Shown in pieces: positions 1 through 55,021 of a DNA stretch of 55,021 nt (position 1 is its first letter; each line of letters starts with the position of its first letter). The notes beneath the pieces were generated by a model. It was not told where the DNA came from. It worked only from the letters and a program-made list of their open reading frames with translations, and made no database searches. The DNA is from an uncultured Rhodospirillales bacterium (lineage in GTDB: Bacteria; Pseudomonadota; Alphaproteobacteria; Azospirillales; Azospirillaceae). Made by a program: the position numbers and the translations under genes. The stretch is taken from the NCBI GenBank assembly GCA_903856295.1, contig CAIOBP010000144.1, positions 1 to 55,021 of the forward strand, read 5' to 3'.

Positions 1-73
1 GCCGAGGTTAAGGTGTATGGGGCATAAAGGCACCAGTGTGGTTCAGGTGTAAACCCCCTGACCGCCTGAGACA

Positions 74-119
74 CCAGGGGCTCTGCCCCTGGACCCCTCC
101 AAAGGCCGTCGGCCTTTGT
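74..119. repeat. Dispersed palindromic repeat, locus 1
   Basis: Two adjacent perfect hairpins: CCAGGGGC/GCCCCTGG (74-92, loop TCT) and CCAAAGGCC/GGCCTTTG (99-118, loop GTC). The same arms recur at 16.9, 20.4, 35.4 and 48.6 kb, and related ones at 8.2 and 47.9 kb. It lies just beyond the korB terminator. The first 70 bases of the window show no gene I can recognise. Confidence 0.8.
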
Positions 120-131
120 AAACCGGGACAT

Positions 132-163
132 AAAAAAAGGGGAGCCGGTCGGCTCCCCTTTTT
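132..163 (-). terminator. Bidirectional intrinsic terminator after korB
   Basis: An 8-bp GC-rich stem (GGGGAGCC 139-146, GGCTCCCC 151-158) is flanked by seven A on the left and five T on the right. It can therefore terminate on both strands. It lies 15 bases past the korB stop and should end the korAB transcript. It is distinct from the neighbouring dispersed hairpins, which lack T runs. Confidence 0.85.
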
Positions 164-177
164 CGTTATCCGCACGC

Positions 178-1017
178 TCAGAGCCGGAATTCGGCCTGGA
201 TGTGCGAGAGGTTGGTCTTGGTGTCGCGCAGCGGCGCCACCGGCGGGGCATAGGCCCGGCGGTCGGCGGCGTAGAGCGGGCCGGTGGTCAGGCCGTCATC
301 GGCGGCGATGCGGCGGGAGGCTTCCTGGAAGTCCGACGTGATCGCCTCACCGCTGGCGTGAGTCAGGGTCTTCCACTCGCGCTCTTCCGGACGGAAGGTG
401 ACGCAGGGGCTGAGCGCGTGGATGAACGAGAAGCCGGGATGCTTGATGCCCTGGACGATCAGCTTGGTCAGGCCGTTGAGATCGCCCGAGAAGCCACGGG
501 CGATGAAGTTCGCCCCCGACTGCAAGGCCACGCCCAGCGGACGGAAGGCGCTGATGCCGGTGCCGCCCGGTTGCAGATCGCTGTCCCAGTCCGGCGCCGT
601 GGTCGGCGAGGGCTGGCCCTTGGTCATGCCGTAGACTTCGTTGTCCATCACCACATAGGTGAGATCGACGTTGCGCCGGCAGGCATGGAGGAAATGATTG
701 CCGCCGATCGAGAAACCGTCGCCATCACCGCCGGCCACCAGCACGGTGAGATCCGGGCGGGCCAGCTTCAGGCCGATGGCCAGCGGCAGCGCCCGGCCGT
801 GCAGGCCGTGGAACCCATAGCAGGTGGTGTAGGCCGGAATGCGCGACGAGCAACCGATGCCCGAAACCACAACCACCTTGGCCGGATCGAGCTGAAGCTC
901 GGCAAAGGCGCGGTTGACCGCGGCCTGAATGCCGAAATGACCGCAGCCGGGGCACCAGATCGGCGTGACGTCCGACTTGTAATGCTTGGCTTCGAGTTTG
1001 GAAGTGCATCCATCCAT
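178..1017 (-). CDS. korB: 2-oxoacid:ferredoxin oxidoreductase, beta subunit
   Basis: This is the TPP-binding subunit of a 2-oxoglutarate/2-oxoacid:ferredoxin oxidoreductase, which makes acyl-CoA, CO2 and reduced ferredoxin in the cytoplasm. The 279-aa protein has the family N-terminal motif WCPGCGHFGI and the TPP signature GDGDGFSIGG followed by VVMDNEVYGMT. The length is normal for KorB, and there is no separate delta ferredoxin domain. It starts 3 bases after the korA stop, so the two are co-transcribed from the sigma-54-type promoter at 2959-2974. Substrate specificity (2-oxoglutarate versus pyruvate or other 2-oxoacids) cannot be read from the sequence with certainty. Confidence 0.93.
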   Translation of the reverse strand: MDGCTSKLEAKHYKSDVTPIWCPGCGHFGIQAAVNRAFAELQLDPAKVVVVSGIGCSSRIPAYTTCYGFHGLHGRALPLAIGLKLARPDLTVLVAGGDGDGFSIGGNHFLHACRRNVDLTYVVMDNEVYGMTKGQPSPTTAPDWDSDLQPGGTGISAFRPLGVALQSGANFIARGFSGDLNGLTKLIVQGIKHPGFSFIHALSPCVTFRPEEREWKTLTHASGEAITSDFQEASRRIAADDGLTTGPLYAADRRAYAPPVAPLRDTKTNLSHIQAEFRL

Positions 1018-1020
1018 GAT

Positions 1021-2784
1021 TCAGCTCCAGCGGCTAAGAATGTCGCAGACTTCCGAGGGACGGATCGCCAGCGGACCGGGGTGGCGCAGACTCTCGGGCG
1101 CCACGGGCAAATCGTAGTGGGCCTTGAGGTAGCCCAGGAACTGGCCGGAGTGGCTTTGCTCCACCACCAGCAGCTTCTTGACCCCCTGGAGGGCCTCGGC
1201 CAACTGGACCGGACGGGCCGGAGCCAGCAGGCGCATGGCCACCAGCCGGGTCTTGATCCCCGAGGCGCGAGCGCGGGCCAAGGCTTCGCGCACCGGCGCC
1301 GAGGTCGAGCCCCAGGTGATGATGCCGATCTCGGCATCGGCCTCGCCCTCGATCTCGGCCCACAGGGCGCCATAGTCGAAGGCTTCCAGCTTCTTGTTGC
1401 GCTTGTCGAGCTGGGAGTGATGGTCGTTGGCCTGAGATGACGGCGTGCCGCGCTCATTGTGCTCCAGACCATCGGCGGTGTACTGCCCGCCCGGCGTGCC
1501 CGGAATCGCCATTGGCGAAATCCCCGACTCGGTCAGGGCGTACCGCTTGTAAACCCCGGCCTTGGGCTCGACCGGCTGCAGGCGCCGGGTGCCGAAATCG
1601 ACCTCCTTCGGCGCCGGAATCACCGACTTGGCCTGGGCCATCAGCTGATCCGACAGCACGAACACCGCGGTCTGCAAGGTCTCGGCGAGATGCACCGACC
1701 ACTGGGTGGTCAGCACATTGTCCTCGACCGACAGCGGCGCCAGCACCACATGGGGGGCGTCGCCATGCAAGCCGTAGAGCGCGATGTTGAGATCGGTCTG
1801 CTCCGACTTGGTGGGAATGCCGGTGGAAGGACCGCCGCGCATGACGTTGAAGATCACCAGCGGCACTTCAGCGCACACCGCGAGACCGATGGTCTCCAGC
1901 TTCAGCGCCAAACCGGGGCCGGAGGTGGTGGTCAGCGACGGCACGCCGCCATAGGACGCGCCGACCGCCATCTGCACCGCCGCGATCTCGTCCTCGGCCT
2001 GACAGAGCACGCCGCCAACCGCGGCGAAGCGCGGCGCCACCCATTCCAGCAGATCGGTGGCCGGGGTGATCGGGTAGAGCGCCGCGAAGCGGATGCCGCC
2101 CTTGAGCGCACCGTAGCCGGCCGCCTGATTGCCGGTGATCACCCAGCGCTCCGGCTTGGCGCCGCTGGTGCTCTTAGGCTCCGGCAGCTTGAGCGCGCCG
2201 GCGGCGCCGTAGGTGGCCGCGAGTTGCACGCCGATGTCGTAGCCGGCGCGGATCGCCTGGGAGCACTCCTCGAGACTGACCTTCTTTTCGATCAAGGTCG
2301 CCGCCACGGTCTCGATCATCGCCTCTTCAGGCAAGCCGATCAGCGCCGCCACGGTGCCCAGCGAAATGATGTTGGGGCGGGCGCCGCGAATGTCCTCGGC
2401 CAGTCTGGCGAAGGGCGCCGTGACGTTGAGCGCGCCGTAGGCCGCGATCTTCTCGGGCACGTCGCCGGCATCGTCGTCGGCGATGGCGATGCTCTGGGGT
2501 CCCAGCGGAATTTCGGCGACAAAGCGCTCGACGTTACGCCAGTCGAGCGCAACCAGAATGTCGAAGCGGTCGCCATGCCCCGACACCGGCCGCCGGGCCA
2601 GCCTTACCAAAGCCGCCGCCTCGCCGCCGCGAATCTGCGGGCCGACGGTCCGGGTCATCAAACCGTACCAGCCGGCCTTGCCCGCCGCCTCCAGCAGCAA
2701 GGTGCCGGCGGTGATCGCGCCCGCGCCGCCGCTGCCGGTGATGGCGATCGAAACCGAGTCCGTCGCCGAAGTGAACTGTGTCAT
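1021..2784 (-). CDS. korA: 2-oxoacid:ferredoxin oxidoreductase, alpha (gamma-alpha fused) subunit
   Basis: Partner of KorB. The 587-aa protein fuses an N-terminal gamma-type domain (ITGSGGAGAITAG near residue 15, TVGPQIRGGEAAALVRL near 45) to the alpha pyrimidine-binding domain (ALYPITPATDLLEW, then TTTSGPGLALKLETIGLA and MRGGPSTGIPTKSEQTD). I place the start at the ATG at 2784 because an AGAGGG ribosome site lies just upstream. The reading frame stays open 34 codons further, but that extension is low-complexity and probably untranslated. Its promoter has -24/-12 elements and a NifA-type site, which suggests a role in supplying reduced ferredoxin during nitrogen fixation. That link is inference. 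Confidence 0.92.
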   Translation of the reverse strand: MTQFTSATDSVSIAITGSGGAGAITAGTLLLEAAGKAGWYGLMTRTVGPQIRGGEAAALVRLARRPVSGHGDRFDILVALDWRNVERFVAEIPLGPQSIAIADDDAGDVPEKIAAYGALNVTAPFARLAEDIRGARPNIISLGTVAALIGLPEEAMIETVAATLIEKKVSLEECSQAIRAGYDIGVQLAATYGAAGALKLPEPKSTSGAKPERWVITGNQAAGYGALKGGIRFAALYPITPATDLLEWVAPRFAAVGGVLCQAEDEIAAVQMAVGASYGGVPSLTTTSGPGLALKLETIGLAVCAEVPLVIFNVMRGGPSTGIPTKSEQTDLNIALYGLHGDAPHVVLAPLSVEDNVLTTQWSVHLAETLQTAVFVLSDQLMAQAKSVIPAPKEVDFGTRRLQPVEPKAGVYKRYALTESGISPMAIPGTPGGQYTADGLEHNERGTPSSQANDHHSQLDKRNKKLEAFDYGALWAEIEGEADAEIGIITWGSTSAPVREALARARASGIKTRLVAMRLLAPARPVQLAEALQGVKKLLVVEQSHSGQFLGYLKAHYDLPVAPESLRHPGPLAIRPSEVCDILSRWS

Positions 2785-2958
2785 GGATGGTCCCTCTGAT
2801 CCTGATCTTCCGTCGCCACCGCCCTCGCCCAGGCGGTCAGACCCCCCGGTTCCCCTCCGCTTAGCGGATGGAGCGCGCTCTGGCAACCCCGGTTCGCCGC
2901 GATTCTGACCCGAGATTGCCGTGTGGCTTCTCGGATACTGCTTTTAAGCTCATTTCCT

Positions 2959-2974
2959 GGCAACTTTCGTGCCA
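2959..2974 (-). promoter_or_regulatory. Sigma-54 (RpoN) -24/-12 promoter for korAB
   Basis: The minus strand reads TGGCACG-AAAG-TTGCC. This matches the sigma-54 core consensus TGGCACG-N4-TTGCW at every position except the last, with the required GG-N10-GC spacing. The predicted start is near 2948, giving a leader of about 165 nt before the korA ATG. Sigma-54 promoters need an enhancer-binding activator, and a TGT-N10-ACA site lies about 78 bp upstream of the predicted start. Confidence 0.82.
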
Positions 2975-3017
2975 CTCCGCCAGCCATGGCGCCGCCTAGC
3001 GCCTTGACCCGACACAC

Positions 3018-3033
3018 TGTTGCGAATCCGACA
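3018..3033. promoter_or_regulatory. NifA-type upstream activator site
   Basis: TGT, ten bases, ACA: the NifA enhancer consensus TGT-N10-ACA. Its centre is about 78 bp upstream of the predicted sigma-54 start for korAB, within the usual range for NifA sites. The motif is short and can occur by chance, so the case rests on its pairing with a good -24/-12 element. NtrC and other activators use different sites. Confidence 0.6.
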
Positions 3034-3386
3034 AGCCGCGTCCGATCCCCGACAGCCGCGCCACACCCGCGCCCCGGCCGGTGTCGAATTTCAAGAGATC
3101 GCCGCGAAGAGCCGGCCCTCCGGGGACGTCCCTTCCCCAGCCGCGTCCAAACGGCGGCACGGCCAGCGACTCGGAAAAATACGTATGAAGCGGCCACGGC
3201 GGCCCCACCGGGCGATCCCTGGCCTTCGGGCTTCGCCCGAGGCGGTGGCGACAATGCGCCGAACCACAAAAGAGACATGCCAACGACTCCGAGTAAGCCA
3301 AGCGGAGTCACAGCAAAAACCGGGCCAACCACCACCCCATCCCTTCCCTCCCCCGGGCAAGCCGGGAGAGGGCGGGGGGAGTCCGA

Positions 3387-5495
3387 TTACGCCTTCTTGG
3401 TCAGGTCCTCACCGGTGGCCTGATCCACCTGCTTCATCGACAGCTTGACCTTGCCGCGATCGTCGAAGCCCAGCACCTTGACCTTCACCGGGTCGCCGAC
3501 CTTGACCACATCCGCGACCTTGCCGACCCGTTCGCGGGCCAGTTCAGAGATGTGAACCAGGCCGTCGCGGCTGCCCAGGAAGTTGACGAAGGCGCCGAAA
3601 TCGACCACCTTCACCACCTTGCCGTCGTAGACGATGCCCAGTTCGGGCTCGGCGACGATGCCCTTGATCCAGTTGATCGCCGCCAGCGCCGCCTTGCTGT
3701 CAACCGCCGCGACCTTGACCGTGCCGTCGTCGTCGATATCGACCTTGGCGCCGGTGACTTCGCAGATCTCGCGGATCACCTTGCCGCCGGAGCCGATCAC
3801 GTCCCGGATCTTCTCCTTCGGCACCGTGATCACGGTGATGCGCGGGGCGTTCTGGTTGACTTCCTCGCGGGCACCGCCGATGCACCGGGCCATTTCACCC
3901 AGAATATGGATGCGGCCTTCCTGAGCCTGGGCCAGCGCGATCTTCATGATCTCCTCGGTGATCGAGGTGATCTTGATGTCCATCTGGAGCGCGGTGACGC
4001 CGGCAACCGTGCCCGCGACCTTGAAGTCCATGTCGCCGAGATGATCCTCGTCGCCGAGGATGTCGGTCAGCACCGCGAAGCCATGATCTTCCTTGATCAG
4101 GCCCATGGCGATGCCGGCCACCGGACGCGGCAGCGGCACACCGGCATCCATCAGCGCCAGCGAGGTGCCGCACACCGTGGCCATCGACGAGGAGCCGTTG
4201 GACTCGGTGATCTCGGAGACCACGCGGATGGTGTAGGGGAAGGCCTCCTTGGTCGGCAGCATCTTGCGCACCGCCCGCCAGGCCAGCTTGCCGTGACCGA
4301 TCTCGCGACGGCCCGGGGAGCCCATGCGCCCGACTTCACCCACCGAGTAGGGAGGGAAGTTGTAGTGGAGCATGAAGTTCTCGCGGTATTCGCCCTCGAG
4401 GGCGTCGATGATCTGCTCATCCTGGCTGGTGCCGAGAGTGGCCACCACCAGCGCCTGGGTTTCGCCGCGGGTGAACAGCGCCGAACCATGGGCGCGCGGC
4501 AGCACGCCGACCTCGCCGATGATCGGACGCACGGTCTTGGTGTCACGACCATCGACCCGGCGGCCGGTGGCCAGCACCGCACCGCGCAGGATGTCGCTCT
4601 CCAAATCGTGGTAAACGCTGGAGATCGCCTCGGCGGTGAATTCCTCGGCCAGCGCTTCCTTGGCCTTGGCCTTGGCGGCGCCGATCTTCACGTAGCGGGC
4701 CTGCTTGACGGTCTCGGTGTAGGCGGCGGCAACGTCGGCGCCGACCACGTCCTTGAGTCGCGCCATCACCGCCTTGCGGTCGAAGGCCGGCTCGGGCAGG
4801 GTCCAGGGCTCTTTGGCGCACTGCTCGGCCAACTCGATGATCGCCTGAATCACCGGCTGGAACGAGCGGTGGCCGAACATCACCGCGCCGAGCATGGTCT
4901 CTTCCGAGAGTTCCTTGGCCTGGGACTCGACCATCAGCACGCCTTCGACGGTGCCGGCGACCACGAGGTCAAGCTCGGAGCCTTCCAGCTCTTCGGAGGT
5001 CGGGTTGAGCAGGTATTCGCCATTCTTGTAACCGACGCGGGCGGCGCCCACCGGACCCATGAACGGAATGCCGGAAATGGTCAGCGCCGCCGAGGTGCCG
5101 ATCATGGCGACGACGTCGGGATCGTTCTCGAGATCGTGGCTGAGCACGGTGCAGACGATCTGGGTCTCGTTGCGGAAACCATCGGCGAACAGCGGCCGGA
5201 TCGGCCGATCGATCAGGCGGCTGACCAGGGTTTCCTTTTCGGTCGGCCGGCCTTCGCGCTTGAAGAAGCCACCCGGAATCTTGCCGGCGGCAAAAGTCTT
5301 TTCCTGATAATTGACGGTGAGCGGGAAAAAATCGATTCCCGGCCGGACCGTACGCGCGGCGGTGGCGGTGCACAGCACCACGGTCTCGCCATAGGTGGCC
5401 ACCACGGCGCCATCGGCCTGACGGGCGATCTTGCCGGTCTCAAGGGTCAGCTTGCGGCCACCCCACATGATTTCCTTACGATAAACCTTGAACAT
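3387..5495 (-). CDS. pnp: Polyribonucleotide nucleotidyltransferase (PNPase)
   Basis: Phosphorolytic 3'-5' exoribonuclease of mRNA decay and a degradosome component. The 702-aa protein has the expected order: RNase PH domain 1 (from about residue 10), an all-helical linker, RNase PH domain 2 ([19 protein letters not shown] near 315, with [14 protein letters not shown]), a KH domain ([18 protein letters not shown] near 565) and a C-terminal S1 domain ([18 protein letters not shown] near 625). A GGAAGGA ribosome site precedes the ATG. It lies downstream of rpsO as usual, but two unrelated small genes separate them. PNPase usually autoregulates through its processed leader. I see no specific element in the 116-bp gap upstream. 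Confidence 0.98.
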
Positions 5496-5611
5496 CTTGC
5501 TGTCTTCCTTCCATCCGACACCCGGTCACCCCGGATTGGGTGCCCACGGGCCGAGGTGCTGTCGGCGTCGTCAACCTCGTAATTTCGTCATTCCTAGCGT
5601 ATTTTTCCGCT

Positions 5612-6154
5612 CTAAAAACAAAAGAACCGTAGCATCCGACTCCAAAACGTCTTTTTCTCAGAAAGGGGTGCATAATGCCTGTGCAGTAAATCCATAACCA
5701 ATATCAAGGTTCTGTCATCGCATTCACCGCTTGCGACCCGGACGCTGATCAGTCTAACGACTTCTTCACTCACCGACTCCTCAACGTCTCGCAACTGCAC
5801 CTTCAGCAGCGCCAGGGCGACCCGATAAGCAAACCAGACATTGGCCATACTGTGATTAACGGAATCCCGCACATTCTTTTCCGCGCGAATGGGAGAATGG
5901 CACAGAATTTGCCGGATGGTTAACGCCGCCTGCTTTTGCCGGTTGATGAGACCCGTCAGCCGATTGGCTTTCTTGAATCTTTCAACCTCACAAAAATAGC
6001 GGTTCACAAGCTCGGAGATCGCCGGCCTGTTGAACGAGAAGGTTTCATCACCCTCGGAAAGGTCGACACAAAGAGACGCTGCGGTCTCACAAAGAAGATC
6101 GCAGCGTCCCTTTTCTCTTTCGAGCTGAGCATCGGCATCGCAGGGTGATGTCAC
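5612..6154 (-). CDS. Hypothetical protein, 180 aa, between rpsO and pnp
   Basis: Not recognised. The frame opens with GTG and encodes a soluble, charged, probably helical protein with about eight cysteines, two near the N terminus (CDLLC) and one at the very end (FFCF). There is no signal peptide or membrane segment. Base composition is visibly less GC-rich than in flanking rpsO and pnp, which suggests later acquisition. It lies on the operon strand, so it may ride on rpsO-pnp read-through. The ribosome site is weak, and no internal methionine gives a better start before residue 100. It could be a lineage-specific gene or a decaying one. Confidence 0.55.
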   Translation of the reverse strand: MTSPCDADAQLEREKGRCDLLCETAASLCVDLSEGDETFSFNRPAISELVNRYFCEVERFKKANRLTGLINRQKQAALTIRQILCHSPIRAEKNVRDSVNHSMANVWFAYRVALALLKVQLRDVEESVSEEVVRLISVRVASGECDDRTLILVMDLLHRHYAPLSEKKTFWSRMLRFFCF

Positions 6155-6217
6155 TCGGTTAATCCCGCCACTCCCCCTTGCGCCGACCCGCCACCCATCG
6201 TCTGCCTGCCACAGCCT

Positions 6218-6418
6218 TCACTTCTCTGCGTCGGACAGGCAATTGCTGTCGATTCGTTGGAACACGGCGGTCATGATCCGGCGATTGTCGGCCCGGTTCA
6301 CCGCGTCGGTCTGCCGGTAATCCTCGGCAGAGAACGGCGGAGAATCGTTCTTCATCACCCAATTCTTGATGCGTTGGGAAAACCCACCCCTCCACCGAAC
6401 TTGAGTGTCGTCGGCCAT
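6218..6418 (-). CDS. Small hypothetical protein, 66 aa
   Basis: Not recognised. From the ATG at 6418 it starts MADDTQVRWRGGFSQRIKNW and is charged and soluble. The same frame could start 18 codons earlier at a TTG. I prefer the ATG because a G-rich stretch (GGGGTGG) lies 4-10 bases upstream. It sits 71 bases after rpsO on the same strand. Together with the 180-aa gene downstream it forms an insertion between rpsO and pnp, genes that are usually adjacent. Supporting evidence is only its position, strand and uninterrupted frame. Confidence 0.45.
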   Translation of the reverse strand: MADDTQVRWRGGFSQRIKNWVMKNDSPPFSAEDYRQTDAVNRADNRRIMTAVFQRIDSNCLSDAEK

Positions 6419-6473
6419 GTCACCACCCCGTTTCTTCAACGGCAGAGACTCACGCTGAATCTGGGTTGTCAAG

Positions 6474-6489
6474 GTGCTTTTTCAAGCAC
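6474..6489 (-). terminator. Hairpin directly after the rpsO stop
   Basis: On the transcribed strand GTGCTT-GAAA-AAGCAC forms a perfect 6-bp stem closed by a GNRA tetraloop, touching the rpsO stop codon. There is no T run, so it is more likely a 3'-end stabiliser or RNase processing site between rpsO and the downstream genes than a true intrinsic terminator. Confidence 0.45.
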
Positions 6490-6759
6490 TCAGCGCCGCA
6501 GACCGAGTCGCTGGATCAGCGTGTCGTAGCGGGCGTTGTCCTTGCCCTTGAGATAGTCGAGGAGACGGCGGCGCTGGCCGACCATCACCAGCAGACCACG
6601 CCGGGAGTGGAAATCCTTGGAGTGGATCTTGAGGTGCTCGGTCAGGTTGCTGATCCGCTCGGAGAGGATCGAAACCTGGACTTCGGGCGAGCCGGTGTCA
6701 CCGGGCTTAACGGCATATTCAGCGATCAGCGCGGTCTTGCGCTCTGCGGTAATCGACAT
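6490..6759 (-). CDS. rpsO: 30S ribosomal protein S15
   Basis: Primary 16S rRNA-binding protein of the small subunit platform. The 89-aa protein has the standard family length and sequence, with the signature [20 protein letters not shown] and the C-terminal [12 protein letters not shown]. The ATG at 6759 is preceded by GGAG at a good distance; the 22 extra upstream codons in frame are not part of S15. It follows truB by 14 bases in the rimP-to-pnp operon. Confidence 0.98.
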
Positions 6760-6773
6760 CGGGGTCTCCGTGA

Positions 6774-7715
6774 TTAGATGTTGATAACACGCACCGGGCG
6801 GATTTCCGCGCCTTCGAGTCGGCACAGCGCCACCGGCCGACGCGCGGTGGTGGCCAGCAGCATGACGTCACGTCCGGCGGAGTCGTCGATCAGCTTTTCC
6901 AGCCGCTCGAAATCCTGCCGACGCAACAATGCCACCGTCTGTCCTTGTCTCAACCGGTGCGCCTCTTCCGCCGTCAGGGCCAGCGCCGGGATGTCGTCCA
7001 GCGCGGTCTCGATCGGCAGCAGATGGCTGTCGAGGTCGGCACCCTGCCCGAGCGCCGCCAATTCGTCCAGAGAAATCGCTCGGTCCAGGCCAAACCGCCC
7101 GACCGAAAGCCGGCGCAGTTCGGCGACATGGCCGAGGCAGCCCAGCGCCCGGCCGATATCGCGAGCCAGCGAGCGCATATAGGTGCCCTTGCCGCACACC
7201 ACCTCGAAATCGGCGTGATCGGCGTCGGGTTGGCCGATCAGGGTCAACCGGTCGACGCGCACCGTGCGGGCTTCGAGGTCCAGCACCTCGCCGGCGCGGG
7301 CAAGATCGTAGGCCCGCTCGCCCTCGAGCTTGATCGCCGAAAACTGGGGCGGAATCTGCTGAATCTCGCCGATGAAGGCGGCCAGCGCCGCCTCGATCGC
7401 CGCCGTCTCGGGCCGGCGGTCGCGACGATCGATCACCTCGCCGGCACGGTCGTCGGTGTTGCGCTCCTCACCCCAGCGGGCGCGGAAATGGTAGCACTTG
7501 GTGCCGTCCATGGCGTAAGCGACCGTCTTGGTCGCCTCGCCGAGAGCGATCGGCAAAACCCCGGTGGCGATCGGGTCCAGCGTGCCGCCGTGACCAGCCT
7601 TTTCGGCCTGAAACAGCCAGCGCACCTTGCCGACCACCTGGGTCGAGGTCATGCCCTCGGGCTTGTCCACCACCAGCCAGCCGCTGACCGGCCGTCCGCG
7701 CTTCTTACGCGCCAT
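6774..7715 (-). CDS. truB: tRNA pseudouridine(55) synthase
   Basis: Makes pseudouridine 55 in the T loop of tRNAs. The 313-aa protein shows the family start [18 protein letters not shown] and the catalytic motif [20 protein letters not shown], whose Asp is the nucleophile. The ATG at 7715 overlaps the end of rbfA by 11 bases; the upstream in-frame extension lies wholly inside rbfA and is a shadow. The rbfA-truB-rpsO-pnp order is conserved in proteobacteria. Confidence 0.97.
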
Positions 7716-8139
7716 CGTCGGGGTCCTCGCCCAAATCATCTTGTTCCTGGGGCGCCGCGAGGTCGCGCGCCACCTCGGGCTGATGCAGAATGGTCTCGAT
7801 GCGGGCGGCATGCTCGAACGAGGTGTCGGCTTCGAAGCTGAGATTGGGCGCAAACCGCAGGTTGATCTCGTGGGCGACCTGCCCGCGCAGAAAACCGGCG
7901 GCATGACGCAGCGCCTTGACCGCGGTGGCGATGTCACCACCGCCGAGCGGCGTCACGAACACCGTGGCGTTGCGCAAATCCGGACTCACCCGAACCTCGG
8001 TAATCGTGAGGTTCAAGCTCTGCAAGGTCGGGTCCCGAAAGTCCCCACGCTGAAACAGCGCCGAAAGCACGTGACGCACTTCCTCGCCCACCCGCAACTG
8101 CCGCTGCGACGCCGGTCGCGCCGAATGTTTATGTGTCAT
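7705..8139 (-). CDS. rbfA: Ribosome-binding factor A
   Basis: Late 30S assembly factor that binds 16S rRNA near helix 1. The 144-aa protein has the KH-like RbfA fold: RVGEEVRHVLSALFQRGDFR at the N terminus, then TITEVRVSPDLRNATVFVTPLG, and a helical stretch ending in an acidic tail rich in Asp and Glu. The ATG at 8139 is preferred over an upstream TTG. A dispersed palindromic repeat separates it from infB, so the repeat lies inside the operon. Confidence 0.96.
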   Translation of the reverse strand: MTHKHSARPASQRQLRVGEEVRHVLSALFQRGDFRDPTLQSLNLTITEVRVSPDLRNATVFVTPLGGGDIATAVKALRHAAGFLRGQVAHEINLRFAPNLSFEADTSFEHAARIETILHQPEVARDLAAPQEQDDLGEDPDDGA

Positions 8140-8161
8140 AGCCTGGCCCAAATCATGGGGT

Positions 8162-8209
8162 CTGGGGCCTCAAGGCCCCAGTGGGGTCCCAAGGGGCGGC
8201 GCCCCTTGG
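8162..8209. repeat. Dispersed palindromic repeat, locus 2 (inside operon)
   Basis: Two perfect hairpins, CTGGGGCCT/AGGCCCCAG (8162-8181) and CCAAGGGGC/GCCCCTTGG (8189-8209), fill the gap between the infB stop and the rbfA start. There is no T run. This is the one copy that sits between two genes almost certainly co-transcribed, so it will be part of the operon mRNA. Confidence 0.8.
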
Positions 8210-8219
8210 AGTCCTTCTG

Positions 8220-10942
<2,723 letters not shown>

Positions 10943-10946
<4 letters not shown>

Positions 10947-11675
10947 TGGTACCCGACTGGTCCGTCATTGATCGGTTGACCGGCGGGCGAACGCCCGGCC
11001 GGCAGGTCCCTGAGCCCCATCAGTCTGCCGGCATCGACCCTCAGGCGGTCGGCCAGCGCCCCACGCGCGATCAGCGCATGGACAGTCATGTCGCGGCCCA
11101 GTGCCGCCCCCAGTGCCGCGGAGCCGAACAGCTCCAGCACCGGCAGCTCACCGGCCAAACCCCGGATCTTGCCCCGGCCGTCGGCGGCGCCATCGGCGGC
11201 GGCCAGCACCAGACCCGGCACCCCGGTCCGGCACACCCGGCCGGCCTGGAGCGCTTCCCGCACCTTCTCGAACCCCGCGACCGCCTGTCCGGCGCGCCGG
11301 GCCAAACCTATCGCATCCAGACAACGCCGTTCCATGAGCGCGGTCAAGCGCGAGAGCAGATCCGGCTCGACTCGCACCGCGCGCCGGGCCGCCTTGGCGA
11401 ACAGCTTGCGCGCCACCGCCCGCTCGATCAACGCCCGCTCGGCGGTCAGCCACAGACCGCGCCCCGGCAATGAACCGTCCAGATCGGGAACCACCACACC
11501 ATCGGGAGAGACGACGAACCGGATCATACCGATTTTCGGCTGGACCGTACCGCTTACGATGCAACGGCGCAGCGGATCGCGGCGGTCGCGCGTCTCCTCT
11601 GCCCCGTCCAGCGGGTCGGCGTCCAGTTCGATCGGCACCAGTCCCCCGTCCAGACTCGTGTTCCGTCCCCCGTCC

Positions 11676-11692
<17 letters not shown>
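10943..11692 (-). CDS. YlxR (DUF448)-L7Ae-like fused RNA-binding protein
   Basis: The 249-aa protein joins two small RNA-binding modules. The YlxR/DUF448 domain (about residues 30-115) has [27 protein letters not shown] and GRGLWL. The L7Ae/ribosomal-L30e-like domain (about 125-215) begins [20 protein letters not shown]. This fusion between nusA and infB is typical of alphaproteobacteria. Its precise role is not settled; ribosome or RNase P-related functions have been proposed for YlxR. It overlaps nusA by 17 bases and infB by 4, so translational coupling is likely. The ATG at 11692 is chosen because everything upstream lies inside nusA. Confidence 0.9.
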
Positions 11693-13172
<1,480 letters not shown>

Positions 13173-13248
13173 AACTCAGGGTTCCCCGAACTCGTTGACA
13201 CTAAGGATAATGGACATGAACTGGAGCATGATCGTCACCCGGCTAAAC

Positions 13249-13728
13249 TCAGGCACCGGCCGCGATCAAGGCGTCGGTGAGAACCAGCTTGGCCCGCAGA
13301 ATACCCCCGAACGGCACCTCCGCGAGAACGCCGCCTTCGATTTCCACCCGCACCGTCTCGCCGGCAACTCCCTTCAGCACTCCCTTGAAACGGCGCCGCC
13401 CGTCGATCAGCGCCCGGGTCTCGATGCGCGCCTCGAAACCGGCGTAGCGCTCGAAATCCCTGAGCCGGGTCAGCGGACGATCAATCCCAGGGGAACTGAC
13501 CTCCAGATGATAGGCGCCGGAGATCGGGTCTTCAACGTCGAGCAGAGCGGAAATCGTGCGGCTGATATCGGCGCAATCATCCACGGTCATGGAAGCCTCG
13601 TCCACCCGCTCGGCCATGACCTGCAGCACCGGCCGCCGGCCGCCCGAAAGCTGAACGCGCACAATCTCATAGCCCATGGCCGAAACCGTCGGCGCGATGA
13701 TCGCTTGCAGTCGCTCTGATCCGTCCAT
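13249..13728 (-). CDS. rimP: Ribosome maturation factor RimP
   Basis: 30S assembly factor, first gene of the rimP-nusA-infB-rbfA operon. From the ATG at 13728 it encodes 159 aa with the family pattern: AIIAPTVSAMGYEIVRVQL, then DCADISRTISALLDVEDPI and YHLEVSSPGIDRPLTRLRDF, and a C-terminal SH3-like domain. A TTG two codons upstream is an alternative start. Transcription probably starts near 13860 (promoter 13866-13893) and must pass the hairpin at 13780-13804. Confidence 0.95.
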   Translation of the reverse strand: MDGSERLQAIIAPTVSAMGYEIVRVQLSGGRRPVLQVMAERVDEASMTVDDCADISRTISALLDVEDPISGAYHLEVSSPGIDRPLTRLRDFERYAGFEARIETRALIDGRRRFKGVLKGVAGETVRVEIEGGVLAEVPFGGILRAKLVLTDALIAAGA

Positions 13729-13779
13729 CCCCAACTAACCCGCCCCGCCTGACAGTGCGGAACGCCATCTCCGGTTAAT

Positions 13780-13804
13780 AAAAAAGGTGGGCCGGTGGCC
13801 CACC
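13780..13804 (-). terminator. Intrinsic terminator in the rimP-nusA leader (candidate attenuator)
   Basis: On the minus strand an 8-bp perfect stem (GGTGGGCC/GGCCCACC, 3-nt loop) runs straight into six T. It sits about 50 bases upstream of the rimP start and downstream of the predicted promoter, so it lies inside the leader rather than at a gene end. Because the operon encodes NusA, which enhances such terminators, negative autoregulation by attenuation is a natural inference. Confidence 0.75.
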
Positions 13805-13865
13805 CGCAAAGCAACGTCGCGGCCCGCAACTCACGCGCCGCTCGGTCGTATCGGATACCATCGGC

Positions 13866-13893
13866 ACTATAGCCGTTTTGCGATGAGAGGCAA
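13866..13893 (-). promoter_or_regulatory. Sigma-70-type promoter for rimP-nusA-infB operon
   Basis: On the minus strand, TTGCCT (13888-13893) and TATAGT (13866-13871) with a 16-bp spacer. It points at the rimP leader, with the predicted start about 130 bases upstream of the rimP ATG. The divergent promoter for the 52-aa ORF begins only 14 bp away, so the two may interfere with each other. Confidence 0.6.
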
Positions 13894-13906
13894 GGGGTTT
13901 CCGACA

Positions 13907-13936
13907 TTGACCCGGCTGAGGAAACCACGATATGAA
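13907..13936 (+). promoter_or_regulatory. Promoter for the two-gene toxin-antitoxin-like unit
   Basis: TTGACC (13907-13912), 18-bp spacer, TATGAA (13931-13936), followed 55 bases later by the ATG at 13992 with GAGGAG just upstream. It is divergent from the rimP promoter. No obvious palindromic operator overlaps it. Confidence 0.5.
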
Positions 13937-13991
13937 CGCTGAAGAGAGCATGGAGCATTGAGGCAACCAGCCTGTCGCGAGGAGAAACGCA

Positions 13992-14150
13992 ATGGACCGC
14001 TGGGAAGCAGAGCGTTTGATAGAGAGACTCCGGGAGCAGACCAAAAAAGATACCGTGTCAAAAGAGGCTGCGCTTGCATCCTTGGTGCGGGGCGGCTTCG
14101 TGACCCCCGAGGGAAAGTTGCGCCCGGAATACGGCGGGAATTCTCTTTAG
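13992..14150 (+). CDS. Small 52-aa protein, candidate antitoxin or partner of the ART-like protein
   Basis: A short gene read directly from the sequence: starts MDRWEAERLIERL, ends LRPEYGGNSL. A strong ribosome site (GAGGAG) lies 9 bases upstream and the stop is 4 bases before the next ATG, so the two are translationally linked. The N-terminal half is a charged helix. The C-terminal half has the pattern GGFVTPEGKL, reminiscent of small proteins that precede toxin genes. Composition is less GC-rich than its surroundings. I cannot assign a function from sequence; the antitoxin role is inferred from operon structure. Confidence 0.7.
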   Translation: MDRWEAERLIERLREQTKKDTVSKEAALASLVRGGFVTPEGKLRPEYGGNSL

Positions 14151-14154
14151 GAAG

Positions 14155-14766
14155 ATGCATACCCTATCGTCCTCCTTTATCCTCGGGTACCATGGGTGCA
14201 GTAAGGATAGGATGGCCCCCATTCTCGAAAACTGGGAGCCGTTCAAGGAAAGCCGAAACGCCTACGATTGGTTGGGGCGAGGCGTCTATTTCTGGCAAGA
14301 AAACCCAGCCCGAGCATGGCAGTGGGCAAACGAACAAATGATGCGCAGCCTGAAGAAAGGCACCCGAAAGGCGCCTTACGAGCCGGCTGTGTTGGGAGCT
14401 GTTGTAGATTTAGGACTCTGCCTTGATTTGCTTTCAACCAAGGGCATCGATCTTGTCCGGGATGGATATGAGAGTTTGCGTCACAGGTTCGAGACTGCGG
14501 GAATCCTTGGTGAAATGCCAAAGAACCTGGACCTTCGAGGCAGACAGCAAGATGATTTGGCGCTGCGCCATCTGGACTGTGCGATAATTAATAAGATTGC
14601 CGCATCCGCCGACCCACCCTTCGATACCGTCAGGGGCGTTTTTATCGAGGGCGACAGACTTTATGACGGCTCTGGCTTTTTCGAGAAGACCCATATTCAG
14701 GTCTGCGTCCGGAACCAGAAGGCGATCAAGGCGGTTTTTCGGGTGAACCCGAGCGAATACCTCTGA
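14155..14766 (+). CDS. ADP-ribosyltransferase-fold protein, candidate toxin
   Basis: The 203-aa protein shows hallmarks of a bacterial ART-like family: LGYHGCS near residue 10 (His), YDWLGRGVYFW near 37-47 (Tyr), ARAWQWANE after it, and a C-terminal strand THIQVCVRN near 179-187. This resembles the H-Y-x triad layout of PARP/DUF3990-type toxins. There is no signal peptide, so it would act in the cytoplasm. It follows a 52-aa ORF by 4 bases. GC is lower than in neighbours, which suggests transfer. The NAD-dependent activity is inferred, and the exact third catalytic residue is uncertain. A non-toxic RNA- or nucleotide-modifying role is possible. Confidence 0.7.
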   Translation: MHTLSSSFILGYHGCSKDRMAPILENWEPFKESRNAYDWLGRGVYFWQENPARAWQWANEQMMRSLKKGTRKAPYEPAVLGAVVDLGLCLDLLSTKGIDLVRDGYESLRHRFETAGILGEMPKNLDLRGRQQDDLALRHLDCAIINKIAASADPPFDTVRGVFIEGDRLYDGSGFFEKTHIQVCVRNQKAIKAVFRVNPSEYL

Positions 14767-14779
14767 AAAAACACCCCCC

Positions 14780-15667
14780 TCACCACACAAACCTTGCCAA
14801 CACCGCCGTCGGGCGGGGGGCGTCGGCCGCCAGCATGGGCGCGAGACGGGTCGGGCAGGGCGGCTCGCCCCAGGGAATATCCAGGGTGCGGGAGAGAATG
14901 CCGCCGGTGACCAGCACCGAGTCGATGCCGGCGGCGGCGGCTCCGGCGATGTCGGTGTGGAGGGTGTCGCCGATGGCCACGATCCGGCGGCGGTCCTCGA
15001 TGCCCAGCAAGTCGAAGCAGCGTCGGTAGACCGGAGCGTGGGGCTTGCCGTGATAACGCACCTCGCCGCCCAGCGCGGCATAGCGGCGGGCCAGGGTGCC
15101 GGCGCACTCGACGACGCGCTCGCCGACCATCACCTCGAGATCGGGATTGGCGCAGACCATCGGCAGGCCGCGACGGGCGCAGGCTTCCAGCACCGGGCCG
15201 TAATCTTCCGGCGGCGCGTCGTAACAAGACGGACCGGTGTTGAGCACGAAGTCGGCCAGGGCGGGGTCCTCCACCCGCTCGACTCCGGGCAGGCCCTCGA
15301 ACAGGTGGCGGTCGTGCTCGGGGCCGAGATGGAGACAGGCGCGGCCGAGCCCGGCGTGCCACGCGCACGAGCGGTTGAGCAACGCCTCGAAGGCGGCTTC
15401 GCCCGAGGTCATCAGATGGTGGTAACGGTCGCGGCCGATGCCCATGCCGGCCAGAATCCCGACCACCGGTCCGAGCCGGCGCGGCGCGTTGGACAGCAGG
15501 CACACACGCTTGCCGGCGGCCAGCAACCGCTCAAGGCACTCGAGCGCGCCGGGATAGGGCCGCTCGCCATCGTGCAGCACGCCCCAAAGATCGAGAATAT
15601 AGCCGTCATAGCTGTCGGCAAGCGCCGCGACGCCGTTGAGGATCGGGGGAACCGGGTCAGAAGTCAT
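14780..15667 (-). CDS. HAD-superfamily class IIA hydrolase (NagD-like)
   Basis: Cytoplasmic phosphatase of the HAD IIA (TIGR01459-like) group. The 295-aa protein has motif I DLWGVLHDG (Asp 26 the nucleophile), motif II SNAPRR (about 59-64), motif III Lys in YHGKPHAPVYRR and motif IV IVAIGDTLHTDIAGA, with the C2 cap between motifs II and III. The substrate is unknown; relatives dephosphorylate nucleotides or sugar phosphates. It ends 13 bases from the convergent ART-like gene and starts 17 bases after the EAL gene, on the same strand. Confidence 0.88.
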   Translation of the reverse strand: MTSDPVPPILNGVAALADSYDGYILDLWGVLHDGERPYPGALECLERLLAAGKRVCLLSNAPRRLGPVVGILAGMGIGRDRYHHLMTSGEAAFEALLNRSCAWHAGLGRACLHLGPEHDRHLFEGLPGVERVEDPALADFVLNTGPSCYDAPPEDYGPVLEACARRGLPMVCANPDLEVMVGERVVECAGTLARRYAALGGEVRYHGKPHAPVYRRCFDLLGIEDRRRIVAIGDTLHTDIAGAAAAGIDSVLVTGGILSRTLDIPWGEPPCPTRLAPMLAADAPRPTAVLARFVW

Positions 15668-15684
15668 GGCGGCCGATTGCGGTG

Positions 15685-16860
15685 TCAGGAGGTGCGACGG
15701 CTGAGCCGAGGCTCGCCGAACAGATAGCCCTGGACGAGGTCGAGACCCAGATCCTCGAGATCCAGCAACTGACGCTCGGTCTCGAGCTTTTCAAGAATGA
15801 CGCAGATCGACTGCTCCTCAAGCCGGTGCTTGAGGCTCATCGCCGCGTTCCGGGTGTCGGGCTGAATGAACAGGCTGCAATTGAGCTTGAGATATTTCAC
15901 CGAGTGGCTGAGCAAGGCCGGCACGTCGATGTCGAGAGCCTCGACCCGGTCCATGGAGAAATGGAATCCGACGCCGGAGAGTTCTGTCACCGCGCTCACG
16001 GACGAGGCCATCTCGGCCACCAGATCCCGCTGGCTCATCTCGATCACCAGCTTGCTGCGCAAACTCTGGGGGTCGCCGCCACCGCCGAGAAAGCGGTCGA
16101 GAAACGGGCCGGCGCCCAGGGTCAAGGCCGAGACGTTGCAAAAAAAGCCGATGGCGTGCTTGTGGCGGTCGGTCTCGCGGATCATCCCGGCGGCGCGGGC
16201 GAGGCAGATTTCATCGATCGCGGACAGCAGCTTCTCATGCTCGGCCACCGCCAGAAACTGGTTGGGCAGAACCAGCGTGTCGTTGGGCAGGCGAATGCGG
16301 GACAGCACTTCGAAAAACCGGGGCTTGCGGCCGGGCAGTCCGACGATCGGCTGAAGAAACGCCTCCACCCGCTCCTCGGCCAGCGCCTCGCGGATCATGG
16401 TCGCGGTTTCGGCATCGGCAGGCGAAAGCGGCGGCGGCGTCTGCAACCGCGCCATCCTCGGCGCCGGCTTGCGAGGCGGCGACTCGGGGGGCGGGGCCGG
16501 AGCCGGAACCGGAGCCGCTGGCGCGACGGGGTCGGCCTCGGGCTTGATCTCGGGCTTAATCTCGGGCTTGGGCGCAGCCGCGACCTTGGGCTTGGACGCC
16601 TTCAGCTTGAGGAACATGTCGACCAGGTCCTCGTAAGCCTGGCGCAGACGGGCCTGACGCTCGAACAGTTTCTGCTCATTGGCCCGGCGGGTCACCACCT
16701 CGTGGATCAGACCGCCGGCCAGCACCACCACCGCGCCGGCCAGCACCATCACCACGGCATCGGTCTGGGGCCGGAACACCGCCAGCAGCAGCACGGTGAC
16801 CGCCGCCACCGAGCAATATCCCGCCGCGAATATGGTATGGCCCCACCACCGAAGCTGCAT
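15685..16860 (-). CDS. Membrane protein with degenerate EAL domain
   Basis: The 391-aa protein has two N-terminal membrane helices (about residues 8-27 and 35-52), a short coiled coil, a Pro/Ala/Lys-rich linker (about 95-145, with KPEIKPEIKPEA) and a C-terminal EAL-like domain (150-385). It keeps the EAL start as FFEVLSRIR, the Asn in FCNVSALTL and the terminal QGYLFGEP. The catalytic DDFGxG segment is replaced by FSMDRVEAL, and the metal-site Glu of the TE motif by Gln (IEMSQRD). It is therefore probably not a c-di-GMP phosphodiesterase but a receptor or regulatory scaffold at the inner membrane. The partner is unknown. Confidence 0.85.
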   Translation of the reverse strand: MQLRWWGHTIFAAGYCSVAAVTVLLLAVFRPQTDAVVMVLAGAVVVLAGGLIHEVVTRRANEQKLFERQARLRQAYEDLVDMFLKLKASKPKVAAAPKPEIKPEIKPEADPVAPAAPVPAPAPPPESPPRKPAPRMARLQTPPPLSPADAETATMIREALAEERVEAFLQPIVGLPGRKPRFFEVLSRIRLPNDTLVLPNQFLAVAEHEKLLSAIDEICLARAAGMIRETDRHKHAIGFFCNVSALTLGAGPFLDRFLGGGGDPQSLRSKLVIEMSQRDLVAEMASSVSAVTELSGVGFHFSMDRVEALDIDVPALLSHSVKYLKLNCSLFIQPDTRNAAMSLKHRLEEQSICVILEKLETERQLLDLEDLGLDLVQGYLFGEPRLSRRTS

Positions 16861-16921
16861 CGGCCCCCCCTCCGATCTCCAGACCCAGTATTACGCCCGA
16901 AACCGCTTCGATAAAAGGGGT

Positions 16922-17024
16922 CTGGGGCCCGCGGCCCCAGCGGGGTCCAGGGGCGGAGCCCCTTGGCCGTCGGAGACACCAGGGGCTCTGCCCCTGGACC
17001 CCGCCAAAGGCCGGGGGCCTTTGG
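16922..17024. repeat. Dispersed palindromic repeat, locus 3 (four hairpins)
   Basis: Four consecutive hairpins: CTGGGGCC/GGCCCCAG (16922-16940), CCAGGGGC/GCCCCTTGG (16947-16966), CCAGGGGC/GCCCCTGG (16979-16997) and CCAAAGGCC/GGCCTTTGG (17004-17024). It lies between clpB and the EAL gene, starting 14 bases past the clpB stop. It is the most complete copy of the family, and shows the units in the order C-B-B-A. Confidence 0.85.
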
Positions 17025-17038
17025 AAACCAGGACGTTT

Positions 17039-19612
<2,574 letters not shown>

Positions 19613-19644
19613 CAACCCCGCTCCCCAGCAAACCGCCCGCCCAC

Positions 19645-19672
19645 ATATGGCGAGCCCCGCCGCCGATGCAAG
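19645..19672 (-). promoter_or_regulatory. Sigma-32-like heat-shock promoter for clpB
   Basis: On the minus strand CCCTTGCA (-35; 19667-19674), 14-bp spacer after CTTGCA, and CGCCATAT (-10; 19645-19652). These compare with the sigma-32 consensus CCCTTGAA and CCCCATNT. The predicted start is about 25 bases upstream of the clpB ATG. Position in front of a classic heat-shock gene strengthens the call. Confidence 0.65.
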
Positions 19673-19752
19673 GGCGGGCTCGATCTCGAATGCCTACCCT
19701 CCCAAGCAGATCTGTGCCAAATTATATCGCAACGTTACCAGGGTGCTCCGCC

Positions 19753-20388
19753 ATGCCCGCTTACGAGAAACTCATCTCCGGCTTCCTCGAATACCAGAAA
19801 AGAACCGTCGATGCCGATCCCAGCCTGTTTGCCCGGCTCGCGGTCGGGCAGACGCCGAAATGCATGGTCATCGCCTGCTGCGACTCCCGGGTCGATCCGG
19901 CGATTCTGGCCAATGCCGCGCCGGGTGAGCTGTTCATTTTGCGCAACGTCGCCAATCTGGTACCACCCTGCGAGCCCGACGACCATTTCCACGGCACCAG
20001 CGCCGCGCTGGAATTCGCGGTCAACTCCTTGCGGGTCGAATACATCGTGGTCATGGGCCATGCCGGCTGCGGCGGCGTGCGCTCGCTGATGACCAACGAT
20101 CCCGACATCGCGGCGGTCAACCCGTTCATTCACGGCTGGATGCGCATCGCCGAGCCCGCCCGCGAACGGACCCTCGCGATGGCGGCCGACCAGCCCCTTG
20201 ACCATCAAGTGGATTTCTGCGAACGCGAGGTGATCAAGGTCTCCCTGCGCAACCTGTTGACCTTTCCCTGCATCGCCCACGGCGTGAAACTCGGGCGGTT
20301 GCGCCTGCGCGGACTCTATTTCGACATCGCCAGCGCCACCCTCTTTCAATACCGCGACGAAACCGACCAATTCGAACCGCTGGGCTAA
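19753..20388 (+). CDS. Beta-class carbonic anhydrase
   Basis: Zinc enzyme interconverting CO2 and bicarbonate in the cytoplasm. The 211-aa protein has the zinc ligands in order: Cys42 with Asp44 and Arg46 (CCDSRVDP), His103 and Cys106 (MGHAGCGGVR). It keeps the conserved RNVANLVPP and GTSAALEFAV segments. Start is the ATG at 19753; upstream in-frame codons lie in the divergent clpB promoter region. It is transcribed away from clpB and followed by a cluster of dispersed hairpins that marks the left border of the phage cassette. Confidence 0.95.
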   Translation: MPAYEKLISGFLEYQKRTVDADPSLFARLAVGQTPKCMVIACCDSRVDPAILANAAPGELFILRNVANLVPPCEPDDHFHGTSAALEFAVNSLRVEYIVVMGHAGCGGVRSLMTNDPDIAAVNPFIHGWMRIAEPARERTLAMAADQPLDHQVDFCEREVIKVSLRNLLTFPCIAHGVKLGRLRLRGLYFDIASATLFQYRDETDQFEPLG

Positions 20389-20400
20389 GAGTCCCGGTTT

Positions 20401-20501
20401 CCAAAGGCCCCTCGGCCTTTGGCGGGTCCAGGGCAGCGCCCTGGCCTAGCTTTCGGCGACCCGGGGCTTTGCCCCGGGACCCCACCGGGGCAAAGCCCCG
20501 G
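20401..20501. repeat. Dispersed palindromic repeat, locus 4 (four hairpins)
   Basis: CCAAAGGCC/GGCCTTTGG (20401-20422), CCAGGGC/GCCCTGG (20428-20444), CCCGGGGC/GCCCCGGG (20460-20478) and CCGGGGC/GCCCCGG (20485-20501). It begins 12 bases after the carbonic anhydrase stop and ends 18 bases before the phage promoter. It could terminate or insulate upstream transcription. Confidence 0.85.
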
Positions 20502-20518
20502 TCCCCATTACTTTCTCC

Positions 20519-20547
20519 TTGACGCGATAGGATGATTATCCTATAAG
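20519..20547 (+). promoter_or_regulatory. Strong phage promoter with palindromic operator in the spacer
   Basis: TTGACG (20519-20524), exactly 17 bp, TATAAG (20542-20547). The spacer and first three bases of the -10 form a perfect inverted repeat, ATAGGAT-GATT-ATCCTAT (20527-20544). A dimeric repressor bound there would block RNA polymerase. It is the only good promoter facing the capsid gene, with a leader of about 230 nt. No regulator gene lies in the cassette, so control must come from elsewhere. Apart from the repeats upstream, the rest of the 396-bp gap (20389-20784) holds nothing I recognise. Confidence 0.75.
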
Positions 20548-20784
20548 CGCTTTATCAACGCCCGAACTGCGCCCTGAGCGGCCGGGTCGGCGTTGGTTCC
20601 TCCCTGACAGCAGGCCTTGAACGGGCCCGACGGACAACCGGATCACCGGCCCCTTGGGCTCGTTCCTTTTCGCGCGCCTCCGCGGCCGGAGCAGGACGAA
20701 AGTCCTCAGGCCGAGAACCGCCGGCGGCACCCGCGCTTTTCCAGTTTCACCCCTCCATCCCATCAAAGCGAAGGGTTATCCGCC

Positions 20785-21603
20785 ATGTCCACTTCGGTGA
20801 CGCAAGCCTTCATCAAGCAGTTCGAACGCGAGGTTCACGAGGCCTATCAGCGCATGGGCTCGAAACTGCGCAGCACCGTTCGCTCCAAGAGCAACGTCGT
20901 CGGCGCCTCGACCATCTTCCAGAAGGTCGGCAAGGGCACCGCCAGCACCAAGGCCCGCCACGGCGCGGTGCCGGTGATGAATCTCGACCACACCCCGGTC
21001 GAGTGCAGCCTCTCCGACTATTATGCCGGCGATTGGGTCGATCAGCTCGACGAACTCAAGACCAACATCGACGAGCGGACGGTGATCGCCAATGCCGGCG
21101 CCTACGCCCTCGGCCGTAAGACCGATGATCTGATCATCGCCGCCCTCAACACCAACACCAACTACGCCCTCGACGGCAGCGACGGCCTGACCAAGGCCAA
21201 GGTGCTCCAGGCCTTCGAGATGCTCGGCGCCGCCGACGTTCCCGACGACGGCCAGCGCTACGCCGTGGTCGGCTGGAAGCAGTGGAGCCAGCTGCTGGCC
21301 ATTCCCGAGTTCTCCAACGCCGACTATGTCGGCGCCGCCGACCTGCCTTGGCAGGGCACCCAGGCCAAGCGCTGGCTCGGCACCCTGTGGCTGCCCCATT
21401 CCGGCCTGACCATCGCCGCCAGCGTCCGCGCCTGCTTCTGGTACCACAAGACCGCGGTCGGCCACGCCTCGGGCTCCGACGTCCAGAGCGACATCTCCTG
21501 GCACGGCGACCGCGCCGCCCACTTCGTCAACAACTCGATGAGCCAGGGCGCGGCGTTGATCGACGCCAGCGGCGTCGTCACCCTGCGCTGCCTCGAATCC
21601 TGA
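20785..21603 (+). CDS. Phage major capsid protein
   Basis: Predicted HK97-fold shell protein of a T7-like phage. The 272-aa product (start MSTSVTQAFIKQFEREVHEA) contains family-typical stretches such as STIFQKVGKGTASTKARHG, MNLDHTPVECSLSDYYAGDW and NAGAYALGRKTDDLIIAAL. I chose the ATG at 20785, which follows a GCGAAGGG ribosome site, rather than the open frame beginning 56 codons upstream. A separate prohead protease or scaffold gene is absent, as is the portal that normally precedes the capsid gene in this phage group. Confidence 0.88.
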   Translation: MSTSVTQAFIKQFEREVHEAYQRMGSKLRSTVRSKSNVVGASTIFQKVGKGTASTKARHGAVPVMNLDHTPVECSLSDYYAGDWVDQLDELKTNIDERTVIANAGAYALGRKTDDLIIAALNTNTNYALDGSDGLTKAKVLQAFEMLGAADVPDDGQRYAVVGWKQWSQLLAIPEFSNADYVGAADLPWQGTQAKRWLGTLWLPHSGLTIAASVRACFWYHKTAVGHASGSDVQSDISWHGDRAAHFVNNSMSQGAALIDASGVVTLRCLES

Positions 21604-21631
21604 CCGCCATCATTTTTCCGGAGCCCGACCC

Positions 21632-21901
21632 ATGGCTTATGTGTCCAAGAATCTGAGCGTGCTCGCCTATTCCAACGGCTTCACCCTCTGGCACTACACC
21701 ACTCCCGACGCCGCCACCGCCGTTGACACCAGCGGCTACTTCAACACCGCCGCCGACATGGTGCGGGTCGGCGACATGATCCTGGCCAACACCGACACCG
21801 CCGGCAGCTACGCCACCGGCGTGTTCGTGGTGGCCGGCAACAGCGGCACCGTGGTCGATGTCGCCAACCTCACCCAGTTCAACAGCAGCAACACCGACTG
21901 A
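21632..21901 (+). CDS. Small phage structural protein next to capsid
   Basis: The 89-aa protein begins MAYVSKNLSVLAYSNGFTLW, with repeated Asp-Thr and Gly-Asn turns and no charged patches, as in a compact beta-rich virion protein. Position directly after the capsid gene (28-base gap) suggests a capsid decoration or head-completion role. I recognise the type from similar capsid-adjacent phage genes but cannot name a family. A CheY-like gene on the opposite strand lies between it and the gp11-like gene. Confidence 0.7.
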   Translation: MAYVSKNLSVLAYSNGFTLWHYTTPDAATAVDTSGYFNTAADMVRVGDMILANTDTAGSYATGVFVVAGNSGTVVDVANLTQFNSSNTD

Positions 21902-21924
21902 GGACCGACCGGGACGATCGCCGG

Positions 21925-22368
21925 TTACCGGCCGGGGGCTTTCCTGGCCGGCGCCTGCGGCTCGAACTGGGCGCAGCGGGCCAGCGCGCTCTTGAGATCA
22001 TCGATGGTGAACGGCTTCATCAGCACATCGACGATGCCGATCCCCCTCGCGGATTCAAGAGTGCGCGACCGCTTTTCCGGATCCACCAGCCGATCGTCGC
22101 ATGTCATGAACACCACGGGAATGCGGCGGCCGCGAATATAGGGAAGCCGCTGGACCTGGGCGCAAAACCGCAGCCCGTCCATCTGTTCCATGTGCCAATC
22201 GCACAGAATGACATCGATATCGGGCTCGTTTGACAGAAGCTCCAGAGCTTCGACGCCGTTCCCGGCCATTGAAATCTGCGTTATGCCCAGTTCATTCAAC
22301 TTCTGCTGAATAAGAAGCCGGACAGACTTCACATCATCGACAACCAATACTTTAAACAGCCGTTCCAT
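21925..22368 (-). CDS. CheY-like stand-alone response-regulator receiver
   Basis: The 147-aa protein is a single receiver domain with all phosphorylation residues: acidic pair Asp11-Asp12 (VLVVDD), phospho-acceptor Asp57 (VILCDWHM), Thr89 (VVFMTC) and Lys118 (LMKPF). There is no output domain, and a short basic tail ends it. It is encoded against the phage genes, between the capsid-adjacent gene and the gp11-like gene, with its own candidate promoter (22413-22441). Codon use is less GC-biased than in the phage genes, so it looks like cargo added to the cassette. Its target could be the flagellar motor or a host kinase pathway, which is inference. No kinase gene is adjacent. Confidence 0.9.
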   Translation of the reverse strand: MERLFKVLVVDDVKSVRLLIQQKLNELGITQISMAGNGVEALELLSNEPDIDVILCDWHMEQMDGLRFCAQVQRLPYIRGRRIPVVFMTCDDRLVDPEKRSRTLESARGIGIVDVLMKPFTIDDLKSALARCAQFEPQAPARKAPGR

Positions 22369-22412
22369 GGGTATCCCCAGCCTCGGCATGAATTTTCGAG
22401 CTTCCTTACTTC

Positions 22413-22441
22413 AAGATCATCCCAGTCACCCCCGTTGTCAA
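22413..22441 (-). promoter_or_regulatory. Promoter for the CheY-like gene
   Basis: On the minus strand a perfect TTGACA (22436-22441), 17-bp spacer and GATCTT (22413-22418, 3 of 6 matches). The predicted start lies about 38 bases before the ATG at 22368. Independent transcription fits a cargo gene expressed from a silent prophage. Confidence 0.5.
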
Positions 22442-22512
22442 TAGGGCAAGCCGGCCCCGTCTCCGCACATCCATTCCCTCCCGCTCTCCCCCCCATCCAA
22501 GGAATCCAACCC

Positions 22513-23082
22513 ATGGCACTCACCGCTATCGGGATCAGCAACCGTGCGCTCGTGAAGCTCGGAGCGGCGCCGGTCGGAAGCTTTTCCGACGGCACCGCCG
22601 AGGCCGAAACCGCGGGCGCGCTGTATGAGGCGACCCGCGACGCCCTGCTCTCGGCCCATCCCTGGAGCTTCGCCATTCGGCAGGCGACCCTGGCCCGGCT
22701 CGAAGACGCCCCGGTCGCCGACTATGACTACGCCTTCGCCCTGCCCGCCGATTTCATCGCCGCGCTGTCGGCCGGCGGACCGGGCATGGGACGCGGGCTG
22801 GTCTATCGCATCGCCGGCCAATGCCTTCAGGCCGGCAGCCAAGCGGTGGTGCTGACCTACATCGCCCGGCCCGACGAGAGCGGGTTTCCGCCCTTTTTCA
22901 CCGCCGCCCTGGTGGCGCGGCTGGCCGCCGAGTTCTGCCTGCCACTGACCGAAAGCACGGCCCGGGCCACCACGCTTTACCAGCTTGCCGACCAGGAGTT
23001 CCGCCGTGCCCGTCTGATCGACGGCCAGCAGGACACCCGCAGCGGCTTTGAAACATTTTCCCTGATCGAGGCTCGAAACTGA
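22513..23082 (+). CDS. T7 gp11-like tail tubular (adaptor) protein A
   Basis: The 189-aa protein starts MALTAIGISNRALVKLGA, a typical opening of the phage gp11-type adaptor that links portal to nozzle. It continues with EATRDALLSAHPWSFAIRQATL, which I read across a normal adaptor core. Length is close to T7 gp11 (196 aa). It is followed by the gp12-like nozzle gene with a TGATG overlap. Its usual partner, the portal protein, is not encoded in this cassette. Confidence 0.82.
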   Translation: MALTAIGISNRALVKLGAAPVGSFSDGTAEAETAGALYEATRDALLSAHPWSFAIRQATLARLEDAPVADYDYAFALPADFIAALSAGGPGMGRGLVYRIAGQCLQAGSQAVVLTYIARPDESGFPPFFTAALVARLAAEFCLPLTESTARATTLYQLADQEFRRARLIDGQQDTRSGFETFSLIEARN

Positions 23083-24983
23083 TGCCGGTCACCCGCCAGG
23101 ACAAAACCAACTTCACCGGTGGGGAAATCTCGCCCGATCTGCTCGGGCGCGGTGATCTCAAGGCGTTCGACAACGGCGCCAGCAGCCTCACCAACGTCTT
23201 CATCGACCCGACCGGCGGCCTGTCGCGCCGGCCCGGCCTTGCCTATGTCGACACGCTGCGCGGTCCGGGCCGGCTGGTCGCCTTCGAATTCAACACCGAA
23301 CAGACCTATCTGCTGGCCTTCTCCGAGGGCTGGATCGACATTTACGAAAACGACAGCCGCATCGCCTCGGTGGCCGCGCCCTGGACCGCCGCCCAGCTCG
23401 GGCAGATCAATTGGACCCAGAGCGCCGACACCCTGCTGGTCTGCCATCCCGACGTCGCGCCGCGCAAACTCACCCGGACCGGCAGCACCAGCTGGTCGCT
23501 GACCCAGTGGGCCTTTCTCAGCGACGGCGCGCTGGTGCGCCAGCCCTATTACCGCTTCGGCGACACCACGATCATCCTCACGCCCAGCGGCACCTCGGGG
23601 CAGATCACGGTCACCGCCTCGGCCACGGTGTTCGTCCAGGGCCATGCCGGCCTGCGTTTCCGCATCGGCGGCAAGCAGATTCTGGTCACGTCGGTCAATT
23701 CGGGGACCCAGATCACCGCCACCTGCCAGGAGAGCCTCGCCGGCACCACCGCCACCGTCGATTGGGATGAGCCGGCCTTCTCGGCGGTGCGCGGCTGGCC
23801 GGTCTCGGCCTGCTTTCACCAGCACAGACTGGTGATCGGCGGCTCGCGGGATCTGCCCAACCGGCTGTGGCTGTCGCAATCGGCCGATCTCTGGAACTTC
23901 GACCTCGGCACCGGCCAGGATGACGAGGCGATCGAGTTCGGCATCATGTCCGATCAGGTCAACGCCATCCGGGCGGTGTTTTCGGGCCGGCACCTTCAGG
24001 TTTTCACCTCGGGCGCCGAATGGATGGTCGATGGCGTGCCGCTGACTCCGATCAACATTCAGCTCTACCGCCAGACCCGGGTCGGCTCGCCGATCGACCG
24101 CACCGTCCACCCCCGCGACGTCGACGGCGCCACGCTGTTCGCGTCGCGCAATGGCCGGGAAATCCGCGAGTTCCTTTTCACCATCACCGAACAGGCCTAT
24201 CAGGCCAACGATCTCTCGCTGTTCGCCCGCCACCTGATCCGCAACCCCCGCGACCAGGATTACGACGCAGGCCGCCGGTTGCTGTTCGTGGTGATGGCAG
24301 ACGGTTCGCTGGCGGTGCTGACGGTGTATCGTGGCGAGTCGGTCAGCGCCTGGACCCACATCGAGACCGACGGCCCGAGCCAATCGGTGGCGGTGGTCGG
24401 CGACGATGTTTACCTGATGGTTCAGCGCGGCGCGCTGTGGACGGTCGAACGCTTTCAGGATGGCGTCTATCTCGACGCCTCGCTGACCGGCACCGCCGGC
24501 ACCCCGACCGCCAACTGGAGCGGGCTCGGGCATCTCGAGGGACGCACGGTTTCGGTGGTCGCCGACGGCATCGTCCGCGCCGACGCCGTGGTCAATGCCG
24601 GCGCGATCCACCTCGATCCGCCGGCCCGCACGGTCTCCGCCGGCCTGCCCTACAGCCACGTCGTCGAGCCGCTGCCGCCCAATCTGCTCGGGTTGGGGCT
24701 GGTGGTGGGATCGCCGGTGCGGCTGGTCGAGGCCAGCTTCCGGCTCAAGGACACCGCCGCCGTGCGCGTCGATCTCGGACGCGGTCCGTTCGATCTGCCG
24801 ATGCACCGCTTCGGTCCGGCGCCGCTGCCCGACACGCCGCCGCCACTGGTCAGCGGCGACCGCAGCCTCAAGGCCCTGGGCTGGCTGCGCGACCTGACCC
24901 ACCCCCTGTGGCGCATCGAACAGAGCGTGCCGCTGCCCTTCACCCTGCTGTCGGTCGCAACCGAACTGAAAGTGAGCGAGTGA
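23082..24983 (+). CDS. T7 gp12-like tail nozzle (tail tubular protein B)
   Basis: The 633-aa protein begins with NFTGGEISPDLLGRGDL, followed by NGASSLTNVFIDPTGGLSRR, the conserved start of podovirus nozzle proteins. The rest is beta-rich (propeller-like), with segments such as LWLSQSADLWNFDLGTGQDD and IVSPIDRT-type loops around the middle. It is somewhat shorter than T7 gp12 (794 aa). Start and stop overlap both neighbours (TGATG), so the block is translationally coupled. It should form the tail tip channel together with the gp11-like protein. Confidence 0.85.
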   Translation: MPVTRQDKTNFTGGEISPDLLGRGDLKAFDNGASSLTNVFIDPTGGLSRRPGLAYVDTLRGPGRLVAFEFNTEQTYLLAFSEGWIDIYENDSRIASVAAPWTAAQLGQINWTQSADTLLVCHPDVAPRKLTRTGSTSWSLTQWAFLSDGALVRQPYYRFGDTTIILTPSGTSGQITVTASATVFVQGHAGLRFRIGGKQILVTSVNSGTQITATCQESLAGTTATVDWDEPAFSAVRGWPVSACFHQHRLVIGGSRDLPNRLWLSQSADLWNFDLGTGQDDEAIEFGIMSDQVNAIRAVFSGRHLQVFTSGAEWMVDGVPLTPINIQLYRQTRVGSPIDRTVHPRDVDGATLFASRNGREIREFLFTITEQAYQANDLSLFARHLIRNPRDQDYDAGRRLLFVVMADGSLAVLTVYRGESVSAWTHIETDGPSQSVAVVGDDVYLMVQRGALWTVERFQDGVYLDASLTGTAGTPTANWSGLGHLEGRTVSVVADGIVRADAVVNAGAIHLDPPARTVSAGLPYSHVVEPLPPNLLGLGLVVGSPVRLVEASFRLKDTAAVRVDLGRGPFDLPMHRFGPAPLPDTPPPLVSGDRSLKALGWLRDLTHPLWRIEQSVPLPFTLLSVATELKVSE

Positions 24984-25579
24984 TGTCCGCCATTACCTCC
25001 GTGGTCTCCGACCTGCTGCCCGCCGTCTCCAGCGTCGTGCCGGTGTTCAACGCCACCACCGGTTATCTCAACAAACAGGCCAGCCTCGATCTGGCCGCCC
25101 AGCGCCAGCAACTCGCCGCCGAGCGGGCCGCCGCCAGCGCCGCCGCCAAGGCCGCCGCCCGGCAACAGACCGAGGACAACCTTCAATCCACCCAGGCTCT
25201 GCAAATGCAGCAGCTCCAGGAGACCCAGGCCGCCGACACCGCCGCCCAGGACGCCAACATTCAGAACCAGATGGATCAGGCCCAGCTCTCGGCCAACGCC
25301 GCCGAGCAGACCCGGCGCGACGCCCTGCGTCAGGCGGTGGCCCGGACCAAGGTCGATCTCGCCGGCCAGGGCGTCGACCCCCATGACGGTTCGGGCGAGG
25401 CGATTCTGCTCGGCCAGATCAAGGCCTCGGATCAGGACCGCCAAGCCGCCGACGCCGCCACCCAGCTGCGTCTCAAGGCGCTGTCCCAGCAAGCCGACAC
25501 CCTCAATCAGCGCAATCTGCTCGAGCAGACCCAACTCGCCGAGCGCCAGCGCCTGCAATGGCTGAACAGCTTTTCTTGA
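24983..25579 (+). CDS. Gln/Ala-rich coiled-coil protein, gp14-like internal virion protein
   Basis: The 198-aa protein has a hydrophobic N terminus (about residues 1-30, SDLLPAVSSVVPVFNATTG) followed by an almost continuous Ala/Gln-rich helical coil to residue 195. Size and place between the nozzle and tail fibre match T7 gp14 (196 aa), an ejected internal core protein. Sequence identity itself gives no proof. The larger partners gp15 and gp16 are absent. It overlaps the upstream stop by one base. Confidence 0.7.
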   Translation: MSAITSVVSDLLPAVSSVVPVFNATTGYLNKQASLDLAAQRQQLAAERAAASAAAKAAARQQTEDNLQSTQALQMQQLQETQAADTAAQDANIQNQMDQAQLSANAAEQTRRDALRQAVARTKVDLAGQGVDPHDGSGEAILLGQIKASDQDRQAADAATQLRLKALSQQADTLNQRNLLEQTQLAERQRLQWLNSFS

Positions 25580-25597
25580 TCCCGGGAGGGTCTTCCG

Positions 25598-27631
25598 ATG
25601 CCCAGCTCGCTCCAGATTCCGCGCGGCACCCCGCGCGCCCACTATGTCGCCGACGGCTACCAGACCGCCTTCCCCTTCCCGTTTCCGATTTTCGCCTCCG
25701 AGGACCTTGTGGTCTATCTCGGGGCCGCCGCCCAGCAGACCGGCTTCACGGTCTCGGGCAGCGGCGTCACCGCCGGGGGTAGCGTCACCTTCACCACCGC
25801 CCCGGCAGCCGGCGTGCTGGTCACCCTGATCCGGCGGGTGCCGCTTGAGCGGGTCACCGACTTTCAGGAAAGCGGGCCGCTCTCGGCCCTCGCCCTCAAC
25901 ACCGAACTCGATGTGCTGACCGCCTGCCTGCAACAGGTGGCGAGCGATCAGGTGGCGATGCTGCATTATGCCGACACCGACCTGCCGGCCTCGTCGCTGC
26001 TGCCGGGGCGGGCCGTCCGCGCCGGGCAGTTGCTCGGCTTCGACGGCGCGGGCGCGCCGACCGTGGTGCCGCCGGTCGACACCCAGGCGCTGTCGACCTA
26101 CCTGCCCCAGGGCGCCGGCGGCGTCGCCCGGCCGATCGGCGACAAGCTCGGCGACATGGTCTCGGTGAAGGATTTCGGCGCCGCTGGCGATGGCGTCACC
26201 GACGATACCCTAGCCATCCAGGCCGCCCTGACTAGCCACAGCGCGGTCTACCTGCCGCCGGGGACCTACCGGATTTCCGGAACGCTGTCGGTCGGGTTCG
26301 GCAAAACCCTGGCCGGGGCTGGACAATCCTCGGTTGTGCATGGCGCCGGCAGCGGCTTCGACCTGATCCAACTGCCGGATGGCTACGCCACCCTCAGCAG
26401 CCTGCGTCTGGAAAACGGCCAATCCGGTATCAGGCTGTGTGGTCTGACTGGTCCTTGCGTTCAAAACAGCATATCCGATATTACGGTCTGGCAAGCGACA
26501 TATGGTATCACGCTCGACGGCGGATCAAGATCAGACTGGCCGTGCTACTGGAACAGCATCGTGCGCGTGCTGGTGGCCCAGCCCGGCGTTCACGGCGTCT
26601 GGATGACCCGCAGCGGGGCCGGCGACACCGCCAATGCCAACAAGTTCCACGCGGTGCGGGTCTATTCGCTGGGCGCCCCGACCAGCGGCTGCGGCTTCTT
26701 CATCGAGGCCGGGCGCTACAACAATTCCTTCATCGATTGCGAGGCCAATCTCAGCGCCACCGCCAGCGCCTGCTTCCGGCTGGGCGCCAACACCAACAAA
26801 AACCTGCTGGTCAATCTCTACTGCGAGTCCCTGGGCGCCCTGCCCAATGTTCAGCTCGACGCCGGCTCGCAGGAAACCTCGATCGTCAATCTGTTTTCCG
26901 CCGCCGCCGGCCCGGCGATCTATGATTTGAGCGGCGGCCAGTACTGCGCCCTCAATGCCGGCTATCCGACCAAGAACCGGCTGCTGCAAACCCGGATCAG
27001 CGAACTGACCGTTCAGGCCCTGCGCTTCGACACCAGCTTTTTCGAAGCCACCGGGCCGGCGACCTGCCTGGTCGACCTCGCCCACTCGGTCTATCTGGTC
27101 AGCGCCTGGAACGGCGCCGTCGAGGCCCGGCTGCCGGCGGCGGGCGACGCCAACGGCTTCTCGGTGACCATCAAGAAGACCGACGCCACCGCCCACGCCG
27201 TGACCATCACCGAGGCTGGCGGCGGCGCCGGCCCCGATGGCCGCTCTCTGGCCCTGGGAAATCGTTACGATACCGCAACTGTTGTGTCGAACGGTGCGAA
27301 TTGGTGGATCGTCACCGCCAACCGCCAGCCCGGCAACAGTCTCTATTACGAGACGCCGGGCCTGTTCCAGCCCGATCTCAGCCAGGATTTGTACATGGTC
27401 AGCGCCTGGGGCGGCGCGGTCGAGGTCCGGCTGCCCGACCCCAGCGCGGCGGGCGCGGTCGGACGCACGGTCAGCGTCAAGAAAGCCGACGTCTCGGCCA
27501 ACACCGTCACCGTCACCGCCACCCGCACCACCGGCCCCGACGGCGAGGCGATTCCCCTTGCCGCCATGGGCCACAGCCTGACCGCGATGTCCAACGGCGC
27601 GGCGTGGCAGATTCTCGCCCGCAACCCCTGA
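25598..27631 (+). CDS. Tailspike/tail fibre protein with pectin-lyase-like beta helix
   Basis: The 677-aa receptor-binding protein has a T7 gp17-type N-terminal virion-attachment domain (residues about 1-130, DGYQTAFPFPFPIF, VTDFQESGPLSALALN). A pectin-lyase-like right-handed beta helix begins at VKDFGAAGDGVTDDTLAIQ near 190. Two tandem copies of an approximately 80-aa C-terminal domain follow, each with VYLVSAW/LYMVSAW, GAVEARLP/GAVEVRLP and an SNGANWWIV/SNGAAWQIL ending (about 500-590 and 595-677). A depolymerase activity on surface polysaccharide is possible but no catalytic residues are assigned. DNA around 26,405-26,560 is less GC-rich than the rest, hinting at a swapped segment. Confidence 0.88.
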   Translation: MPSSLQIPRGTPRAHYVADGYQTAFPFPFPIFASEDLVVYLGAAAQQTGFTVSGSGVTAGGSVTFTTAPAAGVLVTLIRRVPLERVTDFQESGPLSALALNTELDVLTACLQQVASDQVAMLHYADTDLPASSLLPGRAVRAGQLLGFDGAGAPTVVPPVDTQALSTYLPQGAGGVARPIGDKLGDMVSVKDFGAAGDGVTDDTLAIQAALTSHSAVYLPPGTYRISGTLSVGFGKTLAGAGQSSVVHGAGSGFDLIQLPDGYATLSSLRLENGQSGIRLCGLTGPCVQNSISDITVWQATYGITLDGGSRSDWPCYWNSIVRVLVAQPGVHGVWMTRSGAGDTANANKFHAVRVYSLGAPTSGCGFFIEAGRYNNSFIDCEANLSATASACFRLGANTNKNLLVNLYCESLGALPNVQLDAGSQETSIVNLFSAAAGPAIYDLSGGQYCALNAGYPTKNRLLQTRISELTVQALRFDTSFFEATGPATCLVDLAHSVYLVSAWNGAVEARLPAAGDANGFSVTIKKTDATAHAVTITEAGGGAGPDGRSLALGNRYDTATVVSNGANWWIVTANRQPGNSLYYETPGLFQPDLSQDLYMVSAWGGAVEVRLPDPSAAGAVGRTVSVKKADVSANTVTVTATRTTGPDGEAIPLAAMGHSLTAMSNGAAWQILARNP

Positions 27632-27648
27632 TCCCGGAGTCCGACCCC

Positions 27649-27990
27649 ATGACCGAAGAGACCGAACACCTCGCGGGCCAGAGCCTGGAGATCGTGCGTG
27701 CCGCCATCGCCCGGCTGGTTCCCGAGGCCATGGAGCGCGCCGTCGGCTCCTACCGCGATTTCGTCACCCTCGGGGTGCCGCTGGAGGCCAAGGAGTTCAA
27801 GGACCACCACACCGCCGGCCGCACCGCCCTCGTCCATCTGGAATCGCTGATGAAACTGGCGAGTTGGGCGGCATCTCCGGCAAGCGGCGGCGACAGCGCC
27901 GAAACCGGATCGGAAGAGTTCGACACCATGCTGCTCGACGCCAGCCGGGCGCTGTCCGCGCTCCGGGCCAGTTCGGGAGAGCCGGCATGA
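27649..27990 (+). CDS. Probable terminase small subunit
   Basis: The 113-aa acidic helical protein (start MTEETEHLAGQSLEIVRAAI) lies immediately before the large terminase and overlaps its start codon (ATGA). In T7-like phages this slot is gp18, the DNA-recognition subunit (89 aa). I see no recognisable helix-turn-helix, so the assignment rests on position, size and helical content. It could alternatively be a small virion or regulatory protein. Confidence 0.6.
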   Translation: MTEETEHLAGQSLEIVRAAIARLVPEAMERAVGSYRDFVTLGVPLEAKEFKDHHTAGRTALVHLESLMKLASWAASPASGGDSAETGSEEFDTMLLDASRALSALRASSGEPA

Positions 27991-29489
27991 AGCTGGTGCC
28001 CTTTCCCGATTTCGTCTGGCTGTGGGCGCGCGAGCAGGGGCAGTTGATGCCCCTGCTCCACGACTCCATGGCCCGCTGGCTGGCGCGGCGCTGGGAGAGC
28101 GGCGATCGCCAGTTGCTGCTGATGGCCTTTCGCGGCAGCGGCAAGTCGACCCTGGTCGGGCTGTTCGCCGCCTGGCTGCTCTGCCGTGACCCCAACCTCC
28201 GGCTGTTGGTGCTGGCCGCCGACTTGGCCCTGGCCCGCAAGATGGTGCGCAACGTCAAACGCCTGATCGAGCGCCACCCGATCACCAAGGCCATGAAACT
28301 CAAGCCCCGGCGCGCCGATCAGTGGTCGGCCGAACAATTCACCGTCGCCCGGCCCGCCGAGCTTCGCGACCCCTCGATGCTGGCGCGCGGCATCGGCGCC
28401 AACCTCACCGGCAGCCGGGCCGACATCGTGGTGTGCGACGATGTGGAAGTGCCCAACACCTGCGACAGCGCGCCCAAGCGCGCCGATCTGCGCGCCCGGC
28501 TGGCCGAGATCGATTACATTCTGGTTCCCGGCGGGCTGCAACTTTATGTCGGCACGCCCCACACCTATTACACCCTCTATGCCGACCAGCCCCGGCGCGA
28601 AATCGGCGAGAGCGCGCCGTTTCTCGATGGCTTTCAGCGGTTGGTGCTGCCGGTGCTGACCCAAGCGGGCCACAGCCGCTGGCCCGAGCGCTTTCCCGAA
28701 GACGCCATCGCCCGCATCCGCCGCCACACCGGCGCCAACAAGTTCCAGAGCCAGATGATGCTGGAGCCGGTGAGCATCGCCGAGGGCCGTCTCGACCCCG
28801 ACCGGCTGCGCCCCTACGAAGGAGAGCTGGACGATCGCGAGGCCGGCGGCCGGATCGTGCTCGGCCTCACTGGCAAGCGGCTGGTTTCGGCCAGTTGCTG
28901 GTGGGATCCGGCCTACGGCGCCCGCAGCGACGGCGGCGACGCCAGCGTCATCGCCGCCGTCTTCACCGACGAAGCCGGAGCCTATTACCTGCACCGCGTC
29001 CGCTACCTCAACGCCCCCGATGGCGAGGGCCTGGGCGAGGAGGATCAGGCCGGACGGCAATGTCGGCTGGTGGCGAAGTTCGTCAAGGAGTTGTTCCTGC
29101 CCTCGGTCAGCCTCGAAATCAACGGCCTGGGCCGCTTCCTGCCCGGACTGCTGCGCCAGGAGCTGAAAAGAACCGGCATCGCCTGCGCCGTGGTCGAGGT
29201 GTCGTCGCGCCAGCCCAAGCACCAGCGCATCGTCGAAGCCTTCGACGTCGTGCTGGCGGCCGGCGCCCTCAACGCCCATCGCAGCGTCTGGGACACGCCG
29301 TTCGTGCGCGAAATGCGCGACTGGCGCCCCGACTCCCGCTTCAAGGGCCGCGACGACGGCCTGGACGCCGTCGCCGGCTGCCTGAAAGCCGAACCGGTGC
29401 GCCTGGGCGGTCTCTCCCGCCACCCGAGTCGGGAGCCGGGATGGCGAGGCGGCGGCGCGATTTCCGGGGCTGAAGACTGGTCTCCGTAG
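27987..29489 (+). CDS. Terminase large subunit (T7 gp19-like)
   Basis: DNA-packaging motor: an N-terminal ATPase and a C-terminal RNase H-like nuclease. The 500-aa protein has Walker A FRGSGKST (47-54), Walker B DIVVCDD (145-151) and a nuclease acidic start WWDPAYGARSDGGDASV (about 308-324), with a later GRDDGLDAVAG carrying the last Asp residues. Start is the ATG at 27987 with GGGAGAG upstream. The protein looks complete and catalytically intact, although no portal, its obligatory docking partner, is encoded here. Confidence 0.92.
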   Translation: MKLVPFPDFVWLWAREQGQLMPLLHDSMARWLARRWESGDRQLLLMAFRGSGKSTLVGLFAAWLLCRDPNLRLLVLAADLALARKMVRNVKRLIERHPITKAMKLKPRRADQWSAEQFTVARPAELRDPSMLARGIGANLTGSRADIVVCDDVEVPNTCDSAPKRADLRARLAEIDYILVPGGLQLYVGTPHTYYTLYADQPRREIGESAPFLDGFQRLVLPVLTQAGHSRWPERFPEDAIARIRRHTGANKFQSQMMLEPVSIAEGRLDPDRLRPYEGELDDREAGGRIVLGLTGKRLVSASCWWDPAYGARSDGGDASVIAAVFTDEAGAYYLHRVRYLNAPDGEGLGEEDQAGRQCRLVAKFVKELFLPSVSLEINGLGRFLPGLLRQELKRTGIACAVVEVSSRQPKHQRIVEAFDVVLAAGALNAHRSVWDTPFVREMRDWRPDSRFKGRDDGLDAVAGCLKAEPVRLGGLSRHPSREPGWRGGGAISGAEDWSP

Positions 29490-29497
29490 GAGCACGT

Positions 29498-29566
29498 ATG
29501 AAACTGTGTCGCAGTCGTTACCTGAAATCAAATCTCGACAAAAGCCGGCAAAACTCTTTTGCTTAG
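29498..29566 (+). CDS. Possible 22-aa leader peptide before the repeat array
   Basis: A short frame starting MKLCRSRYLKSN and ending NSFA-stop, with GGAG five bases before its ATG, 8 bases after the terminase stop. Its TAG stop is the TAG of the first 14-bp repeat. It is basic and rich in Ser and Asn. It may be a leader peptide or a chance frame; the good ribosome site and exact junction with the array are the only evidence. Confidence 0.3.
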   Translation: MKLCRSRYLKSNLDKSRQNSFA

Positions 29567-29659
29567 GGGGAGCTTCGTAAGGCACGCGTCTTAGGCGCCA
29601 TTTCTTAGGCTGCGTATCGTAGGCGATCACGCTTAGGCGCTTCGACTTAAGAATGGGAG
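29562..29659 (+). repeat. Array of seven 14-bp repeats with in-register stop triplets
   Basis: Seven contiguous 14-bp units start at 29562, 29576, 29590, 29604, 29618, 29632 and 29646. Each begins C(T/G)TA(G/A)G, usually CTTAGGC, followed by about seven variable bases. The conserved core contains TAG or TAA, and because 14 is not a multiple of three the triplets cycle through all reading frames. The last unit supplies the ribosome site (GGGAG) of the secreted-protein gene at 29667. It is neither a CRISPR nor a coding repeat. A weak promoter-like pair (TCGACA 29535-29540, TTTGCT 29558-29563) would place the array in the transcribed leader. Confidence 0.85.
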
Positions 29660-29666
29660 GAATGAA

Positions 29667-30050
29667 ATGATGAGACGTCTGGCATGGCTTGGTTTCGCGC
29701 TTGCAATCGGCTGGGCACATCCTGCCTCGGCCGCCTGCGTCACCAACAACACCTCGGCGACGCTGTATGTCGATCAGTATTCGCTGATAACCGATGAGGA
29801 CGTGTTCAAGATCGAACCGGGTCAGCGCCTGTGCCGGCATCATTCCGGCCTGTTCAATCGTTACGATGTCGGTTTGATCCCCTATGAGAGCGTCGACAAT
29901 GTCTGCACCACCTATCTGGCGCGCGACACCGACGAGCTGGTGATCGAGGGCAGCTGCACCCAGAAAAACGGCAAGAAGTGCGCGCCGCAAATGAAGTGCG
30001 GCCGCACCGCCAAGTCGCCGGCCACGACGGAACACGCCGCCGTGCCCTGA
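29667..30050 (+). CDS. Secreted six-cysteine protein of unknown function
   Basis: The 127-aa precursor has a clear signal peptide (basic MMRR, hydrophobic LAWLGFALAIGWA, cleavage after ASA near residue 22-23). The mature part of about 104 aa has six Cys (about 24, 56, 80, 97, 104 and 110), which would allow three disulfides in the periplasm or outside the cell. I recognise no family. It is flanked by a 14-bp repeat array upstream and a strong terminator downstream, so it is probably its own transcription unit inserted between terminase and lysis genes. A cargo role (for example exclusion or surface modification) is a guess. Confidence 0.75.
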   Translation: MMRRLAWLGFALAIGWAHPASAACVTNNTSATLYVDQYSLITDEDVFKIEPGQRLCRHHSGLFNRYDVGLIPYESVDNVCTTYLARDTDELVIEGSCTQKNGKKCAPQMKCGRTAKSPATTEHAAVP

Positions 30051-30089
30051 CCATCGCTATCCGGGGCGAAAGCCCCGGTCACCCGCCAA

Positions 30090-30118
30090 GCCGCCTCCCG
30101 CCGGGAGGCGGCTTTTTT
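30090..30118 (+). terminator. Intrinsic terminator after the secreted-protein gene
   Basis: A 10-bp perfect stem (GCCGCCTCCC/GGGAGGCGGC, loop GCC) followed by six T. A smaller hairpin, CCGGGGC/GCCCCGG with loop GAAA (30061-30078), precedes it and resembles the dispersed family. It would separate the terminase-side genes from the lysis genes, which then need their own promoter or read-through. Confidence 0.9.
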
Positions 30119-30147
30119 GTTGCCTGAAACCCGCCTGGAGACAAACC

Positions 30148-30456
30148 ATGCATGAATCCCTCGACGTGATCTGGTGGATCACCGCCGTTGAATTGCCCGT
30201 GATCAGCGGGCTGTTCTGGATGATCAACCGCCATCGGCGCGACGGCGAGATCGCTCTCGAAGCGGTGCGCCAGCGCGCCGAAAATGCGCAAAGCCAGGTC
30301 CGCGAGGCGCTGGCCAATTACAAGGTCGAGGTCGCGCGCTCCTATGCCGGCCTCGATACCCTCAAGACCGTCGAGCAGCGCCTGACCGACCATCTGCTGC
30401 GCATCGAGGCCAAGCTCGAGTTCAGCTGCGGCATGCTCTCCGAGGAGCGGCTGTGA
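30148..30456 (+). CDS. Membrane-anchored coiled-coil phage protein
   Basis: The 102-aa protein has one N-terminal membrane helix (about residues 7-25, IWWITAVELPVISGLFWMI), a basic RHRRD stop-transfer segment and then a coiled coil to about residue 92. A GGAG ribosome site lies 8 bases upstream. It overlaps the endolysin start (TGATG) and so belongs to the lysis operon. The topology fits an inner-membrane spanin-like or holin-accessory protein (similar short phage proteins are filed as DUF2730), but this is not certain. Confidence 0.68.
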   Translation: MHESLDVIWWITAVELPVISGLFWMINRHRRDGEIALEAVRQRAENAQSQVREALANYKVEVARSYAGLDTLKTVEQRLTDHLLRIEAKLEFSCGMLSEERL

Positions 30457-30956
30457 TGGCCGCGCCCGCGCTCAGCCCCGCCGCCGCGCCGCCGAGCCCG
30501 CCGGCCCCGGTCAACCAGAACCGGCTCGCCCTTGGCGCCGCCCGCGAAACCGCCATCGACATCCTGGCCCGCACCCTCTGGGGCGAGGCGCGAAACCAGC
30601 CGGTGCGCGGCATCGAGGCGGTGGCCGCGGTGGTGCTCAACCGCGTCGCCCTGGCCACCGAGCGCGGCGGCTGGTGGTGGGGCGATGGCGTGGTCGCGGT
30701 GTGCCGCCACCCCCGCGCCTTCCCGTGCTGGAGCCCCGGCGGCCCCGAACTGCCGAAGCTGCTGGCAGTCAAGGCCGGGGACCCGGTGTTCGACACCTGT
30801 CTGCGCGTCGCCCGGCGCGCGGTCGCGGGCGTGCTGCCCGACGCCACCCACGGCGCCACCCATTACCACCCCGCCTCGGCCCATCCGATCTGGGCCGCCG
30901 GCGAACTGCCCACCGCCGAGATCGGCACCACCCTCTTCTACCGCATTGTGGAGTGA
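30456..30956 (+). CDS. Cell wall hydrolase, SleB-like endolysin
   Basis: The 166-aa protein has a Pro/Ala-rich N terminus and then the Hydrolase_2 (SleB/CwlJ-type) core: IDILARTLWGEARNQPVRGIEA with the catalytic Glu in WGEAR, AAVVLNRV, FPCWSP and the C-terminal THGATHYHP. It should cleave peptidoglycan as a lytic transglycosylase-type enzyme. There is no signal peptide, so it depends on the adjacent holin. Start is the ATG overlapping the upstream stop. Confidence 0.9.
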   Translation: MAAPALSPAAAPPSPPAPVNQNRLALGAARETAIDILARTLWGEARNQPVRGIEAVAAVVLNRVALATERGGWWWGDGVVAVCRHPRAFPCWSPGGPELPKLLAVKAGDPVFDTCLRVARRAVAGVLPDATHGATHYHPASAHPIWAAGELPTAEIGTTLFYRIVE

Positions 30957-30961
30957 CCCTG

Positions 30962-31528
30962 ATGATCCCTGCTCTTCTCGCCCAACTCGGGCTGCCGCTG
31001 CTGGTCCGCACCGTCGGTTCGGCCCTCGGCATGATCGACAACCCGATCGCCGCCACCGCCGCCGCCGCCCTCAAGGAGGTCGACGGCGCCATCGCCGACT
31101 CCCGGATTCCCCCCGAGGCGGTGGCCGAGGCCAACCGTCACGTCGAGAAACTGTCCGAACTCGAGTCGGCCGACTTCCAAAGCTCGGTCGCCGAAGCCGG
31201 CAAGACCGCCCGCGCCGACGCCGTCTCCGAGGACGCCTATGTCCGGCGGATGCGCCCGACCTTCGGCTATATCATGGCCCTGACCTGGGGCACCCAGATG
31301 AGCGCTCTCGCCTACATCATCGTCACCGACCCGGCCGAGGCCGGGGCGGTGGTCGGCGCCATGGCCTCGCTCGGCACGATCTGGAGCGTCGGCCTCGGCG
31401 TGCTCGGCATCTATGTCTATAAGCGTTCCGACGAGAAGCGTCTGGTTGCCGGAGGCGACAGCGGTGCCGGCACCATGATCGGCGGCGTGGTCGAAAAGCT
31501 GCTGGGCGGCAAGGCCGTTCCCGGCTGA
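30962..31528 (+). CDS. Holin of the three-transmembrane GTA type
   Basis: The 188-aa protein resembles the holin family found in gene transfer agents and alphaproteobacterial phages (GTA_holin_3TM). It has a hydrophobic N terminus, then a helical soluble region with AIADSRIPPEAVAEANRHVE. Hydrophobic segments follow around YIMALTWGTQMSALAYIIV and AGAVVGAMASLGTIWSVGLG, with a basic YKRSDEKR stretch. Its role is to permeabilise the inner membrane for the endolysin. It begins 5 bases after the endolysin stop. Confidence 0.8.
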   Translation: MIPALLAQLGLPLLVRTVGSALGMIDNPIAATAAAALKEVDGAIADSRIPPEAVAEANRHVEKLSELESADFQSSVAEAGKTARADAVSEDAYVRRMRPTFGYIMALTWGTQMSALAYIIVTDPAEAGAVVGAMASLGTIWSVGLGVLGIYVYKRSDEKRLVAGGDSGAGTMIGGVVEKLLGGKAVPG

Positions 31529-31548
31529 ACCGGCGGCGTCCGCCCGTC

Positions 31549-31579
31549 ATCGGGGCCGCCGCGTTCAGGCGGCCCCGAT
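31549..31579. terminator. Perfect 12-bp hairpin at a convergent junction
   Basis: ATCGGGGCCGCC (31549-31560) and GGCGGCCCCGAT (31568-31579) pair perfectly around a 7-base loop. It lies between the holin stop and the convergent small gene, overlapping the latter's last codons. With no T run it is a probable shared 3'-end stabiliser or weak terminator. Confidence 0.6.
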
Positions 31580-31780
31580 CATGGCGGTGTAGATTTTCCT
31601 GGCGGCGATCGTGGTGACGTCGCCGGCTTTGGCCCCGGCCTCGAGCATGGCCCGTGTCGGCTTGGCCGGCACGACGGCCTGCCCGGACATGGCCATCGCC
31701 CGAACCACGTCGAGCGCGAAATCATACGCCTCGGAACGCGGCGCCCGGCGCGCGGCCGGAACGAGAGTCGGATCGGTCAT
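31565..31780 (-). CDS. Small hypothetical protein, 71 aa
   Basis: Starts MTDPTLVPAARRAPRSEAY at the ATG at 31780, which has AGGAG well placed upstream; the longer open frame upstream is not supported. The C-terminal half (KPTRAMLEAGAKAGDVTTIA, then IYTAMIGAA) resembles a small helical module seen in other alphaproteobacterial and phage proteins that I cannot name. It is convergent with the holin gene and marks the right end of the phage cassette. Confidence 0.65.
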   Translation of the reverse strand: MTDPTLVPAARRAPRSEAYDFALDVVRAMAMSGQAVVPAKPTRAMLEAGAKAGDVTTIAARKIYTAMIGAA

Positions 31781-32080
31781 GACGTCTCCTGTGAGCTGGA
31801 CCGCCCGCCACTGGCAAGGATGATGCCAACGTCCTCCCCCCCTTCCCTCGGCCGGCTCGGCCGGCCGATCTTGCGCGATCCGCCGGAACCGTGGCGGCGC
31901 CCCGGTGCGCAAAACGCAAAACCGCCCCGACGGTTCGCATTTTGCGCCGCAAGCAGATCACGAACAGATCGCAGACAGGCAGCCCCGGAAACGTCGCGTG
32001 TCCGGCTGGCGTCGTGGCACGCTTTGGGTTACCCTTCGTTAGGCATGTTCAACGCCTGAACCGAATCCTGGGGGTGACGC
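31781..32080. other. 300-bp gap between phage cassette and pyrD
   Basis: No gene recognised. It contains a 41-base imperfect palindrome (31907-31947, listed separately) and a near-miss sigma-54-like string at 32015-32030. I see no clear pyrD promoter. A GGGGG ribosome site precedes the pyrD GTG. Confidence 0.5.
31907..31947. repeat. 41-base nested palindrome upstream of pyrD
   Basis: Outer arms GCGCAAAA (31907-31914) and TTTTGCGC (31940-31947) extend through one mismatch to a further GC/GC pair. An inner stem ACCG/CGGT surrounds the loop CCCCGA. The nested symmetry and A/T tracts in GC-rich DNA make it distinct from the dispersed hairpin family. It could be a protein-binding site or structured RNA. 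Confidence 0.6.
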
Positions 32081-33157
32081 GTGGTCGATCTTTTTTCCGT
32101 GACCGGTCCGCTGCTGCGCCGCCTGACGCCCGAGCGCGCCCATACCGTGACCATCCGGCTGCTGGCCTCCGGGCTGATGCCGCCGATGAGCGGCAAGGAC
32201 GACCCGATCCTGGCCCAGCGGCTGTGGGGGCTGGATTTCTCCAACCCCGTCGGCATGGCCGCGGGCTTCGACAAGAACGCCGAGGTGATCGACCCGCTGC
32301 TGTCGCTGGGTTTCGGCTTCGTCGAGGTCGGCACCGTGACGCCGCGTCCGCAGCCGGGCAACCCGCAGCCGCGCTGCTTCCGCCTGCCCGACCAGCAGGC
32401 GCTGATCAACCGCTTCGGCTTCAACAGTCAGGGCCTGGAGGCCGCCGCCCGCCGGCTCAACGCCTGGCGCCACCGCCGCCGCCGCCGGCCGGGTGTGGTC
32501 GGCGCCAATCTCGGCCGCAACAAGGACAGCAGCGACGCCGTCCACGATTATGTCGCCGGGGTCTATGCCCTGGCGCCGATCTCCGATTATCTGGTGATCA
32601 ACGTCTCCTCGCCCAACACCCCCGGCCTGCGCGCGCTTCAGGATCGCGGGCCGCTGACCGAGCTGCTCAGCCGGGTGCTGCTGGCGCGCGCCGATCTCTG
32701 TGAACGCAAGCCGCCGCCGCTGCTGCTCAAGATCGCTCCCGATCTGACCGACGAGGATCTGGCCGCGGTCGCCGAGGTCAGCCTTGCCGTCGGCATCGAC
32801 GGGCTGATCGTTTCCAACACAACCATCAGCCGTCCCGACGCGGTGCTCGGGCTGCCGGACGCCACCGAAGCCGGCGGGCTTTCGGGACCGCCGGTGTTCG
32901 CGCTCTCGACCCGCGTGCTGCGCGACATGTACCGGCACACCCGGGGCAAGCTGCCGCTGATCGGCGTCGGCGGCATCGCCAGCCCCGAGGACGCCTATGT
33001 CAAAATCCGCAACGGCGCCTCGCTGATCCAGCTCTACACCGCGCTGATTTATCAGGGGCCGGCCCTGATCCACGACATCAGGACCCGCCTGCCCGAATTC
33101 CTCAAGCGCGACGGCTTCAAGACCATCGCCGAAGCGGTGGGTGCGGACGCGCGCTGA
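32081..33157 (+). CDS. pyrD: Dihydroorotate dehydrogenase (quinone), class 2
   Basis: FMN enzyme of pyrimidine synthesis that oxidises dihydroorotate and passes electrons to quinone at the inner membrane. The 358-aa protein starts with GTG and a GGGGG ribosome site. It shows NPVGMAAGFDKNAEVIDPLL, NRFGFNSQGLEAAARRL, VVGANLGRNKDS, VINVSSPNTPGLRALQ with the class-2 catalytic Ser, and LPLIGVGGIASPEDAYVKI. The N-terminal membrane-associating segment (about residues 1-30) and length fit class 2. The gene stands alone between the phage cassette and a histidine kinase gene. Confidence 0.97.
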   Translation: MVDLFSVTGPLLRRLTPERAHTVTIRLLASGLMPPMSGKDDPILAQRLWGLDFSNPVGMAAGFDKNAEVIDPLLSLGFGFVEVGTVTPRPQPGNPQPRCFRLPDQQALINRFGFNSQGLEAAARRLNAWRHRRRRRPGVVGANLGRNKDSSDAVHDYVAGVYALAPISDYLVINVSSPNTPGLRALQDRGPLTELLSRVLLARADLCERKPPPLLLKIAPDLTDEDLAAVAEVSLAVGIDGLIVSNTTISRPDAVLGLPDATEAGGLSGPPVFALSTRVLRDMYRHTRGKLPLIGVGGIASPEDAYVKIRNGASLIQLYTALIYQGPALIHDIRTRLPEFLKRDGFKTIAEAVGADAR

Positions 33158-33185
33158 ACCTTGTTTTGAACGAACCCCGGCCCTC

Positions 33186-34658
33186 ATGACCACCCCCGCG
33201 ATCCCGCCCGAACGAATGCTCCTGCCCGGCCTGATGATGCTGGCGCCGCTGCTGGCGGCCGTGCTGTCGCAGCAGATCTTCGGGACCATCGAGCCATGGC
33301 TGATCGTCGCGCTCGCGCTGCTGCCGCCGGCCGGCGCCTGGTGGGTGGTCGCGATCTACCGGCGGGAAATCCGGACCGTCTCCGCCTACCTCCAAAGACT
33401 GACCCTCGCGCCGGGCACCGCCGCCGACCTCGGCGCAGCCCCCGGCGCGAACGGGAGCGCCGACGAGGGCGAGGGCGTCGCCCATGAACTGACCGCCGCC
33501 ATCGCCAGACTCGACCGCGCGGCCACCGCGCGCGGCAACCAGCTCGCGGCCCGGCTCAAAAGCATCGAGGCGCTGCTGGAGACACTGCCCGACCCGCTGA
33601 TTCTGGTCGGCGCCGAACGGCGGGTCCGTCTGGCCAACCGGGCCGCCCGCTCCCTGCTGGGCGAACGGATGGGCGACGCCGATCTCGCCTTGAGCCTGCG
33701 CCATCCCGAAGTCACGGCGGCGGTTGATGCCGTGCTGGCGGGCGGCGACTCCCGCTCGGTGGAGTTTTCCCTCTCGGGCCCGGTCGAGTGCTGTTATCAG
33801 GCCCGGATCAAGCCGTTTCGCCGGGAGGCCGCTGAGACGGGCGAGGGTACGCCGATGGCGATGCTGGCCCTGCACGACAACACCATGGTCAAGCGCTCCG
33901 AGCAACAGCGCGCCGATCTGGTGGCCAACGCCAGCCATGAGCTGCGCACGCCGCTGGCGACCCTGATCGGCTTCATCGAGACCCTGCGCGGCCCGGCCCG
34001 CGACGACCGCGAGGCCTCCGAGCGCTTTCTCGGCATCATGCACGATCAGTCGACCCGGATGTCCCGGCTGATCGATGATCTGCTGTCGCTGTCACGCATC
34101 GAATTGGACGAGCACACCCAGCCCACCGAACGCGTCGATATCGTGCGCTGCGTCGGCGCCGCCGTCGCGGCCTTCGAGCTGAAGGCGGCGGCACGACGGG
34201 TGCGGCTGCGGGTGATCGCCGAGGAGGCGCTGCCGCCGGTGGTCGGCGACCCCGACCAGCTGGCCCAGGTGCTGCAAAACCTGATCAGCAACGCCATCAA
34301 ATACACCCGCGAGCAGACCGAGGTTTCACTCACGATCCGGCTCAGCGACGCCGCCGAACCGGGGGTTCCGGCCCTGGGCGCCCTCGCGGCGCCTCCCGGC
34401 CGGCGCTCGCGGCTGGCGCCGCAGGTGATCTCGGTGGCCATCGCCGACCAGGGCGAGGGCATCGCCCGCACTCATTTGCCGCGCCTGACCGAGCGCTTCT
34501 ACCGCGTCGACCCGGCGCGCTCGCGGGCGCTGGGCGGCACCGGTCTCGGCCTCGCGATCGTCAAGCACCTCCTCAACCGCCATCGCGGCCGCCTGACCAT
34601 CGACAGCGACGTCGGCACGGGCAGCACCTTCACGGTCTGGCTGCCGGTGGCCGGGTAA
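33186..34658 (+). CDS. PhoR-like sensor histidine kinase (orphan)
   Basis: The 490-aa inner-membrane kinase has two N-terminal helices (about 12-35 and 37-57) with almost no periplasmic loop. A PAS-like domain follows (about 128-235, LLETLPDPLILVGAERRVRL), then HisKA with His251 in NASHELRTPLATLIGFIETL. The HATPase domain has N-box NLISNAIKYTREQTEV, DQGEGI and GGTGLGLAIVKH. The layout matches PhoR of the phosphate regulon. No phoB or pst genes lie beside it here, so the partner must be encoded elsewhere. Start is the ATG at 33186, 28 bases after pyrD. Confidence 0.9.
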   Translation: MTTPAIPPERMLLPGLMMLAPLLAAVLSQQIFGTIEPWLIVALALLPPAGAWWVVAIYRREIRTVSAYLQRLTLAPGTAADLGAAPGANGSADEGEGVAHELTAAIARLDRAATARGNQLAARLKSIEALLETLPDPLILVGAERRVRLANRAARSLLGERMGDADLALSLRHPEVTAAVDAVLAGGDSRSVEFSLSGPVECCYQARIKPFRREAAETGEGTPMAMLALHDNTMVKRSEQQRADLVANASHELRTPLATLIGFIETLRGPARDDREASERFLGIMHDQSTRMSRLIDDLLSLSRIELDEHTQPTERVDIVRCVGAAVAAFELKAAARRVRLRVIAEEALPPVVGDPDQLAQVLQNLISNAIKYTREQTEVSLTIRLSDAAEPGVPALGALAAPPGRRSRLAPQVISVAIADQGEGIARTHLPRLTERFYRVDPARSRALGGTGLGLAIVKHLLNRHRGRLTIDSDVGTGSTFTVWLPVAG

Positions 34659-34794
34659 TATCGCGGCGCCCGCCGTCTCCGAGCGGCAGGCGATATCGAA
34701 TATCCACAAGAAGCTTGTGCTTGAACCTGACCGGGATTTTCCCCACTTTGCTTAAGACCCGTCCGACCGGCGGCGCGAAGCGGAGCCCCCCTTG

Positions 34795-35370
34795 ATGTTC
34801 ATTCAGACCGAAGAGACCCCCAATCCCGCGACCCTGAAGTTCCTGCCCGGCTGCCCGGTGACCGGGGGCGCGCCGCTGGACTTTTCCCAGGCCGAAAGCG
34901 CCGGCCGCTCGCCGCTGGCCCAGCGCCTGTTCGCCGAGGACGGCGTGACCGCGGTGTTTCTCGGCAGCGACTTCGTGACCGTGACCAAGCGCGCCGACAA
35001 GGCCTGGACGGTACTCAAGCCGGTGATCGTCAGCGCGATCATGGAGCATTTCGTCACCGGCCGGCCGGTGCTCCTCGAGTCGGAGGGCGGCGGCTGCGGC
35101 CATGGCTGCGGATGCGGCGGCGGCGGCACCGACGAAGACGATGACATCGTGTTCCAGATCAAAGAATTGCTTGAGCAGCGCGTGCGTCCGGCGGTGGCCC
35201 AGGATGGCGGCGACATCACCTTCGAGCGCTACGAGAACGGCGTGGTTTATCTGCGCATGCGCGGGTCCTGCTCGGGCTGCCCGTCTTCGGTGATGACCCT
35301 GAAGAACGGCATCGAGAACCTGCTCCGTCACTTCATTCCCGAAGTGCAGGAAGTCCGCGCCGTTCGCTAG
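34795..35370 (+). CDS. nfuA: NfuA-type iron-sulfur cluster carrier
   Basis: Carries and delivers [4Fe-4S] clusters to apo-enzymes. The 191-aa protein has an Nfu_N domain (TEETPNPATLKFLPG at the start), a Gly-rich linker with Cys and His (GCGHGCGCGGGG, about 98-109) and a C-terminal NifU domain with the cluster motif CSGCPSS (CxxC). The Cys/Gly-rich linker is unusually dense. It follows the kinase gene by about 136 bases and is followed by a dispersed hairpin. Confidence 0.93.
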   Translation: MFIQTEETPNPATLKFLPGCPVTGGAPLDFSQAESAGRSPLAQRLFAEDGVTAVFLGSDFVTVTKRADKAWTVLKPVIVSAIMEHFVTGRPVLLESEGGGCGHGCGCGGGGTDEDDDIVFQIKELLEQRVRPAVAQDGGDITFERYENGVVYLRMRGSCSGCPSSVMTLKNGIENLLRHFIPEVQEVRAVR

Positions 35371-35382
35371 AGCATAAGGTTT

Positions 35383-35429
35383 CCAAAGGCCCCCCGGCCT
35401 TTGGTGGGGTCAAGGGGCAACGCCCCTTG
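35383..35429. repeat. Dispersed palindromic repeat, locus 5 (overlaps a coding end)
   Basis: CCAAAGGCC/GGCCTTTGG (35383-35404) and CAAGGGGC/GCCCCTTG (35411-35429). It begins 12 bases after the nfuA stop. The second hairpin is read through by the convergent deacetylase gene, whose last codons and stop lie inside it. Confidence 0.85.
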
Positions 35430-36522
35430 CCTTCTCTTCACTCACCCCAGCTGCCCCGGTTCCCCCAGTCCCTCCACCCGCCCCGGCCCACGACGGCTCA
35501 GGAATGAAGAACTGCACGCCGAACCAGCGCCAGCGATCGTCCTCGGCGAGCAGGGTGCAGTTGACCCGCGCCCGGCCGGGAGGAAACGGTTCGGCGATCC
35601 GCACCTCGATGCGGTTACTGCCCAGCCGTTCGAGGGCGGCGCGGCCCTGGCCGCTGGCGAAACAGGCGAGCTGATCGAGATTGCCGATGGTGTCGGGCAC
35701 GGTGAAGCCGAGCAAAGGCGGATTGCGGATCAGCACCGGATCCGCAGGCGTGATGTCCGACACCGGCAGCGGCAGGGCGTCGGCCGCCAGTTCGAAACGG
35801 TCGGTGGTGCCGAAGGCGTCGTTCATCACGAAACGCGGCAGGGCGAAGATATCGGCGCCGGCGTAGGCCACTCCCGACTGCTGACCGAAGGCGGCGCGGA
35901 AACCCGCCTGTTCGATCTGCTTGCGCACCGCGAGACTGTATTCGCCCCGGGGATAGGCGAACAGCTCCGGCACGGCCCCCAACTCGGCCTTGAAGCGCTC
36001 CTTGACGCGGGCGAGATCGCCCTGGATGTCCTGAAGCGGACGCCCGGCCATCGGCAAGGCGGCCGCGGACAGCGCGCCGATGGTCACGCCAGCGTTCCAC
36101 AATTCGCGCACCTGGGCCCAGGTCATGGAGCCGGACAGGCCGGCATCCACGGTATCGGTGGCGATGAACAGGGTGAACGGCAGCCCCGCCGCCTTCAGGC
36201 GCGGCCAGGCGTCGCGGTAAACCGACTGGGAGGCGTCGTCGATGGTGATGGCCACCGTCTTGTCGGGCAGCGCCGCGCCGGTCCGCAGCGCCTCGACCAC
36301 CGCGGGCAGGGGCAGCACGGTGTAATCGCCATCCTTCAACTGATCGAGATGATCCTCGAACTGGTCGACACGGATGCTGGCGCCGGGCAGGCGGTCATCG
36401 CCGAAGCGGCTGTAGGAAAAGATGACCGCTCCGCTCACGCCCGCGGCCGCCGCGGCCCAAGGCAGGGCGGCGACGGTCAGCGCCAGCAGCGCGAACACCA
36501 AACGAATCGACCTGAACAGCAT
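35410..36522 (-). CDS. Exported polysaccharide-deacetylase-fold protein, probably non-catalytic
   Basis: The 370-aa protein has a signal peptide or N-terminal anchor (RSIRLVFALLALTVAALPWA) and a NodB-type domain: VAITIDDASQSVYRDAWPRL with the acidic pair, PFTLFIATDTV and FAYPRGEYS. The zinc HxxxH motif expected after the IGA strand is missing: the segment reads IGALSAAALPM where active relatives have an SHT/SH-x-x-H pattern. It is therefore probably a non-enzymatic binding protein, or uses altered chemistry. I start it at the ATG at 36522 with a GAGGTGAGG ribosome site. The C-terminal Gly/Ala tail and last seven residues (KARGVAP) come from a dispersed repeat. Confidence 0.85.
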   Translation of the reverse strand: MLFRSIRLVFALLALTVAALPWAAAAAGVSGAVIFSYSRFGDDRLPGASIRVDQFEDHLDQLKDGDYTVLPLPAVVEALRTGAALPDKTVAITIDDASQSVYRDAWPRLKAAGLPFTLFIATDTVDAGLSGSMTWAQVRELWNAGVTIGALSAAALPMAGRPLQDIQGDLARVKERFKAELGAVPELFAYPRGEYSLAVRKQIEQAGFRAAFGQQSGVAYAGADIFALPRFVMNDAFGTTDRFELAADALPLPVSDITPADPVLIRNPPLLGFTVPDTIGNLDQLACFASGQGRAALERLGSNRIEVRIAEPFPPGRARVNCTLLAEDDRWRWFGVQFFIPEPSWAGAGGGTGGTGAAGVSEEKARGVAP

Positions 36523-36637
36523 CCTCACCTCGTACGTGCCGAGGCGTACAGTGTTGGCACAGCGGTACAGCGGCAACAAGACCGCCGCGCCGGCTCGGAT
36601 TTCGTGACCGTCCGCACGATGCCGTTGTGCAACAGCA

Positions 36638-37192
36638 TCATTTCGCCATCATTTTGCCGCCCGAGACGCTGTCGGTGAGCAATGGATACCCCTCGGCGCC
36701 GGCCAATTGATAGTGCCACCACTCATAAGGGTAGGACAGCCACCCCGCCCCGGCCATCACTCCGGCGAGCAGAGCGCGGTTGCGCTGGGCTTCGGGGTCA
36801 AGGTCGGCGCGGCCATGGTGGGACAGTTCGGTCATATCGTCGAAGCCGGTGCCCATGGCCAGCGGCCGTCCCGCGCCATCGGCCAGGGTCAGATCGAGGG
36901 CGGTGCCGCGGGAATGGTTGGAGCCGCGCCGGGGGTCGGCGATGTAGCGCGGGTCCGGCAGCGCCCGCCACAGAAGCCACTGGGCCTCGACCGGCCGGAA
37001 GCCGTCGAACAGCCGCAGCCGCAGTCCCAGCCCGCGCGCCAGGGCGATGGCGCGGCCGAGCGGCGCCACGGCATCGGCGTGGAGCAGACAGAGCGACCGG
37101 GCGTAGATCGGCGCCGCGGTCAGATTGTCGGCGCTGGCATAACGCAAATCGAGATCGACATCGAAGCGCGGGGGTGCGATCTCAATCAGCAC
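36638..37192 (-). CDS. D-alanyl-D-alanine dipeptidase, VanX/DdpX family
   Basis: Zinc dipeptidase that hydrolyses D-Ala-D-Ala. Residues match the family: zinc site SNHSRGTALDLTL (His and Asp ligands), substrate region DDMTELSHHGR and the catalytic Glu plus His in YPYEWWHYQL. RLFDGFRPVEAQ is the conserved Arg segment. I place the start at the GTG at 37192, which has GGAGG eight bases upstream, giving 184 aa. The frame could begin 16 codons earlier at another GTG. There is no signal peptide, so it is cytoplasmic; a role in peptidoglycan recycling rather than vancomycin resistance is likely, as no van genes are nearby. Confidence 0.85.
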   Translation of the reverse strand: MLIEIAPPRFDVDLDLRYASADNLTAAPIYARSLCLLHADAVAPLGRAIALARGLGLRLRLFDGFRPVEAQWLLWRALPDPRYIADPRRGSNHSRGTALDLTLADGAGRPLAMGTGFDDMTELSHHGRADLDPEAQRNRALLAGVMAGAGWLSYPYEWWHYQLAGAEGYPLLTDSVSGGKMMAK

Positions 37193-37263
37193 GAAACCAT
37201 CCTCCGTTGAACCGGGCACCAGTCCATGCGCTTCAAGCACTCCCTGGCCGTCGGGTCAAGACC

Positions 37264-37935
37264 ATGAAGGTCCTCGCTCTGGAAACCGCCTCCGCCGCCT
37301 GTTCGGTGGCGTTGTGGGACGACGGGCCGCGCGCGTCGCGCTTCATCGCCGCCGCGCGCGGTCACGCCGAACTGCTGGCGCCGATGATCGCCGAGGTGCT
37401 GGCCGAAGCCGGACTCGAGGCGGGCGCGGTCGACCGGCTGGCGGTGACCGTGGGGCCGGGCGCCTTCACCGGCCTCCGGGTCGGGCTGGCGGCGGCGCGC
37501 GGCCTTGCCCTCGCCACCGGCCGGCCGCTGATCGGCATCACCACCTTCGAGGCGATCGCTTACGGCCTGCCCGCCGGCGCGCGCGCCGGGCGCCGGCTGC
37601 TGGTGGCCGTGGAGTCGCGGCGCGCCGAGCTGTTCCTGCACGGCTTCGACGACTCGCTGGCCCCGCTCGGGGAACCGGCGCTGCTGACCCCCGATGACTG
37701 CGCCTCTTGGCTGCCGCCGGGACCGCTGCTGGTGGCGGGCGACGGCGCGCCGTCGCTGCGCGCCGCCCTCGGCGGCCGGCCCGACACGATGTTCGCCGAG
37801 GGCTCCGGCCTGCCCGACGCGGCGGTGGTGGCGCGGCGCGCGGCGGCGCTGGCCCCCGGCGCCGGACTGCCGCCCCGCCCGCTCTACCTGCGCGCGCCGG
37901 ATGTTTCGCTGCCGGGCGGGCTCAAGCCGTGCTGA
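37264..37935 (+). CDS. tsaB: tRNA threonylcarbamoyladenosine biosynthesis protein TsaB
   Basis: Partner of TsaD in making t6A37 on ANN-reading tRNAs. The 223-aa protein starts MKVLALETASAACSVALWD and shows HAELLAPMIAEVLAEAGL and VTVGPGAFTGLRVGLAAARG, hallmarks of the TsaB ASKHA fold. It overlaps rimI by seven bases, a common pairing in proteobacteria. It is divergent from the VanX-type gene. Confidence 0.95.
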   Translation: MKVLALETASAACSVALWDDGPRASRFIAAARGHAELLAPMIAEVLAEAGLEAGAVDRLAVTVGPGAFTGLRVGLAAARGLALATGRPLIGITTFEAIAYGLPAGARAGRRLLVAVESRRAELFLHGFDDSLAPLGEPALLTPDDCASWLPPGPLLVAGDGAPSLRAALGGRPDTMFAEGSGLPDAAVVARRAAALAPGAGLPPRPLYLRAPDVSLPGGLKPC

Positions 37936-38429
37936 CTCCGGAGACGGTCCGCCCGGCGACCGCCGGGGACGCGCCGCTGCTGGCGACACTGCACGCCCCG
38001 AGCTTTCCCGAGGAGCCCTGGCCGGCCGACGCCTTCGCGGCCCTGCTCGACTCGCCGGGGGTGTTCGGCCTGATCGGGTTCGCCGATTCGTCCCCAGACC
38101 GGCCCGACCGGGCACGGGGATTCATCGTGTGCCGGATGGCCGCCGACGAAGGCGAAATCCTGACCCTGGCGGTTCTGCCGGGGCACCGCCGGGCCGGTTT
38201 GGGCGGCCGGCTGCTGGCCGGGGCGCTGGCCCGGAGCGCCGCATGGGGCACCGGAACCTTTTTCCTTGAGGTCGCCGAGGACAACCCGGCGGCGCTGGCG
38301 CTCTATCGCGGCGCCGGCTTCGAGCCGGTGGGCCGGCGGCCGGGATATTACCGGCGCGACACCGGCCGCGTCGCCGCCCTGGTCCTGGCGCGCCGGCTCG
38401 CGGATTTGCTCACGCCTTCGCCACCGTGA
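37929..38429 (+). CDS. rimI: Ribosomal-protein-alanine N-acetyltransferase-like GNAT
   Basis: The 166-aa GNAT has the acetyl-CoA site LTLAVLPGHRRAGLGGRLL and the C-terminal signature EDNPAALALYRGAGFEPVGRR ending in YYRRD, as in RimI. Starting GTG lies inside the end of tsaB, which supports co-translation. RimI acetylates the N terminus of S18 in enterics, though alphaproteobacterial targets may differ. It converges with, and overlaps by 20 bases, a TusA-like gene. Confidence 0.88.
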   Translation: MLTPETVRPATAGDAPLLATLHAPSFPEEPWPADAFAALLDSPGVFGLIGFADSSPDRPDRARGFIVCRMAADEGEILTLAVLPGHRRAGLGGRLLAGALARSAAWGTGTFFLEVAEDNPAALALYRGAGFEPVGRRPGYYRRDTGRVAALVLARRLADLLTPSPP

Positions 38430-38658
38430 GCCTGTGGGCGCCGCCGCCCTCTTCCGGCTCCAGCGCAACCACGGCATAACCCAGCTCGGCCAGGGATCGC
38501 GGCAAGTTCTCCAGCGGCTCGCCGCTGTTCAAGCGAATCTCCAGCCTCGCGCCCGCCGGCAGCCTCTCCAGGGCAAGGCGGGCTTTGACGAAGGTCATCG
38601 GACACACCAGGGCCGTGATATCCAAGAAGTGTTGTTGCCGATCCGGAATTTTTTCCAC
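38410..38658 (-). CDS. TusA-like sulfur-carrier protein
   Basis: The 82-aa protein has the TusA/SirA fold core: HFLDITALVCPMTFVKARLA with the active-site Cys in CPM, then LRSGEPLEN-type helix and a C-terminal strand. The canonical CP-x-P becomes CPMTF, so the second Pro is lost. I start it at the GTG at 38658 because GGAG lies 8 bases upstream; the frame is open much further but unsupported. Whether it acts in tRNA thiolation or another sulfur relay is unknown. It converges on rimI. Confidence 0.8.
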   Translation of the reverse strand: MEKIPDRQQHFLDITALVCPMTFVKARLALERLPAGARLEIRLNSGEPLENLPRSLAELGYAVVALEPEEGGGAHRLTVAKA

Positions 38659-38784
38659 CCCTTCATCTCCACTATTTTTCGCGACCGTATTGCACCGAGC
38701 CCTTAAATGACATAAGCTGAAACTTAATCGCCAGGACTGGCTCTCCTCTCTCGCAATTTGACCATCAACCCGGAGTTTGAGTAA

Positions 38785-39201
38785 ATGTCTAATGGGTCTT
38801 CCCCCAACGACCTCTTGTCGCTGACGACGGAGATCGTGGCGGCGCATGTCGGCAACAACACCGTTCCCATCGCTGATCTGCCGCTATTGATCGATCAGGT
38901 CTACAAATCCCTCGTCAATGCCGGGGCCGAAGCGCCGGCCCCCGTCGAGCGGCCCCAGCCGGCCGCGCCGATCAAGAAGTCGGTGACGCCCGATTACATC
39001 ATCTGCCTGGAAGACGGCAAGAAACTGAAAATGCTGAAGCGTCACCTCATGACCGCTTACGGCATGACCCCGGAGGAGTATCGGGAGCGCTGGCAGCTGC
39101 CCTCCGACTATCCGATGGTCGCCCCGAACTACGCCCGCCAGCGCAGCACCCTGGCCAAGGAAATCGGGCTCGGCACCCGGGCGCGCCGGACGAACGACTG
39201 A
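38785..39201 (+). CDS. MucR/Ros-family zinc-finger transcriptional regulator
   Basis: The 138-aa protein matches MucR/Ros regulators: an N-terminal oligomerising helix (LLSLTTEIVAAHVGNN), then the conserved core SVTPDYIICLEDGKKLKMLK with Cys74 and His87, RHLMTAYGMTPEEYRERW and the C-terminal YPMVAPNYARQRSTLAKEIG. Such proteins bind AT-rich promoters and control exopolysaccharide, motility and cell-cycle genes. The upstream region (38,690-38,760) is markedly AT-richer than its surroundings, compatible with autoregulation. It precedes olsBA but with a 216-bp gap. Confidence 0.93.
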   Translation: MSNGSSPNDLLSLTTEIVAAHVGNNTVPIADLPLLIDQVYKSLVNAGAEAPAPVERPQPAAPIKKSVTPDYIICLEDGKKLKMLKRHLMTAYGMTPEEYRERWQLPSDYPMVAPNYARQRSTLAKEIGLGTRARRTND

Positions 39202-39417
39202 CCGCCGGAAGCCGGCCGGGACCGGTGAAGCGGCAACACACGCGGCCGCTTCACAAAGCCCGGGCCGGACCCAAGAGGTCGTTGACCGCAACCCCGTGAT
39301 TCATGGTATGACTTGAGAGTGCGGCCTGATTCTCGGAGAAGGGGCCGCTCGCTGCTGGCTGCCGACCCCCGGCGATGTGACAGCAGCGCGAACCAACCCA
39401 GGCGACGCGAACCCAGC

Positions 39418-40236
39418 ATGGCCGAAGCGACGGATCATACGAACGACACCGGTCTTCGTAGTGGCAACCTTGAGGTCCGGCTTGCCAAAAGTGAGGCGGA
39501 AATCGACGCCGCCCAGCGGCTGCGCTACGAGGTCTTCTATAATGAGATGGCCGCCCGGCCGACGCCCGAGATGGCGTCGCGCTCGCGGGATTTCGACGAT
39601 TTCGACCCGCTATGCGACCATCTGCTGGTGATCGACCACAATCGCGGCTCGGGGCCGGAAGGGGTGGTCGGCACCTACCGCCTGATCCGCCGGGCCGCCG
39701 CCGCCCGCGCCGGCGCCTTCTATTCCAGCCACGAATACGACATCAGCCGCCTGGAGGCCTTGCCCGGAGAAATCCTCGAGCTGGGCCGGAGCTGCGTCGA
39801 CACCGCCTATCGCACCCGCGGCACCATGCAGCTGCTGTGGCGCGGCATCGCCGCCTATGTCTGGGAGCTGAAGATCGCGCTGATGTTCGGCTGCGGCAGC
39901 CTGCCCGGCACCGATCTTAAGGCGCTGGCGCTGCCTCTGTCCTATCTCTACCACAACCATCTGGCGCCGCCCGAGCTGCGGCCGGTGGCGCTGCCCGACC
40001 GCTACGCCGACATGCGGCTGATGCCGGCCGAGCAAATCGACAAGCGCCGGGCGCTCAACGAACTGCCGCCGCTGATCAAGGGCTATCTCCGACTCGGCGG
40101 CTATATCGGTGACGGCGCGGTGATCGATCATCAGTTCAACACCACCGATGTCTGCATCGTGGTCAAAACCGATCAGGTCACGGAAAAGTATTACCGTCAT
40201 TATGATCGCCAGAACCGCGACGCCAGCGTAGCCTGA
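39418..40236 (+). CDS. olsB: L-ornithine N-acyltransferase (OlsB-like)
   Basis: First step of ornithine-lipid synthesis: acylates ornithine with a 3-hydroxyacyl-ACP. The 272-aa GNAT-like protein has AAQRLRYEVFYNEM, FDDFDPLCDHLLVID, ILELGRSCVDTAYRTRGTM and LPPLIKGYLRLGGYIGDGAV, all conserved in the OlsB/hemolysin-like group. Start is the ATG at 39418. It is followed after 19 bases by olsA, so the pathway is complete in two genes. Confidence 0.92.
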   Translation: MAEATDHTNDTGLRSGNLEVRLAKSEAEIDAAQRLRYEVFYNEMAARPTPEMASRSRDFDDFDPLCDHLLVIDHNRGSGPEGVVGTYRLIRRAAAARAGAFYSSHEYDISRLEALPGEILELGRSCVDTAYRTRGTMQLLWRGIAAYVWELKIALMFGCGSLPGTDLKALALPLSYLYHNHLAPPELRPVALPDRYADMRLMPAEQIDKRRALNELPPLIKGYLRLGGYIGDGAVIDHQFNTTDVCIVVKTDQVTEKYYRHYDRQNRDASVA

Positions 40237-40255
40237 CGAAGGGTCCGGACCAGTC

Positions 40256-41047
40256 ATGGGATCGTCAGCGCTCGGTGTCGTTCGGCTGCTCATGTTCTTG
40301 CTGTGGGTCGGCCTGATCGTGCCGACGCAATGGCTGCTTCTGCGCCTGCGCCTCGATGCCCGCAAAACGCTGCCGAAGTTCTTTCACTGCGGCTGTCTCT
40401 GGATTTTCGGCATCAAGGTCGTTGTCATCGGCCAGCCATCCCAGGACAGGCCGACCCTGTTCGTGTCCAACCATGTTTCCTACCTCGACATCGAGGTTCT
40501 CGGCTCCCTGCTCATCGGCTCGTTCGTGGCCAAGTCCGAGGTCGCGAACTGGCCGCTGTTCGGCTGGATGGCCAAGACCGCCGAAACCGTGTTCATCGAC
40601 CGGCAAGCCAAGCGCGAGGTCGCGCGTCAGGGCGAATCCCTGGCCGACCGGCTGGCTCTCGGCGACAGCCTGATCCTGTTTCCCGAGGGCACATCGTCCG
40701 ACGGCAACCGGGTTCTGCCCTTCAAGACCGCGCTGTTCGCCGTCGCCTCCCAGCGAATCAACGAGCGGCCGTTGACCGTGCAGCCGGTGTCGATGACCCC
40801 GGTGCTGCTCGACGGCATTCCGCTCGGACGGCTGCTGCGGCCGCTTTACGCCTGGTACGGCGACATGGATCTGGGGCCGCATCTCTGGCAATTCGCCAAA
40901 TTGGGCGGCTTCACCGTGATCGTGGAGTTTCACCCGACGGTCAACATCGACGGCACCGGCTCGCGCAAGGCGCTGGCCGAACGCTGCTTCGCCGCCATCC
41001 GCGCCGGAGTCGCCAACGCCGTCGCCGGCCGGGCGGTGGCCGGCTGA
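40256..41047 (+). CDS. olsA: Lyso-ornithine lipid O-acyltransferase (OlsA/PlsC family)
   Basis: Second step of ornithine-lipid synthesis at the inner membrane. The 263-aa protein has an N-terminal membrane helix (about 6-25), the acyltransferase motif [12 protein letters not shown] (the NHxxxxD box), motif [10 protein letters not shown] and a later [11 protein letters not shown] region. The pairing with olsB distinguishes it from plsC, the phosphatidate enzyme. Confidence 0.9.
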
Positions 41048-41103
41048 ACCGGTTCGTGCCGAAGCTCAGCCCGCCCGGGCGGGGCGAGGCGGCGGAACGC
41101 TGG

Positions 41104-41178
41104 CTCGGGATCGGCTGGCTCGGGATCGGCTGGCTCGGGATCGGCTGACTCGGGATCGGCTGACTCGGGATCGATTGA
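41104..41178. repeat. Five 15-bp tandem repeats between olsA and miaB
   Basis: Unit CTCGGGATCGGCTGG or CTCGGGATCGGCTGA begins at 41104, 41119, 41134, 41149 and 41164; the last copy is degenerate (CGATTGA). Copies 1-3 end in GG and 4-5 in GA. It reads in phase on both strands (15 = 5 codons) but lies after the olsA stop. It ends within the TTGACA of a promoter for miaB. Confidence 0.9.
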
Positions 41179-41202
41179 CAGGGCAACGCGGGATAGTGTT
41201 AA
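41175..41202 (+). promoter_or_regulatory. Promoter upstream of miaB
   Basis: Perfect TTGACA (41175-41180), then a 16-bp gap to TGTTAA (41197-41202, 3 of 6 matches). The -35 is supplied by the end of the 15-bp tandem repeat. A transcription start near 41209 leaves about 29 bases before the TTG start of miaB at 41238. Confidence 0.5.
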
Positions 41203-41237
41203 GCTTTAGGCTGGTGTATCGAGCTGGCGGACGGGAT

Positions 41238-42620
41238 TTGGGCAAGACGCTGTTCATCAAGACCTGGGGCTGCCAGATGAACGTCTATGATTCCGCACGG
41301 ATGGCGGACGTTCTGGCCCCCGTCGGCTATCGCCCGGTCGACCGGGCCGAGGATGCCGACATGGTAATCCTCAATACCTGCCATATCCGCGAGAAGGCGG
41401 CGGAAAAGGTTTTTTCCGAACTCGGCCGGCTGCGGGCCTTGAAGCGCCGCAAGGCGGCGGGCGGCGGGCGGCTGATCATCGCCGTCGCCGGCTGCGTCGG
41501 TCAGGCCGAGGGCGCCGAAATCATGGCCCGCGCGCCCTATGTCGACATGGTGTTCGGCCCCCAGACCTTTCACCGCCTGCCCGAGATGGTCGCCACCGCC
41601 GATGCCGCGCCGGGCCGGTGCGTGCTCGATACCGAGTTTCCCGCCGAATCCAAGTTCGACTTTCTGCCCGAGGAGCAGGGCACCCAGGGCATCAGCGCCT
41701 TTCTGGCGGTTCAGGAGGGTTGCGACCGTTTCTGCACCTATTGCGTCGTGCCCTACACCCGCGGCGCCGAATTCTCGCGCCCGGCCGGCGATATCCTGGC
41801 CGAAGCGCGGCGGCTGCTGAGAGGCGGCGCCCTCGAGATCACCCTGCTCGGCCAGAACGTCAATGCCTGGAAGGGCGAAGCGCCAGGCGGCGGCGTCTGG
41901 GGCCTTGGCCGGCTGCTGCGCGAGGTCGCGGGGCTGGAAGGGCTGGCGCGCCTGCGCTACACCACCAGCCACCCCGGCGACATGGACGAGGAGCTGATCT
42001 CGGCCCACACCGAAATCCCCGCCCTGATGCCCTTCGTGCATCTGCCGGTGCAGAGCGGTTCCGACCGCATTCTCGCGGCGATGAACCGCCGCCACAAGGC
42101 CGACGACTACCGGCGGGTGGTGGAGCGGCTGCGCGCCGCCCGGCCCGATATCGGGCTGTCCTCCGACTTCATCGTCGGCTTTCCCGGCGAGAGCGATCAG
42201 GATTTCGCCGAGACCATGGGGCTGATCGCGGAGATTGGCTACGCCCAGGCCTATTCCTTCAAATACAGCCCGCGCCCCGGCACGCCCGCCGCCGAGCTGA
42301 CCGACGATCTGGTGCCGGAAACGGTCAAGGGCGAGCGGCTGACGGCGCTTCAGGAGCTGGTCAACCGCCAGCAGGTCGCCTTCAACCGCGCGGCGATCGG
42401 GCGGGTGATGCCGGTGCTGTTCGACCGGCCGGGCCGGCGCCCGGGCCAGTTGCTCGGACGCAGCCCCTACATGCAGGCGGTCCACGCCGAGGCCGGGGAA
42501 GACCGGCTGGGCACACTGGCCGAAGTCCGCGTCACCGGCGCCCACGCCAACAGCCTGTCGGGCTGTCTGGCCGGGGCCGCCAACCGTGACGCCGGCGCGA
42601 CCCTGGAGGCCAGCGCGTGA
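41238..42620 (+). CDS. miaB: tRNA-2-methylthio-N6-dimethylallyladenosine synthase
   Basis: Radical-SAM methylthiotransferase for A37 of tRNAs. The 460-aa protein has the N-terminal cluster Cys residues in [20 protein letters not shown] and AGCVGQ, the radical-SAM triad CDRFCTYC, and a C-terminal TRAM domain. The start is uncertain: the frame is open from a TTG at 41175, which coincides with a -35 box. GTG at 41214 and TTG at 41238 are possible. I use 41238 because [15 protein letters not shown] matches the usual MiaB start. It begins a five-gene run, miaB-phoH-ybeY-corC-lnt. Confidence 0.93.
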
Positions 42621-43603
42621 CCGGAACCCCGGACCGCCAGATCGACATCCAGTTCGACGACAACCAGCTGGCGGCCCTGCTTTACGGCCAGCATGACAGC
42701 CATTTGGCGCGCATCGAGGCCCAGCTCGGGGTGTCGCTGATTTCGCGCGGCAACCGCCTGACCATCACCGGCCCCGATGGCGGCGTCGAAGCCGCGCGGC
42801 TGACCCTCGAAACCCTGTGGAAGCGGCTGAAGGTCGGACTCGAGGTCACGACCGGCGAGATCGACGCCGCCCTGCGCATGGCCGCCAGCGGTCCGGCCAT
42901 GCTGACCCAGATCAGCCGGCCGAGGGCGGGCGTCCGGACCAAGCGGCGCGCGATCACCCCGCGCTCGCCGATGCAGGCGACCTATCTCCAGGCCTTGCTC
43001 GAAAACGAGCTGGTGTTCGGGCTGGGACCGGCGGGCACCGGCAAGACCTATCTCGCGGTGGCCCAGGCGGTGGCCATGCTCACCGCCGGCCGGGTCGGAC
43101 GGATCGTGCTCTCGCGCCCGGCGGTCGAGGCCGGAGAAAAACTCGGCTACCTGCCCGGCGACCTGCGCGAGAAGGTCGATCCCTACCTCCGGCCGCTCTA
43201 CGACGCCCTGCATGACATGCTGCCCGCCGATCTGGTGTCGCGCCGGCTGGCGGCCGGCGACATCGAAGTGGCGCCGCTGGCCTTCATGCGCGGCCGCACC
43301 CTGGCCAACGCCTTCGTGATTCTCGACGAGGCCCAGAACACCACGCCGATGCAAATGAAGATGGCCCTGACCCGGCTCGGCGAGGGCGGGCGGATGGTGG
43401 TGACCGGCGATCTCTCCCAGATCGATCTCGGGCCGAACCAGCGCTCCGGGCTCGCCGACGCCCTGGAAATCCTCGGCGCTGTTCCGGGAGTGGGCGTGGT
43501 CACCTTCTCCGATGCCGACGTCGTGCGCCTGCCGCTGGTGGCGCGCATCGTCCGCGCCTATGATCAGCGCGACCGCGCACGGAAAAAGACCCGCGATGAC
43601 TGA
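42617..43603 (+). CDS. phoH: PhoH-like ATPase
   Basis: Predicted P-loop ATPase/RNA helicase-like protein linked to RNA metabolism. The 328-aa protein has Walker A GPAGTGKT (137-144), [20 protein letters not shown] and Walker [21 protein letters not shown]. The N-terminal KH-like region fits the PhoH-L/YbeZ subgroup. Starts with a GTG overlapping the miaB stop. The phoH-ybeY-corC-lnt order is widely conserved. Confidence 0.95.
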
Positions 43604-44099
43604 ATTCGTCATTCATCTCAACCGCGAAACCGATCACTGGCCCGAGTCGCTGGAGCCGGCGCTGCTGCGCGCCACCGAAGCCGTGCTCGGCGCCTGCCTG
43701 CGCGTCCCGGCCGAAACCGTCGAACTCGGCATCACCCTCGCCGACGACGCCACGGTCCACGACCTCAACCGCGAGCACCGCGACCAGGACAAGCCGACCA
43801 ACGTGCTGTCCTTTCCGCTGATCGACGATTTCGACGATGCCGAACCCGAAGCCCCCGGCGTGCCCTTGATGCTCGGCGACGTCATTCTCGCCTTCGAGAC
43901 CGTGGCGCGCGAAGCGGCCGGGCAGGGCAAGAGTCTCGCCGACCACGCCGTTCATCTGGTGGTTCACGGCCTGCTCCACCTTCTCGGCCACGATCACCGG
44001 GACGACGACGAGGCCGAGGCGATGGAACGCCTTGAAACCGGGATTTTATCGCGGCTCGGCATCGCCGATCCCTATTCCTCCAGCCCCGAAAGACCATGA
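43596..44099 (+). CDS. ybeY: Endoribonuclease YbeY
   Basis: Metal-dependent RNase for 16S rRNA 3'-end maturation and ribosome quality control. The 167-aa protein has the zinc motif HGLLHLLGHDH (HxxxHxxxxxH type) and the conserved LNREHRDQDKPTNVLSFPL. Both ends overlap neighbours: 8 bases with phoH and 4 with corC. Confidence 0.96.
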   Translation: MTEFVIHLNRETDHWPESLEPALLRATEAVLGACLRVPAETVELGITLADDATVHDLNREHRDQDKPTNVLSFPLIDDFDDAEPEAPGVPLMLGDVILAFETVAREAAGQGKSLADHAVHLVVHGLLHLLGHDHRDDDEAEAMERLETGILSRLGIADPYSSSPERP

Positions 44100-45010
44100 C
44101 CGACATTCCCAGTAGTCGCGCCGCCCGCGATGATGAAGCCGATGATCCGGGCTCGCTGTCCCAGCAATTTTCTGGCTGGCTGCGCGGCATTCTCAGACGG
44201 CGCGGCGACAACACCCTGCGCGACGCCATCGAGGAACTGATCGACGAGGACAGCGCCACCGAGGGCTCGCTCGATGCCGGGGAACGGGTGCTGCTCGCCA
44301 ACATCCTGAAGCTGCGCGACCGCACCGCCATCGACGCCATGGTGCCGCGCGCCGACATCGTGGCCATCGACATCTCGATGCCCTCCCAGGAGCTGATCAC
44401 CCGCATCGCCGAAGAGGGCCACAGCCGGCTGCCGGTCTATCGCGAGACCCTCGACGACGTGGTCGGCATCGTCCACATCAAGGACGTCATGGTCTGCATC
44501 GCCCTCGGCAAGTCGCTGGATCTCAACAAGATCGTGCGCGAGGTTCAGATCGTCGCGCCCAGCATGCCGGTGCTCGACCTGCTGCTCCAGATGCGCCAGA
44601 CCCGGCAGCACATGGCGCTGGTGGTCGATGAGTTCGGTGGCATCGACGGGCTGGTCACCATCGAGGATCTGGTCGAGGAAATCGTCGGCGAGATCGAGGA
44701 CGAGCACGACGACGCCTCGCCGACCACCCTGATCGAGCGTCCCGACAACACCCTGATCGCCAACGCCCGGATTTCCATCGAGACCTTCGAGGAGCGCGTC
44801 GGCCGCCTGCTCGAGGACGAGGACCGCCAGGATATCGACACCCTGGCCGGTCTGGTGGTTTTCATGGCCGGACGGGTGCCCGGACGCGGCGAGCTGCTGC
44901 AACACCCCTCGGGGCTCGAATTCGAGGTGCTGGATGCCGATCCGCGCCGGGTTAAACGGGTTCGGGTCCGAAACGTTCCTCAGATTCCCAAAGAAGCCCC
45001 CGATGCCTGA
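44096..45010 (+). CDS. corC: CorC/HlyC-type CBS-domain protein
   Basis: The 304-aa protein has tandem CBS domains (about 75-195: AMVPRADIVAIDIS, HSRLPVYRETLDDVVGIVHI; MALVVDEFGGIDGLVTIEDL) and a C-terminal CorC_HlyC domain. It lacks the DUF21 membrane part, so it is a soluble cytoplasmic protein. Family members are linked to magnesium/cobalt efflux, although in this operon the role may concern lnt or envelope homeostasis. It overlaps lnt by 8 bases. Confidence 0.92.
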   Translation: MTDIPSSRAARDDEADDPGSLSQQFSGWLRGILRRRGDNTLRDAIEELIDEDSATEGSLDAGERVLLANILKLRDRTAIDAMVPRADIVAIDISMPSQELITRIAEEGHSRLPVYRETLDDVVGIVHIKDVMVCIALGKSLDLNKIVREVQIVAPSMPVLDLLLQMRQTRQHMALVVDEFGGIDGLVTIEDLVEEIVGEIEDEHDDASPTTLIERPDNTLIANARISIETFEERVGRLLEDEDRQDIDTLAGLVVFMAGRVPGRGELLQHPSGLEFEVLDADPRRVKRVRVRNVPQIPKEAPDA

Positions 45011-46571
45011 CCTTGCCGCCATCGCCCGCCGCCTTGCCGCCGTCACCGGGAGGTCGCGCTGGGGGCTGGCCTTTCTCTTGGGGGCGCTGGCCACTCTCGC
45101 CCAGCCGCCGGTCGGCGCCGTGCCGGTGCTGCTGCTCGCGGTGCCCGGCCTGTTGTGGCTGCTTGACGGCGTGACCGGCAGGCGCGCCGCGTTCGCCCTC
45201 GGCTGGTGGTTCGGCTTCGGCTTCTTCGTGGTCGGGCTTTACTGGATTTCCTTCGCCCTGCTGGTCGATATCGCCTCGTTCTGGTGGCTGATGCCGGTGG
45301 CGCTGTGCGGCCTGCCTGCGGTTTTGGCGCTGTTCACCGGCTTCGTTACGCTTGCGATATGGTATTCCGGGTGTTCGGGCCATCGGCGCGTCCTGGCCTT
45401 CGCCCTGGCCTGGACCGCCGCCGAATGGCTGCGCGGCCACCTCTTCACCGGCTTTCCCTGGCTGCTGGCCGGCTATGGCTGGGTGCCGTGGACCCCGGTG
45501 CTCCAGACCGTCGCCGTGACCGGCGTTTATGGTCTGAGCCTGCTGACCATGCTGGTCGCCGGCCTGCCGGCGCTGTTCGGCGAGGCCGCCTTCACCCGCA
45601 ACCGGGCGATGGCGTCGCTTGGCGCCGGTCTCGGCCTGTTTGCGCTGCTCGCGATTGCCGGCTTGGTCCGCCTCAATGGTTCCGATGCCGGAATGGTTGA
45701 AGGGGTGCGACTGCGGCTGGTTCAGGCCAATATCGCCCAGTCGCTGAAATGGGACCCGCAGGAGCGCGAAACCAATTTCCAGCGCCACCTTTCGCTCAGC
45801 CGGTCGCCCGCCGCGATCATGCCGACGGCGGTGATCTGGCCCGAGACCGCCGTCACCTACTTCCTGTCCCAGGACGAGCGGCACCACCGGGCGCTGGCCG
45901 GCGCGGTACCGCCCGGCGGCCTGATTCTGACCGGCGCGCCCCGGATCACCCTGGGCGACAACCGGAGCGTCTTGTTCTGGAACAGCCTGCTGGCGATGGA
46001 CGGCATCGGCACCTTTGTCGGCAGTTACGACAAGGCCCATCTGGTGCCTTTCGGCGAATATCTGCCCGGCCGGGCGTGGCTGCCCTCGTGGGTCGGCACC
46101 ATCGCCGCCGGCGCCTCGGATTTTTCCGCCGGCCCCGGCCCCCGGACCTTGCGCCTGCCCGGCCTGCCGCCGGTGAGCCCGCAAATCTGCTACGAGGCGA
46201 TTTTCCCCGGCGCCGTGACCGACGCCGCCGACCGGCCGCACTGGCTGCTCAGCCTGACCAACGACGCCTGGTACGGCCGCTCCGCCGGCCCGCACCAGCA
46301 TTTCGCCATCACCCAGACCCGCGCCGTCGAGGAGGGCATGCCGCTGGTGCGGGTGGCCAACACCGGCATTTCGGGCGTGGTCGATTCCTATGGCCGCGTC
46401 ACCGCCCGGCTCGGGCTCGGCGAGGGCGGCTTCATCGATGCCGATCTGCCGCGCGCCCTGGCCGCGCCCACGCCCTATGGCCGCTGGGGCAACGGCAGTT
46501 TGCTGGTCATGATGCTTGCGCTTGGCCTTTTCCTGATCGCCGGACGCCCGGCGCGGCGGATTAGCCCTTGA
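45003..46571 (+). CDS. lnt: Apolipoprotein N-acyltransferase
   Basis: Adds the third acyl chain to the N-terminal Cys of lipoproteins in the inner membrane. The 522-aa protein has six or so N-terminal membrane helices (within residues 15-230), then a nitrilase-fold domain with the catalytic set: Glu in IWPETAVTYF, Lys in YDKAHLVPFGEYLP and Cys in SPQICYEAIFP. A final membrane helix (LLVMMLALGLFLIAG) closes it. Start is the ATG at 45003, inside the end of corC. Confidence 0.95.
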   Translation: MPDLAAIARRLAAVTGRSRWGLAFLLGALATLAQPPVGAVPVLLLAVPGLLWLLDGVTGRRAAFALGWWFGFGFFVVGLYWISFALLVDIASFWWLMPVALCGLPAVLALFTGFVTLAIWYSGCSGHRRVLAFALAWTAAEWLRGHLFTGFPWLLAGYGWVPWTPVLQTVAVTGVYGLSLLTMLVAGLPALFGEAAFTRNRAMASLGAGLGLFALLAIAGLVRLNGSDAGMVEGVRLRLVQANIAQSLKWDPQERETNFQRHLSLSRSPAAIMPTAVIWPETAVTYFLSQDERHHRALAGAVPPGGLILTGAPRITLGDNRSVLFWNSLLAMDGIGTFVGSYDKAHLVPFGEYLPGRAWLPSWVGTIAAGASDFSAGPGPRTLRLPGLPPVSPQICYEAIFPGAVTDAADRPHWLLSLTNDAWYGRSAGPHQHFAITQTRAVEEGMPLVRVANTGISGVVDSYGRVTARLGLGEGGFIDADLPRALAAPTPYGRWGNGSLLVMMLALGLFLIAGRPARRISP

Positions 46572-46669
46572 CCCGTGCCGCGTAGCTTGCAAAAAGAACT
46601 GGTTCGAACGCTCACACCGAGGGGCGCTCGAAGTACCCCTTCGTCCCTATCAACGCGCCGAGGCTTCCT

Positions 46670-47842
46670 GTGGCCAAACTCAACTACGTCTTCACCAGCG
46701 AGTCGGTTTCCGAAGGTCATCCGGACAAGGTCTGTGACCGCATTTCCGACGCGATTGTCGACCTGTTTCTCGGCGCTGAGCCCCTCGCCCGCGTCGCGGT
46801 TGAAACCCTCACCACCACCAACCTGATCGTGCTGGCCGGCGAAGTCCGCGGCCCCGCCTCGATCACCAAGGCCAAGATCGAAGAGGTGGCGCGCCACGCC
46901 GTCAAGGACATCGGCTACGAGCAGGATGGCTTCCATTGGGCGAAGGCCGAGGTTCAGGTTCACGTCCATAACCAGTCGGCCGACATCGCGGTCGGCGTCG
47001 ACGCCGCCGGCAACAAGGACGAAGGCGCGGGCGACCAGGGCATCATGTTCGGTTACGCCTGCAACGAGACCCCGGTGCTGATGCCGGCGCCGATCTATTA
47101 TTCCCACAACATCCTGCAGTCGCTGGCCGAAGCCCGCCATTCCGGCGCCTCTCCGGGACTCGGGCCCGATTCCAAGAGCCAGGTCACCCTCCAGTACGAG
47201 AATGGCAAGCCGGTGCGCGCCACCTCGGTGGTGGTGTCGACCCAGCACGCCGAGAACCTCAGCCAGGAGGAAGTGCGCGAGATCGTCCGTCCGCACGTGC
47301 TCAACGTCCTGCCCAAGGGCTGGATGTGCCCCGAGGAGACCTTCTACGTCAACCCGACCGGCCGCTTCGTGATCGGCGGACCCGATGGCGACTCCGGGCT
47401 GACCGGCCGCAAGATCATCGTCGACACTTACGGCGGTGCCGCTCCCCATGGCGGCGGCGCCTTCTCCGGCAAGGATCCGACCAAGGTCGACCGCTCCGCC
47501 GCCTATGCCTCGCGCTATCTGGCCAAGAACGTCGTCGCCGCCGGTCTGGCCGACCGCTGCACCATCCAGCTCGCCTATGCCATCGGCGTGTCCAAGCCGC
47601 TGTCGGTCTATATCGACACCCACGGCACCGGCACGGTCGATGAGGACAAGCTGTCGCTGGTGCTCCAGCGGCTGGTCGATCTCAGCCCGCGCGGCATCCG
47701 CACCCATCTGGGCCTGAACAAGCCGATCTACGCCCGCACCGCCGCCTACGGCCATTTCGGCCGCATGCCCGATGCCGACGGCGGCTTCTCCTGGGAAAAA
47801 ACCGATCTGGTCGACGACCTGAAATCGGCTCTCGGACTGTAA
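46670..47842 (+). CDS. metK: S-adenosylmethionine synthase
   Basis: Makes SAM from methionine and ATP. The 390-aa protein starts with GTG (GAGG six bases upstream) and has [36 protein letters not shown] and the P-loop-like [19 protein letters not shown]. Length and motifs are standard. The 98-bp leader (46572-46669) has an imperfect GAGGGG/CCCCTTC hairpin near 46619-46650 but no SAM riboswitch I can recognise with confidence. Confidence 0.97.
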
Positions 47843-47857
47843 TCAAGTAACGGGGTT

Positions 47858-47913
47858 CGGGGCCTCACGGCCCCGATCAGGGGTCCAGGGGGCAACGCCT
47901 CCTGGGCTTTTTT
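47858..47913 (+). terminator. Dispersed palindromic repeat, locus 6, acting as metK terminator
   Basis: CGGGGCC/GGCCCCG (47858-47875) and CCAGGGGGC/GCCTCCTGG (47885-47905, one G-U pair), the latter followed by CTTTTTT (47907-47913). This copy of the hairpin family has become, or was recruited as, a true intrinsic terminator. It ends 6 bases before the trmB start codon. Confidence 0.85.
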
Positions 47914-47919
47914 AATGCC

Positions 47920-48612
47920 ATGACCGAACATTTCCAACTCTACGGACGCCGACACGGCCGGCCGCTGCGCCGCCATCGCTCGGAACTCCTTGAAACCCTG
48001 CTGCCGGTGGTTCGCCTGGAGCGGCCCGAACCGGGCAGTCGACTCGAGCTTGACCCGCTGTTCACCTCCCCGGTCGAGGCCGTCTGGCTGGAGGTCGGAT
48101 TCGGCGGCGGCGAGCATCTGGCGGCCCAGGCGGTGGCCAATCCCGGCGTCGGGATCATCGGCTGCGAGCCCTTCATCAATGGCGTCGCCGGTCTGCTCGG
48201 CCACATCGAGCGCGAGGAACTGGCCGGGCGGGTGCGGGTGCTGGCCGACGACGCCCGCTTCCTGATCGACGCCCTGCCCGACGCCTCGATCGGCCGCGCC
48301 TTCGTGCTCTTTGCCGATCCCTGGCCCAAGAAGCGCCACTGGGAGCGCCGCTTCATCGGCCCGGCCAACCTCGACCGGCTGGCACGGGTGCTGAAGGACG
48401 GTGCCGAGTTGCGCCTCGCCAGCGATGATCCCGGCCTGGTCACCTGGATGCTCGATCACACCTGGCACCACCCAGCCTTCGAGTGGCTGGCCCGCAAAGC
48501 CGAGGATTGGCGCACGAGACCAGCCGACTGGCCCCAGACGCGCTATGAGCAGAAGGCGCTGGAAGCGGGGAGGAGGCCGGTGTTCCTCAGGTTTATGAGG
48601 CGGGAAAGGTAG
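47920..48612 (+). CDS. trmB: tRNA (guanine-N7-)-methyltransferase
   Basis: Methylates G46 of tRNAs using SAM. The 230-aa protein has YGRRHGRPLRRHR at the N terminus, the SAM loop LEVGFGGGEHL, IGCEPFINGV and the catalytic FADPWPKKRHWERRFI. The ATG is only 6 bases past a terminator T run, with no ribosome site visible. Initiation may be leaderless, or depend on read-through from metK. The N terminus matches the family, so I keep this start. Confidence 0.93.
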   Translation: MTEHFQLYGRRHGRPLRRHRSELLETLLPVVRLERPEPGSRLELDPLFTSPVEAVWLEVGFGGGEHLAAQAVANPGVGIIGCEPFINGVAGLLGHIEREELAGRVRVLADDARFLIDALPDASIGRAFVLFADPWPKKRHWERRFIGPANLDRLARVLKDGAELRLASDDPGLVTWMLDHTWHHPAFEWLARKAEDWRTRPADWPQTRYEQKALEAGRRPVFLRFMRRER

Positions 48613-48614
48613 GG

Positions 48615-48657
48615 CCAGGGCTCTGCCCTGGACCCGCCAAAGGCCGGGGGCCTTTGG
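48615..48657. repeat. Dispersed palindromic repeat, locus 7
   Basis: CCAGGGC/GCCCTGG (48615-48631) and CCAAAGGCC/GGCCTTTGG (48637-48657) fill the gap between the convergent trmB and aroE stops. No T run on either side. Confidence 0.85.
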
Positions 48658-48663
48658 GAACCG

Positions 48664-49491
48664 TTACTTCTCGAGTACGAAGCGACACAGGTCGGGCGTG
48701 ACTTCGGGGCACACTCCGAACCATGCTTCGAAGCCGGGGACGGCTTGGTGGAGCAGCATGCCCAGGCCGTCGACGATGACAGTGCCGCGCGCCTGCGCCG
48801 CCGCCAGCAGGGGCGTGATCAACGGTGTGTAGACGATGTCGGTGACCACGGCGTCGGCCGGCAGATCGGTCAGATCAAGCTCAAGGGGCGACTGACCGGT
48901 CATGCCCAGTGTCGTGGTGTTGACCAGCAGCGCCGCTCCGGCCACGTCCGGCTCCGGTATCACCCGGATCGGGCCGCCGATATCCCCGGCCAGCGCCTCG
49001 GCCTTGGCGGCCGTGCGGTTGTGAAGCCGAACCTCCGGCACTCCGGCATCGACCAGCGCCGCCACCACCGCCCGCGCCGCGCCGCCGGCCCCAAGCACCA
49101 GCGCCGGCCCGCTCTCGGGCCGCCAGCCGGGCGCGCCTCGGCGCAAATTGGTGATGAAGCCATAAGCATCGGTGTTGCGGCCCTCAAGCAGACCATCCGC
49201 GCCGACGACGATGGTGTTGACCGCGCCGATCCGCCGCGCCACCGCATCCACCCGGTCCATGGCGCGCAAGGCCGCTTCCTTGTGCGGCACGGTGACATTG
49301 GCACCGCGAAACCCCAGCGCCGGCAGAGCGCGGATCGCCTGCTCAAGCCGCTCCGGCGGCACCGCCAGCGGCACATAGGCGCCATCGATGCCGTACTGGT
49401 CCAACCAGAAACCATGAAGCCGCGGCGACCGGGAGTGGCCGACCGGCCAGCCGATCACCCCCGCCAGTTTCGCCTTGCCGCTGATGATCAT
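48664..49491 (-). CDS. aroE: Shikimate dehydrogenase (NADP+)
   Basis: Reduces 3-dehydroshikimate in aromatic amino acid synthesis. The 275-aa protein has the substrate motif [17 protein letters not shown], the catalytic Lys in [11 protein letters not shown], the Rossmann loop [19 protein letters not shown] and the [14 protein letters not shown] segment. It overlaps the maf stop (ATGA) and so is in the ppsR-maf-aroE unit. Confidence 0.96.
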
Positions 49492-50075
49492 GATTTCAGC
49501 TCTCCGAGGTCACGCAAGGCGCCGAGCAGCGCCAGCAGCGGCATGCCCAGAATCACGAAATGATCGCCGTCGACGCGGGAAAACAACTGAAGCCCCGGCC
49601 CCTCGATGCGATAGCACCCGACCGTCCGGCAGACATCGGGGCCGGCGGCCGCCAGATAATCCTCACGATAGGCGTCGCTGAAAGGCCGCATGGTCAGGCT
49701 CGCCGAGTCGCAATGGCGCCAGAGCACCGTGTCATCGCGCACGATCGCCACCGCCGAAATCAGCGTGTGCGTGCGTCCGCGCAACCGGGCCAGCTGGCTG
49801 CGCGCCTCGGCCATCGACTCGGGCTTGTCGAACCACTCGCCCTCGCAGTCGAGCATCTGGTCGGAGCCGATGACCAGCGCGCCGGGATGCCGCGCAGTCA
49901 CCGCCCGCGCCTTCAGTTCCGCCAGATCAAGAGCGATCGTGGCCGCCGCCGCCTGACCATCCCGCCGCTTGACCGCCGCCTCGTCGATATCGGCAGCATC
50001 GCACAGCGCCGCGACTCCGGCCTGCTCGAGCATCCGCCGGCGCGCACTTGAAGAGGAAGCCAGTACCACCGTCAT
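49488..50075 (-). CDS. maf: Maf-family nucleoside triphosphate pyrophosphatase
   Basis: House-cleaning NTP pyrophosphatase. The 195-aa protein starts [19 protein letters not shown], then has a conserved [19 protein letters not shown] and the [20 protein letters not shown] stretch. It is followed by [21 protein letters not shown] with GMPL. Substrate (dTTP/UTP or modified nucleotides) depends on subgroup, not determined here. The gene lies between ppsR and aroE. Confidence 0.93.
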
Positions 50076-50091
50076 CGCGGCTTTCCCGTCA

Positions 50092-50922
50092 TCAGTCCGG
50101 CTTGATTTCAGCGGCCTCGCGATGCTGGGACAGCAGCATCAGGATTTCCGCCGCGGTCTCCTCGATCGAACGGCGCGAAACATCGATCACCGGCCAGCCC
50201 TTGCGCGCGAAAAAGCGCCGGGCCTCGGTAACCTCCTGCTTGATCGTATCGGGGTCGACATAATTACTGTCCACTGAGGGATTCAATAATCTCAGACGGT
50301 TGCGCCGAATCTGGATCAGGCGGTCGGGATCGTTGGTCAGGCCGACGATCAACGGGCTGACGATCTGGTCCAGTTCCGGCGGCAACGGACAGCCCGGAAC
50401 AAAGGGAACATTGGCGGCCTTGACGCCGCGATTGGCCAGATAAATGCAGGTCGGTGATTTCGAGGTCCGTGACACCCCGACCAGCACGACATCGGCCTCG
50501 TGCAACTCCCAGGTCGCCTGACCGTCATCATGAACCAGGGCGAAATCCATGGCGTCCATGCGGCTGAAATATTCGGCATCGAGCATGTGCTGGCGCCCGG
50601 GTTGGCGCTGCGACTCGATACCGAGATAAGTCCCGAGGGCGCTGATCAGCGGATCCAGCACGGAAACGCAGGGCATTTGCATCTCCCGGCAAAAATCCTC
50701 GAGTCGCCGCCGCAAGGTTTCATCGACAAGCGTGAACATCACCAGCCCAGGGTTCGCGTTGATACCATCGAACACCATATCAAGCTGCCTGGGCGTGCGG
50801 ACGAGATTCCAGAGATGTTCGTGTGGGTTTACATCGTCGAACTGACTCACACATGCGCGAGCAATACTGTTTACAGTTTCTCCTGTCGCGTCAGAAACCA
50901 GATGGACATGAAAGCTGCGCAT
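50092..50922 (-). CDS. ppsR: PPDK regulatory protein (bifunctional kinase/pyrophosphorylase, DUF299)
   Basis: Controls pyruvate phosphate dikinase (or PEP synthase) by ADP-dependent phosphorylation and phosphate-dependent dephosphorylation of a Thr. The 276-aa protein starts MRSFHVHLVSDATGETVNSI, has the P-loop GVSRTSKSPTCIYLANRG and ends AAEIKPD. The ATG at 50922 overlaps a perfect DnaA box. The frame continues 51 codons into the origin region, but this part is not family-like. In Caulobacter and Rickettsia a member of this family (RP001) flanks oriC next to hemE. Confidence 0.93.
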   Translation of the reverse strand: MRSFHVHLVSDATGETVNSIARACVSQFDDVNPHEHLWNLVRTPRQLDMVFDGINANPGLVMFTLVDETLRRRLEDFCREMQMPCVSVLDPLISALGTYLGIESQRQPGRQHMLDAEYFSRMDAMDFALVHDDGQATWELHEADVVLVGVSRTSKSPTCIYLANRGVKAANVPFVPGCPLPPELDQIVSPLIVGLTNDPDRLIQIRRNRLRLLNPSVDSNYVDPDTIKQEVTEARRFFARKGWPVIDVSRRSIEETAAEILMLLSQHREAAEIKPD

Positions 50923-51290
50923 TATCCACAGACCCCTGTGATCAAGTCGGCCCGATTTGGGGACGAATAAATTTGAGGGCAAACCATCCCCACCCGTCCA
51001 TCCGTCCCAACCCAACTTGTACCCAAGAGGATAATTATCTGCCACAGTTTTGCGTCCTGTTAGCAGGTGCAACATGACAGAAATTATCCCCGGGATTCAC
51101 CGGCGGGCCGGGCCTGCGAAACCAGGATTGCCAGCACTTATCCCCGGAAATCATCCACAGGTCGCATAGCGGCATGACCCGCCGAGTCGAATTGTGGATA
51201 AAAGCCGGCCAGCCATTAATCCCCAGCACTCACAGCCATCCACTATCCTCTTCCATAAAACTTATTAAAAAAATCTTAGGAAAAGGGGAT
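50920..51290. other. Probable chromosomal replication origin (oriC)
   Basis: The 434-bp gap between ppsR and hemE (50923-51356) has two perfect DnaA boxes, TTATCCACA (50922-50930, plus) and TGTGGATAA (51193-51201). TCATCCACA (51151-51159) has one mismatch, and TTATCCCCG occurs at 51084-51092 and 51138-51146. An AT-rich stretch (about 51252-51285, TTCCATAAAACTTATTAAA followed by AAAATCTTAGG) could unwind. A TTAA-N7-TTAG string (51265-51279) resembles a CtrA half-site pair. The ppsR-oriC-hemE arrangement is the known alphaproteobacterial origin context. No gene is convincing here. Confidence 0.85.
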
Positions 51291-51356
51291 TGCGTTTCGG
51301 AGAGAGGTTTGGCTTCCATAGGGCCGCTTCGTGATCCCTGCCGATGGAATGGTGCC

Positions 51357-52403
51357 TTGAGCGTCTCCCAAAAACCCTTTCTGGCCGCACTCGGTGGCAA
51401 GGTGCTTGATCGTCCGCCGTTTTGGTTGATGCGTCAGGCTGGCCGATATTTGCCGGAATACCGCAAGGTGCGCCAGCAGGCAGGAAGTTTCATAGATCTC
51501 TGTTTGAATTCTGAGCTGGCCTGCGAGGTTACCTTGCAGCCTCTTCGCCGCTACGGCATGGACGCGGCGATTCTGTTTTCAGATATTCTGATGGTGCCTT
51601 ACGGGCTTGGTCAGAAACTCGACTATTTGGAAGGCGAGGGACCCAGGCTTGATCCGGTGACCAATGTCGCCGCCCTCGAACGCCTGACTGTTTCCAGGTT
51701 TCATGAAACTCTGGAACCGATCTACCAGACCGTGCGCACCATCGCCGGAGCAGTGCCCGATGGAACCGCGCTGATCGGCTTTGCCGGATCGCCCTGGACG
51801 GTGGCCTGTTACATGGTCCAGGGTGGCGGCTCGAAGGAATGGGAAAAGGTCAAGGGCTTCGCCTACCGCGATGGCAAGGGCTTTGATGCCCTGATTGCCC
51901 TTCTGGTCACGGTGACGGTCGAGTATTTATCGAAGCAGATCGAAGCCGGCGCCGAGGCTGTCCAATTGTTTGACAGCTGGTCGGGGATTTTACCTGCGGA
52001 TCGCTTTCGCCGGTATGTCATAGAACCGACACGCGCAATCGTCGCTGCGCTGAAAGCCAAACATCCGACGGTTCCGGTGATCGGATTTCCCAGAAACTGC
52101 GGTGTGATGATTCAAGAGTATACGCAGGTAACCGGAATTGACGCGGTTGCGCTCGATACCACAGTCTGTCCGGTGTGGGCGGCCAGACATTTGCAGACCC
52201 TCAAACCGGTTCAAGGCAACCTGGACCCGATATTCGTTGCGGCGGGCGGAGAGTCGATGGTGTTGGCAACCGATGAAATCTTGCGCTCCCTGTCGGGCGG
52301 ACCGTTTGTCTTCAATCTTGGTCATGGTGTTACCCAGGGAACTCCGCCTGAGCATGTGGCGATTCTGGCCGATTTGATCCGCGCTTGGCCCGACCGTCGA
52401 TGA
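51357..52403 (+). CDS. hemE: Uroporphyrinogen decarboxylase
   Basis: Decarboxylates uroporphyrinogen III to coproporphyrinogen III. The 348-aa protein has PFWLMRQAGRYLPEYRKVR, the catalytic Asp in FSDILMVPYGLGQKL, GFAGSPWTVACYMVQG and LGHGVTQGTPPEHV. I begin at the TTG at 51357, giving SVSQKPFLAALGGK; a TTG at 51309 with GGAG six bases upstream would add 16 residues. It is followed by hemH (ATGA overlap). Codon use is somewhat less GC-rich than the window average. Confidence 0.93.
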   Translation: MSVSQKPFLAALGGKVLDRPPFWLMRQAGRYLPEYRKVRQQAGSFIDLCLNSELACEVTLQPLRRYGMDAAILFSDILMVPYGLGQKLDYLEGEGPRLDPVTNVAALERLTVSRFHETLEPIYQTVRTIAGAVPDGTALIGFAGSPWTVACYMVQGGGSKEWEKVKGFAYRDGKGFDALIALLVTVTVEYLSKQIEAGAEAVQLFDSWSGILPADRFRRYVIEPTRAIVAALKAKHPTVPVIGFPRNCGVMIQEYTQVTGIDAVALDTTVCPVWAARHLQTLKPVQGNLDPIFVAAGGESMVLATDEILRSLSGGPFVFNLGHGVTQGTPPEHVAILADLIRAWPDRR

Positions 52404-53416
52404 ACGCCAGCGACGACAGAACCGCGATCGTGCTGTTTTCGATGGGTGGGCCGGACAGTCTGGATGCTGTCCGGCCTTTCCTGTTCAATCTGTTCAACGA
52501 TCCCGCGATTTTGCGCTTGCCGCGCCTGCCCCGGTGGCTGCTGGCACACGTCATTTCCCGGCGGCGGGCACAGCCGGCGCGGGAAATTTACCGGCATCTT
52601 GGCGGCTGTTCACCCTTGCAGGCGAACTCCGAGGCTCAGGCCCGGGCGCTGGAAGCGGCCTTGGGCGGTTCCGACCGGGTGCGCTGCTTCGTCGCCATGC
52701 GCTACTGGCATCCCTTCGCTGATCAGGTGGTCCCAGCGGTCAGGTCGTACGATCCGGATCGGGTGATTTTGCTGCCGCTTTATCCCCAGTGGTCGACCAC
52801 CACCTCGGCGTCTTCGGTCGCGGATTGGCAGCGCGCCTGCCGGCAGGCCGGATTTTCCCGGCCAACCCGGACGGTTTGCTGCTATCCCGACAATCCCGGT
52901 TTCATCGGCGCGCTAGCCAAACTGGCTCGTCCGCTGTACCGGGCCGCCGCCAACCATGGCAAGACCCGGGTACTGTTTTCGGCCCATGGTCTTCCCGAGA
53001 AGATCGTCGCTGCCGGCGATCCGTATGCTTGGCACTGCGAGCGCACGATCGCGGCCCTGGTGGCGGCGCTGGCAATTCCCGATCTCGACTGGGTCGGCTG
53101 CTACCAAAGCCGGGTCGGGCCGCTGAAATGGATCGGCCCCGAGACCGCCGCCGAGATCGCCCGCGCCGGCCGGGAAGGGGTTTCAGTGGTGGTGGTGCCG
53201 ATCGCCTTCGTCTCGGAGCATTCCGAGACCCTGGTCGAGCTTGATGTCGAGTATCGCGCGCTCGCCGAACGCAGCGGGGTTCCGGCCTATCTGCGGGTGC
53301 CGACCGTTGGGGTCGATCCCGAATTCATCGCCGGGCTCGCCCGGCTGGTTCAGGAGGAGCCGGAAACCAAGCGTTGCCCTGCCAAGTTCGTGGGGTGCGG
53401 AAGCGAGGCGGGATGA
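52400..53416 (+). CDS. hemH: Ferrochelatase
   Basis: Inserts ferrous iron in protoporphyrin IX. The 338-aa protein has LPLYPQWSTTTSASSVADW, the catalytic His in FSAHGLPEKIVAAGDPY, CYQSRVGPLKWIGP and Glu in VSEHSETLVELDVEY. Two Cys near the C terminus (RCPAKFVGCGSE) recall the [2Fe-2S] ligands of some ferrochelatases, but the set is incomplete by eye. It overlaps hemE and hemJ (ATGA each). Confidence 0.95.
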   Translation: MNASDDRTAIVLFSMGGPDSLDAVRPFLFNLFNDPAILRLPRLPRWLLAHVISRRRAQPAREIYRHLGGCSPLQANSEAQARALEAALGGSDRVRCFVAMRYWHPFADQVVPAVRSYDPDRVILLPLYPQWSTTTSASSVADWQRACRQAGFSRPTRTVCCYPDNPGFIGALAKLARPLYRAAANHGKTRVLFSAHGLPEKIVAAGDPYAWHCERTIAALVAALAIPDLDWVGCYQSRVGPLKWIGPETAAEIARAGREGVSVVVVPIAFVSEHSETLVELDVEYRALAERSGVPAYLRVPTVGVDPEFIAGLARLVQEEPETKRCPAKFVGCGSEAG

Positions 53417-53841
53417 GTTACGAGGTCGTCAAGGCGCTTCACATTCTCAGTGTCGTTTCATGGATGGCGGGCTTATTCTATTTGCCCAGGCTTTTTGTTT
53501 ATCATGCCAGCGCGACTGTCGGATCGGAGCTGTCGGAAACCTTCAAGATCATGGAGCGCCGCCTGTATCGGGCGATTATGGGTCCGGCCAGCGTTGCGAC
53601 CTGGGTATTCGGCATCTGGCTGATCTATCTGGTCCCGGCTTTTCTTTATGAGCCATGGTTTCACGTCAAGGCGGTGTTTATCGTGGTCCTGACTTTTCTT
53701 CATCATGCCATGGGGCGCTGGCGGTTGGCATTCGCCGAGGACCGCAATCTTCACAGCCACCGCTTCTTCCGGATCGCCAATGAGCTGCCGACCCTCTGTC
53801 TGCTGGTGATCGTCTTCATGGTCGTGTTGAAACCCTTCTAA
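53413..53841 (+). CDS. hemJ: Protoporphyrinogen IX oxidase HemJ
   Basis: Penultimate step of haem synthesis, in the inner membrane. The 142-aa protein starts MSYEVVKALHILSVVSWMAG with the conserved His, then LPRLFVYH, and has four hydrophobic helices with a Lys in FHVKAVFIVVLTFLHH. Position after hemE and hemH supports the call over other short membrane families such as CopD. No hemG or hemY is seen. Confidence 0.92.
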   Translation: MSYEVVKALHILSVVSWMAGLFYLPRLFVYHASATVGSELSETFKIMERRLYRAIMGPASVATWVFGIWLIYLVPAFLYEPWFHVKAVFIVVLTFLHHAMGRWRLAFAEDRNLHSHRFFRIANELPTLCLLVIVFMVVLKPF

Positions 53842-53866
53842 ACTGATCCCGGCGGCGGTGTCGCGG

Positions 53867-53895
53867 TTGACTTACCGGGGTTAATCCGATACCTA
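53867..53895 (+). promoter_or_regulatory. Candidate promoter for rho
   Basis: TTGACT (53867-53872), 17-bp spacer, TACCTA (53890-53895, weak -10). It leaves a leader of about 150 bases before the rho ATG. Rho is commonly autoregulated in its leader. I see no intrinsic terminator in the gap. Confidence 0.4.
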
Positions 53896-54052
53896 TGGAT
53901 TCGGCGGGCCACGACTGCCTCTTTCGTTGCGATTCATCCGCAACCCGGCCCGAACGACTCTCCGGCTCTGTCCCTGGGCCGATCTCAGAGCGTTTCCTCG
54001 ATTCCCTTTATCCGCGCCCCTTCCTGAAGATATCCCTGCCACAGGTTGCTCG

Positions 54053-55021
<969 letters not shown>

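Follow-up and report, generated by a model that had tools for sequence, protein, structure and literature searches.

Bacteriophage T7 carries short CCTAAAG repeats at its ends, known as SRL and SRR. Rows of short sites are also found in the tandem operator arrays of cooperative repressors, such as the met boxes of MetJ, the omega heptads, and ParR/parC. We chose T7 as a comparator after the array described here had been seen, and checked its repeats directly. The left-end repeats are mostly 12-13 bp apart, and those at the right end, behind the terminase gene, are less regular. We then scanned whole phage genomes for rows of five units with a six-base core at a period of 11-16 bp, without using the motif of our array. 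T7 gave one row, at position 282 at the left end (C[CA]TAAAG, 13 bp). SP6 likewise gave a single row, at position 260 at the left end (CTTAGT, 12 bp), in the same reading sense as our array. Two simulated copies of each phage genome yielded zero rows. The same scan of the whole genomes of phiKMV, HTVC011P, and Syn5 also returned zero rows, the ends of P-SSP7 and gh-1 held none, and the ends of T3 did not exceed their null. A property of the whole T7 group is thus ruled out by phiKMV, HTVC011P, and Syn5 (whole genomes) and by P-SSP7 and gh-1 (ends). A limited search of open papers, including PMC3350473, gave no explanation of why T7-like phages carry such rows at their ends.

A seven-unit array in an insert behind the terminase gene

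The DNA analyzed here (the window) is a stretch of 55,021 nucleotides that makes up one whole contig of the 4.02-Mb genome of an uncultured Rhodospirillales bacterium. Its phage-related genes and the array among them are as follows.

20617-27631, + strand: capsid gene (PF19821), phrog_18004 gene, tail protein gene (phrog_394), nozzle-type tail protein gene (phrog_376), the gene at 24983, and tail spike gene
27646-27990, + strand: 114-aa gene just 5' of the terminase gene (phrog_31793), a possible small terminase by position only
27960-29489, + strand: T7-like large terminase gene (phrog_38, E = 3.6e-71)
29490-30087, + strand: insert of ~0.6 kb with lower G+C, holding the ORF, the array, and the cargo gene; borders approximate
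29498-29566, + strand: 22-codon ORF (ATG at 29498, TAG at 29564-29566) with a ribosome-site-like GTAGGAG, ending in array unit 1
29562-29659, + strand: array of seven 14-bp units with core C[T/G]TA[G/A]G and nonconserved spacers
29667-30050, + strand: cargo gene encoding 127 aa, with a signal-peptide-like start (judged by eye) and six Cys
30088-30114, + strand: intrinsic terminator, a 12-bp stem followed by TTTTGTT; a similar one is present in the sister species
30148-31528, + strand: phrog_29007 gene, cell-wall hydrolase gene (PF07486), and GTA-type holin gene (PF11351)

The array units start at 29562, 29576, 29590, 29604, 29618, 29632, and 29646, so that the period is exactly 14 bp in all six intervals. 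Core positions 1, 3, 4, and 6 are C, T, A, and G in 7/7 units, and these invariant letters, C-TA-G, form a dyad. Position 2 is T or G (5/2) and position 5 is G or A (5/2). CTTAGG occurs in four of the seven units and CKTARG in all of them. The mean pairwise identity of the units is 0.84 in the core versus 0.24 in the 8-bp spacers, which is the chance level. The original prediction had described seven units in strict 14-bp register with conservation confined to the core, and both points agree with these measurements. It had also placed the array between the end of the 22-codon ORF and the ribosome site of the six-Cys gene, and this holds: the last unit adjoins the GGGAGG ribosome site of the cargo gene. 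The 22-codon ORF may or may not be translated.

Each unit contains TAG or TAA, and stops occur in all three frames, as the original prediction had said. The seven stops fall 3/2/2 over the frames; shuffles of the same letters contain a mean of 4.0. The stop triplets follow from the core, yet C1 and G6, which lie outside the triplet, are invariant too.

CKTARG has a probability of ~1.1e-3 per site in the local composition, which gives ~1.7e-21 for seven sites before any correction for how motif and period were chosen. When the window was scanned without a preset motif, the array scored 38/42 and was the best row with a 14-bp period; the best scores over all periods in three simulated sequences of the same dinucleotide make-up were 31, 32, and 31. 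Tandem Repeats Finder and a general repeat search did not list the array in the window, as expected when spacers are not repeats. The exact phase combined with unrelated spacers points to selection on site and spacing rather than to a decayed tandem repeat.

One other row in the window comes close to the array's score, at 37/42; it lies at ~41.1 kb and has a 15-bp period. Five near-perfect copies of the 15-bp repeat GCTGGCTCGGGATCG occupy 41099-41173, between two predicted genes. The five-unit scan found a third row at 10.7 kb, again with a 15-bp period. The terminase gene has its stop codon within a lone CGTAGG at 29485-29490, which precedes the array by 77 bp (5.5 units).

The G+C content of the insert is 50-61% over ~29450-30000 versus 64-76% just upstream, and that of its last 100 bp is 68-75%. 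Neither Pfam nor PHROG gave a family match for the cargo protein at E = 0.01, and the protein's single-sequence structure model (pLDDT 38) was useless. No relative of the protein besides itself was found in 82 genomes of the family or in an even sample of 385 genomes from the class, nor in phages, plasmids, or viral contigs. A peptide-pattern search of a species-genome collection, which reaches close relatives only, found none either. At the DNA level, the insert gave a match at E = 0.01 in 41 of 81 family genomes. The match in its own genome is the insert itself, and the others are short (21-46 bases), have E-values of 1.4e-4 or weaker, and lie outside the array; we take them as chance.

Between the terminase and phrog_29007 matches, the slot that holds the insert measures 662 bp in the window. 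The same slot spans 31-180 bp in 27 of the 31 relatives that have both genes, and 411, 423, 484, and 1,072 bp in the others. The 1,072-bp slot belongs to the sister species G050 (terminase 86% identical) and encodes two proteins, one of the DUF4258 family and one with an HTH whose weak match to MqsA falls below the Pfam cut-off. The two, on the minus strand (L013, 532-1472), could be a toxin-antitoxin pair and are followed by a terminator-like hairpin. The different contents of the slot in the window and in G050 indicate a variable cargo slot.

The surrounding podovirus genes

The window terminase shares 29% identity over 275 residues with that of T7 (E ~1e-21). Terminase is present in 68 of 82 family genomes, its own included, and a T7-type portal (PF12236) in 66 of 81; the portal of the window's own genome is on other contigs. 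No integrase or replication gene was found among the cluster genes scanned. The cluster, which runs from 20617 to 31528, is followed by pyrD at 32081. The capsid-to-terminase set recurred in all 12 stretches examined from relatives (L196-L207), with pyrD adjacent in 10; of the two stretches without adjacent pyrD, one reaches its contig end. This phage gene cluster is therefore kept at one chromosomal place, as in gene transfer agents. We read it as a domesticated podovirus cluster that is inherited mostly vertically, and it looks like a podovirus-derived, gene-transfer-agent-like element. A limited search of open papers turned up no description of such a cluster. A sister species that has no such array encodes a protein 73% identical to the possible small terminase, which counts against a T7-type reading of the array.

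Two further features of these genes were observed. A response-regulator receiver gene (21925-22389, minus strand) lies inside the phage cluster, and no counterpart was found at this position in the 12 stretches from relatives. In six genomes, the T7-type portal gene is split: the parts are 15-17 kb apart with a break near residue 300 in five of these, and 46 kb apart with a break near residue 253 in the sixth (G012, G039, G043, G017, G073, and G005). An element may have inserted repeatedly in the T7-type portal gene.

Search of the host genome and relatives

We built an array profile from two triplets of the window and three viral triplets. Searched against the host genome (4.02 Mb) at E-values up to 10, it recovered just the array's own two halves. 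With no second copy found, the array is not a host-wide operator or a member of a repeat family. Among relatives, the 700 bp behind the terminase gene held no comparable row in any of 34 sequences, which comprise 29 of the 67 other terminase-bearing genomes of the family and five viral contigs (L002 and L028 are the same DNA). Two relatives scored one point above their own null, with periods of 10 and 9 bp (L003, 29 vs 28; L023, 28 vs 27). A scan of whole loci for two or more motif units gave none outside the window's own copies. A motif search of the genome and of related genomes had been proposed in the original prediction.

The same genome carries a second podovirus-like gene set (L425, G000:C189, 7954-17152) with terminase (phrog_2), portal (phrog_332), capsid, and tail protein genes. 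As a donor of the array, this other phage was rejected, the core row being absent from the first 20 kb of its 32.2-kb contig. The separate portal locus on contig C129 was rejected likewise, with no core row over the whole contig.

Comparison with T7, SP6, and other viral rows

The array resembles those of T7 in having a conserved core at regular spacing with spacers that vary in part, and the T7 core CTAA(A)G is the reverse complement of CTT(T)AG, similar to the window core. CTTAG or CTAAG is contained in 16 of the 4,096 six-base cores, so that agreement by chance would occur in ~0.4% of comparisons. In both cases, the same replicon encodes a related terminase (phrog_38 here, with portal PF12236 on other contigs), and the right-end repeats of T7 lie behind the terminase gene. 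The T7 repeats differ in their spacing (12-13 bp vs 14 bp), which is less strict, in their seven-base core, and in the partial likeness of their spacers. Moreover, T7 is a lytic phage whose repeats flank a terminal repeat, whereas the window has one chromosomal array and no terminal repeat was seen. SP6 shares the CTTAG core in the window's sense, but its row occupies the left end, a long way from its terminase gene at 35879-37774. On the scale of the scan, spacer likeness is 0.71 for the best T7 row, 0.67 for SP6, and 0.47 for the window. Since the spacers of the T7 and SP6 rows are partly alike, the row in the window is more extreme than either; in the T7 stretch 175-239, the spacers vary as they do in the window.

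A search for four consecutive units of the array's pattern gave 27 stretches in viral contigs and at least 117 in species genomes. Among the matches listed, spacer identity is always 0.50 or more, and most appear by eye to be plain tandem repeats. Four phage contigs (L045, L054, L067, and L063) have CTTAGG rows with variable, mostly AT-rich spacers. The viral contigs compared here were found through the motif of the array or of T7, and the likeness of their cores is therefore partly by design. In L054, L067, and L045, the core row has a 14-bp period and lies 0.7-0.9 kb behind a T7-like terminase gene, which in L054 encodes a protein 45% identical to that of T7. In L063, the row precedes genes that, by reading, appear to encode a terminase, a portal, and a capsid protein; the terminase is 23% identical to that of the window.

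A scan with the T7-type pattern gave at least 120 stretches. Among the matches listed, the spacers are less than 0.55 identical in 45, of which 19 have five or more cores. Six of the 19 have a T7-like terminase match no more than 1.2 kb away, and two more share contigs with two of the six. Another four are at the left ends of contigs with a T7 RNA polymerase match of 98-99% identity; these represent T7 or something close to it and contribute little. The remaining seven have no link to T7 genes in the stretch. In L397 (CCTTAGG) and L390 (CCTAAGG), the rows start ~105 and 135 bp behind the matched end of the terminase and lie within ~105-340 bp of it; under the strict scan, L390 has no row and the sole match of L397 is elsewhere in the contig. 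Together with L054, L067, and L045, these two have the same or nearly the same core as the window behind a T7-like terminase. They differ from the window in the AT-rich and partly conserved spacers of L054, L067, and L045, in the irregular 12-14 bp spacing of L397, and in the less strict spacing of both L397 and L390. The orientation of the row relative to the terminase gene varies among phages, so the window's sense is no obstacle to a T7-type reading. With CTAAG- or CTTAG-core rows at 12-14 bp in T7, SP6, and several T7-like viral contigs, the remark in the original prediction that it knew of no named element like the array needs correction.

Such rows are sporadic. Among 80 close relatives of the L054 terminase, 61 have 700 bp or more behind the gene. 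Three of the 61 reached a score of at least 28, namely L208 (the same contig as L054), L045, and L248, which has another core and a 16-bp period. This low proportion suggests that such rows come and go quickly, and they are likewise sporadic among the window's relatives (0/34). The L248 row has units of the AAATGTACTATA type ~0.9 kb behind the terminase gene, that is, at the same place as in the L054 group with a different core and period.

Possible origins and roles of the array

The original prediction had offered binding of a regulator among several possibilities. A row of protein-binding sites is indeed the best kind of explanation, and the two leading readings differ in the binder. The one we favor, at roughly even confidence, is that the array is a DNA site row of the type found at T7 and SP6 termini, captured by or retained in the domesticated podovirus cluster, where it sits in a foreign insert together with the cargo gene. 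As noted above, the short conserved core recurs at a regular spacing within the 12-14 bp of such rows, with window spacers less alike than those of T7 and SP6, and the core itself is of the CTAAG/CTTAG type. The sites would belong to the kind found at the concatemer junction of T7/SP6-like podoviruses. Most likely, recombination at the 3' end of the terminase gene brought them in from the terminus region of a T7-like phage, or they were retained from a phage ancestor. A phage protein of packaging, maturation, or replication would then bind successive sites; at a spacing of 14 bp, neighbors would be rotated by 120 degrees, so that every third site faces the same way. The array and the T7/SP6-type rows may share an origin or a binding protein, and the array may still be active in its present host. 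Against the T7-type reading, there is one row alone, and none of the relatives examined has it. Repeats on both sides of a direct terminal repeat were not seen: there is one array, and the insert is single in the genome, although an integrated phage copy would show one junction at most. The position directly behind the terminase gene matches the right end of T7. The cluster, however, shares the terminase-then-lysis gene order of phiKMV, whose terminal repeat comes after the lysis genes, and by that order one would expect a terminus elsewhere than at the array.

An operator of the cargo gene is a less probable but serious alternative, because the row ends at the ribosome site of the cargo gene and came with it. 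The seven sites would serve a cooperative regulator (a ribbon-helix-helix protein or a similar repressor or activator), would have been acquired with the cargo, and would control its transcription. The array is directly 5' of the cargo gene, the invariant C-TA-G dyad is as would suit a dimer, relatives without the cargo lack the array, and the single genomic copy fits a dedicated local regulator. The arrays of MetJ, omega, and ParR/parC are similar in their short core, many sites, and regular phase, but they have other cores and spacings, and no such regulator gene was seen beside the array or elsewhere in the insert. Nor was a sigma-70-like promoter found in 29300-30200, where alphaproteobacterial ones may be missed, and an operator would leave the core match to T7/SP6-type terminal rows as a coincidence.

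Action at the level of RNA or translation seems improbable. The transcribed array might be the target of an RNA-binding protein, might protect the cargo gene through its stops against translation arriving from upstream, or might end transcription. Stops do fall in all three frames, and a weak terminator-like match (5-pair stem, 29586-29598) lies within the array; the whole 900-bp region has four such matches where 1.0 would be expected, and the terminator at 30088 is the strong one among them. The RNA ladder of the original prediction finds no backing in the leader, however: the transcript 29490-29680 folds no better than chance (z = +1.48; equal or better folding in 190 of 200 shuffles), and the window has no Rfam match at the gathering score and no tRNA. 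A translational block, also proposed there, needs just one stop per frame and leaves the exact period and the invariant C1 and G6, unnecessary for a stop, unexplained. The terminase gene also ends before the array, and the 22-codon ORF stops at unit 1. We regard an old tandem repeat that has drifted and has no function as very unlikely. Most of the pattern matches listed from public collections do look like plain tandem repeats, but drift should spread over all columns, and here conservation is concentrated in the core and the spacing is exact in six of six intervals. Units alike over their whole length would be expected of a neutral tandem repeat, whereas spacer identity is 0.24 in the window versus 0.50 or more among the matches listed. 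The neutral microsatellite-like tract that the original prediction had named as a refutation is also at odds with the lack of a second genomic copy in the profile search.

Rows of spaced motifs thus have precedent, and a limited search of open papers found no description of a chromosomal, cargo-linked row in a gene-transfer-agent-like cluster. With seven sites in a compact chromosomal row and spacers that are fully unconserved, the array would be a clean substrate for finding the binding protein. One speculative reading, to which we give little weight, is that a terminus- or packaging-type array beside cargo in a gene-transfer-agent-like cluster biases which host DNA its particles package and thereby favors the spread of the cargo insert. 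The domesticated phage would then harbor a selfish packaging signal. In what looks like a podovirus-derived cluster kept across a bacterial family, one would not expect packaging to depend on a specific sequence.
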